64,000 bases of DNA. Origin: Bacillota bacterium (lineage in GTDB: Bacteria; Bacillota; Clostridia; Clostridiales; Clostridiaceae). The stretch is taken from assembly GCA_021781655.1 (NCBI GenBank), contig JAJXWJ010000002.1:1-64000 (forward strand), given 5' to 3'. Numbering within the stretch: the stretch's first letter is position 1; every line of letters starts with the position of its first letter. Below are positions 1 to 64,000 of this stretch, in pieces. A program made the position numbers and the translations under genes. The notes under the pieces are model-generated. The model was not told where the DNA came from. It saw only the letters and a program-made list of their open reading frames with translations, and ran no database searches.

Positions 1-57
1 CCTCCGTGCTCTGTAGTGTATTGCTATTCCATAAAAAAATATTATACCAAAGTGAGG

Positions 58-113
58 ATGGGTGCAACAATTTTTCATAACTTGTTTGTGCCTTGAGCGA
101 AGCGAAAGGAATG
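58..113 (+). repeat. dispersed leader element, copy 1 (before htpG)
   Basis: A segment ending in GCGAAGCGAAAGGAATG lies 9 bases before the htpG start. Its last 25 bases (89-113) match 37297-37320 before the carboxylesterase gene with one indel and one substitution, and the upstream part (ATGGGT ... TTTTTCAT.AC) is also recognisable. The two downstream genes are unrelated, so this is a dispersed element. Its function is unknown; its end supplies a purine-rich GAAAGGA before the start codon. Confidence 0.55.
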
Positions 114-122
114 GGGTAAATT

Positions 123-1982
123 ATGAATAAGGAAAACGGAAATATTTCTATTCATACGGAAAATATTTTTCCGATTATCAAAAAATGGTTGTATTCAGAC
201 AGGGATATTTTTATTAGGGAGCTTATTAGCAATGGCTGTGATGCCATTAGCAAGTTAAAAAGGTTAGCATCAATTGGTGAGGCAGAAATTCCAGAAGAAA
301 CAAGTTACTTTGTAAAAGTGGTATTCAATAAGGATAAAAAGACTATCAAATTTATTGATAACGGAATCGGAATGACAGCAGAAGAAGTTAAAAAATATAT
401 TACTCAAGTAGCATTTTCTGGAGCGGAAGATTTTATTGCAAAATATAAAGATAAAATGGATGAAGCTAATCAAATTATTGGTCATTTTGGCTTAGGCTTT
501 TATTCTGCGTTTATGGTATCGGATAGTGTAGAAATCGATACTTTATCCTTCAAAAAAGATGAGGAAGCAGTTAAATGGGTATGCAGTGGCGGAACAGAAT
601 ATGAAATGACTTCTTCAGATAAAGGTGAAAGAGGAACTACTATAACTTTAAATGTAAATGAAGAAAGTGTAGAGTTTTTAAATGAATACAAGCTTCGTGA
701 AATAATTAAAAAGCATTGTGCATTTTTACCTATTGAAATCTTTTTAGAAGATGAAAATGCAAAAGAAGAGGACAAAGAAGGAGAGAAAAAACCATTAAAT
801 GATATTCATCCACTTTGGAACAAGGATCCAAAGGAATGTACTGATGAAGAATATAAAGAGTTTTACAGAAATGTATTTCAAGATTTCAATGAACCTTTAT
901 TTTGGATTCACTTAAATGTTGATTATCCTTTTAATCTAAAAGGAATATTATATTTTCCTAAGTTAAACCATGAATTAAATGCTATAGAAGGTCAAATTAA
1001 ATTATTTAATAATCAAGTTTTTGTTGCTGATAATATAAAAGAAGTAATACCAGAATTTTTACTTCTTTTAAAAGGTACAATAGATTGTGCTGATTTACCG
1101 CTAAATGTTTCAAGAAGCTTCTTACAAAATGATAAAAATGTAATCAAAATTGCTAAACATATTAGCAAGAAAGTTGCAGATAAATTAAAAGAACTTTATA
1201 CAAAGGAAAGAGAAAAATACAACAATTTCTTTAGCGATATAGATGTATTTATAAAATATGGATGCCTAAGGGAAGATGACTTTTACGATAAGGTTAAAGA
1301 TATAATAATATTTAAAACAACTAGCGGTGATTCCATAACCCTTAAAGATTATTTAGAAAGAAATAAAGAAAAACACGAAAATAAAGTTTTTTATGTAGAT
1401 GATGAAAGGCAGCAGGCTCAATATATTAGGATGTTTAAAGAAAATGGTCTAGAAGCAATAATATTAGCTTCAAAAATAGATACTCATTTTATAAGTTTCT
1501 TAGAAATGAAGGAAAGTGGAGTGAAATTTAATAGAATAGACTCTGATATTTCCGACACTTTAAAGGATAATGATGTTGCTGATATCAATGAAGAAGAAAA
1601 GGAAGCTCTTCAAAGTATTTTTAAGGATGCAAGCAAAAATGATAAACTTAAAATTCAAATAGAAAGCTTAAAGACAGAAGATATACCAGCTATGATTCTT
1701 TTATCTGAAGAATCTAGAAGAATGCAGGCAATGAGTAGTATGTTCCAAGGAATGGATACTGCTAATATGTTCCAAACAGAAGAAACTCTTGTATTAAATA
1801 GAAAAAGTTCTTTAGTAAAAGCTATACTAGATAGATATAAGGATTCCGATAAAAAGGAAGATATAAAGCTTATATCAGAACATATTTATGACTTAGCTCT
1901 TCTAAGTCACAAACAACTAGATTCAGAGGCTATGGCTAAATTTATAGCTAGAAACAACATCATTTTATCAAGGCTTCTATAA
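123..1982 (+). CDS. htpG: molecular chaperone HtpG (Hsp90 family)
   Basis: Cytosolic ATP-dependent chaperone of the Hsp90 family. The 619 residues match the usual bacterial HtpG length. The N-terminal GHKL ATPase domain (about residues 1-215) shows the nucleotide-binding motifs ISNGCDA (N37), DNGIGM (near 78) and the lid GHFGLGFYSAF (near 121). The middle domain (about 230-480) carries the conserved NVSRSFLQ segment with the gamma-phosphate-contacting Arg. The C-terminal dimerisation domain completes the chain, without a eukaryotic MEEVD tail. The start ATG follows a GAAAGGAATGGGG region. The gene stands alone, closed by a strong terminator, so it is probably monocistronic. Confidence 0.97.
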   Translation: MNKENGNISIHTENIFPIIKKWLYSDRDIFIRELISNGCDAISKLKRLASIGEAEIPEETSYFVKVVFNKDKKTIKFIDNGIGMTAEEVKKYITQVAFSGAEDFIAKYKDKMDEANQIIGHFGLGFYSAFMVSDSVEIDTLSFKKDEEAVKWVCSGGTEYEMTSSDKGERGTTITLNVNEESVEFLNEYKLREIIKKHCAFLPIEIFLEDENAKEEDKEGEKKPLNDIHPLWNKDPKECTDEEYKEFYRNVFQDFNEPLFWIHLNVDYPFNLKGILYFPKLNHELNAIEGQIKLFNNQVFVADNIKEVIPEFLLLLKGTIDCADLPLNVSRSFLQNDKNVIKIAKHISKKVADKLKELYTKEREKYNNFFSDIDVFIKYGCLREDDFYDKVKDIIIFKTTSGDSITLKDYLERNKEKHENKVFYVDDERQQAQYIRMFKENGLEAIILASKIDTHFISFLEMKESGVKFNRIDSDISDTLKDNDVADINEEEKEALQSIFKDASKNDKLKIQIESLKTEDIPAMILLSEESRRMQAMSSMFQGMDTANMFQTEETLVLNRKSSLVKAILDRYKDSDKKEDIKLISEHIYDLALLSHKQLDSEAMAKFIARNNIILSRLL

Positions 1983-1987
1983 TAAAT

Positions 1988-2025
1988 AAAAATCCTTTGC
2001 TAAAATTAGCAAAGGATTTTTATTT
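1988..2025 (+). terminator. intrinsic terminator after htpG
   Basis: Long perfect inverted repeat: 1988-2003 pairs with 2006-2021 through AATCCTTTGCTAA/TTAGCAAAGGATT, followed by a T-rich run. It closes the htpG transcript. Confidence 0.9.
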
Positions 2026-2094
2026 ATTGCGAACATAATTAATTTAAGGTGAATAAAATAATAACATGAGATTTATATTTTTGGAGGAAAATTT

Positions 2095-2478
2095 ATGATT
2101 CCACAATGTTATTATAATAACTTTGGCAACGAACAATTTAACACAGAGGAGACACCAATAATTACCGATATCCCAATAGTTGAAAGCGATGATTTGTTTA
2201 GTAGCAGACAGCAAGCAGTTAACCCAAACCAACCGTCAACTTGTGCAGGCTGTGCACCACCGATAGATAGCAAACAATATACACAAGGTTACTTAAAAAC
2301 TAAAATTGGTAGCAGGGTGAGAATAGAATTTTTAATTGGCACTACCTCACTTCAGGATAGAACAGGTACAATAGTTGATGTTGGAATTAGCTATATTATT
2401 ATTAGTCAAGAAGAGACAAATACTCAACTTTTGTGTGATATTTATTCTATAAAATTTGTTACGTTTTATAAATCTTGA
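2095..2478 (+). CDS. GerQ-like spore coat protein
   Basis: 127-residue protein with a Q/N/P-rich N-terminal half and a conserved C-terminal core (about 62-127), QYTQGYLKTKIGSRVRIEF through YSIKFVTFY. The core pattern (short tract, then DRTGTIVDVGISYIII and a T-x-x-LLCD-x-YSI ending) resembles GerQ of Bacilli, the coat protein that retains the cortex lytic enzyme CwlJ. This fits the CwlJ-like gene 38 bases downstream. A second protein with the same core lies at 2987. It starts at ATG 2095 after GGAGGAAAATTT. Expected expression is mother-cell specific during sporulation (inference). Called from motif pattern and neighbourhood, not from a database search. Confidence 0.75.
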   Translation: MIPQCYYNNFGNEQFNTEETPIITDIPIVESDDLFSSRQQAVNPNQPSTCAGCAPPIDSKQYTQGYLKTKIGSRVRIEFLIGTTSLQDRTGTIVDVGISYIIISQEETNTQLLCDIYSIKFVTFYKS

Positions 2479-2516
2479 TAAACATATAACTTAGCTTGTG
2501 ATAAGAGGTGATAAAA

Positions 2517-2960
2517 ATGGCTTATTCAGATAGAGAACTTCTAGCTAGACTAATTAAATGTGAAGCTGGAGGTGAAGGAGATACTGGAATGAAAGCTGTA
2601 GCAACTGTAATAATGAATAGAGTTAGGGTACCCTTTGGGGAATATCATAGAGTTGATCAAGGAAATATTAGAAATGTTATTTATCAAAAAGGACAATTTG
2701 ATTGTGTAACTTCTATATTAGGTGGAATGCCCAATCCTCAAACTATTTGGGCAAATCCGCCAGAGCAAATTCATTACGATATAGCAGATTGGGCCTTAGC
2801 TGGCAATAGGCTGTATAATACAGGATATTCCTTGTGGTACTTTAATCCATACGAACCTAATTGCCCATACTTTTTTCCATATAATAGAACAGGAAGCTTT
2901 CAAGTTAGAACTGGTAATCATTGCTTTTATGATCCTACAGCACTTTATGCCCTTACTTAA
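2517..2960 (+). CDS. CwlJ/SleB-type cell wall hydrolase (Hydrolase_2)
   Basis: 147-residue cortex-lytic-type hydrolase consisting only of the catalytic Hydrolase_2 domain, like CwlJ, with no signal peptide or peptidoglycan-binding repeat. The catalytic-site segment LIKCEAGGEGDTGMKAV lies near the N-terminus, and NRV and GQFDCV motifs follow. In Bacillus, CwlJ sits in the spore coat and degrades cortex at germination, depending on GerQ; here GerQ-like genes flank it on both sides. The in-frame GTG at 2508 overlaps the ribosome binding site AGAGGTG, so the ATG at 2517 with 6-base spacing is the better start. Confidence 0.88.
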   Translation: MAYSDRELLARLIKCEAGGEGDTGMKAVATVIMNRVRVPFGEYHRVDQGNIRNVIYQKGQFDCVTSILGGMPNPQTIWANPPEQIHYDIADWALAGNRLYNTGYSLWYFNPYEPNCPYFFPYNRTGSFQVRTGNHCFYDPTALYALT

Positions 2961-2986
2961 TAGAATAGAATAAAGGAGGAGTATCA

Positions 2987-3385
2987 ATGCTTTCCAGTTA
3001 TTGCATCGATTGTATTAATAGAAAAAAATATATAAACAAATATGCTAATGAATTGCCTAATCCAACACCACATTATAATGAAATGCCAATAAATAATTTA
3101 AATCCAAATACTAATATTGATGAGACAAATAATCCAAATCAATTTTTCGTAGAAGCACCTGGCTCACCAGTAATTTTGGGAAATCAATATACGGAAGGAT
3201 ATTTAAGAACGCTTATAGGTAAAAAAATATTAGTAGAATTTTTAATTGGAATTAATGGAGTAGTTGATAGATCTGGAATACTAGAAGAAGTTGGAATTAG
3301 TTATATAATTCTTAGGGAAACAGAAACTAACGAATTGCTTTTGTGTGATGAATATTCAATAAAGTTTGTTACAATCTATAAGTAA
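2987..3385 (+). CDS. second GerQ-like spore coat protein
   Basis: 132-residue paralogue of the product at 2095. The C-terminal core (about 66-132) repeats the same pattern: QYTEGYLRTLIGKK, EFLIG, DRSGILEEVGISYIIL, ETNELLLCDEYSIKFVT. The N-terminus differs and is rich in Asn and Pro, with a Cys pair near the start (YCIDC). A strong AAGGAGGAG lies before ATG 2987, 26 bases after the CwlJ-like gene, so the three form an operon. Two different GerQ-like partners around one hydrolase suggest separate anchoring roles or heteromeric coat assembly (inference). Confidence 0.72.
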   Translation: MLSSYCIDCINRKKYINKYANELPNPTPHYNEMPINNLNPNTNIDETNNPNQFFVEAPGSPVILGNQYTEGYLRTLIGKKILVEFLIGINGVVDRSGILEEVGISYIILRETETNELLLCDEYSIKFVTIYK

Positions 3386-3390
3386 TAATT

Positions 3391-3425
3391 AAAAAGAAAG
3401 CTTTTTATAATTGCTTTCTTTTTTG
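3391..3425 (+). terminator. terminator after the germination trio
   Basis: Stem AAAAAGAAAGC (3391-3401) pairs with GCTTTCTTTTTT (3413-3424) and runs into T's. Confidence 0.85.
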
Positions 3426-3503
3426 TTTTGAAGAATATTTTTAACCTTTAATGTCAAAAATTTATAATGATTTAAAATTATAAAATGAAGGGAAAATTTA
3501 GAG

Positions 3504-4427
3504 ATGAAAATAGGTATTCCAAAAGGATTATTATACTTTAAGTATTATTCATTTATTGATGCTTTTTTTGATCTTTTAGGAGCAGAAATTATTACATCCG
3601 AAGATACTAATAAAAAAATTTTAGATGAGGGTATAAAATATGCAGTAGATGATGCATGCCTGCCTGTAAAAGTGTTTCATGGTCATGTAGCTTTAATTAA
3701 GGATAAATGCGATTATTTATTCATACCTCGTTTTATAAAAAGTTCAGAAGGACAGTATATTTGTCCTAAATTTTGTGGTTTACCGGAAATGATAAGGAGC
3801 AGTATTAAGGATTTACCGCCAATAATTGATGATCCTATTTTAGGATTAGACGAGGGAGAGTTGTGGACTTTTTCAAAAAATGTAGGTAAAAAAATTACTA
3901 GAAATAGAATTAAAATTAGAAAAGCCTTTAATGAGGCAATAAAAGTTCAAAAAAGTTTTAAAGGTGGAATAAAAGATGAGGGATATAAATTGAATGTTGC
4001 CTTAATTGGTCATCCATATAATTTATATGATAACTTTATAAATATGGATTTAATAAAAAAAATAAACGATTTAAACCTTGGAATTATTACAGAAGAATAT
4101 ATGGATGAAGATGCAAACAAAAAAGAAATAGAACAATTATTTAAAAAACCATTTTGGAGTTTTGCTAACGATTATTATGGCTTTGCTTCTTACGTTGGTA
4201 GGAAAAGAAAAGTTGATGGAATAATTTATATTTCTTCTTTTGCATGCGGCATTGATTCCGTAATTATTGAGCTTATAAAAAATAAGTTAAAGGATTTTCC
4301 ATTATTAGTGGTTAAAATAGATGAACAGACGGGAAAAGCTGGTTTAGAAACAAGACTAGAAGCTTTTAGTGATATGCTTGAAAGAAGGTGCACTAATGAA
4401 AATTACTACTCCGCATCTTGGAAATAG
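3504..4427 (+). CDS. acyl-CoA dehydratase activase-related protein (COG3580-like)
   Basis: 307-residue cytosolic protein beginning MKIGIPKGLLYF, the hallmark N-terminus of the DUF2229/CoA-substrate-specific activase-associated family, relatives of the HgdB-type dehydratase subunit. Conserved cysteines (DDACLPVK near 50, YICPKFCG near 90, FACGID near 245) are candidate iron-sulfur ligands. The C-terminal DEQTGKAGLETRLEAF motif recurs in the next gene (DEMTGKGGFYTRIEAF). Its stop overlaps the next start by about 30 bases, indicating translational coupling. The exact substrate is unknown; no classical 2-hydroxyacyl-CoA dehydratase gene is adjacent. Confidence 0.8.
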   Translation: MKIGIPKGLLYFKYYSFIDAFFDLLGAEIITSEDTNKKILDEGIKYAVDDACLPVKVFHGHVALIKDKCDYLFIPRFIKSSEGQYICPKFCGLPEMIRSSIKDLPPIIDDPILGLDEGELWTFSKNVGKKITRNRIKIRKAFNEAIKVQKSFKGGIKDEGYKLNVALIGHPYNLYDNFINMDLIKKINDLNLGIITEEYMDEDANKKEIEQLFKKPFWSFANDYYGFASYVGRKRKVDGIIYISSFACGIDSVIIELIKNKLKDFPLLVVKIDEQTGKAGLETRLEAFSDMLERRCTNENYYSASWK

Positions 4428-5487
4428 CTATATTGCTATGAAAGTTTTATTTGATGGACTAAAAATTCCTTTTATAGTTCCTAAAATTAGCAGTGAAAAG
4501 ACATTGGAAGTTGGAGCAAAATACTCACCTGAAGAAATTTGCTTGCCCTATAAAATAATGCTTGGTAATTTAATAAATAGCATAGAAGCTGGAGCCGACA
4601 CAATTTTAATTACTGGAAGCTGCGGACCATGTAGGTATGGTGAATATTGCGAATTGTTCATAAATACCTTCAAAAATATGAACTATGACGTAGATATAAT
4701 CGTTTTAGATCGTATAGAAGGAATCGGTAAGGAACAGTTATTAAGTCGTATAGATAAAATTTCAAAAGCATCTAATTTAGCAAAAGTAAAAAAAATGAGA
4801 GCAATATATAATTCATATAAAGTAATAAAACTAATAGATAATATAGAAGCTAGGTGTAGGTATTTGGCAGGCTTTGAAATTAACAAAGGACAATGTAGAA
4901 AATTACTAGAAAATTGTAAAAAGGAGATAGTTAGAAATGATAACCCACAAGAAGTTATAAGCATACTTAATTATAATAAAAAGTTATTGAATAAAATAGC
5001 TGTAAATATGGATAAAAAGCCAATAAAAATTGCAATTATAGGAGAAATATATACAATTTTAGAACCTTTTGCTAACCTGTATATAGAAGATAAACTTATG
5101 GATTTGGGAGTAAGTGTAACAAAAGCTATTACCCCTAGTTGGTGGATGAAAAATACTATTTTAGAGCCACTAGGCTTTAATTCCCCTAAAATAAAAAAAG
5201 CTTCAAAGGAATATTTATCATGGTATATTGGAGGACATGGAAGGGAATGTATAGGGGAGGCTGTAATTGCAAGTAAAGAAAATTATGATGGTGCAATTCA
5301 AATTTTACCTCTGGGTTGCATGCCTGAAATAGTTGCAAAATCTATTTTACCACAAATTTCAAAGGAAAAAGATTTTCCTGTTATGAGTCTTGTAGTTGAT
5401 GAGATGACTGGAAAAGGTGGTTTTTATACAAGAATTGAAGCATTTGTAGATCTTTTAGAAAGAAGGAAACAATTGTGCATTATGTAG
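4396..5487 (+). CDS. 2-hydroxyglutaryl-CoA dehydratase D-component-like protein (COG3581-like)
   Basis: 363-residue partner of the preceding gene. It shows the PEEICLPYKIMLGN motif near 45, GSCGPCRYGEYC near 75 (a Cys cluster suited to an iron-sulfur centre) and a C-terminal DEMTGKGGFYTRIEAF. The start at ATG 4396 is supported by AAGAAGGTG with short spacing and by the family N-terminus MKITTPHLGN; an upstream in-frame ATG at 4369 lacks such a site. It overlaps the downstream activase gene by 13 bases. The set of this protein, the preceding one and the activase suggests an ATP-driven low-potential electron-transfer module (family inference). Confidence 0.82.
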   Translation: MKITTPHLGNSYIAMKVLFDGLKIPFIVPKISSEKTLEVGAKYSPEEICLPYKIMLGNLINSIEAGADTILITGSCGPCRYGEYCELFINTFKNMNYDVDIIVLDRIEGIGKEQLLSRIDKISKASNLAKVKKMRAIYNSYKVIKLIDNIEARCRYLAGFEINKGQCRKLLENCKKEIVRNDNPQEVISILNYNKKLLNKIAVNMDKKPIKIAIIGEIYTILEPFANLYIEDKLMDLGVSVTKAITPSWWMKNTILEPLGFNSPKIKKASKEYLSWYIGGHGRECIGEAVIASKENYDGAIQILPLGCMPEIVAKSILPQISKEKDFPVMSLVVDEMTGKGGFYTRIEAFVDLLERRKQLCIM

Positions 5488-6428
5488 GAGTTGATGTTGG
5501 GTCTGTTAGTACAGATATCGTAGTTTTAGATGAAAATTTAAATGTGGAGGAAGCTTTATATTTAAAGACAAAAGGAAGACCTCTAGATGCAGTACAGGAG
5601 GGATTTCAAATTTTACAAAAGAAATATAAGGATAGTGATATTTCGGCAATTGGTACTACTGGAAGCGGTAGGGAAATAGCATCATATATGGTTGGAGGAG
5701 ATGCAGTTAAAAATGAAATAACAGCTCATGCAGTTGCCTCATTAGAAATTGATAAGGAAGTTAAAACTATTATTGAAATAGGAGGTCAAGATTCTAAAAT
5801 TATTATTTTAAGAAATGGTATAGTAACTGATTTTGCAATGAATACCGTTTGTGCTGCTGGAACTGGTTCATTTTTAGATAGGCAGTCAGAAAGACTAGCA
5901 ATTCCTATTGAACAATTTGGGAATCTAGCATTGAAATCAAAGACTAATGTTAGAATAGCAGGTAGATGTGCTGTATTCGCAGAATCAGATATGATACATA
6001 AACAGCAAGTTGGGTATAAGGAAGAAGATATAATCAGAGGACTTTGTGATGCACTGGTAAGAAACTATTTGAATAATGTAGCTAAAGGTAAAGAAATAAA
6101 AGAAAAAGTATTTTTCCAAGGTGGTGTTGCAGCAAACATTGGAATGAAAAAAGCTTTCGAAGATGAACTTAAAATGGAACTTAACGTTCCCAAATTTTAT
6201 AATGTCATGGGTGCTATTGGTGCTGCAATAATTTCAAAAAATGAAATTGAAAAAAGTAAAAAAGGAACAAAATTTAAAGGCTTCAATGAAATAAATCAAA
6301 AAATCAAAGCTAAAAGTTTTGAATGTGATGGTTGTTCAAATCACTGCGAGGTTATTAAATTAAGTGGAGAAAAGAAAAGTATGGGCTGTTATGGTGATAG
6401 ATGTGGTAAATGGAGTAATTGTTCATAA
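5475..6428 (+). CDS. CoA-substrate-specific enzyme activase (HgdC/BcrA-D-type ATPase)
   Basis: 317-residue ASKHA-fold ATPase of the BadF/BadG/BcrA/BcrD family. The N-terminal phosphate loop VGVDVGSVSTDIVV, the second phosphate motif IIEIGGQDSKIIIL near 97, and the Cys-containing VCAAGTGSF and GRCAVFAESDM segments that ligate the inter-subunit [4Fe-4S] cluster in characterised activases are all visible. The C-terminus adds a Cys-rich tail (CDGCSNHC, CYGDRCGKWSNC), which looks like a further metal or cluster site. The GTG start at 5475 has AGAAGGAAAC upstream. It would hydrolyse ATP to inject an electron into its partner protein. Confidence 0.88.
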   Translation: MHYVGVDVGSVSTDIVVLDENLNVEEALYLKTKGRPLDAVQEGFQILQKKYKDSDISAIGTTGSGREIASYMVGGDAVKNEITAHAVASLEIDKEVKTIIEIGGQDSKIIILRNGIVTDFAMNTVCAAGTGSFLDRQSERLAIPIEQFGNLALKSKTNVRIAGRCAVFAESDMIHKQQVGYKEEDIIRGLCDALVRNYLNNVAKGKEIKEKVFFQGGVAANIGMKKAFEDELKMELNVPKFYNVMGAIGAAIISKNEIEKSKKGTKFKGFNEINQKIKAKSFECDGCSNHCEVIKLSGEKKSMGCYGDRCGKWSNCS

Positions 6429-6496
6429 TTATTATATGAACATTAAGATAAATATAGGAATATACTAAAGCAAAGTAATTTTTCGGAGTGCGTATT

Positions 6497-7783
6497 TTGT
6501 TAGTTTATGTAGTCAAAAAAGGAGACTCTATTTGGGCGATTGGTGAAAAATATGGTGTTGATTACAACCAAATAATAAATATGAATGGGTTAACAAATGG
6601 TAATGATATAACAATTGGAGAAGCACTTTTAATTCCAACTCACAGCTTTAGTTATACGATTAAAAATGGTGATACCATTTGGAGTATAGCTAATAAGTTT
6701 AAAATATCAACTGATGTTCTAATTAAGTTTAATAACATTACTAATGTGAATGGAATAAGAAAAGGGATGGTAATAAAAATTCCGGATAATTTAATTGGCT
6801 ATGACAAAATAGAAGTTAATGGATTTATAATACCTTCAACTCCAGACAAGGATGTAAATATAATGCAGGAGTCAATTGATTATTTGACTTATATTACTCC
6901 ATTTAGTCATCATGTTAATAGTGATGGTTCTTTATCACCGCTAAATGATTATGACATTTTATCATATGCAAAAGCTCATAATACATCTACTATGCTATCT
7001 GTCACTAATATGTCGCAAAACGGATTTGATACCGAATTGATTAGGAGCATATTGAATAACAGTTATACTCAGCAAAATCTTATAAATAATATAATTTATG
7101 CTATAAATGAAAAAGGAATGCAAGGAGTAATCGTTGATTTCGAGAGAATCCCTCCTGAAGATAGAGAAAAATATAATAATTTCTTAAGGAATTTAGTTAA
7201 GGCATTGCATTTACAAAACTATTTATTAGCAACAGCACTAGCACCAAAAACTTCTGGTTTTCAACAAGGTCCATGGTATGAAGCACATGACTACAAAGCC
7301 CAAGGTCAAATCGTAGATTTTACAATATTAATGACGTATGAATGGGGATGGTCTGGAGGACCTCCAAGAGCAGTTTCGCCGATAAATGAAGTGGCAAAAG
7401 TTTTAGATTACGCAGTATCTGTAATACCAGCAAATAAAATTATGATGGGGATACCGAATTATGGATACGATTGGACCCTTCCATATGTGGAAGGAGGACA
7501 ATTTGCAGAAGCAATGGGAAATTTAGAAGCAGCAGAAAGGGCAGTTAAATATGGAGCAGAAATAAAATATGATTATTCAGCACAATCTCCATATTACACC
7601 TATATTGATGCAAACCAAAAGCAACATGTCGTATGGTTTGAAGATGCAAGGAGTATAATTGCAAAATTTAGATTAGTACAAGAATACAATTTAAGAGGAG
7701 TAAGCTACTGGGCACTTGGGAAACCTTTTCCACAAAATTGGGTTTTGATTTATACGATGTTTAATGTTAAAAAATTAGTATAA
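6497..7783 (+). CDS. LysM-GH18 spore peptidoglycan hydrolase (SleL/YaaH-like)
   Basis: About 428 residues: two LysM repeats (about 1-47 and 50-96, each with KKGDSIW or KNGDTIW openings) followed by a GH18 barrel. The catalytic strand reads GVIVDFERIPP, with the GH18 glutamate in DFE, and MTYEWGWSGGPP forms a later barrel motif. This is the architecture of cortical-fragment lytic enzymes that act on muramic-delta-lactam cortex during germination. The in-frame GTG at 6488 overlaps the GGAGTG ribosome site, so the TTG at 6497 is the likelier start. No signal peptide, as usual for coat- or cortex-associated SleL. A 201-bp piece of a near-identical gene lies at 12132. Confidence 0.9.
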   Translation: MLVYVVKKGDSIWAIGEKYGVDYNQIINMNGLTNGNDITIGEALLIPTHSFSYTIKNGDTIWSIANKFKISTDVLIKFNNITNVNGIRKGMVIKIPDNLIGYDKIEVNGFIIPSTPDKDVNIMQESIDYLTYITPFSHHVNSDGSLSPLNDYDILSYAKAHNTSTMLSVTNMSQNGFDTELIRSILNNSYTQQNLINNIIYAINEKGMQGVIVDFERIPPEDREKYNNFLRNLVKALHLQNYLLATALAPKTSGFQQGPWYEAHDYKAQGQIVDFTILMTYEWGWSGGPPRAVSPINEVAKVLDYAVSVIPANKIMMGIPNYGYDWTLPYVEGGQFAEAMGNLEAAERAVKYGAEIKYDYSAQSPYYTYIDANQKQHVVWFEDARSIIAKFRLVQEYNLRGVSYWALGKPFPQNWVLIYTMFNVKKLV

Positions 7784-8092
7784 GCTTAAATTTAACTGAA
7801 TATATTTTACAAAAAGTAACTTATGCATATAAAACCTAGTGTTTTAAGTGATTTCAGAGAGTTATGCATAAGTTACATATATGATTGTATCATAAGTGTA
7901 TTTAAACTTATCCAGGAATTATCGAAAAATATAAATAGTGAAGAAGAAAATAAAGACCCTTAGACAGAGTTTGCAAAACTTATTCAACTGCTTCATGAGA
8001 ATCATAAAGCAAAGCAATGGAAATTAAACAACTCAATTTGGTAGTGTAAGCTATAGCTTTAAATATGTAAACAGTAGAATGGTGGTATAATT
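7784..8092. other. intergenic region with 14-bp inverted repeats and a possible gene relic
   Basis: GTAACTTATGCATA (7816-7829) is repeated perfectly in inverted orientation at 7863-7876 with a 33-base loop and no T-run, so it is not an ordinary terminator. At 7898-8044 a plus-strand frame reads 21 codons, one TAG, then 26 more codons before the next stop, with amphipathic helical composition and no start codon. This may be a decayed gene piece, family not recognised. Confidence 0.35.
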
Positions 8093-8629
8093 TTAGATGA
8101 TGATATTCAAGTAAATGACAGAGATATTTGCGTACAAGAATATATCTCTATGAATAAGTGGAACAATAGAGTATTTTTTTTCAATCTCATTTTCAACTTT
8201 TGTAAGTTGAATCCAATAATACTTATTTTGAGGGTCAATGCTTATGAAATGTAAATAATTAAATATATCTTGTCTAGTTATTATCTTGTCTAATTTATTA
8301 TTTGAATGATTACACGAGATTAATAATAGATAAAGTTTTGATATTGCATTTTCAGAGTTTTTTTCTTTGTTTTCAACATTAGCATAAGATGTGAATTGTA
8401 ATATGTTTGAAGCTGTAAATAGATTTGAATACATTTTTTCTAAATAGTAATCTTTAGTAGAATCATCTAGTTTGGTATAGTCAATTCCAAAGCAACAATC
8501 AGTCTCATCTATACACTTTGAAAACATCTCGTTTAAATATTTTTCTTGCTGATATTGGTTATAAAAACAATAACTACAGAATAGTAAACTAATAACTAAT
8601 GATGCTGTTAAGAAGTAAAATTTTTTCAT
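8093..8629 (-). CDS. hypothetical protein with N-terminal membrane anchor
   Basis: 178-residue protein of unknown function. The N-terminus MKKFYFLTASLVISLLFCSYCF is a signal-anchor or signal peptide (hydrophobic about 4-22), with the rest predicted outside the membrane; a Cys pair CC lies near residue 46. Start ATG is preceded on the minus strand by AAAGGTAG. It sits alone on the minus strand inside an accessory patch next to a transposase relic, so it may be horizontally acquired. No domain recognised. Confidence 0.6.
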   Translation of the reverse strand: MKKFYFLTASLVISLLFCSYCFYNQYQQEKYLNEMFSKCIDETDCCFGIDYTKLDDSTKDYYLEKMYSNLFTASNILQFTSYANVENKEKNSENAISKLYLLLISCNHSNNKLDKIITRQDIFNYLHFISIDPQNKYYWIQLTKVENEIEKKYSIVPLIHRDIFLYANISVIYLNIII

Positions 8630-8750
8630 CGAAACACTACCTTTATTTGTGAATTTTAATTATAGATGCTCCCAACATTCCTATTTATTTGAATCTTTAA
8701 TACAGTGAAAATAAAATGAAATTTGCTTTTTGTTAATGAGATTAAATTAC

Positions 8751-9066
8751 TCAACTTTCCCAGCTTAAGTTTCCAAACAAAGCCATCAGGCTCGTAAGTG
8801 CATTTGTTAAATCCATGTCCTGTATATCATCACAGAACAATTCAGTTCCCAGTTTCATAAAAGACTTAGAGGCTAAAAAAAAACACTTCGATTATCTGTT
8901 TCCATAAATTCGTACGATTTCTGCATCAGATAAGCTACAATCTGTGCTCAACAAATACAGACATTCGCTTTTCTTGTTTCGATTACGTAAAAATACTATT
9001 TTTACTGGGATAACATCCTTTTTAGAAACAACAAGAGAGCCCAAAATATGAGGTGTATCATAAGAT
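8751..9066 (-). pseudogene. decayed IS4-type transposase C-terminal fragment
   Basis: On the minus strand a frame with no start reads DTPHILGSLVV, VKIVFLRNRNKKSE, LLSTDCSLSDAEIVRIYGNR, then a TAA where family members have Trp, and continues FFLASKSFMKL and onwards to a stop at 8751. The YGNR and following K match the Y-(2)-R-(3)-E-(6)-K region of IS4-family DDE transposases, but the segment holding the catalytic Glu is corrupted. No terminal inverted repeats are evident. It is an insertion-sequence relic. Confidence 0.75.
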
Positions 9067-9270
9067 TAGCACCTCTTCTTTAAGTATGATTTTGATGTGG
9101 TAATCTTATTATACCAAAGATTTGGCGCTGTTTTTATGTCTATGCATCAATTTATAATGAAAAATATGACAGAAAATCTTAAGTTAATGAGTATATATAT
9201 ATAGATAATGAAATAAGTGAATCTTATCTTCAATTAGTTTAAGGAAAAAATAATAAAAGGGGTGAGAAGA
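9067..9270. other. AT-rich spacer before the CPBP gene
   Basis: No coding signal recognised. Together with the transposase relic at 8751-9066 this makes up the 630-base gap between the genes at 8093 and 9271. AT-rich repeats (tatatatata near 9192) could hold a promoter, but none is convincing. Confidence 0.3.
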
Positions 9271-10113
9271 GTGAAAAAATACAATCCATTTAAAATTTTA
9301 ATTGAAATTGAGAGGGGTGGAGTGCAAAGTACGTCTAGAGGTATTATAGGAAATATAGGAGTTGGATTTCTGTATTTAGTATTATGTACAATGTATTTGT
9401 ATCTTATTGTTTATGCTGGAATTTCAAATATAATAATATTATTTACGTACACGCTTATAATATCCATAATATTTTATGCATTTATATTGATACTATTCAA
9501 GAAATTATTCTGCTATGAAAATAGAGAGTATTTACATAAAAAAATCAATATGAAGATGGGTGCCTATACTTTTATATTAGGAGTTGGATTTACGTTGTTT
9601 AGTTGCATTACTTCATTTTTTATTAATAAGTATTTTAATACTAATAGCTTTAATAAAGCAATAAGCCCAATGTTATCGAGTTTGTCTTGGGTGATTATTT
9701 ATTCTTCTATTATAGGTCCTTTATGTGAAGAATTTGTTATGAGGGGAATTGTACTAGGTGGTTTATTGAAAAAGTATTCTTCCAAACTTTCTATAGTTAT
9801 ATCTTCAGTTATTTTTGGTATAATTCACATGAATCCATTACAATTCATTACAGCATTTGTAATGGGGTTATTACTTGGAACTGTATATGTAAAGTATAAG
9901 TCCCTGATTTTATGTATGATAATACACTGTGTAAATAACATTATGGTGGCAATAGCTACATATATGCCTGATAAGATAAGCTATTTAAAGCTATCAGAAA
10001 ACAATTTTTTTATTAGTTTAATATTTAGTTTTATTGGAGTTATTGTTATGATTATTATGATAATATTTTTGAATAAAGAGAATAAAAAGTGCAATTATGA
10101 AAGCATGACTTGA
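9271..10113 (+). CDS. CPBP family intramembrane glutamic endopeptidase
   Basis: About 280-residue polytopic membrane protein of the CAAX protease/bacteriocin-processing family. The active-site motifs are LCEEFVMRG (EE-x3-R) near 153 and FGIIHMNPLQF with the conserved His near 185, followed by IIHCVNN near 220. Around seven to eight hydrophobic segments are seen. GTG 9271 is favoured over GTG 9262, because AAAGGGGTG overlaps the latter. Such proteins process prenylated or peptide substrates or give self-immunity to bacteriocins. A small ORF with an excellent ribosome site lies 64 bases downstream and could be a peptide partner (inference). Confidence 0.85.
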   Translation: MKKYNPFKILIEIERGGVQSTSRGIIGNIGVGFLYLVLCTMYLYLIVYAGISNIIILFTYTLIISIIFYAFILILFKKLFCYENREYLHKKINMKMGAYTFILGVGFTLFSCITSFFINKYFNTNSFNKAISPMLSSLSWVIIYSSIIGPLCEEFVMRGIVLGGLLKKYSSKLSIVISSVIFGIIHMNPLQFITAFVMGLLLGTVYVKYKSLILCMIIHCVNNIMVAIATYMPDKISYLKLSENNFFISLIFSFIGVIVMIIMIIFLNKENKKCNYESMT

Positions 10114-10177
10114 AAAATATAATAATTATTCATATATGAAAATTGGACAAAAAAATTTTTAATAAGGAGGAATTAGT

Positions 10178-10264
10178 GTGAAAAACACTTACGATTTGGG
10201 AAGAAAGCGCGAATTTAATATAGATTCAATTATAGTATCTGTTTTTTTCTTCAGAGATTTCTAA
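10178..10264 (+). CDS. candidate 28-residue peptide
   Basis: GTG start 7 bases after a perfect AAGGAGG (10164-10170). The peptide begins MKNTYDLGRKREF and ends VSVFFFRDF, so it is basic in front and hydrophobic-aromatic at the back. It lies just downstream of the CPBP protease gene. It may be a processed or signalling peptide, or simply the remnant of a longer gene truncated by decay; nothing but the ribosome site and context supports it. Confidence 0.35.
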   Translation: MKNTYDLGRKREFNIDSIIVSVFFFRDF

Positions 10265-10668
10265 AGAAGAGAGATTCAGTATTCTGGATTTAAGGTATCT
10301 GAGGAAATAAGTTAATAATCTATATTGAATCTTTTGCATGATTTATGTACATCGACACCATAACAGATAGCAAAAACAATTTTCATGGCACAGCCTCATT
10401 AAATAAAATAGGGGAGAAAACATTGACTGAAACATCACTCATTTAACAAAGAGCTATAACAATAATTAGCGTTCAATATAATATATCCACTAATTTGTGC
10501 TTGAAAGATGATTCTTACTGTTTTAAATTGAGAAGTAATCTACGACTCACCTTGCCGTGTTTTGTAGTATATCTTCTTATCAAATTAATTATTGACAAGT
10601 GGTGGAAATCGAACACCATTTTCATTACTATTTGCGTCGCCAGCGATAGAGGCGAGATGGAGGTAAAC
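10265..10668. other. mostly non-coding accessory sequence
   Basis: An open frame from 10495 runs into the next gene but lacks a ribosome site. About 10530-10660 has a locally higher GC content than its surroundings (CGACTCACCTTGCCGTG, GCGTCGCCAGCGATAGAGG), which suggests imported or relic DNA. A TTGACA near 10593 could be a -35 box for the gene at 10669. I recognise nothing else. Confidence 0.35.
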
Positions 10669-11343
10669 ATGGAAGATAGAACTGCACTTATGCAGTACAA
10701 TTATGTTGAAGTTAGTGAAGAAGAGATAAAGAGATATGAAACTTCAAAGCTTAGTGATGAAGTTCTTAATAAAATTAAGAAAAAAGCTAGAAGTATATGT
10801 GTAAAAGCTAATATAGAAGAAGCGTTTGAGAAGGTGAAAGTGCAATTTGAAGATAATGAAGTTGTAAAGCATGTATTTTGGGAATTTATTTATATGCATT
10901 ATGCATTTATGGTACCAGCAGGGTATTCACTTGTTGGAGGGATTACGTTTCTGGAAAATCCAGTTAGAGCGGGAGTGATTTTAACAAACAAGGGTGTTTT
11001 TGTAATAGTAGCCAATAAGGATTATTATGCACTTAAAATAAAAAAATTTAGATTTAATGATATTGATTATATAGAAAGTAAAACCATGAATAGGAGACTT
11101 GTAAAATTTACCATAAAGCCAATTAAAAGTCAAGAAATAAAATTAGAGATACGAAGCGGTAATAATCATATTAAATTTATTGATTATGTTAGAAAGAACA
11201 ATATTAATTTAGATATTCGCATAACTAAAAATGGGATTAAAGATAATATAAAAACAGTTATTGCAGTAATATTTATAATATTATTTTTTATAATAAGTTT
11301 ATTGAGTGCATATAATGTATATATTAGCCAGATGCAAAAATAG
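10669..11343 (+). CDS. hypothetical protein with C-terminal membrane anchor
   Basis: 224 residues of unknown function. The N-terminal part is charged and cytosolic, the middle (about 85-185) is beta-rich and could be a PH-like domain (inference from strand pattern only), and the end is one transmembrane helix (TVIAVIFIILFFIISLLSAY) with a short tail. The ATG at 10669 follows GGAGGTAAAC; the upstream extension to 10495 has no such support. A sigma factor gene follows after 59 bases, and a membrane-anchored protein next to a sigma factor could be its regulator, but it lacks the usual zinc-binding anti-sigma motif. Confidence 0.7.
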   Translation: MEDRTALMQYNYVEVSEEEIKRYETSKLSDEVLNKIKKKARSICVKANIEEAFEKVKVQFEDNEVVKHVFWEFIYMHYAFMVPAGYSLVGGITFLENPVRAGVILTNKGVFVIVANKDYYALKIKKFRFNDIDYIESKTMNRRLVKFTIKPIKSQEIKLEIRSGNNHIKFIDYVRKNNINLDIRITKNGIKDNIKTVIAVIFIILFFIISLLSAYNVYISQMQK

Positions 11344-11402
11344 TGGACAGTTTTTTCAGTTTAATACTATTGGAATAAAAAAAGAGAAGAGGTGCTAATA
11401 AA

Positions 11403-11963
11403 TTGAATGAAAATGATGAGAATATAGTTGAGGGAATCTTGAAAAAAGATTTAAGGGCTTTTGAACTGTTAATTGAAACTTACGGTAGTATAATGAATAA
11501 TATTGTTGCATCGGTATTAAACGAAAGCCAAGAAAGTGAAAGTATAGAAGAATGCATAGATGATATATTAATGTGTATTTGGTGCAATATGGATTGTTTT
11601 TCAAAAGAGAAGGGAAATTTAAAATGTTGGATAATTGTAATATCAAAGAATAAGTCACTAACTTATAAGAGAAAATTAAAAAAGAATAGAATTACTGTAG
11701 ATATAGATAATTTTAATATACATTCTACAATAAATATTCAAGAAGATTTTTTAAATGAAGAAAATAAAAATTTAATATTGGAACATTTAAACAACTTAAG
11801 TATAAAAGACAAAGAGATTTTTATTAAAAGGTATATAAAGGAATGGTCAATTGAAGAGATTTCAAAGGAAATGAAGTTGACTCCAATATCTATTTATAAC
11901 AGGCTAAGCCGTGGCAGAAAAAAATTAAGGAAAAGCTTAAGTTCAATTAATAATGATAGTTAA
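11403..11963 (+). CDS. RNA polymerase sigma-70 family (ECF-like) factor
   Basis: 186 residues with a sigma region 2 (about 10-75, DLRAFELLIETYGSIM and DDILMCIWCNMDCF) and region 4 helix-turn-helix (about 120-180, LSIKDKEIFIKRYIKEWS, IEEISKEMKLTPISIYNR). Short linker and no region 3, as in ECF sigma factors. The TTG start at 11403 is placed 10 bases after AGAGGTG; no early in-frame ATG exists. The neighbour at 10669 is the only candidate regulator. Target genes are unknown. Confidence 0.85.
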   Translation: MNENDENIVEGILKKDLRAFELLIETYGSIMNNIVASVLNESQESESIEECIDDILMCIWCNMDCFSKEKGNLKCWIIVISKNKSLTYKRKLKKNRITVDIDNFNIHSTINIQEDFLNEENKNLILEHLNNLSIKDKEIFIKRYIKEWSIEEISKEMKLTPISIYNRLSRGRKKLRKSLSSINNDS

Positions 11964-12026
11964 GTAAATTTCATATTTTTTTAATCATTGAAATTAGTGG
12001 TAATTTATAATATCATAAGAGGTTGT

Positions 12027-12055
12027 AAAAATTAGCATATTACTAATTTTCTTTT
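12027..12055 (+). terminator. terminator after the sigma factor gene
   Basis: AAAAATTAG (12027-12035), seven-base loop, CTAATTTT (12043-12050), then CTTTTAT. Confidence 0.6.
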
Positions 12056-12131
12056 ATCTTGTTTTAAGTCAATAATTTTTGGCTATAATACAAGTAAATA
12101 AGTTGTTTACATATAATATTATTTATTTTGC

Positions 12132-12338
12132 TCTGGAGGACCACCAAGAGCAGTTTCACCTATTAATGAAGTTACAAAGGTTTTAGATTATGCCGTGTAT
12201 GTAATTCCACCAAATAAAATAATGATGGGTATACCGAATTATGGATATGATTGGACATTACCATATATTGAAGGAGGGCCATTTGCAGAGGGACTAGTAA
12301 ATCAAGAAGCAGCAGAAAGGGCAGTTAAATATACTTAG
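12132..12338 (+). pseudogene. fragment of a LysM-GH18 (SleL-like) gene
   Basis: An internal GH18 fragment without start. 12132-12332 aligns base for base, without indel, to 7352-7552 of the intact gene: both encode SGGPPRAVSPINEV, KIMMGIPNYGYDWTLPY and QEAAERAVKY or EAAERAVKY. It ends at an accidental TAG whose surroundings provide AGGAGG for the next gene. It is either the scar of a tandem paralogue or of a recombination that brought in 7.8-12.1 kb. Confidence 0.88.
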
Positions 12339-12350
12339 GAGGCATGATCT

Positions 12351-13202
12351 GTGGTTAAGAAAAGTTCATTAATGATAAAAAGATGTATTTATATAATTTT
12401 ATCAAGTTTTGTTTCTGCTTTAGCAGTAAACATTTTTTTTGTTCCTCATGAACTCCTAAGTGGTGGAATTGGCGGCATTGCTTTAATTATACAATATGTA
12501 ACTAAGATTCCTGCTGGATACTCTATAATATTTTTTAATATTCCTTTGTTTATATTTAGTGTAAAAAAAATTGATTTAGAATTTACAGTTTTAACGATAA
12601 TCGGCACAATAGCGCAATCGATATTTTTAATATTAACTAAAGATGTTTCAAATTACTATTATGTGAAAGATATTTTGCTATCATGCATTTATGGAGGAGT
12701 TTTACAAGGTGCTGCAGTAGGAATAATTATTAGTAATCATGGCTCCTTAGGTGGTTCTGATATAGTATGTGTTTATGCAAGAAAAACACATGACATAGAT
12801 GTTGGAGAAATGACATTAGCAATAAACTTCTTTATAATTTCTATTGGTGCATTATTGTTTGGTTTAGATATTGGGTTATATACGCTTATGACAATGTATT
12901 TAGTGTCATATTTTATTGATAAGGTAATTAAAGGCTTCAACCGTAAGAAATTACTTTTTATTATATCTAATAAAAGTGGTGAGATAACTCAAAAAATAAA
13001 AGAAGAGTTAAATAGAAACTCAACTTTAATACTAGCTGAAGGAGGTTATTCAAAAGAAGGTATTAAAATTATTTATTGCATATTATCTCTTGCAGAAGTA
13101 CCTAAAGCAAAACATATAGTTGATGAATTAGATAAAAGAGCATTCTTATCGATTTTGGATACTTCTGAAGTTAAAGGAAAGGGATTTAAGAGCGTTTTGT
13201 GA
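12351..13202 (+). CDS. YitT family membrane protein
   Basis: 283-residue integral membrane protein of the YitT/DUF161 family with a C-terminal cytoplasmic DUF2179 domain (about 195-280). Five or six transmembrane helices lie in the first 180 residues, with the family motif HELLSGGIGGIALII near 32 and GSLGGSDIVC near 130. GTG start at 12351 after AGGAGGCATGATCT. Function of the family is unresolved. It ends 2 bases from the convergent eutC stop with no terminator in between, so transcripts may overlap. Confidence 0.88.
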   Translation: MVKKSSLMIKRCIYIILSSFVSALAVNIFFVPHELLSGGIGGIALIIQYVTKIPAGYSIIFFNIPLFIFSVKKIDLEFTVLTIIGTIAQSIFLILTKDVSNYYYVKDILLSCIYGGVLQGAAVGIIISNHGSLGGSDIVCVYARKTHDIDVGEMTLAINFFIISIGALLFGLDIGLYTLMTMYLVSYFIDKVIKGFNRKKLLFIISNKSGEITQKIKEELNRNSTLILAEGGYSKEGIKIIYCILSLAEVPKAKHIVDELDKRAFLSILDTSEVKGKGFKSVL

Positions 13203-13204
13203 TA

Positions 13205-13975
13205 TTAAATTTTTAGCTCCACACCGCTCTTTTTTTCCTTAGACATAATCTCAATAAGATGAACTATTTGTGCACCAGCTTCAACAGGTGGAGTACCATT
13301 TTTATGAATGTTAGAAATAACAGTTCTTTGAGATTCTGGCTTATTTGGACTTGATTCGTAGGCCATATAAGCACTCATACTCTCTCCAGTTGCAAGTCCT
13401 GGTCTTTCTCCTACTAAAAGTACTGTAACCTTTGCGTTTAGTGCTTCACTTATTTTATCCATAGTTGCTACCCTGCCATACTTAACAAATATAGGAGTAC
13501 CTATTTTATAGCCGTTAGCTAAGGCTCCGTCAACAATAATCGGATAAATATCTTTTATATTCGCATTTATTGCATGAGAACTTAATCCGTCAGCCACAAC
13601 TATTTGAACATCGGGATTACTAATGCAGTTATCCTTTATAAATTGTATTGTGGATGAAGAAAAGCATCTTCCAAAGTCAGGCCGTGTAATGTATTGCTCT
13701 TTGTTTTTTATTAAAGTTTGGACTTTTATAAAAGATAAATCATCAACTACAGCTTCGTCAACATGTGACAATACAGAATCTATTGCTACTGCATGGTCTG
13801 CTCTGAAACGAAGGAGAGTTTCAGTTTTAAACCTATTTCCTGCTCTGCCTACACAAATACGTGCATTTGTAGACTTTTTTAGTCTAACGCAGCTTTCATA
13901 ATTTGATGGACCGTCGATTGTTACTCTATCAGAATAATTTATTAACGAAATATCTCTAATATATGCTTCACTCAT
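13205..13975 (-). CDS. eutC: ethanolamine ammonia-lyase small subunit
   Basis: 256-residue light chain of adenosylcobalamin-dependent ethanolamine ammonia-lyase, which converts ethanolamine to acetaldehyde and ammonia. Family segments: ARICVGRAGNRFKTETLLRFRADHA near 35-60, VVADGLSSHAINAN near 122, and LLVGERPGLATGESMSAYMAYE near 187. Start ATG 13975 follows TTAGGAGCGATAACT. It is the last gene of the minus-strand eut run, 11 bases after eutB. Confidence 0.95.
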   Translation of the reverse strand: MSEAYIRDISLINYSDRVTIDGPSNYESCVRLKKSTNARICVGRAGNRFKTETLLRFRADHAVAIDSVLSHVDEAVVDDLSFIKVQTLIKNKEQYITRPDFGRCFSSSTIQFIKDNCISNPDVQIVVADGLSSHAINANIKDIYPIIVDGALANGYKIGTPIFVKYGRVATMDKISEALNAKVTVLLVGERPGLATGESMSAYMAYESSPNKPESQRTVISNIHKNGTPPVEAGAQIVHLIEIMSKEKKSGVELKI

Positions 13976-13986
13976 AGTTATCGCTC

Positions 13987-15348
13987 CTAACTTAATGTAA
14001 AAATGGATGGGTCACCGGCAAGTTTTGTAAGTTTATTTTTCTTCATAATACCTAAGCTTTCCATCCTTCTTTGGAATTCTTCTATAGTACCTTTGCCTGT
14101 AATGTCTCTTAAAGTAGCTACATCATGAAAACTTGTGGTTTGATACATAAGCATTACATCATCACCACCAGGTATGCCCATAAAGTAGGTGCAGTTTGCC
14201 ATAGCAAGCAGTAGTGCTAAGTTCTCAAGATCATTTTGATCTGCTTTCATATGATTTGTGTAGCAAACATCAACTCCCATTGGAAGCCCAGAAAGTTTAC
14301 CCATGAAATGATCTTCAAGTCCAGCTCTAATTACTTGTTTACCATCATATAAATATTCAGGTCCAATGAAACCAACTACTGTGTTTACTAGAAATGGTTT
14401 GTATCTTTTAGCAAAACCATAGCATCGTGCCTCCATTGTCAATTGATCTGCTCCATGATGACCATCTGAAGAAAGTTCGGAGCCTTGACCTGTTTCAAAA
14501 TACATAAAGTTTTGACCTTTAGAACTTTTTTTATCCTTCATTAAAGCATAAGCTTCATCCATCAAGCTCACATTTATTCCAAAGGCAGCATTGGAAATTT
14601 GAGATCCAGCTAAGCTTTGAAACATTAAATCCATAGGGACACCTTTTTTTAAAGCTTCCATTTGAGTGGTAACATGGGCAAGTACACAGTTTTGCGTTGG
14701 GATATCCCATTTAACCATGAAATCTTTAAAGGCTCTCAAGATTCTTGAAATACTATCTATAGTATCAACAACTGGATTTAAGCCTATTACTGCATCACCT
14801 ATACCATAACTTATACCTTCCATAACAGAAGCCATTATTCCATCTATATCATCAGTTGGATGATTGGGTTGAAGTCTAGAGGACAAGGTGCCTAATTTCC
14901 CGATAGTTGTGTTACAGGTTGCAAGGTTTTCTATTTTTGCCGCCGCCGTAACTAAATCCATGTTACTCATTAATTTTGTAACTGCAGCTATCATTTCAGC
15001 AGTTAATCCATCTCTTATATCTTTTATGCCTAAATCGTTAGTTTCTAAAATAAACTCTCTAAAGTCACCTACAGTCATGTTTTTTATTTTATCGTAGGCT
15101 TTTTTATCTACGCTATCTTGTATAATTCTAGTTATTTCATCTTCTTCATATGGAACAACAGGGTTATTTCGTAAAGTTTCTAAAGTCATCTCTGATAACA
15201 CAACCTTTGCTGCTACTCTTTCAGCAGTATTTTCAGCTGCAATTCCAGCTAAATGATCTCCAGATTTTTCTTCATTAGCTTTTGCTAAAACTTCCTTTAC
15301 ATCCTTAAAGCTGTATGAATTCCCAAAAAGGTTTGTTTTTAAAATCAA
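13987..15348 (-). CDS. eutB: ethanolamine ammonia-lyase large subunit
   Basis: 453-residue catalytic TIM-barrel subunit that binds substrate and cobalamin together with EutC. Recognisable stretches are YSFKDVKEVLAKANEEKSGD at the N-terminus, LSSRLQPNHPTDDIDGI, GDAVIGLNPV and GQGSELSSDGHHGADQLT. An in-frame GTG at 15357 is inside the GAGAGGTG ribosome site, so the TTG at 15348 with 6-base spacing is the likely start. Lies between eutA and eutC. No shell protein, EutE or EutD gene is near, so acetaldehyde would be handled elsewhere; the enzyme may serve nitrogen supply. Confidence 0.95.
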   Translation of the reverse strand: MILKTNLFGNSYSFKDVKEVLAKANEEKSGDHLAGIAAENTAERVAAKVVLSEMTLETLRNNPVVPYEEDEITRIIQDSVDKKAYDKIKNMTVGDFREFILETNDLGIKDIRDGLTAEMIAAVTKLMSNMDLVTAAAKIENLATCNTTIGKLGTLSSRLQPNHPTDDIDGIMASVMEGISYGIGDAVIGLNPVVDTIDSISRILRAFKDFMVKWDIPTQNCVLAHVTTQMEALKKGVPMDLMFQSLAGSQISNAAFGINVSLMDEAYALMKDKKSSKGQNFMYFETGQGSELSSDGHHGADQLTMEARCYGFAKRYKPFLVNTVVGFIGPEYLYDGKQVIRAGLEDHFMGKLSGLPMGVDVCYTNHMKADQNDLENLALLLAMANCTYFMGIPGGDDVMLMYQTTSFHDVATLRDITGKGTIEEFQRRMESLGIMKKNKLTKLAGDPSIFTLS

Positions 15349-15371
15349 GATATTCACCTCTCAAAGCTATG

Positions 15372-16778
15372 CTAGTTTTTAAAAATTAATGTTTTAACAA
15401 CGACAGGTACTACACCAGCCAAAGGATTTCCAATATCTATATAATCTCCATTAAGAGCTTTTATATTGTCTAAGCAAATGACAGCTTTGGAAGCTTTCAA
15501 AATATTTTTAATTGCTAATCCTAAAGCTTTAGCAAAGTCATTTTCTACTATTATTATAATAGGATAGTCATAAAACGATAAAGCTTTAGTTATATCCTCA
15601 GCCATTGTTTTAATTTGGACATAAGACGGAGATTTTGGACCTTTAAAGGCTAGGGCAATTGCTAAACCCTCGAAGGGTTTTATTTTTTCAGTAACAATCT
15701 CGTACATATTATTTAAGTTTTCAGTTTCTGAAAATAATTTTATTATTGGTATATTTTTTATCGGCAGTACGTTGCTATCAAACATGACTGTACTACCACT
15801 AAGCTTAATGGAATGAATGCCAGCACCAATTACTGTAGCTCTTATTTTTTCAATAGGATTTAAAAGTATAATGTTATTAGTTTTATAGATTTTTCTTATT
15901 GAACATCCTAATAATGGACCAATATCTCCAAAACAAATAACATCTTCAAAATTATCTATACATATATTGTTGTATATAAATTCAGCAACTCCTCCTGAAA
16001 AACTTATAAAATCAGTTTTTATAGGTTTGTTTCTATGATTAATAAAAAGTTTTTCAGCACATTCATCTAATAAAACATCATTCGTTAATTGAAAAAATAT
16101 TTTTGCAAAAAAATCAGTAAGTTTTTTCAAATCTTCAAATTTTGGTTTGATTCCAATTTTTAAGTTTATGTTTAATTTAGGCAGTAGCCATTGGATTTTA
16201 GATGAAATATAAGTAATTGCTCCACCTTCATCAAATTTCACAAGTCTTCCGCCAATGTTCAGGGCGTAAGCATCAATGGCTTCTTCCTCCCAAAACATTG
16301 CAGCATTGGTAGTACCGCCGCCAACATCAAAATTTAATATTTTTGCTGTTAAGGATTTAGAAGTTTCGGAAGCCCCAGCCCCAAAACCAGCTAAAATTCC
16401 TTCTAAATCAGGTCCAGCAGTTGCAATTACAAAGTCACCAGCAAATTCTGAAAGTGAACTTAACACTTCTTCGGCATTTTCTTTTCTGGCTGTTTCGCCA
16501 GTTATAATTATAGCTCCTGTACTAATATCTTTTTTGTTAATACTTGCCTTGTTATACTCGAGGCTCAGTATAGCCTTAACTTTAACTAAATCGATTTTAT
16601 CATCCGGAAGTAAAGGGGTAAAATAAATATTACTTTTATAAATAAGTTCTTTTTTTGTTATTTTAACTTCAGGAATTAAAAATGTACTTACTGTATTTTG
16701 AATGTATAGTTTACTAAAAATCAACTGAGTAGTAGTTGTACCAATATCGATTCCAACACTTAATATTTCGTTTTCCAT
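15372..16778 (-). CDS. eutA: ethanolamine ammonia-lyase reactivating factor EutA
   Basis: 468-residue actin-like ATPase that exchanges damaged cobalamin on EutBC. N-terminal phosphate loop SVGIDIGTTTTQLIFSK; later FDVGGGTTNAAMF near 145 and FSGGVAEFI near 265 complete the nucleotide fold. The TTG at 16790 overlaps the GGAGGAGG site; ATG 16778 is the better start. The leader carries a terminator and twin ANTAR-type hairpins, so this is probably the first gene of an eutA-eutB-eutC unit under EutV antitermination. Confidence 0.92.
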   Translation of the reverse strand: MENEILSVGIDIGTTTTQLIFSKLYIQNTVSTFLIPEVKITKKELIYKSNIYFTPLLPDDKIDLVKVKAILSLEYNKASINKKDISTGAIIITGETARKENAEEVLSSLSEFAGDFVIATAGPDLEGILAGFGAGASETSKSLTAKILNFDVGGGTTNAAMFWEEEAIDAYALNIGGRLVKFDEGGAITYISSKIQWLLPKLNINLKIGIKPKFEDLKKLTDFFAKIFFQLTNDVLLDECAEKLFINHRNKPIKTDFISFSGGVAEFIYNNICIDNFEDVICFGDIGPLLGCSIRKIYKTNNIILLNPIEKIRATVIGAGIHSIKLSGSTVMFDSNVLPIKNIPIIKLFSETENLNNMYEIVTEKIKPFEGLAIALAFKGPKSPSYVQIKTMAEDITKALSFYDYPIIIIVENDFAKALGLAIKNILKASKAVICLDNIKALNGDYIDIGNPLAGVVPVVVKTLIFKN

Positions 16779-16825
16779 AACCTCCTCCAAGATTTTTCAT
16801 TATGCACAATTACCTTATAATAAAC

Positions 16826-16858
16826 AAAAAAGAGCTCAAAACTATAAGTTTTAAGCCC
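16826..16858 (-). terminator. conditional terminator in the eutA leader
   Basis: On the minus strand GGGCTTAAAACT (16858-16847) pairs fully with AGTTTTGAGCTC (16843-16832), allowing G-U pairs, and TTTTTT follows (16831-16826). Its 5-prime arm is shared with the ANTAR hairpin P2 at 16852-16867, so both cannot form together. Confidence 0.85.
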
Positions 16859-16946
16859 CATTGCTTACTATACTATTTGAATTTTTAAATTATTTCTCAC
16901 TTAATTTTAAAAATCACAACTAATAAAATATATGCTTCATTGCAAA
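16852..16946 (-). promoter_or_regulatory. candidate EutV (ANTAR) two-hairpin antiterminator
   Basis: Minus-strand RNA holds P1 near 16946-16931 (core TGC-AATGAA-GCA) and P2 at 16867-16852 (TAAGC-AATGGG-GCTTA). Both have six-base loops with A at position 1 and G at position 4, the signature bound by ANTAR proteins such as EutV. P2 overlaps the 5-prime arm of the terminator. The P1 stem is weak (three core pairs, then a mismatch) and the linker is 63 bases, longer than usual, so P1 is less certain than P2. Confidence 0.65.
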
Positions 16947-17015
16947 TGTTTTATTGGTTATATAAAGAATATCATATTAAATTGATAATGTAAAGATGTT
17001 TTTTTTATTAAAGTA

Positions 17016-18416
17016 TCAATTTTCGAAATATATCATAGCATTTGTTCCATTTTCGTTCGATTCTATAGTTATATTCCCATTAAGTTTGTCTTTAACAATA
17101 CTAGTTACAATGTTGAGCCCTAGGCTTGAAGTGTTTCTTAAGTTAGGATTAAAGCCTTTTCCACAATCTATAACGGAAATAGTGGAAAACATCAGTCCTT
17201 TTTCTATTATTATTTTAATATTTCCTTCATCTGTTTCACAAAAGGCATGTTTTACGCAGTTCTCTAAAAGTTCATTTACAACAATTGCTATAGATGTTGC
17301 TTTGTCAGAGTCTACAATAAAGTCATTGCCAAGCAGATCAATAGAAATTTTCTTATTAAACTGTATACTATTTCTTTTAGCATTATCTTTTATTTTACAT
17401 AAAATATTTTTAATGTGGATATCTTCAATACCATTTTGTGCTAATATTTCATGAACGGCTGCCATGCTAAGAACTCTATTTATACTTTCCTTAAATGCAA
17501 GCTTTGCTTCGGTATTGTGGATTTTTTTAGATTGAAGCCTCAAAATACTAGCAATGGTTTGTAAGTTGTTTTTAACTCGGTGATGGATTTCTTTTAAGGC
17601 AACAGATTTTAAAATAAGCTCTTTTTCTTTTTCTTTTATTTCGCTAATATCCTTAATTAGTAAAATTACGATTTTTTTATCGTCTTTTTTGGTCACGGTA
17701 TATTTAAGCTGCAAGGTAAATTTACTTATGTTTATTTCAAATTCCGTAGATGTATTATTCATGATTATTGTATTAAAATCTGTTTTGTTTAAGGTTACAT
17801 TATCAAAGCTCATTCCGATTATTTTGTCCTTGTAACCAAGTTTTTTATATAAATGTTCGGCATTTGAATTTGTATAAGTAATTAAACCAGCTTCATTAAA
17901 AATAATTATACCATCATTTATTAAATTAAAATCTACGGTGTTTTCTTTTAGATTATTTAAGGTTTGTGCTAACCTTTCATTGGTTTCAGACAAGATTTCC
18001 ATGTTACGGCTATTATTAAGTTCTTCAGTAATGTCCTTTTCCTTTATTAATACACCAATTACTTTTCCGTCTTTATTTTTTATTGGAACTGTGTTTTGTT
18101 TAACATTCATATTTTCTTGAGTAATTGCTTTTAAATCTGTAGTTTCAATTCCGATTTCTAAAGTTCTCAATGCTGCTGGCTCGTTTTCCCTTAGTGCAAG
18201 CATACCGACAACACTGTTCTTATACAAAGAAGATATGGCTAAAGGTTTTGCTTCGGCTACAACTATTGCTGTATTTGACGCTCTTGTTAGACAGTCGATA
18301 AAAATAAATTCACCAGTCAATTTTGCGATAAGAGGAAGATTTTTTGCTAAATCCTCCAGTATGGTTATATCTTCTTCTTTGAGTTCAGTATGCTGTAGAC
18401 ATAGTTCTCTTAACAT
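17016..18416 (-). CDS. eutW: sensor histidine kinase EutW
   Basis: 466-residue soluble histidine kinase of the HisKA_2 type. An N-terminal sensor domain (about 1-130, with LTGEFIFIDCLTRASNTAIVV), a PAS-like segment (about 150-250), the phosphoacceptor box LKEIHHRVKNNLQTIASILR (His near 280) and a HATPase_c domain (VVNELLENCVKHAF and DCGKGFNPN). No transmembrane helix. In Enterococcus and Clostridium, EutW senses ethanolamine and phosphorylates EutV. Start 18416 is 10 bases after the eutV stop. Confidence 0.9.
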   Translation of the reverse strand: MLRELCLQHTELKEEDITILEDLAKNLPLIAKLTGEFIFIDCLTRASNTAIVVAEAKPLAISSLYKNSVVGMLALRENEPAALRTLEIGIETTDLKAITQENMNVKQNTVPIKNKDGKVIGVLIKEKDITEELNNSRNMEILSETNERLAQTLNNLKENTVDFNLINDGIIIFNEAGLITYTNSNAEHLYKKLGYKDKIIGMSFDNVTLNKTDFNTIIMNNTSTEFEINISKFTLQLKYTVTKKDDKKIVILLIKDISEIKEKEKELILKSVALKEIHHRVKNNLQTIASILRLQSKKIHNTEAKLAFKESINRVLSMAAVHEILAQNGIEDIHIKNILCKIKDNAKRNSIQFNKKISIDLLGNDFIVDSDKATSIAIVVNELLENCVKHAFCETDEGNIKIIIEKGLMFSTISVIDCGKGFNPNLRNTSSLGLNIVTSIVKDKLNGNITIESNENGTNAMIYFEN

Positions 18417-18425
18417 ATTATTTCA

Positions 18426-18983
18426 CTAACCTTTCTTATGGAAGTCCAATAAGTTTTTTGATGTTTCTAGTATAGAACTTTGTTTATCCATACTCATTTT
18501 TCTAAGTTTTTTGTATGCTTCATTTTCGCTTAAAGAGTATTTTTCCATAATAAGTTCTTTTGCTGCATGGATTATTTTAACACTTTCTAGTTCATCTTTA
18601 ATTTTATAAATTTCTTTTCCTTTTGCAATAGCGATTTCAACTTGTGGAATAAGTTTTGTCTCATCAATTGGTTTTACAATATATCCTATAGCACCTATTT
18701 CTTTTACTTTATCAATAAATTCTTTTCCACTGTAGGCAGTTAATATGATTAAGGAATCTACTAAATTTTCTTGCATAATAATTTGACCAGCTTGTATTCC
18801 ATCAAGCTTTGGCATTTTTATATCCATTAATATCAAATCTGGTCTATGTTTTCTACATAAATCAATAGCTTGAAGACCATTAGAAGCTTCTCCAACTATA
18901 TCAAAGCCTGCAGTTATTAAAAGGTCACAAATATCCATTCGTGTAATTGGTTCATCTTCCGCAACAATTATTCTAAAGCTCAT
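18426..18983 (-). CDS. eutV: response regulator EutV with ANTAR RNA-binding domain
   Basis: 185 residues: receiver domain (acidic pair E9-D10, phosphoacceptor D54 in LMDIKMP, conserved K near 105 in IVKPID) and a C-terminal ANTAR helical domain (about 125-180, HAAKELIMEKYSLSENEAYKKLR). Phosphorylated EutV dimers bind twin hairpins in nascent RNA and prevent terminators. The probable target lies before eutA at 16852-16946. ATG 18983 follows AAAGGAGAAT. Confidence 0.93.
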   Translation of the reverse strand: MSFRIIVAEDEPITRMDICDLLITAGFDIVGEASNGLQAIDLCRKHRPDLILMDIKMPKLDGIQAGQIIMQENLVDSLIILTAYSGKEFIDKVKEIGAIGYIVKPIDETKLIPQVEIAIAKGKEIYKIKDELESVKIIHAAKELIMEKYSLSENEAYKKLRKMSMDKQSSILETSKNLLDFHKKG

Positions 18984-19124
18984 ATAATTGTATTCTCCTT
19001 TCTTAGAAATATATTATTCCTTAAAAATAATATATAAAATTTGATACTATAAATCAATACAACAAAGTATTTTGATTAAATAATAAAATAACAGCGAATA
19101 ATTTAATAATTTAATAATTTTGTG

Positions 19125-19153
19125 TTGACTTTGATTGAAAATGATGATATATT
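19125..19153 (+). promoter_or_regulatory. sigma-A promoter for the ethanolamine permease
   Basis: TTGACT (19125-19130), 17-base spacer, TATATT (19148-19153): a near-consensus vegetative promoter, putting the RNA start near 19160. Confidence 0.7.
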
Positions 19154-19237
19154 TTCATTATATTATTTGATTCATAAAAATTAAAGCAAGTAATTATAAT
19201 TTATGCACAATATACCTTTTTATTTTTTTAAATTATC

Positions 19238-19265
19238 AATTTGGTGTTCTCACTTACACTAAATT
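19238..19265 (+). promoter_or_regulatory. hairpin in the permease leader
   Basis: AATTTGGTGT (19238-19247) pairs with ACACTAAATT (19256-19265) around an eight-base loop; it is flanked by two copies of AAATTATCAA. No T-run follows. It may be an operator or an RNA element; not of ANTAR loop type. Confidence 0.4.
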
Positions 19266-19303
19266 ATCAAAACAGAGTAATTTAAAATTTAGGAGGTTGT
19301 CTT

Positions 19304-20629
19304 ATGAGTAATGAATTAAAGAAAACACTATCACCCTTTCAACTGTGGGCTATTATAGTTGGAATGGTTATTTCAGGAATGTACTTTGGGTGGAATAATG
19401 CTATGGCTTTCACAAGCCCAGTTGGATTTTTAATAGCTACAGTAATAGTTACAATTTTTTACGGAACTTTTATGTTTAGTTATGCTGAAATGTCAACAGC
19501 ACTTCCAAAAGCTGATGCTTCTGGTGAGTTTGCTTCTAGAACTATGGGAAGATTTGTAGGTTTTATTGCAGCTTATTCTTGTGTACTTGAGTTTTTATTT
19601 GCTACTCCAGCTATTGCCATATCCGTTGGAGCGTATATCAATTTTATATTTCCATCTATTCCAGTCACCGCAGCAGGACTTGTTGTTTATGCATTATTTG
19701 TAATTATAAATTGCTTTGATGTAAAAACTGCAGCAATAATTGAAACTGTAGTAACAATAGTAGCAATTTTAGGATTAGTAATTTTTGTTGGTTCAAGTGC
19801 ACCTCATATCCAAACAGTTAAGCTATTTGGTGGAGATGTTTTTAAAGGTGGTTTCTCTGGAATATTTGCAGCTGTTCCATTTGCAATATGGTTTTACCTT
19901 GGAGCTGAAGGTGGTGCTATGTCAGCAGAAGAATGTAAAAACCCTAAAAAGGATATACCAAAAAGCTTTATATTTGCAATAGGTACTCTTGTTGTATTAG
20001 CAATAGTTACATTTGCTTGTACAGCTGGTGTTTTGGATGTAAAAGCTTTAGGTACTACAAATTCACCACTTCCAGATACATTAGCAGCAATATTCGGAAA
20101 AGATAATATGTTATCAAAATTTATGAGCTTTATAGGATTGTTTGGACTAATTGCTAGTTTACACGGATTAATGATAGGGTATTCAAGACAAGTTTTTGCA
20201 ATGTCTAGAGCAAATTTCTTACCTAAATTTTTATCTAAGGTTAATTCAAAGGGAGCACCAGTTCCAGCAATAATTATTCCAAGTTTAGTAGGAATGATTT
20301 TTGTTTTAACAAATAATACAGCAATAATTATCGTAATTTCATGTTTTGGTGCAATTGTACTTCACGCATTAAGCATGATAGCATTCTTCTTATTAAGAAG
20401 AAATGAACCAGGACTTGAGAGACCATACAAAGTATCTCTTGTTTTCCCAGTAATTGCTTTGATTTTAAATGTAGTATTTTTAATAACAACTATATACTCA
20501 AATGTTTCAACGATTTCTTGGGTTTTGTTCTCCTTTGTAGTAGCTGCAATGTATTATTTTGTATATACTAAAATATCTAGTAAGGCTAACAAGGGTGCAT
20601 ATGAAAGTGATATTGAAGAAGTTATATAA
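19304..20629 (+). CDS. ethanolamine permease, APC superfamily
   Basis: 441-residue transporter with about 12 transmembrane helices. The N-terminus LSPFQLWAIIVGMVISGMYF followed by GWNNAMAFTSPVG matches the ethanolamine permease branch of the amino acid/polyamine/organocation family rather than EutH. Good AGGAGG before ATG 19304. Divergent from eutVWABC, so it supplies the substrate to the lyase. A terminator follows. Confidence 0.88.
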   Translation: MSNELKKTLSPFQLWAIIVGMVISGMYFGWNNAMAFTSPVGFLIATVIVTIFYGTFMFSYAEMSTALPKADASGEFASRTMGRFVGFIAAYSCVLEFLFATPAIAISVGAYINFIFPSIPVTAAGLVVYALFVIINCFDVKTAAIIETVVTIVAILGLVIFVGSSAPHIQTVKLFGGDVFKGGFSGIFAAVPFAIWFYLGAEGGAMSAEECKNPKKDIPKSFIFAIGTLVVLAIVTFACTAGVLDVKALGTTNSPLPDTLAAIFGKDNMLSKFMSFIGLFGLIASLHGLMIGYSRQVFAMSRANFLPKFLSKVNSKGAPVPAIIIPSLVGMIFVLTNNTAIIIVISCFGAIVLHALSMIAFFLLRRNEPGLERPYKVSLVFPVIALILNVVFLITTIYSNVSTISWVLFSFVVAAMYYFVYTKISSKANKGAYESDIEEVI

Positions 20630-20692
20630 AGTTATCTATAATAAGCAACTAAACTTCCATTTTGAGCTTCAAAGGTAACAAATATAAGAAGT

Positions 20693-20737
20693 AAAGCAGT
20701 ATCTATATTTATATATAGTAATGCTGCTTTTTTTCTT
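20693..20737 (+). terminator. terminator after the permease gene
   Basis: AAAGCAG (20693-) pairs with CTGCTTT before a seven-base T-run; an inner CTATAT/ATATAG stem supports it. Confidence 0.75.
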
Positions 20738-20845
20738 GGTCATAATCATATAATAAGTTCTGAGAAAAATTTATATAAATTGCATAAGTAATCTATTTAT
20801 TGTCTATAATTCTAAATGACTTAAAGTAAATTGGAGGAAAGAAGA

Positions 20846-21190
20846 ATGAACAAAATTGAATTAGTAGGCAGATTAGCAAGGGATCCAGAATTAAAATTAA
20901 TAGAGTCTACAGGAAAAAAGGTTTGCAATTTTACTTTAGCAGTAAGCAGGAGCTTTGTTAATTTAAACGGTGAAAAAGAAGCTGATTTTATTCCAATAGT
21001 TGTATGGGGAAAAATTGCGGAGACAGTTTCTCTTTATGTAAAAAAAGGTGGGTTGATAGGTGTTACTGGTAGACTCCAGATTAGAAGCTTTGATACAAAA
21101 GAAGGTAATAGAAAATATGTTACTGAGGTTGTAGGAGAGCAAGTTATATTTTTAGATACAAAGAAAGATGATATAGGTGAAATTGTATAA
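20846..21190 (+). CDS. ssb: single-stranded DNA-binding protein
   Basis: 114-residue OB-fold protein: MNKIELVGRLARDPELKLIE, FTLAVSR, ADFIPIVVWGKIAE, YVKKGGLIGVTGRLQIRSF. It lacks the long Gly/Pro linker and acidic C-terminal tip of housekeeping SSB, so it is a short accessory form (the chain ends TKKDDIGEIV). The ATG at 20846 is 8 bases after GGAGG; the TTG at 20831 precedes the ribosome site. It stands alone. Confidence 0.92.
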   Translation: MNKIELVGRLARDPELKLIESTGKKVCNFTLAVSRSFVNLNGEKEADFIPIVVWGKIAETVSLYVKKGGLIGVTGRLQIRSFDTKEGNRKYVTEVVGEQVIFLDTKKDDIGEIV

Positions 21191-21284
21191 ATATGCTAAA
21201 GTATTATTTATATTCTCTTGTAATGTACTTTTAAACAATGTAATATAAGATGTATAAAATCAAAGTTTAAAAGGGGGGGACGTA

Positions 21285-21752
21285 ATGAAGAATGTGCTTG
21301 TGATTAATGATTGTAAATTTGAAAGTATAATCTTAAAAGATATGTTAACAAAGTTAAATTATCATGTAAAATTTTGTGGGGAAGCTTTAGTTTTCAAAGT
21401 TCTTGCGGATTATAAGGCAGATATAATTTTAGTGAATTATATCATGGAAAAGATTACTGGAGATCAATTAATTTATGAAATAAAAAAAAGTTATCCTAAC
21501 ATTGCGTGTATTTTATTCTCCAATAATTATATAAATAAAGAAGCTTATAGGCATAAAAAAGTTGATGGTGTGCTTCATACACCAATTAAAATTGAAACTC
21601 TTAGCGAGGAATTTCATAAAGTAGAAAGTAATTTTAAGTTTAATGGTAAAGTGTCAAATTCAATATGTCCATCTTGTGGTGCAAAACTTAGTAGTGCGGA
21701 TTTGCATGAGAAGTTATGTTTAAATTGTGGTAAAGAACTTATTGAAAGTTAA
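21285..21752 (+). CDS. receiver-like protein with C-terminal zinc ribbon
   Basis: 155 residues. The first 115 fold like a CheY receiver (MKNVLVINDCKFESIILKDM, IILVNYIMEKITGDQ), but the phosphoacceptor Asp is Asn51 and the acidic pair is N8-D9, so normal phosphotransfer is unlikely. The C-terminus (about 127-152) is a zinc ribbon, CPSCGAKL and CLNCGKEL. ATG 21285 follows AAGGGGGGACGTA. The combination suggests a phosphorylation-independent partner-binding protein; no kinase is adjacent. Confidence 0.75.
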   Translation: MKNVLVINDCKFESIILKDMLTKLNYHVKFCGEALVFKVLADYKADIILVNYIMEKITGDQLIYEIKKSYPNIACILFSNNYINKEAYRHKKVDGVLHTPIKIETLSEEFHKVESNFKFNGKVSNSICPSCGAKLSSADLHEKLCLNCGKELIES

Positions 21753-21843
21753 ATATAGAAATATAAAATTACTCAGGTTGAATTTTTATTTGATCTGAGT
21801 ATAATATTTTGTAATAGTAGCTTTAGTGTTTAGGGGTGTAATT

Positions 21844-24249
21844 GTGATTAAATCAAATTTAAAAAAAGAAGATGTAATTACATATAAAATAATGATTCAA
21901 CAAATTGAAGAATTGCATTTTCACCAGGATGTTGAACTTATATATGTACTTGAAGGTAATATGGAACTCACAGTTGAAAAGGATACCTTTTATCTTGAGA
22001 AAGATGATTTAGTAGTAGTAAATGCTAATAGGAGACATAGCTATAAATGCTCAGAGAATATATTGATGGCAAGTTTTTATATTTCATTTAAGATATTAAG
22101 TGATTATCTTGATAGTAATTTAATATTGTTTTGGTGTAATTCTACAATTGATAAAGATGATTCTTATGAAGAAATGAGAAAAATAATAAAGTTGATTTTT
22201 AATCACTATTTAAATAGACTTGGTAAAAATGATTTTTATGAGTATAGTTTATTTTATAGACTATTAAATATATTGACAAGTAGTTTTTTAATAAGTAGCA
22301 AAGATAAACGTTTACAAACTATAGATAGTAGAATCGACAGAAGAATAGATGAAATTGTGAATTTTATTCATGTAAATTATACAAGGCAAATAAGTTTAAA
22401 TGATCTTGCTAGTAAATTTCATTTATCCAATTCCTATTTATCAAGATATTTAAAAAAAGAACTAGGAATGAACTTTGTAGATTACTTAAATAATATAAGA
22501 CTGAATAAAGCATTGGAAGATTTATTGTATACGGATATAACAATCACAAGAGCAGCATTAGACAATGGATTTGCAAATACAGCTCTCTTCAATAAATTAT
22601 TTAAAGCAAACTATAAAGTAACACCTTCTGAATATTTAAAAAAGATGAGACTTCATGAAGAAAGAAATTTTTGCAATGAAGATGATGAAAAAAACGTATT
22701 TTCTAGACTTGATGCCCATTTTGAAGAAAATAAATTAGATTCAAATTTTGACATGGTAAAGGACAATAAATTTATAATTGTTGATGCAAATATGAAAAAA
22801 GCATTTAATAAAAATTGGAATAAGGTCATTAATATTGGTTCGGCATTAGATTTGCTACAGTCAGAAATGCAAGAGCATGTTCTTTTATTGAAAAATGAAC
22901 TTAAATTTGAATATGTAAGATTTTGGAGTATCTTTGGTAAAGAAATGTATGTTAGTTTATCAAACAAAGACGGAAAATTTAATTTTGATAAGATTGATAG
23001 AGTTTTAGATTTTTTAGTAAACAACAAAATTAAGCCGTTTATAGAATTTGGTCAAAAACCTAAAAGAATAAACAGAACAGTTAGTGATTTGTTTATAGTT
23101 GAAGAAGACCAAACTATTTTTAAAGATTCTAGATTGTGGGAAAAAGTTATAAAAGCTTTTGCAGCTCATATAGTTATGAGATACGGTATTGAAGAAACTC
23201 AAAATTGGTGTTTTGAAGTATGGAGCCCAGAAGATTTGAGTATAAGTATTGATTATATAGAAATTTTTAATCTAACTTATACTGAATTAAAGAAATACAT
23301 GAATAATTGCAAAGTCGGTGGAGCAGGATTTAGAGGTGATTATGGATTAAAGACATTGATGAAGAATATTTTAATGTGGAAAGAACAGTCTATTCAGCCG
23401 GATTTCATATCTTTATATGTTTTTCCATATATTTTTATGGAGGATAAGGATGAAAAGTATTCCAAAACGTCAACTGATAAAAATTTTCTTAGCAATCAGA
23501 TAAAGCAGTTGAAAGAACTTTTAAAGGAAATTAAATGGGATGTTAAAGAAATTTATGTTACAGAATGGAACAATACAATATCTAATAGAAATTACATGAA
23601 TGATAGCTCATATAAAGGCGCTTACATAATGAAAAATATTATAGATAATATAGATAATGTAGACATACTATCATATTGGATTGGATCGGATTTATTTTCA
23701 GAATTTTATGATTCAAATGTAATTTTAAATGGAGGGGCTGGACTTATATCAAAGAAGGGAATAAAAAAACCAGCTTTTTATGCATTTGAGTTTTTGAATA
23801 GAATGGGAAACAGTATTATTGATAAAGGAGAAAATTATATTATTACTTCAAATAATCATAATGGATATTATATTGCTTGTCATAATTATAAACATTTCAA
23901 TTATTATTACTATCTGAAAAAAGAAGATGAAATTGAACCAAAAGATCAGAATAAAATATTTATTGATTATGAAAATCTTAGGCTAAATTTTCAGCTTAAA
24001 AATTTATGCAATGGGGAATATAATGTCAAAACGTATTCAATAAGTAGAGGAAATGGAAGTATATTAGATGAATGGATGAAGATGGAGACTACTAGCGATT
24101 TGGGAAAGGATGAGGAAGATTATTTAAAGAGAATATCTACTGCAAGATTGTCTATTAAAAAATGTGTTGTAGTCGAAGAACTTTTAAATTTAGAGATTAT
24201 TTTAGCGCCAAATGAAATCAATATTGTACATATATCATATTGTGATTAG
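21844..24249 (+). CDS. AraC-type regulator fused to a GH39-like domain (copy 1)
   Basis: About 801 residues. N-terminal cupin sensing domain (about 20-90), AraC double helix-turn-helix (about 178-275, SLNDLASKFHLSNSYLSRYL and ITRAALDNGFANTALFNKLF), then a GH39 beta-xylosidase-like barrel (about 330-720). In active GH39 enzymes the acid/base lies in WNEP; here the segment is WCFEVWSPEDLS near 455, so that Glu is displaced, while the nucleophile-strand motif TEWN near 572 remains. This points to a sugar-binding sensor rather than a working glycosidase (inference). GTG 21844 is preferred because AGGGGTG lies just before it. A Crp/Fnr gene follows after 35 bases. Confidence 0.85.
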   Translation: MIKSNLKKEDVITYKIMIQQIEELHFHQDVELIYVLEGNMELTVEKDTFYLEKDDLVVVNANRRHSYKCSENILMASFYISFKILSDYLDSNLILFWCNSTIDKDDSYEEMRKIIKLIFNHYLNRLGKNDFYEYSLFYRLLNILTSSFLISSKDKRLQTIDSRIDRRIDEIVNFIHVNYTRQISLNDLASKFHLSNSYLSRYLKKELGMNFVDYLNNIRLNKALEDLLYTDITITRAALDNGFANTALFNKLFKANYKVTPSEYLKKMRLHEERNFCNEDDEKNVFSRLDAHFEENKLDSNFDMVKDNKFIIVDANMKKAFNKNWNKVINIGSALDLLQSEMQEHVLLLKNELKFEYVRFWSIFGKEMYVSLSNKDGKFNFDKIDRVLDFLVNNKIKPFIEFGQKPKRINRTVSDLFIVEEDQTIFKDSRLWEKVIKAFAAHIVMRYGIEETQNWCFEVWSPEDLSISIDYIEIFNLTYTELKKYMNNCKVGGAGFRGDYGLKTLMKNILMWKEQSIQPDFISLYVFPYIFMEDKDEKYSKTSTDKNFLSNQIKQLKELLKEIKWDVKEIYVTEWNNTISNRNYMNDSSYKGAYIMKNIIDNIDNVDILSYWIGSDLFSEFYDSNVILNGGAGLISKKGIKKPAFYAFEFLNRMGNSIIDKGENYIITSNNHNGYYIACHNYKHFNYYYYLKKEDEIEPKDQNKIFIDYENLRLNFQLKNLCNGEYNVKTYSISRGNGSILDEWMKMETTSDLGKDEEDYLKRISTARLSIKKCVVVEELLNLEIILAPNEINIVHISYCD

Positions 24250-24284
24250 AAACTATATATAATAAATTTATTGAGGTGAGCTGG

Positions 24285-24959
24285 ATGTTAAAAATTAATG
24301 ACTCTAGATTATTAGAAGAACATTGTAAAAAATATAATATTTCTAACTATTTTTCAGATTGGACAAGAGTAGAGAAAAGTTTAGTAATGTATGAAAAAGG
24401 AGAGTTAATTTGCTCACCAGGTATTGAACTAAAAAATCTTATTTTTTTGGTAAAAGGGAAAATGAAAATTTACTATCTTGGAGAAAGTGGAGAAGAATTT
24501 TTCTTATCATTTATTACAGACTTTGTTTTTTTAGGTGATGTAGAATATGTTTTGAAAACTTCAACAGAATCACTAGCTGAAGCAGTTACAGATGTTGAAT
24601 GTATTTTGATACCATTAAATAAAAATCTCTCTGTTTTAGATCAGGATATAAAATTTCAAAAGTTTATAAATAAATCTTTAGCAGATAAGTTTATTCAATT
24701 TAGTTTTGGAACTTTTAATAAAGAACTTTATTCATTAGAAATTAGATTGGCATCTTATATTTTATTTAAATTGGTAAATCATGATGAGCTTAAGAATATT
24801 AATATTATTAGTAAACAATTACGCTGTAGTTATCGTCAGTTATTAAGGGTAATTGCAAGGTTTTGCGAAATTGGCTGCTTACAAAAAGGATTAAAAAAAG
24901 GTATGTATATAATTACTAATAGAGAGCTTTTAAAAGAAATTGCTGAAAAAATAAATTAA
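24285..24959 (+). CDS. Crp/Fnr family transcriptional regulator
   Basis: 224 residues: cyclic-nucleotide-binding-type beta barrel (about 35-125, KGELICSPGIELKNLIFLVKG) and a C-terminal winged helix (about 150-215, ISKQLRCSYRQLLRVIARF). No Fnr cysteine cluster at the N-terminus. ATG 24285 follows TGAGGTGAG; the GTG at 24276 overlaps that site. Likely co-transcribed with the AraC-GH39 gene; the stop codon touches the attenuator-like repeat that precedes the MATE gene, so it may regulate or be coupled to that gene (inference). Confidence 0.85.
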   Translation: MLKINDSRLLEEHCKKYNISNYFSDWTRVEKSLVMYEKGELICSPGIELKNLIFLVKGKMKIYYLGESGEEFFLSFITDFVFLGDVEYVLKTSTESLAEAVTDVECILIPLNKNLSVLDQDIKFQKFINKSLADKFIQFSFGTFNKELYSLEIRLASYILFKLVNHDELKNINIISKQLRCSYRQLLRVIARFCEIGCLQKGLKKGMYIITNRELLKEIAEKIN

Positions 24960-25031
24960 TCCCTTCATTTTAAGTATATGACATTGTCACATACTTAAAA
25001 TGAATTTTTTGTTATACTTAAAATGAAGGGA
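24960..25031 (+). promoter_or_regulatory. mutually exclusive hairpins: terminator versus ribosome-site sequestration
   Basis: One 18-base arm (24960-24977, TCCCTTCATTTTAAGTAT) can pair with 24991-25004 (ATACTTAAAATGAA), making a terminator with an inner TGACA/TGTCA stem and TTTTTT at 25005-25010. It can also pair perfectly over all 18 bases with 25014-25031, which includes GGGA of the MATE ribosome site. The first arm begins at the base following the Crp/Fnr stop codon. The layout is what an attenuator or translation-coupled switch would look like. Confidence 0.6.
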
Positions 25032-25040
25032 GAGATTAAT

Positions 25041-26417
25041 GTGAGTAAAGAGGTTTTAATGAATGAAGATATATTTGAAAAGTTACCTATAGGAAAAGCA
25101 ATTGCAAAATTGGCCATACCAACAATGATGGGGCAATTGTCCACTGTAGTTTATAATATGGTAGATACTTTCTTTGTAGCTAAGACAAATAGCCCAAATC
25201 AAATTGCAGCTGTTACGTTATCCATGCCTATAGTACTTATTTTAGCTAGTATTGGTGCATTATTTGGAATGGGTGGAGGAAGCTATGTTTCTAGACTACT
25301 TGGCCTAAAGGAAGGTAATAAGATAAAAAACACATCCTCATTTTGCTTTTGGGTGTCTGTATTTATAAGTATACCTATACTTATAATTGGACTTTTATCA
25401 TTGAACTCAATTACAAAAATAACTGGAGCAAATCTATATGATTTTAATTATACTAAAGAGTATTTAATGGTTATTTTTATTGGTGCACCTTGGATTATTT
25501 TAAGCAATATGTTGATTCAAATAATCAGAAGTGAAGGAAATGCAAAAGATGCTTCATTAGGACTTATCATAGGAATGGTAATAAATTGTATTTTGAATCC
25601 AGCTCTAATTTTAGGGATGGGTTGGGGTGTCATAGGATCGGCAATAGCTACTATAACAGGTAATGTAATAAATGTGTTATATTACTTTGTGTTTTTCATT
25701 AAAGGAAGAACAATTTTATCAATTTCAGCAATTCATCTAAAGAAGGATTTGGAAGTTGCTAAAAATGTTATTATCATGGGTATTCCTGCTGCTTTAGTTC
25801 CAACTTTAATAAGTGTTTCAAATATTTTTTTAAACAACCTTGCAGGACAATATGGTAGCAATCCAGTGGCAGCTATTGGGATTGTATCTAAAGTAACATC
25901 TATTTCTATTATGCTCGTAGTTGGATTATGTCAAGGTGTTCAGCCTTTAATAGGATATAATTATTCATCTGGAAATATTAAAAGAATGAAAAATACAGTT
26001 AATTTGACAGTATTAATTTCTTTTATTTTAGGAATTGTTTGTTTGGCACTATTTGCAATAGTTAAAGTTCAAATAATAAATATATTTATCAAAGACAGTA
26101 ATATAATTTCTCTTGGAAGTGGCTTCCTTTTATTCATGTCTATATCACTTCCTATACTTGGAATTAGCAATATTGGAATGGTGTTTTTTCAGGCAATTGG
26201 AAAGCCGATACAAGCAATGTTTTTAACTGTGGCAAGGCAAGGGGTTATTTATATACCTTTATTATTTGTTTTGAAAAATAGTATGCAACTTAATGGAATT
26301 GTATTAGCACAACCAATATCTGATTTTATTACTATGATAATTACAATTATTTTGTATATGAGTTTTATTATGAAAAAGAAAAAAGAAAAAGAAAATGTTG
26401 TTGAAGCTGTTAGCTAA
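25041..26417 (+). CDS. MATE family efflux transporter
   Basis: About 458-residue membrane protein with 12 predicted helices in two MatE repeats: IPTMMGQLSTVVYNMVDTFF in the first, GIPAALVPTLISVSN in the second, and GVQPLIGYNYSSGN. Exports cationic drugs or metabolites with Na+ or H+ exchange. GTG 25041 is chosen 7 bases after GGGAGA; the ATG at 25023 lies in front of this site. The ribosome site is part of an 18-base repeat that can be masked (see 24960). Possibly exports toxic aglycones or other products of the nearby sugar clusters (speculative). Confidence 0.88.
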   Translation: MSKEVLMNEDIFEKLPIGKAIAKLAIPTMMGQLSTVVYNMVDTFFVAKTNSPNQIAAVTLSMPIVLILASIGALFGMGGGSYVSRLLGLKEGNKIKNTSSFCFWVSVFISIPILIIGLLSLNSITKITGANLYDFNYTKEYLMVIFIGAPWIILSNMLIQIIRSEGNAKDASLGLIIGMVINCILNPALILGMGWGVIGSAIATITGNVINVLYYFVFFIKGRTILSISAIHLKKDLEVAKNVIIMGIPAALVPTLISVSNIFLNNLAGQYGSNPVAAIGIVSKVTSISIMLVVGLCQGVQPLIGYNYSSGNIKRMKNTVNLTVLISFILGIVCLALFAIVKVQIINIFIKDSNIISLGSGFLLFMSISLPILGISNIGMVFFQAIGKPIQAMFLTVARQGVIYIPLLFVLKNSMQLNGIVLAQPISDFITMIITIILYMSFIMKKKKEKENVVEAVS

Positions 26418-26432
26418 AATAAATTTATGTAT

Positions 26433-26466
26433 AAAAAACGGTGAAAGATTGCACCGTTTTTTTTTA
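26433..26466 (+). terminator. terminator after the MATE gene
   Basis: AAAAAACGGTG pairs with CACCGTTTTTT with an eight-base loop and ends in a long T-run. Confidence 0.9.
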
Positions 26467-26560
26467 TTACAAAAAAATTAACTTTAAATTATATATATTA
26501 TAACGGATAGGTGATATAATCATTTTTAAAGTTATTATAATAAAAGTAATGAGGGCAAAA

Positions 26561-27598
26561 ATGATGATAGATTTTTTTCAATTAACTGAAAAAGAAAAAA
26601 TTATGAAGAAAATTTATGAAAATGAAGGTGGCACTTTTCTAACTACGCCAATGACTTATGGAGATTACAATAAGTTAATAGAGGAATATCCTGATTTTTT
26701 AGATATAAGAAAGTACTTGGAATCTAAATCTGAAAATAATCTTGGAAGTACTGTTAGCATAGCAGATTGGAATGAGATAAATGTAGTAGTACACGAACGT
26801 TATGGATATCCGTTGCTACATAATCATACTTATATAGAAATTGCTTATGTATTCAGTGGACAATGTACTCATTTTGTTGAAAATGAGTCTTTTCTCATGA
26901 GAGAAGGTGATTTGTGTGTTCTTTCACCAAATTCTATGCATACAATTGTTGCAACAAGTGATGATTCTGTAATAATTAATATTCTTTTTAGCAAAGAACT
27001 GTTTAATTCTTCATTTTTGCAGATGATGAAGGAAAAACATATTCTAACAAATTTTTTTCAAGATGTGCTTTTTAGAAAAATTGTAAGTCCATATATTATT
27101 TTCCCTACAGGGAAAGATAAAAAAATACACGAAATAATTTATAATATGCATATAGAAAATGAGTTGAAGGAATATGCCTATAAGGAAAGCTTAGAGCTTT
27201 ATGTTAAACAACTATTTATTCATATAATAAGGAAGTATGAAGATTTAGCTATTGTTTCAGATCCAATTGAAAATATAAAGGAAAATAATTTGATTTCAAT
27301 ATTAGCTTATATTTCTGCGAATTATAGTCAGGTTTCCTTAAAGGATGTTGCAAAAAGTTTTAATTACAATGAAGGATATTTGGGCAGATTAATAAAAAAA
27401 TATACTGGAAAAACTTTTGCTACGATTATTTCAGAAATACAAATGAGTCATGCAAAGCAGCTTATTGAAGACACAAGTATGAGCTTAACAGAAATAAGTC
27501 AGGAAATAGGATGTTTTGATTTAAGTCATTTTAATAGAAAATTTAAAAAAATTTATGGAAAGTCACCGGATGAATATAGGAAAGATATTAGAAATTAA
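26561..27598 (+). CDS. AraC family transcriptional regulator with cupin sensor
   Basis: 345 residues. Cupin_2/AraC-binding domain (about 75-150, HNHTYIEIAYVFSGQ and REGDLCVLSPNSMH) and the C-terminal double helix-turn-helix (about 245-343, SLKDVAKSFNYNEGYLGRLI and SLTEISQEIGCFDLSHFNRK). The His residues in the cupin could bind metal or sugar. ATG 26561 follows GAGGG; ATG 26549 is upstream of that site. It lies 198 bases before the GH106-like gene and is the obvious candidate activator of the 27.8-36.9 kb glycoside genes. Confidence 0.88.
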   Translation: MMIDFFQLTEKEKIMKKIYENEGGTFLTTPMTYGDYNKLIEEYPDFLDIRKYLESKSENNLGSTVSIADWNEINVVVHERYGYPLLHNHTYIEIAYVFSGQCTHFVENESFLMREGDLCVLSPNSMHTIVATSDDSVIINILFSKELFNSSFLQMMKEKHILTNFFQDVLFRKIVSPYIIFPTGKDKKIHEIIYNMHIENELKEYAYKESLELYVKQLFIHIIRKYEDLAIVSDPIENIKENNLISILAYISANYSQVSLKDVAKSFNYNEGYLGRLIKKYTGKTFATIISEIQMSHAKQLIEDTSMSLTEISQEIGCFDLSHFNRKFKKIYGKSPDEYRKDIRN

Positions 27599-27737
27599 CT
27601 TGATGGACAATTTATAACAAAATGCCACAAGTTGGTTTCTTTTTTGCGGTATAATTAATTGGTCAAAAAAATACATATGAGAAGAATAATTAATACAATT
27701 CATCATATTTCTTAAATAGTAAAATGAAAATAAATAG

Positions 27738-27765
27738 TGAAACGTTACAAAAAAACGTTTGCAGT
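27738..27765 (+). promoter_or_regulatory. paired AACGTT operator-like sites before the GH106-like gene
   Basis: GTGAAACGTTACAA is followed closely by AAAAACGTTTGCAG. Both contain the AACGTT core typical of LacI/CcpA-type operators, though neither is a full cre match. Confidence 0.4.
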
Positions 27766-27796
27766 TAAAACAATTTACTAAAAAGGATGAGTGAGT

Positions 27797-30451
27797 ATGA
27801 AAAATAAAATTATGAGCATGGACAATAACTACATTTTGCCTTTTCTGTGGATGCGTGGAGAAGATGAAAATATTATAAGAGAGGAAGTAGAAAAGATATA
27901 TGAAAGTGGAATTGGGGCACTTTGTGTTGAAGCAAGGCCTCATCCTGATTTTGCTGGACCTAAATGGTGGCATGATTTAGATATAGTTATGGAAGAAGCT
28001 AAAAAAAGAGACATGAAAGTATGGGTTTTAGATGATGCTCACTTCCCAACTGGTTATGCTAATGGACTAATTGAAAAGAAATATCCTGAAAGAAAAAAAA
28101 CATATATAAACTATAATGTAGTAGATGTATTTGGAGCAAATAGCGAGGTGAGTATATATTTCACGCCAATGCTTAAACCTAGAACATCTTTTTTAGATAT
28201 AGGCAAACCAAAAGATGAAGAGGAGCAAAGAAAAAATAAGTTAGTAAGCGTTGTAGCTGCTAGGTTAGTAAAAGATGGATTGATTCATGAAGAACTAATT
28301 GATTTAACAGATAAAGTTATCGGAAATTTTTTAACATGTAAATTACCTGAAGGTGCCTTTAGAATATATGTTGTATATGAGACAAAAACTGATGGTGGAG
28401 ATCCAAGATATATAAATATGGTCGATAAGGAGTCAGTAAGTACCCAGTTAGAAGCAGTTTATGAACCTCATTATGAGCATTATAAAAATGATTTCGGAAA
28501 TACTTTTGCGGGTTTCTTTTCAGATGAGCCAGCCTTTGGCAATACTATTGGCTTTGATTTTGATGAATCTATTGGAAGAAAAGATATGCCTTTACCATGG
28601 AGTGAAGAAGTAAAGTCTATGCTTAAAGAGGAATTAGGTGAAGATTGGAAATTGCATTTATTATATTTATGGATAGGCACTATTGAAATGAATAAGTGTG
28701 TTAACACTAGGTACGTATATATGGATATTATTACTCGTTTATATGAAAAAAACTTTACTAGCCAGTTAGGTAAATGGTGTGAAAGTCATGGAGTAGAATA
28801 TATTGGACATGTTGTAGAAGATAGCAATCAGCATACTAAGCTTGGAAGTGGAACTGGACATTTCTTTAGAGCTATTTCTGGTCAACATATGGCAGGGATA
28901 GATGTAATTGGAGGTCAAGTTATTTTTGGAGGACCAGGACTTGAAAGAATATCTATAACTAAAGGTGATGGAGAGTTTTATCATTATGCTTTAGGGAAAA
29001 TGGGAGCATCAAGTGGACATTTAGATCCTAAGAAAAAAGGTAGGACTATGTGTGAACTTTTTGGAGCGTATGGCTGGAAACTTGGGGTAAGAGATATGAA
29101 ATATATTCTTGACCACGTATTAGTTAGAGGAATAAATTATCTTGTACCTCATGCATTTTCAATGTCTGAATATCCTGATCATGATTGTCCTCCACATTTT
29201 TATGCTAGAGGCAATAATCCGCAGTTTAGACACTTTGGTAATTTAATGAAATATGCTAATAGGATGTGTAATATATTAAATAATGGTATTCATGTAGCAC
29301 CAGTTGCTGTACTATATCATGCTGAAAGTGAATGGTCTGGCGACTTTATGAAGATGCAAGAACCAGCAAGAAAGTTAACTGAAAATCAAATTGAATTTGA
29401 CTTCATTTCAATGGATATGTTAAAAGATTTAGCATCCTATAATGGAAAATTAGAAGGAGAAATTCTAAATATAAATGGAGTGAAATTTAAACATTTAATA
29501 GTTCCATATAGTAAATATATAACAAAAGAATTAGCTTTGTTTATCAAGGATGCTAAAGATTTTGATGTGATTTTTGTGAATAAACTTCCAGAAGCCATCT
29601 CTAATGAAACAGATTTAGATAAAGCTAAACAATTATTAATGATATGTGATAAATGTAAGGTTATAAATTTGGAGGATATTCCTAATATTTTGGTTGAAGA
29701 AAAAAGCATAAAATTGAAAAATAAATTTAAAGATTTGACTGTATATCACTATTATAAAGAAGGCAATATTTATATGATACAAAATGAATCACCATATGAT
29801 ACCTTAAGAGAAGATATTGAACTTTGTATTGGAGAAACTGCAGCTATCTATAATGGACTGGAAAATAAGCTTCAGAAATTAAATGTAAATAATAAAGATG
29901 GCAGAACAAGTATTTATATAGAGCTTAAACCTTATGAATCTTGCATTATTTTTGAAAATATTGAAGATGATCTTGAAAAATATATTCCTATGTCAGAAAA
30001 AATGTCAAAACTTAATAAAGTTTTAGATATTAGTGATGGATGGAAAGTTGCAATGCTTAAAAATAAAGAGTATCCAAATTTTAAAGAATATATTAATATG
30101 GATAAATTAGAACCAATTTCAGATGAAGATCCTTTATTTACAGGGATTATTAGATATGAAAAAGAAATAAATATTAATAATGTAGAAGAAAAAGCGTATT
30201 TAAATTTTGAACATGTATTTGAAGCTATGGAATTGTGGATTAATGATGAATATGTAGGAATGAAAATATGCCCTCCATATAATTATGATATATCCAAATT
30301 TTTAATAAATGGAGTAAACAAAATTAGAGTTGAAGTAGCTACAACATTAGATAGGGATAGGTTCACAAGACCAGACCCACCGTTTATAATGTCGCATGAT
30401 TCTATAGACCCAACTGGTATGTTTGGGAAAATAGCAATAAATTACAGATAA
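27797..30451 (+). CDS. GH106-like glycoside hydrolase (putative alpha-L-rhamnosidase relative)
   Basis: 884-residue protein without signal peptide, hence cytosolic. The N-terminal barrel begins PFLWMRGEDEN, EKIYESGIGALCVEARPHPD, VWVLDDAHFPTGYANG, which is the layout of the GH106 and related clan (early Trp, Gly-Ile-Gly strand, then D-x2-x2-P-x-G-x-A). A C-terminal beta-sandwich (about 770-884, AMELWINDEYVG) resembles a GH2-type sugar-binding fold. ATG 27797 is 9 bases after AAAGGA. Family membership is by pattern only, and rhamnose specificity is not shown; it may attack another 6-deoxy sugar or a decorated glycoside. Confidence 0.6.
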   Translation: MKNKIMSMDNNYILPFLWMRGEDENIIREEVEKIYESGIGALCVEARPHPDFAGPKWWHDLDIVMEEAKKRDMKVWVLDDAHFPTGYANGLIEKKYPERKKTYINYNVVDVFGANSEVSIYFTPMLKPRTSFLDIGKPKDEEEQRKNKLVSVVAARLVKDGLIHEELIDLTDKVIGNFLTCKLPEGAFRIYVVYETKTDGGDPRYINMVDKESVSTQLEAVYEPHYEHYKNDFGNTFAGFFSDEPAFGNTIGFDFDESIGRKDMPLPWSEEVKSMLKEELGEDWKLHLLYLWIGTIEMNKCVNTRYVYMDIITRLYEKNFTSQLGKWCESHGVEYIGHVVEDSNQHTKLGSGTGHFFRAISGQHMAGIDVIGGQVIFGGPGLERISITKGDGEFYHYALGKMGASSGHLDPKKKGRTMCELFGAYGWKLGVRDMKYILDHVLVRGINYLVPHAFSMSEYPDHDCPPHFYARGNNPQFRHFGNLMKYANRMCNILNNGIHVAPVAVLYHAESEWSGDFMKMQEPARKLTENQIEFDFISMDMLKDLASYNGKLEGEILNINGVKFKHLIVPYSKYITKELALFIKDAKDFDVIFVNKLPEAISNETDLDKAKQLLMICDKCKVINLEDIPNILVEEKSIKLKNKFKDLTVYHYYKEGNIYMIQNESPYDTLREDIELCIGETAAIYNGLENKLQKLNVNNKDGRTSIYIELKPYESCIIFENIEDDLEKYIPMSEKMSKLNKVLDISDGWKVAMLKNKEYPNFKEYINMDKLEPISDEDPLFTGIIRYEKEININNVEEKAYLNFEHVFEAMELWINDEYVGMKICPPYNYDISKFLINGVNKIRVEVATTLDRDRFTRPDPPFIMSHDSIDPTGMFGKIAINYR

Positions 30452-30466
30452 ATACCTATAAAAAAT

Positions 30467-30505
30467 AAGGGGATGTTTTAGAAAGCTAAGACATCCCCTT
30501 TAAAT
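30467..30505 (+). terminator. terminator after the GH106-like gene
   Basis: AAGGGGATGTTTTAG (30467-30481) pairs with CTAAGACATCCCCTT (30486-30500), then TTAAAT. The T-run is short, so strength is uncertain. Confidence 0.75.
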
Positions 30506-30625
30506 AAGTTTACCGTTAATGTCAAAAAACATAGTACAAATTTTGACCTAAATAAATTACTGAATAGATGAAAAAATATTTTTGGTCAATAATTGATTGA
30601 ATCTAGTGAAATTAACCGAATGTAT

Positions 30626-30656
30626 GTATACGTTTTAAAAAGTATACTTAGTATAT
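30626..30656 (+). promoter_or_regulatory. GTATAC repeats before the glycoside operon
   Basis: GTATAC occurs at 30626 and 30642, and GTATAT at 30651, in an AT-rich stretch immediately before the operon. The 16-base and 9-base spacing could reflect an operator or overlapping promoter; a regulator is not identified. Confidence 0.35.
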
Positions 30657-30687
30657 AAAATATATGAAAAACAGGAGGAATAATGAG

Positions 30688-31791
30688 ATGAATAAAGTTA
30701 AAATAGGAATTATTGGTTGTGGAGGAATTGCCAATCAAAAACATTTTCCAGCATTAAAAGAAAATTCAAATTTAAATGAAATCGTTGCTTTTTGCGATGT
30801 TATAGAAGAAAGAGCCTCTAAGGCAGCTAAAGAATTTGGAGCACAAAATGCAAAAGTTTATACAGATTACAAAGATTTATTAAAGGATAAAGAAGTTGAG
30901 GTTGTACACATTTGTACACCAAACGTAGCACATAGTGTTATTGCAATTGATGCTTTTAAAGCTAAAAAGCATGTGTATTGTGAGAAGCCAATGTCCCATA
31001 AAACTGAAGAAGCTGAAAAGATGGTTGAAGCTTGGAAAGCATCAGGAATGAAATTCACAGTAGGATATCAAAATAGATTTAGAGCAGAAGTTATGAATTT
31101 ACATGAAGCCTGTATAAATGGTGATCTTGGAGAAATATACTACGGAAAGGCACACGCAGTACGTAGAAGAGGAGTTCCTACTTGGGGAGTATTTATGGAT
31201 AAAGAAAAGCAAGGTGGAGGTCCACTTATAGATATTGGTACACATGCTTTAGATATTACTTTATGGTGTATGAATAATTATGATGTAGAAAGCGTATCTG
31301 GTTCTGTATTTTATAAATTAGGTGGATTACAGCAAGCAACAGAAGGAAATTTATTTGGACCATGGAATCCAGAAACATTTGAAGTAGAAGATTCTGCAAT
31401 GGGATTTGTTAAAATGAAGGATGGCGCAACTATAAACTTAGAAGCTAGCTGGGCACTAAATGTGCTTGAATCAAGAGAAGCATCAACTACACTTTGTGGA
31501 ACACTTGCAGGTGCTGAAATTCATTCTGGAATGAGCCATTCTAAAAATGAATTGATTTATAACCGTGGAAGAAATCATCAATTAATGGAAGAAACATTAT
31601 CTCCAGTTGGTGGAGTTGCTTACTTCGGTGGTGGCGGAGGTGCTGAGGGCAGCATCGATTGTAAACAATGGTTAGAAGCTATTATTAATGATACAGAACC
31701 ATTAGTAAAACCTGAAGAAGCATTAGCGGTTACTAAAATATTAGATGCAATTTATAAATCAGCTGAAACAAAAAAAGAAATAAAATTTTAA
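30688..31791 (+). CDS. Gfo/Idh/MocA oxidoreductase (DgpA-like, first gene of glycoside operon)
   Basis: 367 residues: Rossmann domain (IGIIGCGGIANQKHFPAL) and substrate domain with catalytic K100 in CEKPM and D182/H186 in DIGTHALD. Family members oxidise a sugar hydroxyl with NAD(H). In C-glycoside-degrading bacteria, the oxidoreductase next to the deglycosidase subunits makes a 3-keto glycoside; here the same neighbours follow at 17 and 14 bases. A near-equal paralogue (same catalytic positions K100, D182, H186) lies at 62338. ATG 30688 follows AGGAGG by 9 bases. The substrate is unknown. Confidence 0.82.
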   Translation: MNKVKIGIIGCGGIANQKHFPALKENSNLNEIVAFCDVIEERASKAAKEFGAQNAKVYTDYKDLLKDKEVEVVHICTPNVAHSVIAIDAFKAKKHVYCEKPMSHKTEEAEKMVEAWKASGMKFTVGYQNRFRAEVMNLHEACINGDLGEIYYGKAHAVRRRGVPTWGVFMDKEKQGGGPLIDIGTHALDITLWCMNNYDVESVSGSVFYKLGGLQQATEGNLFGPWNPETFEVEDSAMGFVKMKDGATINLEASWALNVLESREASTTLCGTLAGAEIHSGMSHSKNELIYNRGRNHQLMEETLSPVGGVAYFGGGGGAEGSIDCKQWLEAIINDTEPLVKPEEALAVTKILDAIYKSAETKKEIKF

Positions 31792-31808
31792 GAGGAGAGG
31801 AATTTACC

Positions 31809-32252
31809 ATGGGATTTGCAATGAGAATAAATTTTGTAGATGTTGTTTGTGATGATAGTTTAGAAAACACATATGTAAATGGTAATAAAAGTGGATTTTC
31901 CTTCGATATACGCCTAAGCAACTATAGAGGTCATTTTCTTTCTTGTATAGATGAATTTAAGGTTACTGTTGACGGAGAAGAGTTTAAAGATGAAGATGTT
32001 ACTTTTGGAATAAATAATAAGGAATTTAATGTGCATCAATTTCCTCATTTAATAAGCGAATTTTGGCAGCTTATAAAGCCAGCACATATCAAGGTTAATA
32101 AAATAGGTGGACTAGCTTCTGGTAAGCATGATATTAAAGTTCATTTGATGTTAAGAGTGCCATATATGCCATTGTCAGCTTCTGCAGAAGATACTATGTA
32201 TATGCCATTAGATAGCTGTGGAGAAAAAGTATTAAGTATCGAGGAAAATTAG
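31809..32252 (+). CDS. DUF6379 / C-glycoside deglycosidase beta-subunit-like protein
   Basis: 147-residue beta-rich protein with the features of the DUF6379 (C-glycoside deglycosidase beta subunit) family: GFSFDIRLSNYRGHFLSCID, FKVTVDGEEFKDEDVTFGIN, GGLASGKHDIKVHLMLRVPY. In the described enzyme this subunit pairs with a TIM-barrel alpha subunit, encoded here by the next gene 14 bases downstream. No enzymatic motif of its own is visible. Assigned from memory of the family's pattern and synteny; a profile search would settle it. Confidence 0.75.
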   Translation: MGFAMRINFVDVVCDDSLENTYVNGNKSGFSFDIRLSNYRGHFLSCIDEFKVTVDGEEFKDEDVTFGINNKEFNVHQFPHLISEFWQLIKPAHIKVNKIGGLASGKHDIKVHLMLRVPYMPLSASAEDTMYMPLDSCGEKVLSIEEN

Positions 32253-32266
32253 GGGGGAATAAGAAC

Positions 32267-33241
32267 ATGAGTAATATCAAATTAGGAATAACTTTATATT
32301 GCTTTACTGCAGAATATGCAAGAGGAATTTTTTCTTTTGAAGATTGTGTAAGAAAAGCAGCTGAACTAGGAGCAGAAGGATATGAAATCGTTGGAACACA
32401 AATGCTTCCTTCTTATCCATATGTTGATGATGAATTTTTAGGCTTAGTTGAAGATTGTTCAAGAAAGTACGGAATAAGACCGGTATCTTATGGAGCAAAT
32501 CAAGATAGAGGTATGATAAAAGGAAGAAATTTGACAGAAGATGAAATGCTTTTAAATGCAATTACAGACGTCAAGACAGCTCATAAATTAGGTTGCAAAA
32601 TCATGAGAGCTCAATATTTATTGTCACCAAATGCACTAAAGAGATTAGCACCTTATGCTGAACAATATGATGTAAAGGTTGGAATAGAAATTCATAATCC
32701 AGAGACACCAACTACTCCTATTGTAAAGGAGTATATAAAAGCAATAGATGAATCAGGTTCTAAATTTATTGGACTAATTCCAGACTTTGGATGCTTTGCC
32801 ACAAGACCAAACAAACCTCATTGGGACGATGCAATAAAAGCTGGTGCAAAGGTTGAGCATTTGGAACTAGCAGCAAAATTAAGATACGATGATGTTCCAA
32901 AAGAAGAAGCTAGAAAGAAACTTATAGAAGCAGGTGCTGCTGGACCAGTATTTGGAGCACTAGAAGGAATGTATGGATTTGTTCAGTTTAGAAAAGAAGC
33001 AGACCTTAAAGGATTAAAAGATATAATGCCATATTGTATACACTTTCATGGAAAATTTCATTATTTAGATGAAAATAATCATGAAGCTAGTATACCATAT
33101 AATGAAATATTGCCTGTAATAAATGACTCTGATTTTGAAGGCTATATTGTATCTGAATATGAAGATCATGTATCTGGACGAGCAGTAGAAATGACTAAAA
33201 AGCACTTGATAATGGAGAAAAACTTGTTGGGTTTTAAGTAA
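32267..33241 (+). CDS. TIM-barrel protein, C-glycoside deglycosidase alpha-subunit-like
   Basis: 324-residue xylose-isomerase-like TIM barrel. Likely divalent-metal ligands are E141 (GIEIHNPE), D173 (PDFGCF), H259 or H261 (HFHGKFH) and E297/E299 (SEYEDH), with H143 as a candidate catalytic base. The alpha subunit of C-glycoside deglycosidases has this architecture and Mn2+ site and cleaves a 3-keto glycoside by elimination. Co-encoded with the DUF6379-type partner and an oxidoreductase. ATG 32267 follows GGGGGGAATAAGAAC. A plain sugar-phosphate isomerase role is the alternative. Confidence 0.78.
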   Translation: MSNIKLGITLYCFTAEYARGIFSFEDCVRKAAELGAEGYEIVGTQMLPSYPYVDDEFLGLVEDCSRKYGIRPVSYGANQDRGMIKGRNLTEDEMLLNAITDVKTAHKLGCKIMRAQYLLSPNALKRLAPYAEQYDVKVGIEIHNPETPTTPIVKEYIKAIDESGSKFIGLIPDFGCFATRPNKPHWDDAIKAGAKVEHLELAAKLRYDDVPKEEARKKLIEAGAAGPVFGALEGMYGFVQFRKEADLKGLKDIMPYCIHFHGKFHYLDENNHEASIPYNEILPVINDSDFEGYIVSEYEDHVSGRAVEMTKKHLIMEKNLLGFK

Positions 33242-33257
33242 GAGAGGAGAATCATCT

Positions 33258-34172
33258 ATGAAATTAGGATTTGTCAGTGCAATACTTGGAGATTTAAGTT
33301 TTGAAGAAGTAGTTGATTTTGCTTCAGAAAACGGACTTGAGTGTATCGAAGTATGCTGCTGGCCAAAAGGAAAGGCAGAAAGAAGATATGCTGGAGTATG
33401 TCATATTGATGTAGATACATTAGATGATGAAAAAGCACAGTATATTAAAGAGTATGCCTCTAAAAGAAATGTTAGTATATCTTCTTTAGCATACTATCCA
33501 AATACTTTGGAAGAAGATTTGGATAAAAGAAAAGTATATGTTGAGCATTTATACAAATTAATCGATGCATCAAGCAAATTAGATGTAAATATGATTACTA
33601 CTTTTGTTGGACGTATACCTTCTAAAACAGTAGAAGAAAATTTAGAAGTAGTAAAAGAAATTTGGCCACCAATAGTTAAATATGCGGAACAAAAAGGTGT
33701 AAAAATAGGAATTGAAAATTGTCCTATGTTATTTACAAATGATGAATGGCCAGGTGGACAAAATTTAATGACTACTCCTGCAATTTGGAGAAAAGTATTT
33801 GAAATACTAAATAGCCCAAACTTTGGGTTGAATTATGATCCATCTCATTTTGTTTGGCAAAAAATCGACTATATAAAACCTTTGTACCAATTTAAAGATA
33901 AAATTTTTCATGTCCATTACAAGGATATAAAAATATTTGAAGATAAACTTGAAGATGTTGGAATCATGGCAACACCACTTCAGTATATGTCCCCAAAATT
34001 ACCAGGTCTAGGTGATGTAAATTGGGGTAAGTATGTATCGGCTTTAACGGATATTGGATATAAGGGATACACATGCATTGAAGTTGAAGATAAAGCATTT
34101 GAAGGCTCAATTGAAGATTCAAAGAAAGCAGTAATTTTAAGTGCCAAATACCTAAAAAATTTTGTGATATAA
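33258..34172 (+). CDS. sugar phosphate isomerase/epimerase family TIM barrel
   Basis: 304 residues. Metal-site motifs KIGIENCPM, NYDPSHFVW, HVHYKD and CIEVED indicate a second xylose-isomerase-like barrel, distinct in sequence from its upstream neighbour. It could isomerise or hydrate the 3-keto sugar or a related intermediate after cleavage (inference). ATG 33258 follows AGAGGAG; 16 bases after the previous gene. Confidence 0.85.
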   Translation: MKLGFVSAILGDLSFEEVVDFASENGLECIEVCCWPKGKAERRYAGVCHIDVDTLDDEKAQYIKEYASKRNVSISSLAYYPNTLEEDLDKRKVYVEHLYKLIDASSKLDVNMITTFVGRIPSKTVEENLEVVKEIWPPIVKYAEQKGVKIGIENCPMLFTNDEWPGGQNLMTTPAIWRKVFEILNSPNFGLNYDPSHFVWQKIDYIKPLYQFKDKIFHVHYKDIKIFEDKLEDVGIMATPLQYMSPKLPGLGDVNWGKYVSALTDIGYKGYTCIEVEDKAFEGSIEDSKKAVILSAKYLKNFVI

Positions 34173-34191
34173 ACGGAAAGAAGGATAACCT

Positions 34192-35238
34192 ATGAAAATT
34201 AGATTAGGGATAATCGGATTTGGTGGCATGGGAAAATGGCATGCAGAAAACGCTCCTCGTGCAGGAGTGGAAATAGCAGCAGTTTGCGATATAAAGGAAG
34301 AAAGATTGAAAGAAGCAGATAGGATGGGATTTAGATATTACAAATCGGCAGAAGAGCTTCTTGATGATCCAGAAGTAAATACAGTAATTTTAACAGTTCC
34401 TAATTATCTTCATAAAGAAATGTGCTTAAAGGCAGCAGCTGCAGGGAAAAATGTAATAACAGAAAAGCCAGCAGCTATGAATGTAGCAGAATTAGATGAA
34501 ATGGAAAAAGCGTGTAAAGAAGCAAACGTATTTTTTACGTCCCATCAAAATAGAAGATGGGACAGAGATATGCTTATAGTAAAAAAAGCAAATGATGAAG
34601 GCTTACTAGGGAAAGTATTTACTATAGAAAGCAAGCTTCACTCAGGAAACGGCTATATGCATGAATGGCATTTATATAAAAAATATGGTGGAGGAATGAT
34701 TTACGACTGGGGTGTGCATCTTATTGACCAAGCTTTATTTATGTTTCCAGGAGTGAAAGTAAAAACTGTTTTTGCAGATATTAAAAATGTCCTTCATGAA
34801 GAAGTGGATGATTACTTTAAAATTATATTAAAAATGGACAACGGAGTTACTTTCCATATAGAATTATCCACATATATTTTAGATTATCAGCCAAGATGGC
34901 TGGCAGCTGGTGATAAAGGTACCATAGTTGTAAAAAGCTTTGGTTGTGATGGAGCATTATATAAAACTGGAGATATGCTAAAGAAACTCCCACCACAAAT
35001 AACTGAGACTGTAGCTGGTCCTACAAGGCAGTTTGCACCAGTACCACCAGGTGGAATCGTAGAAAATGAATTACCAAAAGTTGAAACTGATTGGGTTGAT
35101 TTTTATAAAAATGTACATGCTGTACTTAATGGTGAAGAAGAGTCAAAGATTAAAATTTCGGAAGTTAGGCGTGTATTAAAAGTTATGGAAGCAGCGTGGG
35201 AATCTAGTAGAACAAACAAATCTGTGGATTTTGAATAG
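34192..35238 (+). CDS. Gfo/Idh/MocA oxidoreductase (last gene of glycoside operon)
   Basis: 348 residues: IGFGGMGKWHAENAP, VITEKPAAMN with K92, and IYDWGVHLIDQ with D172 and H176. It differs clearly from the oxidoreductase at 30688, so it may act on a different substrate, for example reducing a 3-keto sugar back to the parent sugar and regenerating NAD (inference). ATG 34192 follows GAAAGAAGGATAACCT. A terminator ends the operon. Confidence 0.85.
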   Translation: MKIRLGIIGFGGMGKWHAENAPRAGVEIAAVCDIKEERLKEADRMGFRYYKSAEELLDDPEVNTVILTVPNYLHKEMCLKAAAAGKNVITEKPAAMNVAELDEMEKACKEANVFFTSHQNRRWDRDMLIVKKANDEGLLGKVFTIESKLHSGNGYMHEWHLYKKYGGGMIYDWGVHLIDQALFMFPGVKVKTVFADIKNVLHEEVDDYFKIILKMDNGVTFHIELSTYILDYQPRWLAAGDKGTIVVKSFGCDGALYKTGDMLKKLPPQITETVAGPTRQFAPVPPGGIVENELPKVETDWVDFYKNVHAVLNGEEESKIKISEVRRVLKVMEAAWESSRTNKSVDFE

Positions 35239-35248
35239 TAAAAATAAC

Positions 35249-35278
35249 TTATAAGCAAGGAAATTCCCTTGCTTATAA
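35249..35278 (+). terminator. terminator after the glycoside operon
   Basis: TTATAAGCAAGGAA (35249-35262) pairs with TTCCCTTGCTTATAA; the following sequence is AT-rich but has no long T-run. Confidence 0.75.
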
Positions 35279-35306
35279 ATTAAAATAACTAAAAATTTAC
35301 TTTAAA

Positions 35307-35320
35307 TGTAAACGTTTGAC
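35307..35320 (+). promoter_or_regulatory. cre/LacI-like site before the GPH transporter
   Basis: TGTAAACGTTTGAC shares the TGTAAACG half of CcpA and LacI operators; the distal half deviates. The same octamer occurs at 58305 and 63634 and inverted at 62235, all before sugar genes. Confidence 0.45.
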
Positions 35321-35384
35321 TGGAAGGACGGTGATATTCACTTAAATAGAAATAAATTTAAATTAAAGATGAGAGGAGTTGCAT

Positions 35385-35408
35385 ATGGAAAATAAAGTAA
35401 CTAAATAA
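35385..35408 (+). CDS. 7-codon mini-ORF (leader peptide or gene remnant)
   Basis: ATG follows GAGAGGAG and reads MENKVTK before TAA. The MFS transporter at 58352 also begins MENK, so this may be the surviving start of a lost transporter gene, or a leader peptide. Confidence 0.25.
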   Translation: MENKVTK

Positions 35409-35549
35409 AAGACAAGATGATATCATTTATCTAATAAAAATTTTCCACAGTTCTATTAAATAAAAATATCATCATGTTAAAAATATTAGCAATTATATTA
35501 TAAATTTCATTTATAAAATTTGCAATTCTTAAATTGAAAGGGGAAAATT

Positions 35550-36932
35550 ATGGATAATACTATGAAATCAGATAAACTATCAAATGTAAAAATAGGCTTT
35601 GGAACAAAGGTGAGCTATGGCTTAGGATCCTTCTCAATAAATGTAATATGGAGCTTAGCAGCAAATTATTTATTAATATTTTATACAGATGTATTTGGAA
35701 TAGCAGGAACAGTAGCAGCAATTATTTTACTTGTAGCAAGAGTATGGGATTGTTTTGTTGATCCAATTGTTGGATTAGTAATGGAACGTACCAATACTAA
35801 ATATGGACGTTTTAGACCATATATTTTATACGGAACAATATTTTTAGGAATATTTAATATATTAACGTTTTACACACCATCATTTGGCGGAATAATAAAA
35901 ATAGTTTATGCAACGGTAGTATATTTAGTATTAGGATCATTATATTCAGTAGTCAATATACCATTTAATGTACTACCTTCAGCAATGACAACAGATTTAA
36001 AAGATAGATCAGATTTGTATTCGTATTCGGGATTTTTTAGCGGATTTTCAGGTATCGTTACTGGAGCAGCAGTAATGCCATTAATACTAATGCTAGGACA
36101 TGGAAATAGTCAGAGAGGATACTTTTTAACAGCTATTATATTAACAATTGTATCATTACCTTTGCTTTTTGTAACTTTTGCAAATTGTAAAGAAGTTGTA
36201 GTGCCTTCAAAGGAAGAAAAACCATCAATTAGTGCTTCATTAAAAGCAGTTCTTGCAAATAAAAATGTATTGCTAGTATATGTTTCATTATTCTTAATGT
36301 TTTGTGCTGGAGCTGGAAAAGCTGGAGTAGTTACGTATTATTGTATATATGTATTAAAAAATCCAACCTTAATAGCAACCATATTTACTGGATTTTCGGC
36401 AGCATCTGTATTTACATCTTTGCTTCCTCAAATTGTTTTAAGGCATTTTGATAAAAAAATTGCTTTGGCAAGTGGATTAATAGTTATGTGTTTATCAAAT
36501 ATAATTATATATTTTTTACCAAGTACAAGCTTCGCCTTAATAATAATTTTTTCAATTTGTGCATTGTGTCCAATTGGGTATAATGTGGTGATTGTAAATA
36601 GTATGATGAGTGACTGTGTTGATGAAAATCATTTAAAAACAGGTGTTCGTGCAGATGGAGCTATATTTTCTTTTATGAGTTTGGTAACAAAGATAGGGAA
36701 TGCTTTAGTAGGCTCAGCATCACTTTTGATTTTATCAGCATTAGGATATGTAGCAAATGCACAACAAAAGCCTGAAGCTATAAAAGGAATTAATACAGTA
36801 ACTAATATGTTACCAGCAATTCTAGCATTTGTTGCTTTAATACCTATATTGTTCTATACAATTTCCAAAGAAAAAGCTACTGAGACAAGTAGATTATTAG
36901 CTGAAAAAGAATCTAAAAATACAACTGTATAA
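35550..36932 (+). CDS. GPH family glycoside-cation symporter
   Basis: 460-residue MelB-type transporter with 12 helices. Characteristic stretches: SYGLGSFSINVIWS, DVFGIAGTVAAIILLVARVW, DPIVGLVMERTNTKYGRFRP, and PFNVLPSAMTTDLKDRSDL. Imports a glycoside or oligosaccharide with H+ or Na+. ATG 35550 follows AAAGGGG. Its position right after the oxidoreductase/deglycosidase operon makes it the probable importer of that pathway's substrate. Confidence 0.9.
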   Translation: MDNTMKSDKLSNVKIGFGTKVSYGLGSFSINVIWSLAANYLLIFYTDVFGIAGTVAAIILLVARVWDCFVDPIVGLVMERTNTKYGRFRPYILYGTIFLGIFNILTFYTPSFGGIIKIVYATVVYLVLGSLYSVVNIPFNVLPSAMTTDLKDRSDLYSYSGFFSGFSGIVTGAAVMPLILMLGHGNSQRGYFLTAIILTIVSLPLLFVTFANCKEVVVPSKEEKPSISASLKAVLANKNVLLVYVSLFLMFCAGAGKAGVVTYYCIYVLKNPTLIATIFTGFSAASVFTSLLPQIVLRHFDKKIALASGLIVMCLSNIIIYFLPSTSFALIIIFSICALCPIGYNVVIVNSMMSDCVDENHLKTGVRADGAIFSFMSLVTKIGNALVGSASLLILSALGYVANAQQKPEAIKGINTVTNMLPAILAFVALIPILFYTISKEKATETSRLLAEKESKNTTV

Positions 36933-36944
36933 TCGTTAAACATT

Positions 36945-36984
36945 AAATAATGGTTGTTGCGAAAGAAAGCGGCAACCATTATTT
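36945..36984 (+). terminator. terminator after the GPH transporter
   Basis: AAATAATGGTTGTTGC pairs with GCGGCAACCATTATTT (one G-U and one further wobble) with loop GAAAGAAA. Confidence 0.75.
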
Positions 36985-37230
36985 AATATATAAAAAGAAT
37001 TCTAGAACTAAGATTGATAATATTGCGGCAATGATAACGAAAGAAATTTGTACAAAAAAATTAAAAATTAATATCATAAAGTTAATATTATTGCTATGTA
37101 AAAAGAGTAGATTCTGTATTTATACAATATTGATTAGTAAAAAGATTAAATAAATTAATGTCAAATATATTAGTGAAAATATATAATTTAATTAAAACAA
37201 AGTGATGGTGGTAGGTTTAATGTATAAAAT

Positions 37231-37244
37231 TGTAATCGATTAGA
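37231..37244 (+). promoter_or_regulatory. cre-like site before the carboxylesterase
   Basis: TGTAATCGATTAGA fits TGWAANCGNTNWCA at 13 of 14 positions (only position 13 differs), the best CcpA-site match in the window. Confidence 0.6.
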
Positions 37245-37271
37245 TTGAATTCACTTAAAAAAAGCTTGCCA

Positions 37272-37320
37272 ATGGGTACTTTTTCATTACATTTTATGCC
37301 TTGGCGAAACGAAAGGAATG
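37272..37320 (+). repeat. dispersed leader element, copy 2
   Basis: Second copy of the element seen before htpG (58-113), ending GCGAAACGAAAGGAATG just before the gene start. The common end is TGCCTTG(A)GCGAA, a purine at the variable base, then CGAAAGGAATG. Confidence 0.55.
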
Positions 37321-37329
37321 AATATAATT

Positions 37330-38667
37330 ATGAAAGAAAGATTAGTAAAAACAATGTTAGGACTAATAGAAGGAGTACAGGAAGATAATTGCATAGTATA
37401 CAAAGGAATACCCTATGCAAAACCACCAATTGGAAATTTGCGATTTGCTGCACCAAAACCAATAGATGCTTTTGAAGGAACATATAAAGCAGACCACTTT
37501 GGAAACAGAGCTCCGCAGCTTGTCTGGGATACACCAGATAATATATACAAAAGAGAATTTTATAATGATTCTATATTTGCTACTACGATAAATGAAGATT
37601 GCTTATATCTTAATATATGGGTTCCAGATAAAGAGAATACAAAAAAATTACCAGTGGCATTTTACATTCATGGAGGTGGATTTTTAGGGGGGACCGGACA
37701 TGAAGTGGAATTTAGAACCAATGCTTATGCAGAAAGGGATGTTATTCTTGTAACTATCAACTATAGAGTAGGACTTTTAGGATTTTTTTCACACCCTTGG
37801 CTACATGAAGAAGATAGAGCTTCTTGCGGCAACTATGGGATTTTAGATCAAATTGCAGCCCTAGACTGGGTAAGAGATAACATAGAAGTGTTTGGTGGAG
37901 ATCCAGACAATATTACAATTTTCGGACAATCTGCAGGAGCAATGAGTGTACAGACTTTATTATGTTCGTCATATGCAAAAGATAAATTTTCAAAAGCCAT
38001 TATGCAAAGCGGTGCTGGATATCCGAATGTAGTTCAACATGATATTAGTTTAGAAGAAAGCTTTGCACTGGGCATACGAGCAGTTGAGTTATTAGGAGTA
38101 ACTTCGGTTGAGGAACTAAGAAAACTCTCAATGGAATCAATTTTAGATGCTCAAGGGAAAATCATAATGGAAGCTTTGAAGTCAGGAAAAGGGCTACCAT
38201 ATGCTCCTGTGATAAATGGATATTTTCTTGAAGATGGTTATGACAATTTGATAAAAAGCGGTAAAACGCATGATGTTCCAACTATATTAGGTTCTACTAG
38301 ACACGATATAACAGTTACGAAGGAAGAAATTGAGAACAGAATCAGCAGATTGCAAGAAAGTTGCGTTGGTTGGAGCTTAATAAATGAAAAACTTGGAAGA
38401 AAAAGTTCATATATATATTATTTTACAAGAGATCTTCCTGGTGATAAAAATGGGGCGTTTCATTCTTCAGAGTTATGGTATATGTTTGGAACACTAAAAA
38501 ATTGTTGGCGTCCTATGACAGAGGGCGATTATGCACTTTCTAAAAAAATGCTAGATTATTGGAGCAATTTTATGAAAAAGGGAGATCCAAATTCAGAAGG
38601 TTTACCAGTATGGAGAGTTTGTTCTTCAAAAGATACTTTTACACAAGAATTTGATTTGGAGGCCTAA
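37330..38667 (+). CDS. type B carboxylesterase
   Basis: About 445 residues, alpha/beta-hydrolase fold, no signal peptide. EDCLYLNIWVP near 96, oxyanion-hole HGGGF near 117, nucleophile S201 in FGQSAGAMSV, and a candidate His in GAFHSSELWYMF near 380. It is shorter than typical family members (about 490), mainly because the helical insert before the His is reduced. It could remove acetyl or aryl esters from plant glycosides. ATG 37330 is chosen by analogy with the start spacing of htpG after the same leader element; ATG 37318 is within the ribosome site region. GH3 follows after 3 bases. Confidence 0.85.
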   Translation: MKERLVKTMLGLIEGVQEDNCIVYKGIPYAKPPIGNLRFAAPKPIDAFEGTYKADHFGNRAPQLVWDTPDNIYKREFYNDSIFATTINEDCLYLNIWVPDKENTKKLPVAFYIHGGGFLGGTGHEVEFRTNAYAERDVILVTINYRVGLLGFFSHPWLHEEDRASCGNYGILDQIAALDWVRDNIEVFGGDPDNITIFGQSAGAMSVQTLLCSSYAKDKFSKAIMQSGAGYPNVVQHDISLEESFALGIRAVELLGVTSVEELRKLSMESILDAQGKIIMEALKSGKGLPYAPVINGYFLEDGYDNLIKSGKTHDVPTILGSTRHDITVTKEEIENRISRLQESCVGWSLINEKLGRKSSYIYYFTRDLPGDKNGAFHSSELWYMFGTLKNCWRPMTEGDYALSKKMLDYWSNFMKKGDPNSEGLPVWRVCSSKDTFTQEFDLEA

Positions 38668-38670
38668 AAT

Positions 38671-40875
38671 ATGATTAAAATATCGAAAGAACAAAAAGAA
38701 AGAATTATTAGTTTGATAAGTAAAATGACTTTAGAAGAAAAAATAGGACAATTAAATTTAGAAGCACCATCTATAGTTGGAGGATTTGACGTACCATTTG
38801 AAGAACTTATCGAAATGATGACCGATGGGAGAATTTCTAAAGAAGAATTTCAAAAAATAATGAGTACTGCTACACAAGACTTTCACGAGGATGAAATTCG
38901 TGAAGGTTTAGTAAGTGGTCTTATGTTAACCCATCCATATAAAGTAAATGAATTGCAAAAAATTGCGGTTGAAGAAAGTCGCTTAGGAATACCATTAATG
39001 ATAGGTTTTGATGTTATACATGGGCTTAGAACAGTATTTCCAATTGCACTTGCTGAAGCAGGAAGTTTTGATGTGGATTTAATGGAACATACTGCAGCAA
39101 TGGCAGCCAAGGAATCGAGAGCTCATGGAGTTAATTGGAATTTTGCTCCAATGATTGATGTATCGAGAGATGCAAGATGGGGTCGTATTTCAGAAGGTCC
39201 AGGAGAAGATCCGTATTTAGCGTCAGAATTTGCAAAAGCAAAGGTAAGAGGATTACAAGGTGATACTTCTTCTGTAAATAATTATGTAGCAGCTTGTCTA
39301 AAACACTATGTTGCTTATGGTGCATGTGAAGCTGGAAGAGATTATAATACTACCTCTATGGCACAATCGTTACTTCACAATGTATATTTGGCACCATTTA
39401 AAGCAGCAGTACAAGAGGGAGCAGCAACAGTAATGGCTGCATTTAATGATTTAAATGGTATTCCTTGTACAGTAAATGAATATTTACTAAAAGATGTTTT
39501 GAAAAAAGCGTATGGATTTGAAGGTTTTGTAGTTAGTGATGCAAATGGTGTTAAAGAATGCACAATTCACGGAATAGCAGAAAATAATTCTGATGCTGGG
39601 AAAAAGGCATTAAAAGCAGGATTAGATATGGATATGGGAACTGAAATCTACAAGAAAAATATGCTCAAACTTGTTGAAGAAGGAAAAATCTCAGAAAAGT
39701 TATTAAATGAGGCGGTAGAGCGAGTGCTTACGGTAAAGATGTGGCTGGGACTTTTTGATAATCCATATGTAGAGGAAAATATAATTAAGTATTATGAGAC
39801 TATTCCAGAAGAGCATAAAAAGTTAGCGTTAAAATCCGCAGAAAAATCTGCCGTATTATTAAAAAATGAGAATAATATTCTTCCAATAGAAAAGAATAAA
39901 AAGATTAGTTTAGTAGGTGAACTGGCAGACAAAAGAGAAGAGATTGTTGGAGCATGGGCTATGAGTTGGAAGATTGAGGATTGCGTTTCTATTTATGATG
40001 GAATGAAGAAGCTAGGTGAAGACGTAACATATTTTCCATGTTGTGGACCAGAAGGCGAATTAAATATGGAAGAAATGATCTCAGCAGCTGAAAATTCTGA
40101 TGTAATTGTTGCAGTAGTTGGAGAATTAGTTAGCATGACTGGAGAAGCTTCATCAAAAACTGATATTACGCTACCAGGAAAGCAGCGAGAAATGCTAGAA
40201 TACTTTTTATCAAAAGGGAAAACTGTCATTGCAGTATTGATGAACGGAAGACCATTAGCGATTCAGTGGGAAGCAAAAAATGTGCCTGCAATTATTGAAG
40301 GATGGCATCTTGGAATTGAAATGGGAACAGCTATTTCAAAAATAATATATGGAGATGTAAATCCTGAAGGAAAACTAACTGTAACTTTCCCGTCAGTAAA
40401 TGGACAATGTCCAATATACTATAATCATCCTAATACAGGACGACCTGGAAGCAAGAGTAAATTTACTAGCAGATATTTAGATGCTCCAGTAGAAGACTTG
40501 TATCCATTTGGATATGGTTTAAGCTACACACAATTTAAATATGAAAATATGACTATAGAAGAGAATAGTGATTCAATAATTATAGGTGTGACAATTACTA
40601 ATGTTGGTAAATACAAAGGTAATGAAACAGTACAAGTTTATGTACAAGATGTAACTGCAAGTATTGTTAGACCAATAAAAGAATTAAAAGGATATAAAAA
40701 AATATCATTAAATCAAGGTGATAAAATAACAGTATCTATAGAAGTAAATAAAAATCAGTTAGGCTTTTATAATAATGAAGCTGAATATGTTTTAGAAGAT
40801 GGAAAATTTAATTTTTATATTGGTGGCAATTCAAGAGATGTATTAGAAAAATCCATTGATATTAAGTTTAAGTAA
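38671..40875 (+). CDS. GH3 beta-glycosidase (BglX-like)
   Basis: 734 residues: (beta/alpha)8 domain with MTLEEKIGQLN, KHYVAYGA and catalytic nucleophile D290 in FVVSDANG; alpha/beta sandwich with GEASSKTDITLPGKQ (E492 candidate acid/base); Fn3-like C-terminal domain (FGYGLSYTQFKYEN onwards). No signal peptide, so cytosolic and acting on imported oligosaccharides or glycosides; beta-glucosidase or beta-xylosidase activity likely. Its ribosome site GGAGG is in the last codons of the esterase gene, so they are coupled. A paralogue lies at 59869. Confidence 0.93.
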   Translation: MIKISKEQKERIISLISKMTLEEKIGQLNLEAPSIVGGFDVPFEELIEMMTDGRISKEEFQKIMSTATQDFHEDEIREGLVSGLMLTHPYKVNELQKIAVEESRLGIPLMIGFDVIHGLRTVFPIALAEAGSFDVDLMEHTAAMAAKESRAHGVNWNFAPMIDVSRDARWGRISEGPGEDPYLASEFAKAKVRGLQGDTSSVNNYVAACLKHYVAYGACEAGRDYNTTSMAQSLLHNVYLAPFKAAVQEGAATVMAAFNDLNGIPCTVNEYLLKDVLKKAYGFEGFVVSDANGVKECTIHGIAENNSDAGKKALKAGLDMDMGTEIYKKNMLKLVEEGKISEKLLNEAVERVLTVKMWLGLFDNPYVEENIIKYYETIPEEHKKLALKSAEKSAVLLKNENNILPIEKNKKISLVGELADKREEIVGAWAMSWKIEDCVSIYDGMKKLGEDVTYFPCCGPEGELNMEEMISAAENSDVIVAVVGELVSMTGEASSKTDITLPGKQREMLEYFLSKGKTVIAVLMNGRPLAIQWEAKNVPAIIEGWHLGIEMGTAISKIIYGDVNPEGKLTVTFPSVNGQCPIYYNHPNTGRPGSKSKFTSRYLDAPVEDLYPFGYGLSYTQFKYENMTIEENSDSIIIGVTITNVGKYKGNETVQVYVQDVTASIVRPIKELKGYKKISLNQGDKITVSIEVNKNQLGFYNNEAEYVLEDGKFNFYIGGNSRDVLEKSIDIKFK

Positions 40876-40953
40876 TAAGCATATTATGTTGATTAATCAT
40901 TGAATTGTAACTTGTGCATTTATAGAAAGAATTAAAGAAAGAAGGTTTTTATA

Positions 40954-42594
40954 GTGAAGGAAAGAAAAATTACAAATCCTATTATACCTGGATTTTATCC
41001 AGACCCATCAATTTGTAGAGTTGGGGACGATTTTTATTTAATATGTTCAAGTTTTGAAATGTATCCTGGTATCCCAATTTTCCATAGTAAAGATTTAGCT
41101 AACTGGGAGCAGATAGGGCATGCTTTAACTAAAGAAAATGGTTTTCATGTAGAAGCTATGTCTATGGTAAGTGGTGTTATGGCTCCAACTATTCGTTACA
41201 ATAATGGAACTTTTTATATTATAAATGCAAACTTTAGTGATAGGGGTAATTTTATAATTACAGCTAAAGACCCAAAAGGACCATGGTCAGAGCCGCACTG
41301 GCTAACTGATGTCCCTGGAATCGATGCGTCAATTTTCTTTGATAATGATGGAAAAGCATACATAATGGGAACTGGTGATGTATGGGATAATGGAACAGGT
41401 TTTATGGAAAGAGGAATTTGGCTCGCACCATATGATATAGAAAATTACAAATTGTCAGGAGAACCAAAAACTATTTTTAATAGTGCATTAAGGGGTGGTG
41501 CTTCTCCAGAAGCTCCACATATATATCATATAGGAGAATACTATTATCTTATGTTTGCAGAAGGAGGAACTGAACATTATCATGCAGTAATGGTTGCAAG
41601 AAGCAAAGAATTGTTTGGTTTTTATGAAGGCAATCCAGCAAATCCTGTGATGACCCATAGACATTTTGGGTTTACTTCTCCAATAATTAATGTAGGTCAC
41701 GCTGATTTTGTAGAAACGCCAAATGGAGAATGGTATGCAGTAATGCTTGCTTCTCGTCTTATTGATGGAAAATATAAGAATTTAGGAAGAGAAACCTTTA
41801 TATGCCCTGTAATGTGGGAAAGAGAATGGCCAATATTTAGCCCTGGAACAGGAAAATTAGAATGGGAATATCCAGCAACATCTTTGTTATGGACAGAATT
41901 TAATGAAGGTGTAAATAAGGAAATAGAACATTTTGATAATGAAGATAAAATAGAATTAGACTGGACATTATTGGGAACACCTTATGAGGATTTCTATTCA
42001 ATTAAAAATTCAAAACTTGCTTTAAAATGTAGAAAAGAAAATTTAACACCTACTATAAAGCAATTAACATTTGATTTTAATCCATGCAAGGATAAAACTA
42101 TAAGTTTTTTTGGAAAGAGACAGAGTTTTATTAATTTTAAAGTATTTACAAAAATGAATTTCAAGCCACTTGAAGGAGAAGCATCTGGCTTAGCAATATT
42201 GCAAGCAATGCACCATCAGTTGCGTTTAGAACGTACATGTGAAAATGGAATACAGCAATTGAAACTCATTATTTCAACAACTGATTATGATAGACCTCCA
42301 TATTTTCCTGGTTTCTCATATAAGCATAATGAAGAAGTTTTGGCATGTATCCCATGTGAGGAAACAGAACTTATTATTGGCTTTAATGCAAATGGAGAAA
42401 AATATGACTTCTTATATGGAACTGATTTAAATACTATGAGGTATTTAGCGAAAAATGTTGACTGTGGAAGAATTAATCCAGAATATGTAGGATGCATGGC
42501 TGGAACATTAATTGGTATGTTTGCAACAGCTAATGGAAAAGAAAGTGATAATATTTCAGAATTTGATTGGTTTGAAATGAAAGAAATTAATTAG
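40954..42594 (+). CDS. GH43 beta-xylosidase / alpha-L-arabinofuranosidase
   Basis: 546 residues: five-bladed propeller with general base D17 (GFYPDPSICR), pKa modulator D124 (PGIDASIFFD) and general acid E186 (SPEAPHIY), followed by a C-terminal beta-sandwich of the type found in GH43 xylosidases (about 330-546). No signal peptide. GTG start at 40954, GAAGG at 40941. It would release xylose or arabinose from imported side chains. Confidence 0.92.
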   Translation: MKERKITNPIIPGFYPDPSICRVGDDFYLICSSFEMYPGIPIFHSKDLANWEQIGHALTKENGFHVEAMSMVSGVMAPTIRYNNGTFYIINANFSDRGNFIITAKDPKGPWSEPHWLTDVPGIDASIFFDNDGKAYIMGTGDVWDNGTGFMERGIWLAPYDIENYKLSGEPKTIFNSALRGGASPEAPHIYHIGEYYYLMFAEGGTEHYHAVMVARSKELFGFYEGNPANPVMTHRHFGFTSPIINVGHADFVETPNGEWYAVMLASRLIDGKYKNLGRETFICPVMWEREWPIFSPGTGKLEWEYPATSLLWTEFNEGVNKEIEHFDNEDKIELDWTLLGTPYEDFYSIKNSKLALKCRKENLTPTIKQLTFDFNPCKDKTISFFGKRQSFINFKVFTKMNFKPLEGEASGLAILQAMHHQLRLERTCENGIQQLKLIISTTDYDRPPYFPGFSYKHNEEVLACIPCEETELIIGFNANGEKYDFLYGTDLNTMRYLAKNVDCGRINPEYVGCMAGTLIGMFATANGKESDNISEFDWFEMKEIN

Positions 42595-42615
42595 GATAAA
42601 ATTACAATTATGAGA

Positions 42616-42656
42616 TTTTTCTGATAAATTGAAAATATTCAGTTTGTCAGAAATTT
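42616..42656 (+). terminator. terminator after GH43
   Basis: TTTCTGATAAATTGAA pairs with TTCAGTTTGTCAGAAA across AATA, ending in TTTTTTA. Confidence 0.75.
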
Positions 42657-42662
42657 TTTATT

Positions 42663-42693
42663 ATGTCAAAATTAATACTATTAATTTTGACAT
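42663..42693. promoter_or_regulatory. 14-bp perfect palindrome before the flavodoxin-like gene
   Basis: ATGTCAAAATTAAT, then ACT, then ATTAATTTTGACAT: a 31-base perfect inverted repeat, too far from a T-run to be a terminator, hence operator-like. Half-site TGTCAAAA also occurs near 30519. Confidence 0.4.
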
Positions 42694-42824
42694 CGTTTTA
42701 TAATAAACTTTTGTTTCAAATTCAAAGGTCAATTTACATTATAATTTGGTGCAATAAGTTGAAGGTAGCTTTTTTTATCTTGTAGTATAATTAATTAAAA
42801 ATAAACGTTAGGAGATTTTATATA

Positions 42825-43775
42825 ATGAAAGTTTTAGGAATATCCTTTGGAAGGAAAATGGGGAATACAGATATTTTGGTAAAGGAAGCGTTATTTGGTG
42901 CAAAGGATGCTGGTGCAGAGATTGAATTCGTAAATACAGTAAACATGAAAATTGAAAGATGTATTGGTTGTGGAGCTTGTAGCACAAGATTTAGACAAGG
43001 TGAAGACAGTCAATGTATTATTATAAATGATGATTTTAAAGCATTAGAAGAAAAAGTTTTAGATGCAGATGCAGTTATAGTTGGGGCACCAGTATATGTA
43101 TTAGAACCAGTTGGTCAATTTAAAGATTTTGTAGATCGTTTTGGTCCTAGACACGATAGAGCCGCTATGATTGGAGAGCAAAATATACGTATTGAATATG
43201 GACAAACAGAAAACTTGGTAGATCCAAGATACTTCAAAGATAAATATGTTGGATATATATCAGTAGGAGGAGCTCATACGCATAATTGGGTATCATTAGG
43301 GCTTCCAACACTTCATACTTTTGGAATGTCTTCTGCTATGAAGGTTGTTGGAGAAATAGATGCTTATGATATGGGTAGAACAGGAAATCCTGTTTTAAAT
43401 AAAGATTTAATTAACAAAGTAAATACACTTGGTGTTAAAGTAACAGAAGCAATAGGTAAACCATATGAAGAAGTAGAATGGTACGGTGAAGAAGGTACTT
43501 GTCCAGTGTGCCATCAAAATTTAATTTCATTAAATGGTACAACTTCTGTCGAGTGTCCAGTATGTGGAATCGAAGGCAAACTTATTGTAGTTGGAGAAAA
43601 AGTTAGTGTAGAATTTTCTAATGAACAACAACAACGTGCAAGAGGTACATTAAATGGATTACAAGAGCACTTTTTAGAGATACAAGGTTTTGGTGCAATT
43701 GCTGGGCCAAAACTTGAAGAAGCAAAGGATACACTTCCATCTCTTTTAAAAAGATATAAAGATTTTGACAATTAG
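42825..43775 (+). CDS. flavodoxin-like NADPH-dependent FMN reductase with zinc-ribbon insert
   Basis: 316 residues: FMN_red fold (MKVLGISFGRKMGNTDILV, GAPVYV) with a Cys motif CIGCGACSTRF near 46 and a rubredoxin-like ribbon at about 226-248 (CPVCHQNL, CPVCGIEG), then a helical tail. The four C-x2-C cysteines indicate a bound metal. Such proteins pass electrons between NAD(P)H, flavin and an aromatic or metal centre. Its role beside the glycoside genes is unknown; reduction of an aglycone is possible but unproven. ATG 42825 follows TTAGGAGA. Confidence 0.75.
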   Translation: MKVLGISFGRKMGNTDILVKEALFGAKDAGAEIEFVNTVNMKIERCIGCGACSTRFRQGEDSQCIIINDDFKALEEKVLDADAVIVGAPVYVLEPVGQFKDFVDRFGPRHDRAAMIGEQNIRIEYGQTENLVDPRYFKDKYVGYISVGGAHTHNWVSLGLPTLHTFGMSSAMKVVGEIDAYDMGRTGNPVLNKDLINKVNTLGVKVTEAIGKPYEEVEWYGEEGTCPVCHQNLISLNGTTSVECPVCGIEGKLIVVGEKVSVEFSNEQQQRARGTLNGLQEHFLEIQGFGAIAGPKLEEAKDTLPSLLKRYKDFDN

Positions 43776-43795
43776 ACAAAATAGAAAAAGTTCAC

Positions 43796-43838
43796 AGCAG
43801 CTGATTTGAAAAAAAGCAAATCAGTTGTTGCTATTTTT
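43796..43838 (+). terminator. terminator after the flavodoxin-like gene
   Basis: AGCAGCTGATTTG pairs with CAAATCAGTTGTTGCT (three extra bases on the 3-prime arm), then ATTTTTAT. Confidence 0.75.
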
Positions 43839-43857
43839 ATAAAATAAAATATAAAAG

Positions 43858-43909
43858 TTAATTATTAATATTAAAATTTTAATATAAAGATTGATTATTA
43901 ATATCAAAA
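43858..43909. repeat. two 19-base direct repeats before the HAD gene
   Basis: TTAATTATTAATATTAAAA (43858) and TTGATTATTAATATCAAAA (43891), 33 bases apart, three differences. Each is near-palindromic. They could be operators. Confidence 0.4.
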
Positions 43910-44019
43910 ATTAGATTTAGGCAATATTACCTAGAAAAGAGGTTAAATAATCTAATGAAATCAAGGTGATTTTAAATATATAATTAATCAATATAATATA
44001 CGAATTTTAAGGAGTAAAA

Positions 44020-44865
44020 ATGTATAAATTATTAGCAATTGATTTGGATGGGACTTTACTTAAAAGCGATGGTACTATTTCAAAAGCAAATGTAGAAGCA
44101 ATTGAAGAGGCAAGAAAAAAAGGTGTAAGAGTAGTTCTTGCTACGGGAAGACCTTTAAATGGAATAAAAAGATATTTAAAAGAGTTAAATTTACTAGGTG
44201 ATGAGTATGTAATTGTATTTAATGGTGCGGTTACGGAAAAGGTTAAAAATTTTGAAGTTATTAGAGAAAAAGGAGTATCACTAGAGGATTTAGAAGAAAT
44301 ATACAAATTAAGCAAAAAACTTAATATAAATATTCATATACACACAATAAAAGAATGTATAACACCTAAAATTAATAAATTTAGTGAATTTGAAGCTGGA
44401 TTAAATTCTATACAATTAAAAGAAATGAAATTTGAAGATTTACCTAAAGATATAGAAGTAATAAAAATGATGTTAGTAGGGGAAAAACAAAAAATAGATA
44501 CAATTAGTAAACTAGTAGATGAATACTACCTTAATAAATATACTGTAGTTAGAAGTCTTGAATATTACTTAGAATTTTTAAATAAGACTGCTAACAAGGG
44601 TGAAGCCTTAAGACAATTAGCAAAAATGCTTAATATAGATAAAGAAGAAATAATTAGCATTGGCGATAATGAAAACGACATTCATATGATCAAATTTGCA
44701 GGGCTAGGAGTAGCTATGGAGAATGCAGATGAAAATGTTAAAGCAATTGCAGATTATATAACAAGCAGCAATAATGAAGATGGTGTAGCAAAGGTAATAA
44801 AAAAGTTTATTTTTCAAGAAGATAATACTTATATGTACAAAGAGGGAGAGAGAAAAAATGCGTAA
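44020..44865 (+). CDS. HAD-IIB (Cof-type) phosphatase
   Basis: 281 residues. HAD motif I (AIDLDGTLLKSDG), motif II (ATGRP), Cof cap domain (about 85-190), K near 200 and motif IV (IGDNENDIHMI). Typically acts on sugar phosphates or FMN. ATG 44020 follows AAGGAG. Its stop overlaps the ROK kinase start by 8 bases, suggesting they function together. Confidence 0.92.
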   Translation: MYKLLAIDLDGTLLKSDGTISKANVEAIEEARKKGVRVVLATGRPLNGIKRYLKELNLLGDEYVIVFNGAVTEKVKNFEVIREKGVSLEDLEEIYKLSKKLNINIHIHTIKECITPKINKFSEFEAGLNSIQLKEMKFEDLPKDIEVIKMMLVGEKQKIDTISKLVDEYYLNKYTVVRSLEYYLEFLNKTANKGEALRQLAKMLNIDKEEIISIGDNENDIHMIKFAGLGVAMENADENVKAIADYITSSNNEDGVAKVIKKFIFQEDNTYMYKEGERKNA

Positions 44866-45799
44866 TTATGGATTTGGTGTTGATATTGGGGGAACAACGA
44901 TAAAGCTAGGACTGTTCAGGGTAGATGGGACACTTGTGGATAAATGGGAGATACCAACAAAGCTAGAAAAGCAGGGGAAACATATTTTGCCTGATATAGC
45001 AATGGAAATTAGAACTAAAATGAGATACGAAGAAATCCATAGAAAAGATGTAGTAGGAATTGGAATTGGTGTTCCTGGTCCGGTTACTTCAGATGGTACA
45101 GTATTAAAATGTGTTAATTTGGGCTGGAATGTTTTTAATGTTGAAGAAACTCTAAGTGAAATGGTGGATCTTCCAGTAAAAGCAGGAAATGATGCAAATG
45201 TTGCTGCCATGGGAGAAATGTGGCAAGGTGGCGGAAAAGGACATAAAAATGTTGTGATGGTAACTCTTGGAACTGGAGTAGGGGGAGGGATCATAGTTGA
45301 TGGAAAGCTTGTATCTGGAAGTAACGGTGCTGGTGGAGAAATAGGACATATAAAGGTTTATAATGAGGAAGATGAAACTTGTGGTTGTGGTAAAAAGGGT
45401 TGCCTTGAACAATATGCTTCTGCTACAGGTATTGTAAAAGAAGCTAAGAGATTACTACAAAAAGATGATAGACCTTCTGAGCTTAGATATTATAATGAAC
45501 TAACTGCTAAGGATATATTTGATTTAGCAAAAGATGGAGACGAATTAGCAATAGAGTTAGTTGAGGAGCTAGGAGAAAAACTAGGGAGTGCGCTAGCTAC
45601 AGTATCTTGTGTATGCGATCCAGAGGTTTATGTTATTGGCGGAGGAGTATCAAAAGCAGGTAGAATACTTATAAATGCTATTCAAAAGTATTATATTGAA
45701 AAGGCATTTCATGCTTCAGAAACAACTAAATTTGAACTTGCTACTTTAGGAAACGATGCTGGAATTTACGGTGGCGTAAAACTTGTATTAAACATATAA
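44858..45799 (+). CDS. ROK family glucokinase
   Basis: 313 residues: ATP phosphate loop FGVDIGGTTIKLGLF, GNDANVAAMGEMWQGGG, GTGVGGGIIVDG, sugar-binding EIGHI and the zinc-binding CGCGKKGCLEQYAS. No helix-turn-helix, so it is an enzyme, not a ROK repressor. Phosphorylates glucose (or a related hexose) released by GH3 enzymes or left after deglycosylation. Confidence 0.93.
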   Translation: MRNYGFGVDIGGTTIKLGLFRVDGTLVDKWEIPTKLEKQGKHILPDIAMEIRTKMRYEEIHRKDVVGIGIGVPGPVTSDGTVLKCVNLGWNVFNVEETLSEMVDLPVKAGNDANVAAMGEMWQGGGKGHKNVVMVTLGTGVGGGIIVDGKLVSGSNGAGGEIGHIKVYNEEDETCGCGKKGCLEQYASATGIVKEAKRLLQKDDRPSELRYYNELTAKDIFDLAKDGDELAIELVEELGEKLGSALATVSCVCDPEVYVIGGGVSKAGRILINAIQKYYIEKAFHASETTKFELATLGNDAGIYGGVKLVLNI

Positions 45800-45820
45800 T
45801 GATAGGTCTGGAGGACTGAC

Positions 45821-47977
45821 ATGAAAATGAAAAACAATGTTATTTTAAAAAGGTTAGACAAGGTTAATTTGAAATTAATTTTTAAGAGTATATTTACTAT
45901 AGCTATCGTTTTGATTATAACAACAGGAATAATAAGTTTTTTGAATTTAAGTAATAAAATATTAACGTCAACATTATTATGTACTATATTGCTTTTGGTG
46001 ATTATAATTGGTATCATATACATCTATATGGAATCGCGATTAAAATATATATTAAATTACATGAGCCTATTAGACAAAGGAAACCTTAATGTAAACGATA
46101 TAAACATTGAAGGCAAAAATGAATTTTCTAAACTACTAACTTCAATTAATATTTTAAAAGCTAATATGGTTTTTTTTATTGAAAATACTAAGCTTAATGT
46201 AATAGTATTAACAGATGCTATGGAAAATTTAATGAAAAGTATGGAAATATATTATGAAGGAAACTCTCAAATTGCTAGCAAAATGGAAAATATATCGTAC
46301 AAGTCTAATGAGCAATTAAATTTGATTCAAGAATCTACTTTGAAAACTGATAAGATAGGTGAAAGTGTACAAGCTATATTTAATCACATAAATGATGTTA
46401 AAACCATTGCAGCATACACAAATAAAGATTCTATAGATGGTATGGAAATAGTAAACAAATATAATGAGAATATCGAAATAATTTCTAAAAGCATTAATGA
46501 TACAGCTCAGTTTATTTTAAAATTGAAAGGTAGTGCAGAAGAAATTTCAAAGGTTGTAGATTTTATTATTGGCTTAAGCAATCAATTAAAAATGTTATCC
46601 TTAAACGCATCCATCGAGGCAAGTAGAGCAGGTGAAGCAGGAAAAGGCTTTGCAGTAGTTGCACAGGAAATAATAAAACTTTCAGAAGATACAAAAGAAG
46701 GAATAGATAAAATTAATAATATAATTTCTAGTATTATAAATAATAGTAACAATGTAGAAAAAAGTATAAAAGATAGTGAAGAAAACATAGCTAAAGGAAA
46801 TAAAGTGTTTTTAGATATAAAGGAATCTTTTAATTCAATTGGTTCACAAAATAAAAATATTTTAGATGAATTTAATACTATGATTCAAGAAATAACATTA
46901 ATTAGTGATAACACAAATAGCAACTTGGAGCTTTCAAAGAAAATAAATGAAATATCTGTCAATGTAACACAAAGTACTGAAGATTCTGTGGCAGTTACTG
47001 AAGAAGAATTAGCAGAATTTCAACACATTAATGAAGAAGTAATGAAGCTAAGAGGCTTATCTGATAAAATAAGAAACTTAGTAAAAAAAGTTGATTCTGA
47101 TATTTTGCCTGTTGAACAAAATCCTTCAAAACCTTTAAAGATTGCTGCTATAATACCTTCCTTTGGGCAAGTTTGGGACATAATTAACTTAGGAGCTATA
47201 TATGGTAAAAAAATACTTGAAGCAAAGAATACTACTGTAGATATATTATCCTATAATGAATTTTCAGAAGACATTTATGGTGATAAAATTGAGGATTGCA
47301 TAAAAAACTCATATGATGGAATTATTGCTCCCGGATTTCATGAAAATAAGCTTGATGAAGCTGTAAAGAGAAAGATTCCAATAATGATTTATGATATAGA
47401 TATTAGTAATAGAGATAAATGCATAGGTTATGTGGGACAAAATTCCTATGAATCTGGAAAAGCTTCCGCAATGAAGATGATACAATATCTAAAAGGAAAA
47501 GGAAATATACTGATATTAGCGCCAAGTATGTTTCTGCCAATAATGGAGGAAAGAAAAAAAGGATTTTTTGATGTAATAAATAATTATAAAAAGATTAACA
47601 TAAAAGATTCCTTGGAAATACCATTCGACGATGATGGAACATACAAAACTGTAAAGAGTTATCTTGAGAAAAATAATGATATTGATGGTATTTTTAATCT
47701 TACAGGAGGGATACTTGGGCAGCTTCGTGCATTAGAAGAACTAAAATTAGAAAAGAAAATAAAATCTATAGTTTATGATACTACAAAAGAAACATTTGAG
47801 TATATAAAAAATGGAAGTATTACATGTGCAATTGGACAAGATCCGTTTAAGGAAGGCTATGATTCTGTAATATATCTTTATAACTATTTAGTTAATGGAG
47901 TAAAACCAAAAGCAGAAGAAACTTATACTAAAATTCAAATTGTTGATAAAAATAATGTGAAAAATTTTTTAGATTAG
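45821..47977 (+). CDS. methyl-accepting chemotaxis protein fused to a cytoplasmic sugar-binding domain
   Basis: 718 residues. Two N-terminal transmembrane helices (about 17-38 and 44-66) with only a short loop between, then a coiled-coil MCP signalling domain (about 90-420, with hairpin tip NQLKMLSLNASIEASRAGEAGKGFAVVAQEI), then a LacI/ribose-binding-type domain (about 430-718, PLKIAAIIPSFGQVWD, DGIIAPGF, YVGQNSYESGKASA). Topology puts the sugar-binding domain inside the cell, after the signalling module, the reverse of ordinary chemoreceptors. ATG 45821 follows GGAGG. Confidence 0.85.
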   Translation: MKMKNNVILKRLDKVNLKLIFKSIFTIAIVLIITTGIISFLNLSNKILTSTLLCTILLLVIIIGIIYIYMESRLKYILNYMSLLDKGNLNVNDINIEGKNEFSKLLTSINILKANMVFFIENTKLNVIVLTDAMENLMKSMEIYYEGNSQIASKMENISYKSNEQLNLIQESTLKTDKIGESVQAIFNHINDVKTIAAYTNKDSIDGMEIVNKYNENIEIISKSINDTAQFILKLKGSAEEISKVVDFIIGLSNQLKMLSLNASIEASRAGEAGKGFAVVAQEIIKLSEDTKEGIDKINNIISSIINNSNNVEKSIKDSEENIAKGNKVFLDIKESFNSIGSQNKNILDEFNTMIQEITLISDNTNSNLELSKKINEISVNVTQSTEDSVAVTEEELAEFQHINEEVMKLRGLSDKIRNLVKKVDSDILPVEQNPSKPLKIAAIIPSFGQVWDIINLGAIYGKKILEAKNTTVDILSYNEFSEDIYGDKIEDCIKNSYDGIIAPGFHENKLDEAVKRKIPIMIYDIDISNRDKCIGYVGQNSYESGKASAMKMIQYLKGKGNILILAPSMFLPIMEERKKGFFDVINNYKKINIKDSLEIPFDDDGTYKTVKSYLEKNNDIDGIFNLTGGILGQLRALEELKLEKKIKSIVYDTTKETFEYIKNGSITCAIGQDPFKEGYDSVIYLYNYLVNGVKPKAEETYTKIQIVDKNNVKNFLD

Positions 47978-48011
47978 GGGTATATACTAAAAAGATTTGA
48001 AAGGAATAAAA

Positions 48012-48761
48012 ATGGCTAATATAATAAATTTATCTTTGCAACAATTAATATATATAATTTTGGCTGGCTTTCTAATTGGATTTTCTAAAACAGGGATTAG
48101 TTCATTTATGATGCCAGTAATTCCGATAATAGCAGGTATATTTGGAGGAAAAGAATCTACAGGGATAGTTTTACCTATGCTTATAGTAGGTGATATAATC
48201 GCAATAAAATACTACAATAGACATGCAAATTGGGGAGATATAAAAAAGCTATTGCCATGGACGCTAATTGGATTAATAATAGCAGCTATATTTGGTAACT
48301 ATATAAATGAAAATCAGTTTAAAGTAGTTTTGTGTGGCTCAGTTATATTGTGTTTAGCCATTTTAATTTATTTCGAATATAAAAAGCAAAATGTTAGTAT
48401 TCCTAAAAATGCTTTTCTTTATGCAATAACTGGAATAGTGTGTGGATTTACTTCCATGATAGGTAATGCTGCTGGACCAATTTTTAGTGTATATTTATTG
48501 GCAAAAGGTTTTAAGAAAAATAACTTTATGGGCACTACGGCATGGTTCTTCTTTATAGTTAATTTAATAAAAGTACCAATTCAAATTATATTTTGGAACA
48601 ATATTACCATTAAGTCTGGTATAACTACATTGATTGGTATTCCATCAATTATAGTTGGAGCAATTTTAGGAGTAATATTAATAAAAAAGCTTGATGAAAA
48701 GTTGTTCCATAAAATTATTTTGATTGTAACAGGACTAGCAGCAATAAAGTTGTTAATTTAA
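48012..48761 (+). CDS. TSUP (TauE/SafE) family permease
   Basis: About 249 residues, seven to eight helices, with family motifs GFLIGFSKTGISSF at the start and GFTSMIGNAAGPIFSVYLLA near 141. Members export sulfite, sulfonates or organic anions. Start ATG 48012 is 6 bases after AAAGGA. No metabolic link to neighbours is evident. Confidence 0.85.
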   Translation: MANIINLSLQQLIYIILAGFLIGFSKTGISSFMMPVIPIIAGIFGGKESTGIVLPMLIVGDIIAIKYYNRHANWGDIKKLLPWTLIGLIIAAIFGNYINENQFKVVLCGSVILCLAILIYFEYKKQNVSIPKNAFLYAITGIVCGFTSMIGNAAGPIFSVYLLAKGFKKNNFMGTTAWFFFIVNLIKVPIQIIFWNNITIKSGITTLIGIPSIIVGAILGVILIKKLDEKLFHKIILIVTGLAAIKLLI

Positions 48762-48772
48762 AAATATTTATT

Positions 48773-48808
48773 AAAATACCGTAAAAAATACGGTATTTTC
48801 CGTTTTTA
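48773..48808 (+). terminator. terminator after the TSUP gene
   Basis: AAAATACCGTA (48773-48783) pairs perfectly with TACGGTATTTT (48789-48799), then CCGTTTTT. Confidence 0.85.
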
Positions 48809-48921
48809 CAAAAAATAAACAGTGAAAATAATGTTGAGTATATATAAATGAATATTTATAGTAATCTTAAAATCTATTATAATATATAAAAACGTATTTT
48901 TTCTAAAAGGTGATGAAATGA

Positions 48922-51453
48922 ATGAATGATGTAAATATTAAAAATGAAAGCTTAGACATACCAGTAGCAATTTTTTTAAATAAAGTAAAAAAAATTTCAC
49001 AAAAGGTAAAAAACAATGTAGGAATGATGTTTATTTTAAAGGGTAATACAGACGTAGCTATAAATAATCAACAGTTTTGCCTTAAAGAAAACGATGTGTT
49101 ATTGATAAATAACGGAGATGTTTACGAATTGTGTTCAAATGAAGATAATTTAGTATTATCCATTGAAATAGAAAATGATTTTTGGGATGAAACAACAAAA
49201 AAAGAACAAAAATTGATTTTATGCAATTCATCAATAAATAAAAATAAAAATTATGATGAAATAAGAAAAATAATGGCAAAAATCATGTATGAATATTCAA
49301 ATAGGGAATATGGTTATAAATTAAAGATAATGTCTTTGTTGTACGATTTAATATATTTATTAAATTTAAATTTTACTATTGAAGAAAATAATAAGCTTCA
49401 GGATATAAATATTAAAGATAGTAAGTATTCACAACGAATAAACAATATAGTTACATATATAAAGCAAAATTATTATCAGCAGATATCGCTCCAGGATGTA
49501 GCGGATTCAGAATTTTTGACTCCTGAATATTTATCAAAATTTTTTAGGGTTCATCTAGGTATGACTTTTTCAAAATATCTAAATGAATTTCGACTTTCAC
49601 AGGCGGTTAAAGAACTTTTAAGAACTGATAACTCGGTAACTAAAGTAGCTATGAATAATGGATTTCCTAATTTAGTTTCTTTCAATAAAATATTTAGAGA
49701 AGTGTATGACACTACACCTGCAGACTATAGGAGTCAAGTAAGAAAAAAGCAAGCTTACAGTGAAAAAATAGAAGAAAAAATAGAAGAAGATATAATAAGG
49801 ATTGATTATAATATAGCACTAGAAAAATTAACACAATATGTTGATAAAGATGTTAATGTGAAGGAAAATAATAAAGAATATAATGTTTTGGAAGTTGCGG
49901 CAGAAGCAAAGGAAGAAAAATTGTTATACCATTCCTGGAAAAACTTAATAAATTTAGGGTATGCACAAGATGGATTAAGATCAGATCTTCAGCAGCATTT
50001 AACAGATGTACAAAAAAGAATAAAATTTAAGTATGCTAGATTTCAAGGAATATTTAGTGATGAAATGCTTAGTTATGGTGATGAATCTGCAAATGAAAAA
50101 AATTATAATTTTACGAAAATAGATAAACTTATAGACTTTTTATATAGCATAAACTTAAAGCCTTTTATCGAACTCGGGAACAAAGCAAAGCTTCTAAATC
50201 GTGATTATGCAGATGTAATGTATTTTAGAAATTCATCTAAGGGTCAGAGAAATAATAAAGAAACCTTAATACTATTAGAGAAGTTTATCGTTCATTGCAT
50301 AAATAGATATGGATTAGATGAAGTTTCACAGTGGTATTTTGAAGTTTGGAAAAAGGGTGATAATGACTATGTTATTTGGAATGGAGATTTTGAAAAATAT
50401 ATTAATAAATTTAAGAGTTATTATAATTTAATAAAAAAAATAGTTCCAAATGCAAAAGTTGGCGGTCCAGGCTTTAATCCTGAAGTAAATATGAAATTGT
50501 TTTCAAAGTTTTTAAATGAAATGGTAAAGACAGAAACAAAAATCGACTTTATTTCTGTCTCATTATATAACTATGAGTTAATTGAAGATAGCAAAATAAA
50601 TAAAAGTAATGCTAAATTTAATAGTTCATTCAAAAGTGAAAACTTAGACTATTACCCACCACTATTATCATCTACCGATAGAAATTATTCTAAGGTAAAA
50701 CTTGATAAGATAAAAAAACTTATAAAGCAATCCAATTTAGCCATTAAAGAAATCCATGTAACAGAATATAATTCTAGTATTTCACATCGTCATCCAGCAA
50801 ATGATACAACTTTTAAAGCTGCCTTTATCGTTAAAAATATTGTGGATAATTTAGATGAAGTGGAAAGCTTTGGATATTGGTTTTGTTCAGATATTTCTGG
50901 AGAGTTAAAGGATTCTAAAGATTTATTATATGGAGATATGGGGATAATAAGTACAAATGGCATATATAAACCGGGGTTCTTTGCTTATGAAATGTTATCA
51001 AGGCTTGGAGAGTATTTGATTCAAAAAGGAAATGGATATATTATAACAAAAAAATCGGCATATAATTATGCTGTTATCGCATATAATTATAAGCACTTTA
51101 ATGATTTTTATTGTTTAAATGGTGAGGCATCAATAAGCACTTTAGATGAATATTACAGTATTTATGAAGATCAAAAGGATTTAAATATAAAAATAAGTTT
51201 GAAAGGTGTAAATAACGGACGATATAGAATTAAAAAGTATATTCTAAATAGAAATCATGGAAGTATTTTTGATGAGTGGCTAAAAATGAATGCAATAAAA
51301 AATATTAAAAAGGATGAAATAGAATACTTAAAACAAATTTGTATACCTAAGCAAACAGTTTTTTATGAGGAAGTTAATGAACAATTAAATTTAAATTGTA
51401 TCCTTTCTCCTCATGAAGTTAATTTTTTTGACATTAGTTTTGAATATAGATAG
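48922..51453 (+). CDS. AraC-type regulator fused to a GH39-like domain (copy 2)
   Basis: 843 residues: cupin (about 30-90), AraC HTH (about 188-275, SLQDVADSEFLTPEYLSKFF and VTKVAMNNGFPNLVSFNKIF), charged linker, GH39-like barrel (about 340-760). The expected WNEP acid/base segment is WYFEVWKKGD near 471, with no Glu; the nucleophile strand keeps TEYNSS near 613. Probably a sensor domain rather than an enzyme. ATG 48922 follows AAAGGTGATG. The next gene, the same architecture, begins 17 bases after the stop. Confidence 0.85.
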   Translation: MNDVNIKNESLDIPVAIFLNKVKKISQKVKNNVGMMFILKGNTDVAINNQQFCLKENDVLLINNGDVYELCSNEDNLVLSIEIENDFWDETTKKEQKLILCNSSINKNKNYDEIRKIMAKIMYEYSNREYGYKLKIMSLLYDLIYLLNLNFTIEENNKLQDINIKDSKYSQRINNIVTYIKQNYYQQISLQDVADSEFLTPEYLSKFFRVHLGMTFSKYLNEFRLSQAVKELLRTDNSVTKVAMNNGFPNLVSFNKIFREVYDTTPADYRSQVRKKQAYSEKIEEKIEEDIIRIDYNIALEKLTQYVDKDVNVKENNKEYNVLEVAAEAKEEKLLYHSWKNLINLGYAQDGLRSDLQQHLTDVQKRIKFKYARFQGIFSDEMLSYGDESANEKNYNFTKIDKLIDFLYSINLKPFIELGNKAKLLNRDYADVMYFRNSSKGQRNNKETLILLEKFIVHCINRYGLDEVSQWYFEVWKKGDNDYVIWNGDFEKYINKFKSYYNLIKKIVPNAKVGGPGFNPEVNMKLFSKFLNEMVKTETKIDFISVSLYNYELIEDSKINKSNAKFNSSFKSENLDYYPPLLSSTDRNYSKVKLDKIKKLIKQSNLAIKEIHVTEYNSSISHRHPANDTTFKAAFIVKNIVDNLDEVESFGYWFCSDISGELKDSKDLLYGDMGIISTNGIYKPGFFAYEMLSRLGEYLIQKGNGYIITKKSAYNYAVIAYNYKHFNDFYCLNGEASISTLDEYYSIYEDQKDLNIKISLKGVNNGRYRIKKYILNRNHGSIFDEWLKMNAIKNIKKDEIEYLKQICIPKQTVFYEEVNEQLNLNCILSPHEVNFFDISFEYR

Positions 51454-51470
51454 GCATTAAGGTGATTAAT

Positions 51471-53846
51471 ATGATAAGTAATTCCATATTAGAAATAGAA
51501 ATTTTAAAAGCTGTAGAAAAAAGAGAGCAAATAAATAAATATTTTAAGTTGATTTATGTTGTAAAAGGCGAAGTTAATGTAAAAATAGGCATAGAACAAT
51601 ATAAATTAAAAGAAAAAGATTTAATAGTAATAAATGAAAATGAAAGCCATAGTTTAAAAATAGAAGAAGATTCAATAATAATATCATATATTATATCAAA
51701 CTTTGAAATTAGAAAGATTATTGCTGGAGATTTATTACCTTTTGAATGCAATTCAATAAAATATAATAATAAAGATTATTCTACTTTAAAAGATAAAATA
51801 ATAAAAGTATTGGATAGTTATTTAAATAACGGGAGTAAAATAAAACTTTTAAGTTTAAAATTAGACTTAATAAATGAGCTTATAGAAAAATATTCAATGA
51901 AAAATGACGATGAAATTGTTTCCTATAATAAGAGTAAACACTTAGACAGATTAAATCAAATAATAACTTATATAGATATTAATTATAGAGAACCAATAAC
52001 ATTAAATAATATAGCAGAAAAGGAGTTTTTATCTGTTCCATATTTATCAAAGTTTATAAAAAATCAGCTTGGTGTAAATTTCACTGAATATTTAAATAGT
52101 GTGCGACTTAATTATGCAAAAGATGATTTGGTTAATTCGGATTTACCTATAACCAAAGTTGCTTTAGATAATGGATTTGCTTCTACATTTATATTTAACA
52201 AGTATTTCAAAAATATTTATAAAATCACACCAAGTGAATTTAGAAAAAAGTACAAGAAAGACAATTACAATAAAGTTTCAGAAATTAACAATGCGGATAA
52301 GGAAGTAAAACTATATATTAATGAAAAAGAATTAGATAGTAATATTATTTACGAAAAAAGCAATATTGATTTTAATAAAAGTGAAGTTATTAAAAAGAAT
52401 TATAATAAGATTATAAACATAGGTTATGCAAATGATATATTACAGTCAGTTTTGCAACAGCATATAATTATGTTAAGACAGGAAATAAAGTTTGAATATG
52501 CTAGATTATGGGGCGTTTTTAACGAAGATATGGATATTCAAAGCGACGGGTTGAAATTTAATTTTTATAAAATAGATAAGGTTTTGGATTTTATTGTAGG
52601 TAATGGAATGAAGCCATTTATAGACTTGATGCCAAAGGCCAAAAAGATATCAAAAAGTCCAGAGGAAAATGTAAGTTATGAAATTGAAGTGATAAAATAC
52701 AGAAGCTTAGAACAATGGCAACAATTAATGCATCAATTTATTGTCCATTGCATCAATAGATATGGTAAAGAAAATGTTGAGAAATGGTATTTTGAAATTT
52801 CTAGAAATGAAAATATTAAAGAAATTTTGAACTATAATAGTGAAGACTTAGCTTATTTTGATATGTTTAATATAATATATAAAAAAATAAAGGAAGTTTT
52901 GCCTTTTGTAAAGGTTGGTGGACCTGGTGGGAATTTTATAAAAACTAATGCAGCAGAATTTTTTTTGCAGTGGAAAAAATCAAAATACAAGCCTGATTTT
53001 ATTTCTATATTTATTTACCCTTACGCAGTTACAAAACAGGATGGTAAAGAAGATGTTCATGCATCAGTACAAAATGATTATCTTACAAAGAAAATTGAGT
53101 CTATAAAGAATGATATTATTAATTCAGGATATGAAGTTGAAGAAATAATAATAACCGAATGGAATTCTACCATATCTAATCGAAATTATACTAATGATAG
53201 TTGTTTTAAATCAGCATATATTGTTAAAAATGTTATTGACAGTATTGGGAAAGTAGATATGTTAGGTTATTGCATGGTGTCTGATGTATTTGGAGAGTAT
53301 AAAGATACAGATTTGTTTTTACAAGGTGGTAGTGGTCTTATAAATAACAATGGAATAAAAAAGCCATCATACTACTCATTTTTATTTTTAGATAAGCTAA
53401 GTGAAAATATAATAAAAAAAGGAAGTGATTTTATTCTAACTAAAAATGGAGAGGATTTTTATACTTTGCTTTGTTATAATTATAAAGCGCTTAACAGCGA
53501 ATATTTATTATATTTAGAAAAAAGTACAGCAATAAATGAAGGTGGCTCGATTTATGAGGATGAAAAAAATTTAAAACTTGAAGTTTCTTTATCAAATATA
53601 AAAAATAGGATGTATAGAATCAAGAAATATACTTTGAACAAAAATCATGGAAGTATATTAAATGAATGGATAAAACTTAATTGTGAAAATCATTTAAATT
53701 CAGATGAAATCAATTATTTGAAAGCAATAAGTTCTCCTAAGTTAGAAATTGAATATATTGAAGTTATTAATAATTCAATACATATGACCTTAGAACTTAT
53801 TCCACAGGAAGTCAAATTAGTAACCTTTGAAGTTGATTATAAGTAA
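51471..53846 (+). CDS. AraC-type regulator fused to a GH39-like domain (copy 3)
   Basis: About 791 residues, same order as its neighbour: cupin, AraC HTH (about 173-260, TLNNIAEKEFLSVPYLSKFI), GH39-like barrel (about 300-710). The acid/base region reads WYFEISRNENIK near 438, so both W and E of WNEP are replaced; the nucleophile motif TEWN is kept near 562. ATG 51471 is 6 bases after AAGGTG; the GTG at 51462 overlaps it. Tandem with copy 2; terminator follows, so the pair is one transcript upstream of the beta-glucoside PTS operon. Confidence 0.85.
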   Translation: MISNSILEIEILKAVEKREQINKYFKLIYVVKGEVNVKIGIEQYKLKEKDLIVINENESHSLKIEEDSIIISYIISNFEIRKIIAGDLLPFECNSIKYNNKDYSTLKDKIIKVLDSYLNNGSKIKLLSLKLDLINELIEKYSMKNDDEIVSYNKSKHLDRLNQIITYIDINYREPITLNNIAEKEFLSVPYLSKFIKNQLGVNFTEYLNSVRLNYAKDDLVNSDLPITKVALDNGFASTFIFNKYFKNIYKITPSEFRKKYKKDNYNKVSEINNADKEVKLYINEKELDSNIIYEKSNIDFNKSEVIKKNYNKIINIGYANDILQSVLQQHIIMLRQEIKFEYARLWGVFNEDMDIQSDGLKFNFYKIDKVLDFIVGNGMKPFIDLMPKAKKISKSPEENVSYEIEVIKYRSLEQWQQLMHQFIVHCINRYGKENVEKWYFEISRNENIKEILNYNSEDLAYFDMFNIIYKKIKEVLPFVKVGGPGGNFIKTNAAEFFLQWKKSKYKPDFISIFIYPYAVTKQDGKEDVHASVQNDYLTKKIESIKNDIINSGYEVEEIIITEWNSTISNRNYTNDSCFKSAYIVKNVIDSIGKVDMLGYCMVSDVFGEYKDTDLFLQGGSGLINNNGIKKPSYYSFLFLDKLSENIIKKGSDFILTKNGEDFYTLLCYNYKALNSEYLLYLEKSTAINEGGSIYEDEKNLKLEVSLSNIKNRMYRIKKYTLNKNHGSILNEWIKLNCENHLNSDEINYLKAISSPKLEIEYIEVINNSIHMTLELIPQEVKLVTFEVDYK

Positions 53847-53861
53847 ATAACTTAGATTAGT

Positions 53862-53907
53862 AAAAAAAAGATTAAAATTAATAGTATGAATTTTAATCTT
53901 TTTTTTA
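53862..53907 (+). terminator. terminator after the AraC-GH39 pair
   Basis: AAAAAGATTAAAATT pairs with AATTTTAATCTTTTT and a long T-run follows. Confidence 0.88.
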
Positions 53908-53965
53908 TTTGTTTAAAAATATCAGTTAAATAATATATATATTTTGAGTAAAAACAATAGATTAA

Positions 53966-53979
53966 ATAAAACGGTTACA
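53966..53979 (+). promoter_or_regulatory. cre-like site before the PTS operon
   Basis: ATAAAACGGTTACA fits the cre consensus at 12 of 14 positions (only the leading TG fails). It fits carbon catabolite control of the beta-glucoside operon. Confidence 0.55.
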
Positions 53980-54034
53980 GCATTATAATTTAGTTAGTTA
54001 AATGATTTGATTAAAAGTTATGGAGGAAAAAAAT

Positions 54035-55873
54035 ATGGACCACAAAAAAGTAGCATCTGAAGTTTTGCTAAAAGTAGGTGGAAAAGAAAATATTAAAGAA
54101 GTAACTCATTGTGTAACTAGACTTAGATTTTCTTTAATAGATGAAAAAAAAGTTGATGATGCTGAGATTAAAAATATAGACGGAGTTATGGATTCGGTAA
54201 ATAGAGGTGGTCAGTATCAAGTCATTATTGGAAATGAAGTGGGAAAGGTATACAGCGAACTAATAAAAGAAACTGGCAATTTAAATAATAATGAAAATAG
54301 TGACGAGAAACAAAAAGAAACAATTTCTCAAAAGGTCTTAGGCGTTATATTAGGAACTTTTATGCCATTAATACCTGTTATTGCTGGTGCAGGTATGCTA
54401 AAGATTTTATTGTCAATAATTAGTATGTTCAATTTGCTTCCACAAAGTAGCGGTGCATATAAATTATTATCAATAATGGCTGATTCTATTTATTATTTCT
54501 TACCGTTTTTTATAGCATATACATCAGCATTAAAATTTAAAGCAACTCCATTTTTAGCTATGATAATACCTTGTGTGCTATTGTATCCCAATTTTATAGC
54601 ACAAACAAGTAATGGAAGTCAGCATATTAGCATTTTTGGCATTTCTATAGCCGCCATTTCGTATTCATCTAGTCTTGTGCCAGTAATGCTTGGTGTTTGG
54701 TTTATGTCATATGTTGAAAAATTTTCAGATAAGATAATTCCAAATGGACTAAAGATGTATTTTAAGCCGCTAGTAATAATTTTAATTACAATACCTTTAG
54801 TTGTTTTTGCAATAGGTCCAATTGGAGCAAATATAGAAGAGTATTTTATAAAGTTCGTTCAAATTATTGATAATAATGCTGGGTGGTTTGGAGTAGGTAT
54901 TTTAGCAGCTACTTATCCACTTCTAGTATTAACAGGAATGCATAATGCAGTTTCAGGTTTCATTGTTTTAATAATTGTTGGACTACATTTTGATCCAATG
55001 TTAATACCATCAGCATTAGCTGCCAATACCGCACAAGCAGGAGCAGCCTTTGCGGTTGGACTTAGAACTAAAAATAAGAAAATAAGAAAAGAAGGGTTTT
55101 CTGCTACAGTTTCAGCACTTCTTGGTGTAACTGAGCCAGCTATGTTTGGAATAAATTTAAAGTTTAAAAGACCAATATATGCAGTAATAATCGGAGCAGG
55201 TATTGGTGGATGTTTAGCAGGAATGTTAAAGGTTACTGCATATGCATTTGTTAATCCAGCAGTAGTAACTCTACCAATATTCATTGGAAAAGACAAATTG
55301 TCCTTATTTTACGCAGTATTAGTTGCAGTAGTTTCCTTTGTAATTCCATTTGTATTAACGCTTATATTAGGCTTTAAGGATGAGAAAGAAGTTGTAATTC
55401 AAGATGCAGTATTAAATAATGCGGAAAAGTACATTGGTAGCCCTTTAGAAGGAATGATAAAAGAACTTAGTGAAGTTAATGATGAAGTGTTTTCTAAGGA
55501 ATTAGCAGGAAAAGGAGTAGCTATCATTCCAAATAGTAATGAAGTAAAGTCACCTGTGGATGGCAAGGTAACTATGGTATTTCCAAGTAAGCATGCAATT
55601 GGAATAACATCAAATGATGGAGTAGAATTATTAATTCATATTGGAATCGATACGGTTAAGCTTAATGGAAGTCACTTTGAAGTATTTGTAAAAGTAGATG
55701 ATGAAGTTAAAAAAGGTGATCTGATGGTAAAATTCCATAAAGATGCCATTGAAAAAGAGGGTTATGATACTACTACAATGCTTACAGTAAGTAATTCAAG
55801 TATATATAAAGATGTTATTAAAATAAAATCAGGAAACGTAAAATTTATGGAAGATATTTTAAAAATAATTTAG
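54035..55873 (+). CDS. PTS beta-glucoside transporter subunit IIBCA
   Basis: 612 residues fused in order EIIB (about 1-90, phospho-Cys C26 in THCVTRLRF), EIIC (about 100-450, polytopic, GTFMPLIPVIAGAGMLK and LTGMHNAVSGF) and EIIA (about 470-612, phospho-His H535 in LIHIGIDTVKLNG). Imports and phosphorylates aryl- or alkyl-beta-glucosides such as cellobiose, salicin or arbutin. ATG 54035 is after GGAGG; ATG 54020 precedes it. No BglG antiterminator gene or RAT-like leader was seen, so control is probably by CcpA and/or the upstream AraC-GH39 proteins. Confidence 0.94.
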   Translation: MDHKKVASEVLLKVGGKENIKEVTHCVTRLRFSLIDEKKVDDAEIKNIDGVMDSVNRGGQYQVIIGNEVGKVYSELIKETGNLNNNENSDEKQKETISQKVLGVILGTFMPLIPVIAGAGMLKILLSIISMFNLLPQSSGAYKLLSIMADSIYYFLPFFIAYTSALKFKATPFLAMIIPCVLLYPNFIAQTSNGSQHISIFGISIAAISYSSSLVPVMLGVWFMSYVEKFSDKIIPNGLKMYFKPLVIILITIPLVVFAIGPIGANIEEYFIKFVQIIDNNAGWFGVGILAATYPLLVLTGMHNAVSGFIVLIIVGLHFDPMLIPSALAANTAQAGAAFAVGLRTKNKKIRKEGFSATVSALLGVTEPAMFGINLKFKRPIYAVIIGAGIGGCLAGMLKVTAYAFVNPAVVTLPIFIGKDKLSLFYAVLVAVVSFVIPFVLTLILGFKDEKEVVIQDAVLNNAEKYIGSPLEGMIKELSEVNDEVFSKELAGKGVAIIPNSNEVKSPVDGKVTMVFPSKHAIGITSNDGVELLIHIGIDTVKLNGSHFEVFVKVDDEVKKGDLMVKFHKDAIEKEGYDTTTMLTVSNSSIYKDVIKIKSGNVKFMEDILKII

Positions 55874-55886
55874 CAGGAGGTAAGGT

Positions 55887-57323
55887 ATGGCAGTAAATGA
55901 ATTTTCAGAAAACTTCCTTTGGGGAGCTGCAAGTGCAGCAAACCAAATTGAAGGCGGTTGGAATAAAGGGGGAAAAGGACCTTCGGTTTTAGATATTATT
56001 ACAAATGAAAAAGATGGTTTTTTAAGATTAACAACACCAGAAATAGACATAGATAAATATTATTATCCTAGCCACGAAGCAAGTGACTTTTATCATAGAT
56101 ACAAGGAAGACATTAAAATGCTCTCAGAAATGAAGCTTAAGTGTTTAAGAGTATCAATAGCATGGTCTAGAATATTTCCAAACGGAGATGATGAAGTCCC
56201 AAACGAAGAAGGATTAAAATTTTATGATAATGTTTTTGAAGAATTAAAAAAGTATAATATTGAGCCTATAGTTACTATATCTCATTATGAGCCTCCACTA
56301 GCACTAGCAATTAACTATGGTGGATGGACAAATAGAAAACTAATAGATTTTTATATTAAATATTGTGAAACAATCTTCAATAGATACAAAAATAAAGTTA
56401 AGTATTGGATAACTTTTAATGAAATAAATTGCCTTATAGTTCCATTTGGAGCATTAACAGCCGGAGCACTACTTATTGATGAAGAAAAAAACACTGAAGA
56501 AGTAAGATTTCAAGCACTTCATCATCAATTTGTTGCCAGTGCACTAGCAGTAAATCTTGGACATAACATTAACTCTGAATTTAAAATAGGATGTATGATA
56601 GCCTACATGTGTGGATATCCAAGCACTTGCAATCCAAAGGATATAATAAAAGCTCAGCAGCATGATCAAATTAAAAATATGTTATGCTCAGATGTGCAGG
56701 TTCGAGGTGAATACCCTGGCTTTGCTAAGAGATACTTTAGAGATAATGGTATCAATATTTTAATCGAGGAAGAAGATTATGAAATCATAAAGAATGGTAA
56801 AGTAGATTTTTATTCATTAAGCTACTACATGACTAACTGTATTGGAGTTGACGAAACTAAAGATAAAACTTCTGGAAACTTAATTGTGGGCTTAAAAAAT
56901 CCTTATTTAAAAGCAAGTGAATGGGGCTGGCAAATCGACCCTGATGGTCTAAGGTGGGTACTAAATAATGTGTATGATAGATACAAAATACCAATAATGA
57001 TTGTTGAAAATGGATTAGGAGCAAGAGATGTGGTAACTGAAAATAAAACAGTAGAAGATGATTACAGAATTGAGTATTTGAGAAAACACATTGAACAAAT
57101 GAAAGAAGCAATTGATGATGGCATTAACCTAATTGGTTACACTCCATGGAGTGCTATTGATTTAGTAAGTTTATCCGGGGGAGAGATGGAAAAGAGATAC
57201 GGTTTCATTTATGTAGATAAAAATAATCAAGGTGAGGGTACATTAGAGAGAATTAAGAAAAAGTCATTTTATTGGTATAAAAAGGTTATAGAAAGCAATG
57301 GCAAAAGTTTAGAAAATCTTTAA
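55887..57323 (+). CDS. GH1 6-phospho-beta-glucosidase
   Basis: 478 residues, typical length. Starts FSENFLWGAASAANQIEGGW; acid/base E179 in TFNEIN; nucleophile E374 in MIVENGLGARD; C-terminal GGEMEKRYGFIYVDKNNQG followed by KKKSFYWYKKVI, as in phospho-beta-glucosidases. It hydrolyses the 6-phospho-glycosides delivered by the PTS encoded 13 bases upstream. AGGAGG precedes ATG 55887. Confidence 0.94.
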   Translation: MAVNEFSENFLWGAASAANQIEGGWNKGGKGPSVLDIITNEKDGFLRLTTPEIDIDKYYYPSHEASDFYHRYKEDIKMLSEMKLKCLRVSIAWSRIFPNGDDEVPNEEGLKFYDNVFEELKKYNIEPIVTISHYEPPLALAINYGGWTNRKLIDFYIKYCETIFNRYKNKVKYWITFNEINCLIVPFGALTAGALLIDEEKNTEEVRFQALHHQFVASALAVNLGHNINSEFKIGCMIAYMCGYPSTCNPKDIIKAQQHDQIKNMLCSDVQVRGEYPGFAKRYFRDNGINILIEEEDYEIIKNGKVDFYSLSYYMTNCIGVDETKDKTSGNLIVGLKNPYLKASEWGWQIDPDGLRWVLNNVYDRYKIPIMIVENGLGARDVVTENKTVEDDYRIEYLRKHIEQMKEAIDDGINLIGYTPWSAIDLVSLSGGEMEKRYGFIYVDKNNQGEGTLERIKKKSFYWYKKVIESNGKSLENL

Positions 57324-57348
57324 AATAATTTAATTGGAGTGATAAAAA

Positions 57349-58143
57349 ATGGCAGTAATAGATGTTAACTTTTTTTCAAATGCACTTGCAAGGCAGGTTT
57401 CGTACAAAGCAATTATACCAGCAGATGGGGCAATTTTTCCTGGTAGACCAGAAAAGGAAGTAAAACCTTTCAAGAGCTTATATTTATTACATGGTATATT
57501 TGGTGATTTTACCGATTGGTTAAACAAAAGTAGGATAGAGTTATATGCTGAGGAAAACAATATAGCTGTATTCATGCCTTCAGGTGAGAATGCATTTTAT
57601 GTTGATAATGAAGCAAGGAGAAGTTATTTTGGAGAATATGTTGGAAATGAATTAATAAAAGAAACTCGAAAGATATTTCGATTATCAGATAAGAGAGAAG
57701 ATACCTTTATAGCTGGACTTTCTATGGGTGGATTTGGAGCATTAAGAAATGGACTAAAATATTATAAAAATTTTGGTGCTATTGCAGCATTATCTTCTGC
57801 ACTAATAATTGATTCAGCTGTAAATTCAAAAGAAGAAAATCCATTTGAATTTGATAGGCCAAGCTATTATAAAGAAATATTTGGTGATTTAACTAAATTG
57901 AAAGAAAGCGACAAAAACCCAGAAGAACTTATTAGAATAATTAAAAAAGAAAATGGAGTCATGCCTAGAATATATATGGCCTGCGGAACAGAGGATTCAT
58001 TACTTAAGAATAATCATAATTTTAGAGATTTTCTAGTGGCAGAGGGAGTAGATCACACTTATGAAGAAGGACCTGGAGTACATGATTGGAAGTTTTGGGA
58101 TGAGTATATAGAGAAGGCTATTAAATGGATATTAAATAAATAA
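57349..58143 (+). CDS. esterase of the tributyrin/EstA (S-formylglutathione hydrolase-like) family
   Basis: 264 residues, alpha/beta hydrolase with nucleophile S125 in AGLSMGGFG and His H245 in VHDWKFWDEY. No signal peptide; cytosolic. Follows GH1 by 25 bases, so probably in the PTS operon, where it could strip acyl groups from imported phenolic or acetylated glycosides. ATG 57349 follows TTGGAGTG. Confidence 0.88.
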   Translation: MAVIDVNFFSNALARQVSYKAIIPADGAIFPGRPEKEVKPFKSLYLLHGIFGDFTDWLNKSRIELYAEENNIAVFMPSGENAFYVDNEARRSYFGEYVGNELIKETRKIFRLSDKREDTFIAGLSMGGFGALRNGLKYYKNFGAIAALSSALIIDSAVNSKEENPFEFDRPSYYKEIFGDLTKLKESDKNPEELIRIIKKENGVMPRIYMACGTEDSLLKNNHNFRDFLVAEGVDHTYEEGPGVHDWKFWDEYIEKAIKWILNK

Positions 58144-58168
58144 GTATATTAAAATACAATTTTGTTCA

Positions 58169-58222
58169 TGGGCGAGACAGCAGTTATCGCCCACTCATAA
58201 TAAGCTGGGAGGGGAGTCAGCT
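58169..58222 (+). other. two strong hairpins in the leader before the MFS gene
   Basis: TGGGCGA ... TCGCCCA (58169-58193), then AGCTG ... CAGCT (58203-58222) with GGAGGGG in its loop. Neither is followed by a T-run. They sit between the esterase and a cre-like site; purpose unknown, no riboswitch class recognised. Confidence 0.35.
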
Positions 58223-58304
58223 GATAAAAATTTTATTTGAGAGGAGATTGGGTTATGAAGGGAGGATAACTTTTTAATAAATAAAGGCATAATTTTATTA
58301 TTCG

Positions 58305-58318
58305 TGTAAACGTTTTTC
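58305..58318 (+). promoter_or_regulatory. cre/LacI-like site before the MFS transporter
   Basis: TGTAAACGTTTTTC: perfect first half of the cre-type operator, degenerate second half, 34 bases before ATG 58352. Confidence 0.45.
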
Positions 58319-58351
58319 TAAATCAATATATTAAACAGGGGGAAAATAAAA

Positions 58352-59641
58352 ATGGAAAATAAACAAGAACAAAAGACACCACTAGTAATGTTAGTAATAT
58401 TGGCATCATTTATTTTATTTACAACACTTCCATCTATAGTTTTAGTAAATGCAGGATTAATACAATTTAAAATAGTTGAATTAGTAGGACCTCAAAATGT
58501 TACTGCAATGTACAGTTTAGCAGCTGGTATAAGTGGTGTAGCAGTGGTAATAATGAATCCTTTTGGTGGGTTTTTAGCAGATAGAACTAAAGCAAAGTTT
58601 GGTAGAAGAAGAACATGGATAGTTTTAGGTACAGTACTTGGTGGTTTATCAATGCTTCTTATTGCACATGCTCCATCATTACCAGTACTAATTATAGCAT
58701 ATATTTTAATGCAATTTTTCTATGGAATGGTATTTTTATCATGTTATGCAATGGTTCCAGAACAAATCGAACCAGAGAAATTTGGTAAAGTATCAGGAAT
58801 ATTTGGAGCAGTAGGACCACTTGGAATTATGGTTGGCTTTATGCTTGAAGGACCATTTGCAAATGTACCTGTTGAGCAAAAAATAATAGTAATAGCTGGG
58901 ATTCAATTTATAGTAAGCATACTATCAGTATTGCTACTTAAGGATAATCCATACGAAGGAAAAACTAATGAAAATAAGAAATTTGCAATAAATATTAAAA
59001 AGATTTACCCAAGTGTAAAAAAATATCCGAATTTTACATGGGCATTATTTACTAAGCTATTTATGTCAATGGCAAATTCAAGTTTAAATATAATGAGTAT
59101 ATTTTATTTGACAAGATTCCACATGAACCAAGCAGGAGTTATGCAAATGAACTCTAGAACTTCTTTAGCAATTGTTTTATTGATGATTGCTGGTGTTGTA
59201 GGAGGATTTTTATCAGATAAAATAAGGAAACAAAAGATATTTGTAATCGGTTCCTCGTTGTTTTCGGGAATATGCCTAATAGGCTTTGCGTTTACTAATA
59301 GTTTAGATTTTGTAGTAATTGCAACCTTTGCTTTCAATTTCTCATATGGATTATTTGGAGCAGTTGATAATGCACTTGTAAACAGAGTACTACCTTCAAA
59401 AGAAGATACAGGTAAGGATATAGCTATAATAAATACAACAACACAATTAGGTTCAGCAATAGTTAGCTTTGCAACACCTACACTTTTAGCAATTGGAGTA
59501 TCAACAATTGGAGGAGATGGATATCAAATGTACTTTATTGCAGTAGCAATAACTACAGTATTGGCAGCTTTAACAGTACTTCCAATTCCTGAACTTGGTG
59601 CTAAAGAAGTTAGTGCAGAAAAAGAAATTGCTGCTGAATAA
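58352..59641 (+). CDS. MFS sugar/glycoside transporter
   Basis: 429 residues, 12 helices. Motif GFLADRTKAKFGRRRTWIVLG after helix 2 is the MFS signature loop. Distinct from the GPH transporters, though both may import glycosides. Strong AACAGGGGG before ATG 58352. Followed by a terminator and then GH3. Confidence 0.88.
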   Translation: MENKQEQKTPLVMLVILASFILFTTLPSIVLVNAGLIQFKIVELVGPQNVTAMYSLAAGISGVAVVIMNPFGGFLADRTKAKFGRRRTWIVLGTVLGGLSMLLIAHAPSLPVLIIAYILMQFFYGMVFLSCYAMVPEQIEPEKFGKVSGIFGAVGPLGIMVGFMLEGPFANVPVEQKIIVIAGIQFIVSILSVLLLKDNPYEGKTNENKKFAINIKKIYPSVKKYPNFTWALFTKLFMSMANSSLNIMSIFYLTRFHMNQAGVMQMNSRTSLAIVLLMIAGVVGGFLSDKIRKQKIFVIGSSLFSGICLIGFAFTNSLDFVVIATFAFNFSYGLFGAVDNALVNRVLPSKEDTGKDIAIINTTTQLGSAIVSFATPTLLAIGVSTIGGDGYQMYFIAVAITTVLAALTVLPIPELGAKEVSAEKEIAAE

Positions 59642-59678
59642 CTTATAATTAATAGTTCGATTTTTAAGCATTTATAAT

Positions 59679-59722
59679 AAAATCTCAATTAGCAATTAAA
59701 AAGCTAATTGAGATTTTATTTG
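59679..59722 (+). terminator. terminator after the MFS gene
   Basis: AAAATCTCAATTAGC pairs perfectly with GCTAATTGAGATTTT; ATTTG follows. Confidence 0.88.
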
Positions 59723-59760
59723 ATAAATTGGAGTGGATAAAATATCCAAATTTTTATTAG

Positions 59761-59844
59761 ACAATTGAAAGTGATCATTGTGTACGCCCATCAACAATAA
59801 CAACAGCAGTATATCAAGGTTATCATGCTGCTATTGATATATAA
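59761..59844 (+). pseudogene. C-terminal relic of a flavin-dependent oxidoreductase
   Basis: A frame without start reads TIESDHCVRPSTITTAVYQG, then YHAAIDI and stop. The D-x-C-V-R-P-x-T-I-x-x-A-V-x-x-G-Y-x-A-A pattern is the C-terminal FAD-binding end of old-yellow-enzyme/thioredoxin-reductase-type flavoproteins. All upstream coding sequence is gone and a stop precedes it, so it is the tail of a deleted gene. Family call from motif memory. Confidence 0.5.
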
Positions 59845-59868
59845 AATAAATTAGAGGTGTGAATAATT

Positions 59869-62088
59869 ATGAATAAAAGTAGCAAAAAAGATTATGAGAT
59901 TAGAATAGATGAACTCATTTACAAAATGACATTAGCTGAGAAGATAGGACAAGTTGTACAATTATCCCCATCACTTTTTGGTGCATTTGGATTGACACCA
60001 GATGAACTTATTGAAAAACTGGTTATTGGTGAAATTTCTCCAGAAGAGTTTGAAAAAATAGATAGAAATTATCACGAAGATGAAATTAGACAAGGTTTAA
60101 TAGGAGCTATGGGAGGGGTAATAGGAGCTGAGAAGTCTAACGAATTACAAAAAATTGCTGTTGAAGAGTCAAGACTTGGAATTCCAATATTATTTGGATT
60201 AGATGTTATACATGGTTTTAGAACTGTATTTCCTATTCCATTAGCAGAAGCTTGTAGCTGGGAACCAGAGCTTATGAGGGAAACTGCTAGAATAGCAGCT
60301 AAAGAGGCATCTGCGGCAGGAATACATTGGACTTTTGCTCCAATGCTTGATGTTTCAAGGGATGCAAGATGGGGAAGAGTAGCAGAAGGTGCTGGTGAGG
60401 ATACTTTTCTTGCAAGTATTATAGCAGCATCAAGAGTTAAGGGTTTTCAAGGAGAAGATTTATCAAGTGATGAGAGTATTCTAGCATGTGCAAAACATTA
60501 TGTAGCTTATGGTGCACCAGTAGGAGGTAGAGATTACAATACTGTAGATATGTCACTTCAAGCTTTACACGATATTTATTTACCTCCATTTGAAGCAGCT
60601 GTTCAAGCTGGAGTAGCTACAGTTATGAGTGCCTTTAATGATATAAACGGTGTTCCATGTACCACTAATAAATATTTATTAACAGATGTTTTAAGAGGTA
60701 TGTATGGATTCGATGGATTTGTTGTTAGTGACGCAAATTCGGTAGCAGAATGTGCTATTCATGGATATGCAGAAGCTAGAAAAGAAGCAAGTAAAAAGGC
60801 AATTGAAGCTGGACTTGATATGGACATGAGTAAAGGAACCTTTGCAGAGGATTTACCAAGCCAATTGGAAGACGGAACAATTTCAGAAGAAGTATTAAAC
60901 GAAGCTGTGAGAAGAATTTTAAGAGTCAAGTTCAAAATGGGCTTATTTGACAATCCATATAGGACTGATAAAGACAAAGAAGAAAAAGTTATTCTTTGTA
61001 ATGAACATTTAAAGGTTGCACGAGATATGGCACGTCGTTCCATTGTATTACTAAAAAATGAAAATGAAATGTTACCATTAAAGAAAAATTTAAAGAAGAT
61101 TGCTGTAGTTGGTCCACTAGCTGATAATGGTACTGATATGCTTGGAACTTGGGCTATTGTTGGTAGAAGTGAGGATGTAGTAACTATACTTTCGGGTATA
61201 AAGGAAGCGGTAGATAGTGATACAGAAGTAGTATATTCTAAAGGCTGTGAAATTGAAGGAGATAAAGAAGAAATAAAAAAGACAATAGAAGATGCAAGTG
61301 ACAGCGACGTTATTATAGCAGTTGTTGGTGAAAGTTCTGAAATGAGTGGTGAAGCAGCTAGTAGAATTGATATCAATTTGCCAGGAAAACAGTTAGAGCT
61401 ATTAAAGGAACTTCATAAAACTGGTAAACCTTTAGTTGTAGTTTTAGTTAATGGCAGACCATTATCTATCCCTTGGATTTCTGAAAATGCTACAGCTATT
61501 GTAGAGTCATGGCAACTTGGAGTTCAAAGCGGAAATGCAATTGCAGATGTTTTATTTGGAGATTACAATCCTAGTGGTAAATTAGTTTCTACATTTCCAT
61601 ATTCAGTAGGACAAGTACCGATATATTATAATCATCCAATGACAGGAAGACCAGCAGGTAAAATTAAATTTACTTCAAAATATATTGATGGACCAGCTGA
61701 ACCACTATATCCATTTGGCTTTGGTTTGAGTTATACAAATTTTGAATATTCAAATATGTCCTTATCAGCTAACAAAGTTACAAAAGACTCTAAATTAAAA
61801 GTTAGTGTAGATGTTAAAAATACAGGAAAGGTTCAAGGTGAAGAAATTGTCCAATTATATGTGTATGATGTAGTTGCTAGTAGAGTAAGACCAGTTAAAG
61901 AGTTAAAAGGATTTAAAAAAATAATGCTTAAACCAGGTCAATTAGAAACTGTTAGTATAGAACTTGATATAAACACACTAGGATTCCATGATGAAAATAT
62001 GAATTATGTTGTTGAGGAAGGATTGTTCAAAATATATGTTGGACCAAATTCGAGAGAAGGCCTTGAAGAAGAGTTTTATGTTATATAG
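59869..62088 (+). CDS. GH3 beta-glycosidase, second copy
   Basis: 739 residues with the same domain order as the enzyme at 38671: MTLAEKIGQVVQLS, KHYVAYGA, nucleophile D288 in FVVSDANS, GEAASRIDINLPGKQ, C-terminal Fn3-like domain. No signal peptide. Likely beta-glucosidase or beta-xylosidase on a related but different substrate. ATG 59869, ribosome site AGAGGTG. Confidence 0.92.
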   Translation: MNKSSKKDYEIRIDELIYKMTLAEKIGQVVQLSPSLFGAFGLTPDELIEKLVIGEISPEEFEKIDRNYHEDEIRQGLIGAMGGVIGAEKSNELQKIAVEESRLGIPILFGLDVIHGFRTVFPIPLAEACSWEPELMRETARIAAKEASAAGIHWTFAPMLDVSRDARWGRVAEGAGEDTFLASIIAASRVKGFQGEDLSSDESILACAKHYVAYGAPVGGRDYNTVDMSLQALHDIYLPPFEAAVQAGVATVMSAFNDINGVPCTTNKYLLTDVLRGMYGFDGFVVSDANSVAECAIHGYAEARKEASKKAIEAGLDMDMSKGTFAEDLPSQLEDGTISEEVLNEAVRRILRVKFKMGLFDNPYRTDKDKEEKVILCNEHLKVARDMARRSIVLLKNENEMLPLKKNLKKIAVVGPLADNGTDMLGTWAIVGRSEDVVTILSGIKEAVDSDTEVVYSKGCEIEGDKEEIKKTIEDASDSDVIIAVVGESSEMSGEAASRIDINLPGKQLELLKELHKTGKPLVVVLVNGRPLSIPWISENATAIVESWQLGVQSGNAIADVLFGDYNPSGKLVSTFPYSVGQVPIYYNHPMTGRPAGKIKFTSKYIDGPAEPLYPFGFGLSYTNFEYSNMSLSANKVTKDSKLKVSVDVKNTGKVQGEEIVQLYVYDVVASRVRPVKELKGFKKIMLKPGQLETVSIELDINTLGFHDENMNYVVEEGLFKIYVGPNSREGLEEEFYVI

Positions 62089-62337
62089 TGATTTTAAGAA
62101 AAATATTTGATATATAATATACTTTATAAAAGATATTAATATTTATGATTAAAATATTAATTTTTTTGAAAAGGTTTATGGAAAATCAAATAATTAAACA
62201 ATATTACAACTATAACAGAATAATTTAAAGAATGCGTTTACATATGTTAAAAGGTAAAATAAAGTTATGATAAAAATATAAAATAATTATCTAAAATTAC
62301 AGATGTTTATATTATTTAATGAAGAGAGGTATTAGAA
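62089..62337. other. leader region before the second oxidoreductase
   Basis: AT-rich spacer of about 250 bases; contains the cre-like site at 62232. No hairpin or ORF of note otherwise. Confidence 0.4.
62232..62245 (-). promoter_or_regulatory. inverted cre/LacI-like site before the oxidoreductase
   Basis: On the minus strand the sequence reads TATGTAAACGCATT, containing TGTAAACG, the same octamer as at 35307, 58305 and 63634. Confidence 0.4.
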
Positions 62338-63444
62338 ATGAAAAAACTAAAAATTGGTTTTATTGGCTGTGGTGGAATAGCAAATGGAAAGCACTTTCCA
62401 GCATTATCAAAATTAACAGATAAAGTTGAACTTGTTGCATTTTGCGACATAGTAGAAGAAAGAGCAATTGAGGCATCAAAAAAATATGGAACATCAGATG
62501 CAAAGGTATATACTGACTACAAGGAACTACTTAAAGATGAAAGCATCGATGTTATCCATGTACTAACACCAAATGTGTCTCACTCAGAAATTACAGTAGC
62601 TTCACTTGAAGCAGGCAAACATGTAATGTGTGAAAAGCCAATGGCAATCAATTATGAAGAAGCTAAAAAAATGCTTGATGCTGCTAAGCGTACAGGTAAG
62701 AAATTAACAATAGGATATCAAAATCGTTTCCGTTCAGATTCACTAGAAACTAAAGCTGCTTGCGAAAACGGAGAGCTTGGAGATGTTTACATGGCAAAAG
62801 CACATGCTATTAGACGTCGTGGTGTTCCAACTTGGGGAGTATTCCCAGATAAATCAAAACAAGGTGGAGGTCCATTAATAGATATCGGAACTCATGCTTT
62901 AGATTTAACTTTGTGGTTTATGAATAACTACAAGCCTAAAGCTGTATTTGGTTCTGTATTCCAAAAGTTAGGTACTATGGAAAAAGGACCAGAAGGAAAT
63001 ATGTTTGGACCATGGGATCCAAAAACTTACGAGGTTGAAGACTCAGCTTTCGGATTCATAAAGATGGAAAATGGAGCAACAATTTATTTAGAAGCTGCAT
63101 GGGCATTAAATATGATAAATCCAAAAGAAGCTCAAGTTACACTTTGTGGAACTGAAGGTGGAGCAGAAATGTTTGGTTTAGCATTTGCAGATCAAGGTTA
63201 TGTTGTATTTAATAAAGCTGCACATGGTAAGTTAGTTCAATCTCAACCTTCTGATGCAGGTGGAGTATTTGGTTTTGAAGGTGCAGGTCAATTAGAACAA
63301 AGGGATGCAGAAGCAATTCAATGGATAGATGCAATATTAAATGATACAGAACCACTTGTAAAACCAGAACAGGCAATTGTTGTAACACAAATACTTGAAG
63401 CAATATATAAATCAGCTGAGACTGGTAAAGTAATAGAGCTTTAG
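62338..63444 (+). CDS. Gfo/Idh/MocA oxidoreductase, paralogue of the gene at 30688
   Basis: 368 residues, very close to the 30688 product along its whole length: IGFIGCGGIANGKHFPALS, CEKPM with K100, GGGPLIDIGTHALDLTLW with D182 and H186, and RRRGVPTWGVF. NAD-dependent oxidation of a sugar ring is expected. Unlike the first copy it has no DUF6379 or TIM-barrel partner in view, but the window ends 550 bases later. AGAGAGG before ATG 62338. Confidence 0.88.
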   Translation: MKKLKIGFIGCGGIANGKHFPALSKLTDKVELVAFCDIVEERAIEASKKYGTSDAKVYTDYKELLKDESIDVIHVLTPNVSHSEITVASLEAGKHVMCEKPMAINYEEAKKMLDAAKRTGKKLTIGYQNRFRSDSLETKAACENGELGDVYMAKAHAIRRRGVPTWGVFPDKSKQGGGPLIDIGTHALDLTLWFMNNYKPKAVFGSVFQKLGTMEKGPEGNMFGPWDPKTYEVEDSAFGFIKMENGATIYLEAAWALNMINPKEAQVTLCGTEGGAEMFGLAFADQGYVVFNKAAHGKLVQSQPSDAGGVFGFEGAGQLEQRDAEAIQWIDAILNDTEPLVKPEQAIVVTQILEAIYKSAETGKVIEL

Positions 63445-63456
63445 TAAAAATTAATT

Positions 63457-63520
63457 TTGTTTATAAATACAAAAAATCAGGTAGTATAAGATACCTGATT
63501 TTTTTGTATTTATAAACAAA
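63457..63520 (+). terminator. very long terminator after the oxidoreductase
   Basis: TTTGTTTATAAATACAAAAA and following AATCAGGTA pair with TACCTGATTTTTTTGTAT and onward to AACAAA, about 27 pairs. Symmetric, so it can act in both directions. Confidence 0.85.
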
Positions 63521-63844
63521 AAAGATAAAATATTGATGTTTAAAAATAATATTATTTAAAATTTTTATTATAAAAACATTATTATATTAAAATATGAAAT
63601 AAAAACAGATAAGAGAAAGGATGTATTTGCATCTGTAAACGATTAAAATTATAAACAAGTTATTGAAAGGAGAATATAAAGTCCAAAATTAATTTATGAG
63701 GATGGTGGTATAAAAAATAATAAGTTTGTTCAATTTAGAGTTTTATTTTTTTAACAAATTTCTGTGATATATACGAATAATGTCATAATGGTAATATTGG
63801 AATTATAACAATTTATTTTTGAATTAAATAGGAGGACTAAAGTT
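63521..63844. other. promoter/leader region of the last transporter
   Basis: About 320 AT-rich bases with the cre-like site 63634-63647. GAAAGGAG at 63665-63672 has no start codon behind it; TAGGAGGAC near 63830 serves the transporter. No other feature. Confidence 0.4.
63634..63647 (+). promoter_or_regulatory. cre/LacI-like site before the last transporter
   Basis: TGTAAACGATTAAA: first eight bases and the internal T fit the cre consensus; the end deviates. Confidence 0.45.
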
Positions 63845-64000
63845 ATGGTAAATGAAGTAAGCAAAGGAAATAAAGAAAAAACAGGTTTCAAGCTTGCAGT
63901 AAGTTATAGTTTTGGAGAAGTTGCATCTAATTTAAGTTGGTACATGATAAATAGTTATCTTACATTATTTTATACAGATGTATTAGGTCTTGCAGCAACA
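63845..64000 (+). CDS. GPH family glycoside transporter, truncated by window edge
   Basis: 52 codons from ATG 63845, after TAGGAGGAC, with no stop before the end of the window. LAVSYSFGEVASNLSWYMIN and LTLFYTDVLGLAAT match the first helices of MelB-type symporters and resemble the start of the transporter at 35550 (FYTDVFGIAGT). Confidence 0.82.
   Translation, partial: MVNEVSKGNKEKTGFKLAVSYSFGEVASNLSWYMINSYLTLFYTDVLGLAAT

Follow-up and report, generated by a model that had tools for sequence, protein, structure and literature searches.

A palindromic hairpin between a YeiL-like Crp/Fnr gene and a MATE transporter gene as a probable operator, promoter region and terminator

Class II activation by Crp/Fnr proteins is typified by E. 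coli CRP or FNR, which act from sites at -41.5, and by PrfA with its box, TTAACANNTGTTAA. A different kind of arrangement is found at T4 gene e and at I-TevI, where long transcripts hide a ribosome site and RNAs begun at an internal promoter are missing the left arm of the structure and are well translated (PMC3014915, PMC2988022). For the YeiL-like branch of the Crp/Fnr family, little was found on any described function, and the open-access titles and abstracts retrieved had nothing on the operator described here or on YeiL in clostridia. The junction described here lies between a YeiL-like Crp/Fnr gene (crp) and a gene for a MATE family transporter, and would be a compact element acting mainly as DNA. 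The explanation favored, with fair but incomplete confidence, is that it combines an operator, a class II-like MATE promoter and a crp terminator, with, as its weakest part, a possible insulation of MATE against read-through.

The window (the whole stretch of DNA analyzed, 64,000 nucleotides) reads TAA-T-CCCTTCATTTTAAGTATATGACATTGTCACATACTTAAAATGAATTTTTTGTTATACTTAAAATGAAGGGAGAGATTAAT-GTG at 24957-25043. The features needed to follow the argument are these:

24285-24959, forward strand: Crp/Fnr regulator, YeiL-like, from ATG 24285 (GTG 24276 also possible); Pfam cNMP_binding, 7e-11
24957-24959: crp stop codon, TAA
24960-24977, forward strand: arm A, TCCCTTCATTTTAAGTAT, beginning at the first base past the crp stop codon
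24964-25004, no strand: palindrome of 41 bp centered on 24984, containing A and A'; stem of the probable crp terminator
24977-24991, no strand: probable operator TATGACA-T-TGTCACA, centered on 24984, with a 1-bp spacer and the half-sites of loci L040 and L041
25005-25010, forward strand: run of six T (T6) directly 3' of the hairpin
25010-25018, forward strand: extended -10 TGtTATACT of the predicted MATE promoter, conserved as TGATAAATT in relatives
25014-25031, forward strand: arm A'', overlapping the -10 and the GGGA of the first MATE ribosome site
25026-25034, forward strand: Shine-Dalgarno-like AAGGGAGAG for GTG 25041
25041-26417, forward strand: MATE family efflux transporter; Pfam MatE, 9e-45; TIGR00797, 188.6 bits, above the cut-off
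25047-25061, forward strand: alternative ribosome site AAAGAGG (25047-25053) with ATG 25059

The best NCBIfam match of the Crp/Fnr protein is YeiL (NF007707; 104 bits, 6.5e-30), under the 180-bit cut-off of that family. The crp ATG follows 35 nt after a gene (21826-24249) for a protein of 807 residues, in which an AraC-type regulator with cupin and HTH parts is combined with a domain of glycoside hydrolase family 39.

Three related repeats make up the junction. Arm A pairs with A'' without a mismatch (18 of 18 positions), and its part at 24964-24977 does the same with A', at 24991-25004 (14 of 14); A'' is a copy of A' plus GGGA. The 41-bp palindrome has 20-nt arms that are 95% complementary, with one mismatched pair and 1 nt between them, and TGACA-T-TGTCA (24979-24989) forms the tip of the hairpin. 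A sequence-only reading of this DNA had described an 18-base arm after the Crp/Fnr stop codon with a perfect match to 25014-25031, a 14-base pairing with 24991-25004 followed by six T, and an A'' that covers the GGGA of the MATE ribosome site. All three descriptions hold, the GGGA being at 25028-25031, inside the Shine-Dalgarno-like sequence of GTG 25041. That the junction might be a mobile or repeated element was considered and set aside: the full sequence is single-copy in the genome, the remaining matches are short and weak, and there is no plasmid match. An Rfam search gave no family above its gathering score, only chance-level hairpin matches of 20-25 bits against cut-offs of at least 100.

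Family-wide searches in Clostridiaceae returned crp relatives at about 30-43% identity. In the nearest of these, from genomes G089 and G094 (43% identity for crp, 36% for MATE), crp and MATE are divergent and the operator is present, as TATGACACATGTCACA next to the crp start; two further Clostridium contigs, found by contig scan, have the same crp type and operator. More usually the product of the gene divergent from crp is a YdcZ exporter (PF04657); at some loci it is a purine nucleoside phosphorylase (PF01048). In 23 relatives a single TGACA-NN-TGTCA precedes the crp start, at a distance of 16-116 nt, and most of those that do not have it show a similar sequence such as TAGGACATATGTCATA, whose spacer is likewise 2 bp. 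(L025 and L027 have weak operator candidates only, and the most distant members have none.) Among 30 TATGACANNTGTCAYA loci retrieved from 206 family genomes, 21 adjoin a YeiL-like gene, mostly with YdcZ opposite. Since the motif is kept beside YeiL-like genes, TATGACATATGTCATA is taken to be the putative operator of the YeiL-like Crp/Fnr group. When the transporter-facing sides of the relatives are aligned on the operator center, TTTCAA stands at offsets 13-18, and TATGATAAATT has its TG at offset 27 and its hexamer at 30. Two genome-contig scans and a class-wide search gave no relative with the same tandem order and repeats.

At L045, L046, L049 and L126, the gene that follows the YeiL-type operator encodes a purine nucleoside phosphorylase in place of YdcZ; at L126 there is no nearby crp gene. 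These phosphorylase-linked operators hint at a nucleoside-related signal.

The half-sites in the window are identical to those of the TATGACACATGTCACA operator at L040 and L041 and close to the family consensus, TATGACA / TGTCA(T/C)A being matched exactly at 24977-24991. A matrix built from 20 relatives, with spacers of 1-3 bp allowed, ranks this palindrome as the top site of the 64 kb, and no other operator-like site lies before the window crp gene. The earlier suggestion that TGACA-T-TGTCA is a DNA site for the regulator gains good support as a prediction, given the same half-sites beside YeiL-like genes, including the nearest crp-MATE pairs. On the other hand, the spacer is 1 bp in the window and 2 bp in the relatives, which counts against the operator reading. 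The 1-bp form is not enriched in the 206 genomes (6 forward matches, compared with 15 for a reversed control); it is present in seven of them, and only the window copy adjoins a YeiL-like regulator. The short spacer could mean a genuine variant, a site of reduced strength, or a mistake of the assembly at the hairpin tip.

A wider regulon in the same genome was looked for and rejected: TGACAN0-4TGTCA has 8 occurrences there, and its reversed control has more. One of the 8, on contig C133 (L071:1500-1551), has two good 2-bp-spacer sites before a DUF134 gene, the palindromes TATGACATATGTCATT and TAAGACATATGTCAAT, which lie about 32 bp apart in the gap between the DUF134 gene and a short-chain dehydrogenase gene. 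They may mark a further target of the YeiL-like regulator, or be a DUF134 operator. Also in this genome, TTTTAATTGACAATTGTCAATTAAAA-type AT-rich palindromes lie between convergent genes (L072:1422, L073:1407 and L074:1340) and are probably two-way terminators. Palindromes of the TATGACATTTGTCA type are found beside an ABC transporter ATP-binding gene at L075 (contig C118 of this genome) and at L108, L111 and L112, where a response-regulator gene flanks them opposite the ABC gene; they would belong to a different class of regulator whose half-sites are almost identical. Because TGACA..TGTCA palindromes in the window's own genome also occur at terminator-like stretches (L072-L074) and beside the ABC transporter gene (L075), the core alone is not diagnostic. 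In relatives, too, such palindromes adjoin response-regulator and ABC genes. At L081, TGTGACACATTGTCATT, with a 3-bp spacer, lies downstream of a -10-like TATACT and just before the start of another MATE gene; it was set aside, this MATE gene following a TetR-like gene.

On the MATE side of the window palindrome, the TG (25010) and TATACT (25013-25018) lie 26 and 29 nt from the center base 24984, and the extended -10 precedes a transporter gene as in the relatives. The TG-to-center distance is about 27-27.5 nt there, and the -10 in the window is closer by 1-1.5 nt. With this one-base shift, the MATE-facing -10 block scores 6.9 against a 99th percentile of 6.2 for the window, which places it in the top 1%; the crp-facing side scores -1.3. 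The TTTCAA element of the relatives is missing from the window, and there is no consensus -35 in it. The distance from operator to extended -10 is about that of class II Crp-type activator sites. MATE transcription is predicted to start near 25025, which puts the operator center near -41. A YeiL-like regulator bound to the palindrome core at 24977-24991 would then be placed much as a class II activator is, some 41 bp ahead of the start, and activate MATE from the -10 at 25010-25018.

Why would an operator be drawn out into so long a palindrome? Outside the operator core, the window is symmetrical at 13 of 13 positions, compared with a mean of 4.7 of 13 in the relatives (one of which reaches 10). 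The hairpin begins 4 nt past the crp stop codon and ends in T6. Its folding energy is -17.8 kcal/mol (z -7.4) and that of the whole segment is -26.0 kcal/mol (z -5.1), in each case with 0 of 200 shuffles equally stable. The hairpin is absent from the list produced by a terminator pattern scan and its stem is A-T rich; it does have the stable stem and immediate T run of an intrinsic terminator. Such a terminator would agree with the extra symmetry, with T6 and with a location just past the stop codon, and the outer arms with T6 probably terminate the crp transcript. An intrinsic terminator could be used in the tandem order and would not be in the divergent one.

Could the hairpin be a terminator and nothing else? 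An AT-rich palindromic crp terminator, whose TGACA/TGTCA core resembles an operator by chance, would account for the -17.8 kcal/mol stem, its T6 and its place 4 nt past the stop codon; elsewhere in this genome, palindromes with TTGACAATTGTCAA do occur where two genes converge, and the spacer is 1 bp off the family operator. However, the flanks are operator-like, TATGACA/TGTCACA rather than TTGACA/TGTCAA, the relatives' matrix finds its best site in 64 kb here, beside the cognate gene, and the MATE side has a -10 at about the right distance. Such a coincidence is considered improbable. Less credence still is given to the possibility that the regulator binds the same site as a repressor, blocking polymerase at the MATE promoter and perhaps also polymerase coming from crp. 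Crp/Fnr proteins do act as repressors at some promoters, and the site overlaps the position of a -35 element, but the window has no consensus -35, and the relatives keep the fixed distance from operator to extended -10 that class II activators use. Most likely, the hairpin DNA contains the regulator's own binding site and the pump promoter, and doubles as the end signal of crp.

The remaining alternative places control in the RNA. According to the sequence-only reading, a ribosome terminating on crp would cover arm A in a joint crp-MATE transcript and so choose between the terminator and a closed or open MATE site. Arm A does follow directly on the stop codon, and the two folds are, as that reading had proposed, mutually exclusive: over the same 108 nt, forced A:A'' pairing gives -26.0 kcal/mol and forced A:A' pairing -21.7 kcal/mol. 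From these energies the folds, which are physically sound, exclude each other and A:A'' is favored at equilibrium, although A:A' could form before it. Since A'' is A' plus GGGA, read-through RNA would prefer A:A'', hiding the first ribosome site; the computed unpaired fraction of 25026-25032 is 0.14 in read-through RNA and 0.80 in RNA starting at 25025. Suitable energies and a closed site are thus in place for such a switch. Against it, a family-type promoter lies downstream of arm A, and in relatives the palindrome core is kept in the gap between divergent genes, an arrangement in which a switch of this kind is impossible. The terminating ribosome departs fast, and when it is gone both folds would lower MATE expression; in addition, the second start, ATG 25059, is mostly open. 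The sequence-only reading would itself have given way to a MATE transcript starting downstream of 24977, and the start predicted in silico, near 25025, does lie there. A ribosome-controlled switch is therefore probably not at work here, and it is given only a slight chance.

With the DNA-centered explanation, the same repeats could have a more modest role. With its predicted start near 25025, within A'', the mRNA made from the MATE promoter would not include arm A and would keep its ribosome site open, while in read-through RNA A:A'' would cover the first of the two MATE ribosome sites. The fold lends weak support to an insulation of the T4 gene e type, which would block one site in read-through RNA only; this is the weakest step of the proposed mechanism. 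A site hidden only in the long RNA fits GTG 25041, not ATG 25059, which lies outside the A:A'' hairpin in the computed fold. Insulation would matter only according to the start codon used, because ATG 25059 with its AAAGAGG would escape. The two starts are about equally plausible, and the N-termini of homologues do not favor either: the MATE proteins of L040 and L041 align from the Met at 25059, and other homologues have varied starts.

In the boldest form of the scheme, a single palindromic junction of about 70 bp would serve as operator, terminator and translational insulator, with an unusual 1-bp-spacer site at the terminator tip and the promoter in the third repeat, and the pump would be made only from regulator-activated starts and not from read-through. 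This form is rather doubtful. The chief gain is a proposed operator, with its promoter layout, for a Crp/Fnr group of which little has been described. Dozens of Clostridiaceae share the conserved TATGACATATGTCATA and a constant promoter arrangement, which makes the target genes directly testable, the candidates being YdcZ exporters, MATE pumps and a purine nucleoside phosphorylase. The window, for its part, suggests a way for operator and terminator to become one where a regulator gene and its target are in tandem.

How does the junction compare with the known systems? As in T4 gene e and I-TevI, the long RNA would hide the ribosome site and the predicted own transcript would do without the left arm. 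Unlike in those cases, one arm can instead pair with a third repeat to give a terminator hairpin, and a second start codon may escape. The YeiL-like Crp/Fnr (NF007707)-YdcZ (PF04657) loci are divergent and have a 2-bp spacer, whereas in the window crp and MATE are in tandem, the operator has a 1-bp spacer and is drawn out into a probable terminator, and the protein scores 104 bits against the cut-off of 180; what the window shares with them is the regulator group, the half-sites and the distance from operator to -10. The site itself, TATGACA..TGTCA(T/C)A, differs from those of E. coli CRP/FNR and PrfA, and the class II likeness is one of geometry only. In that geometry the window agrees with class II Crp/Fnr promoters: its palindrome lies some 41 bp ahead of where transcription is predicted to begin, and there is a -10 but no good -35.
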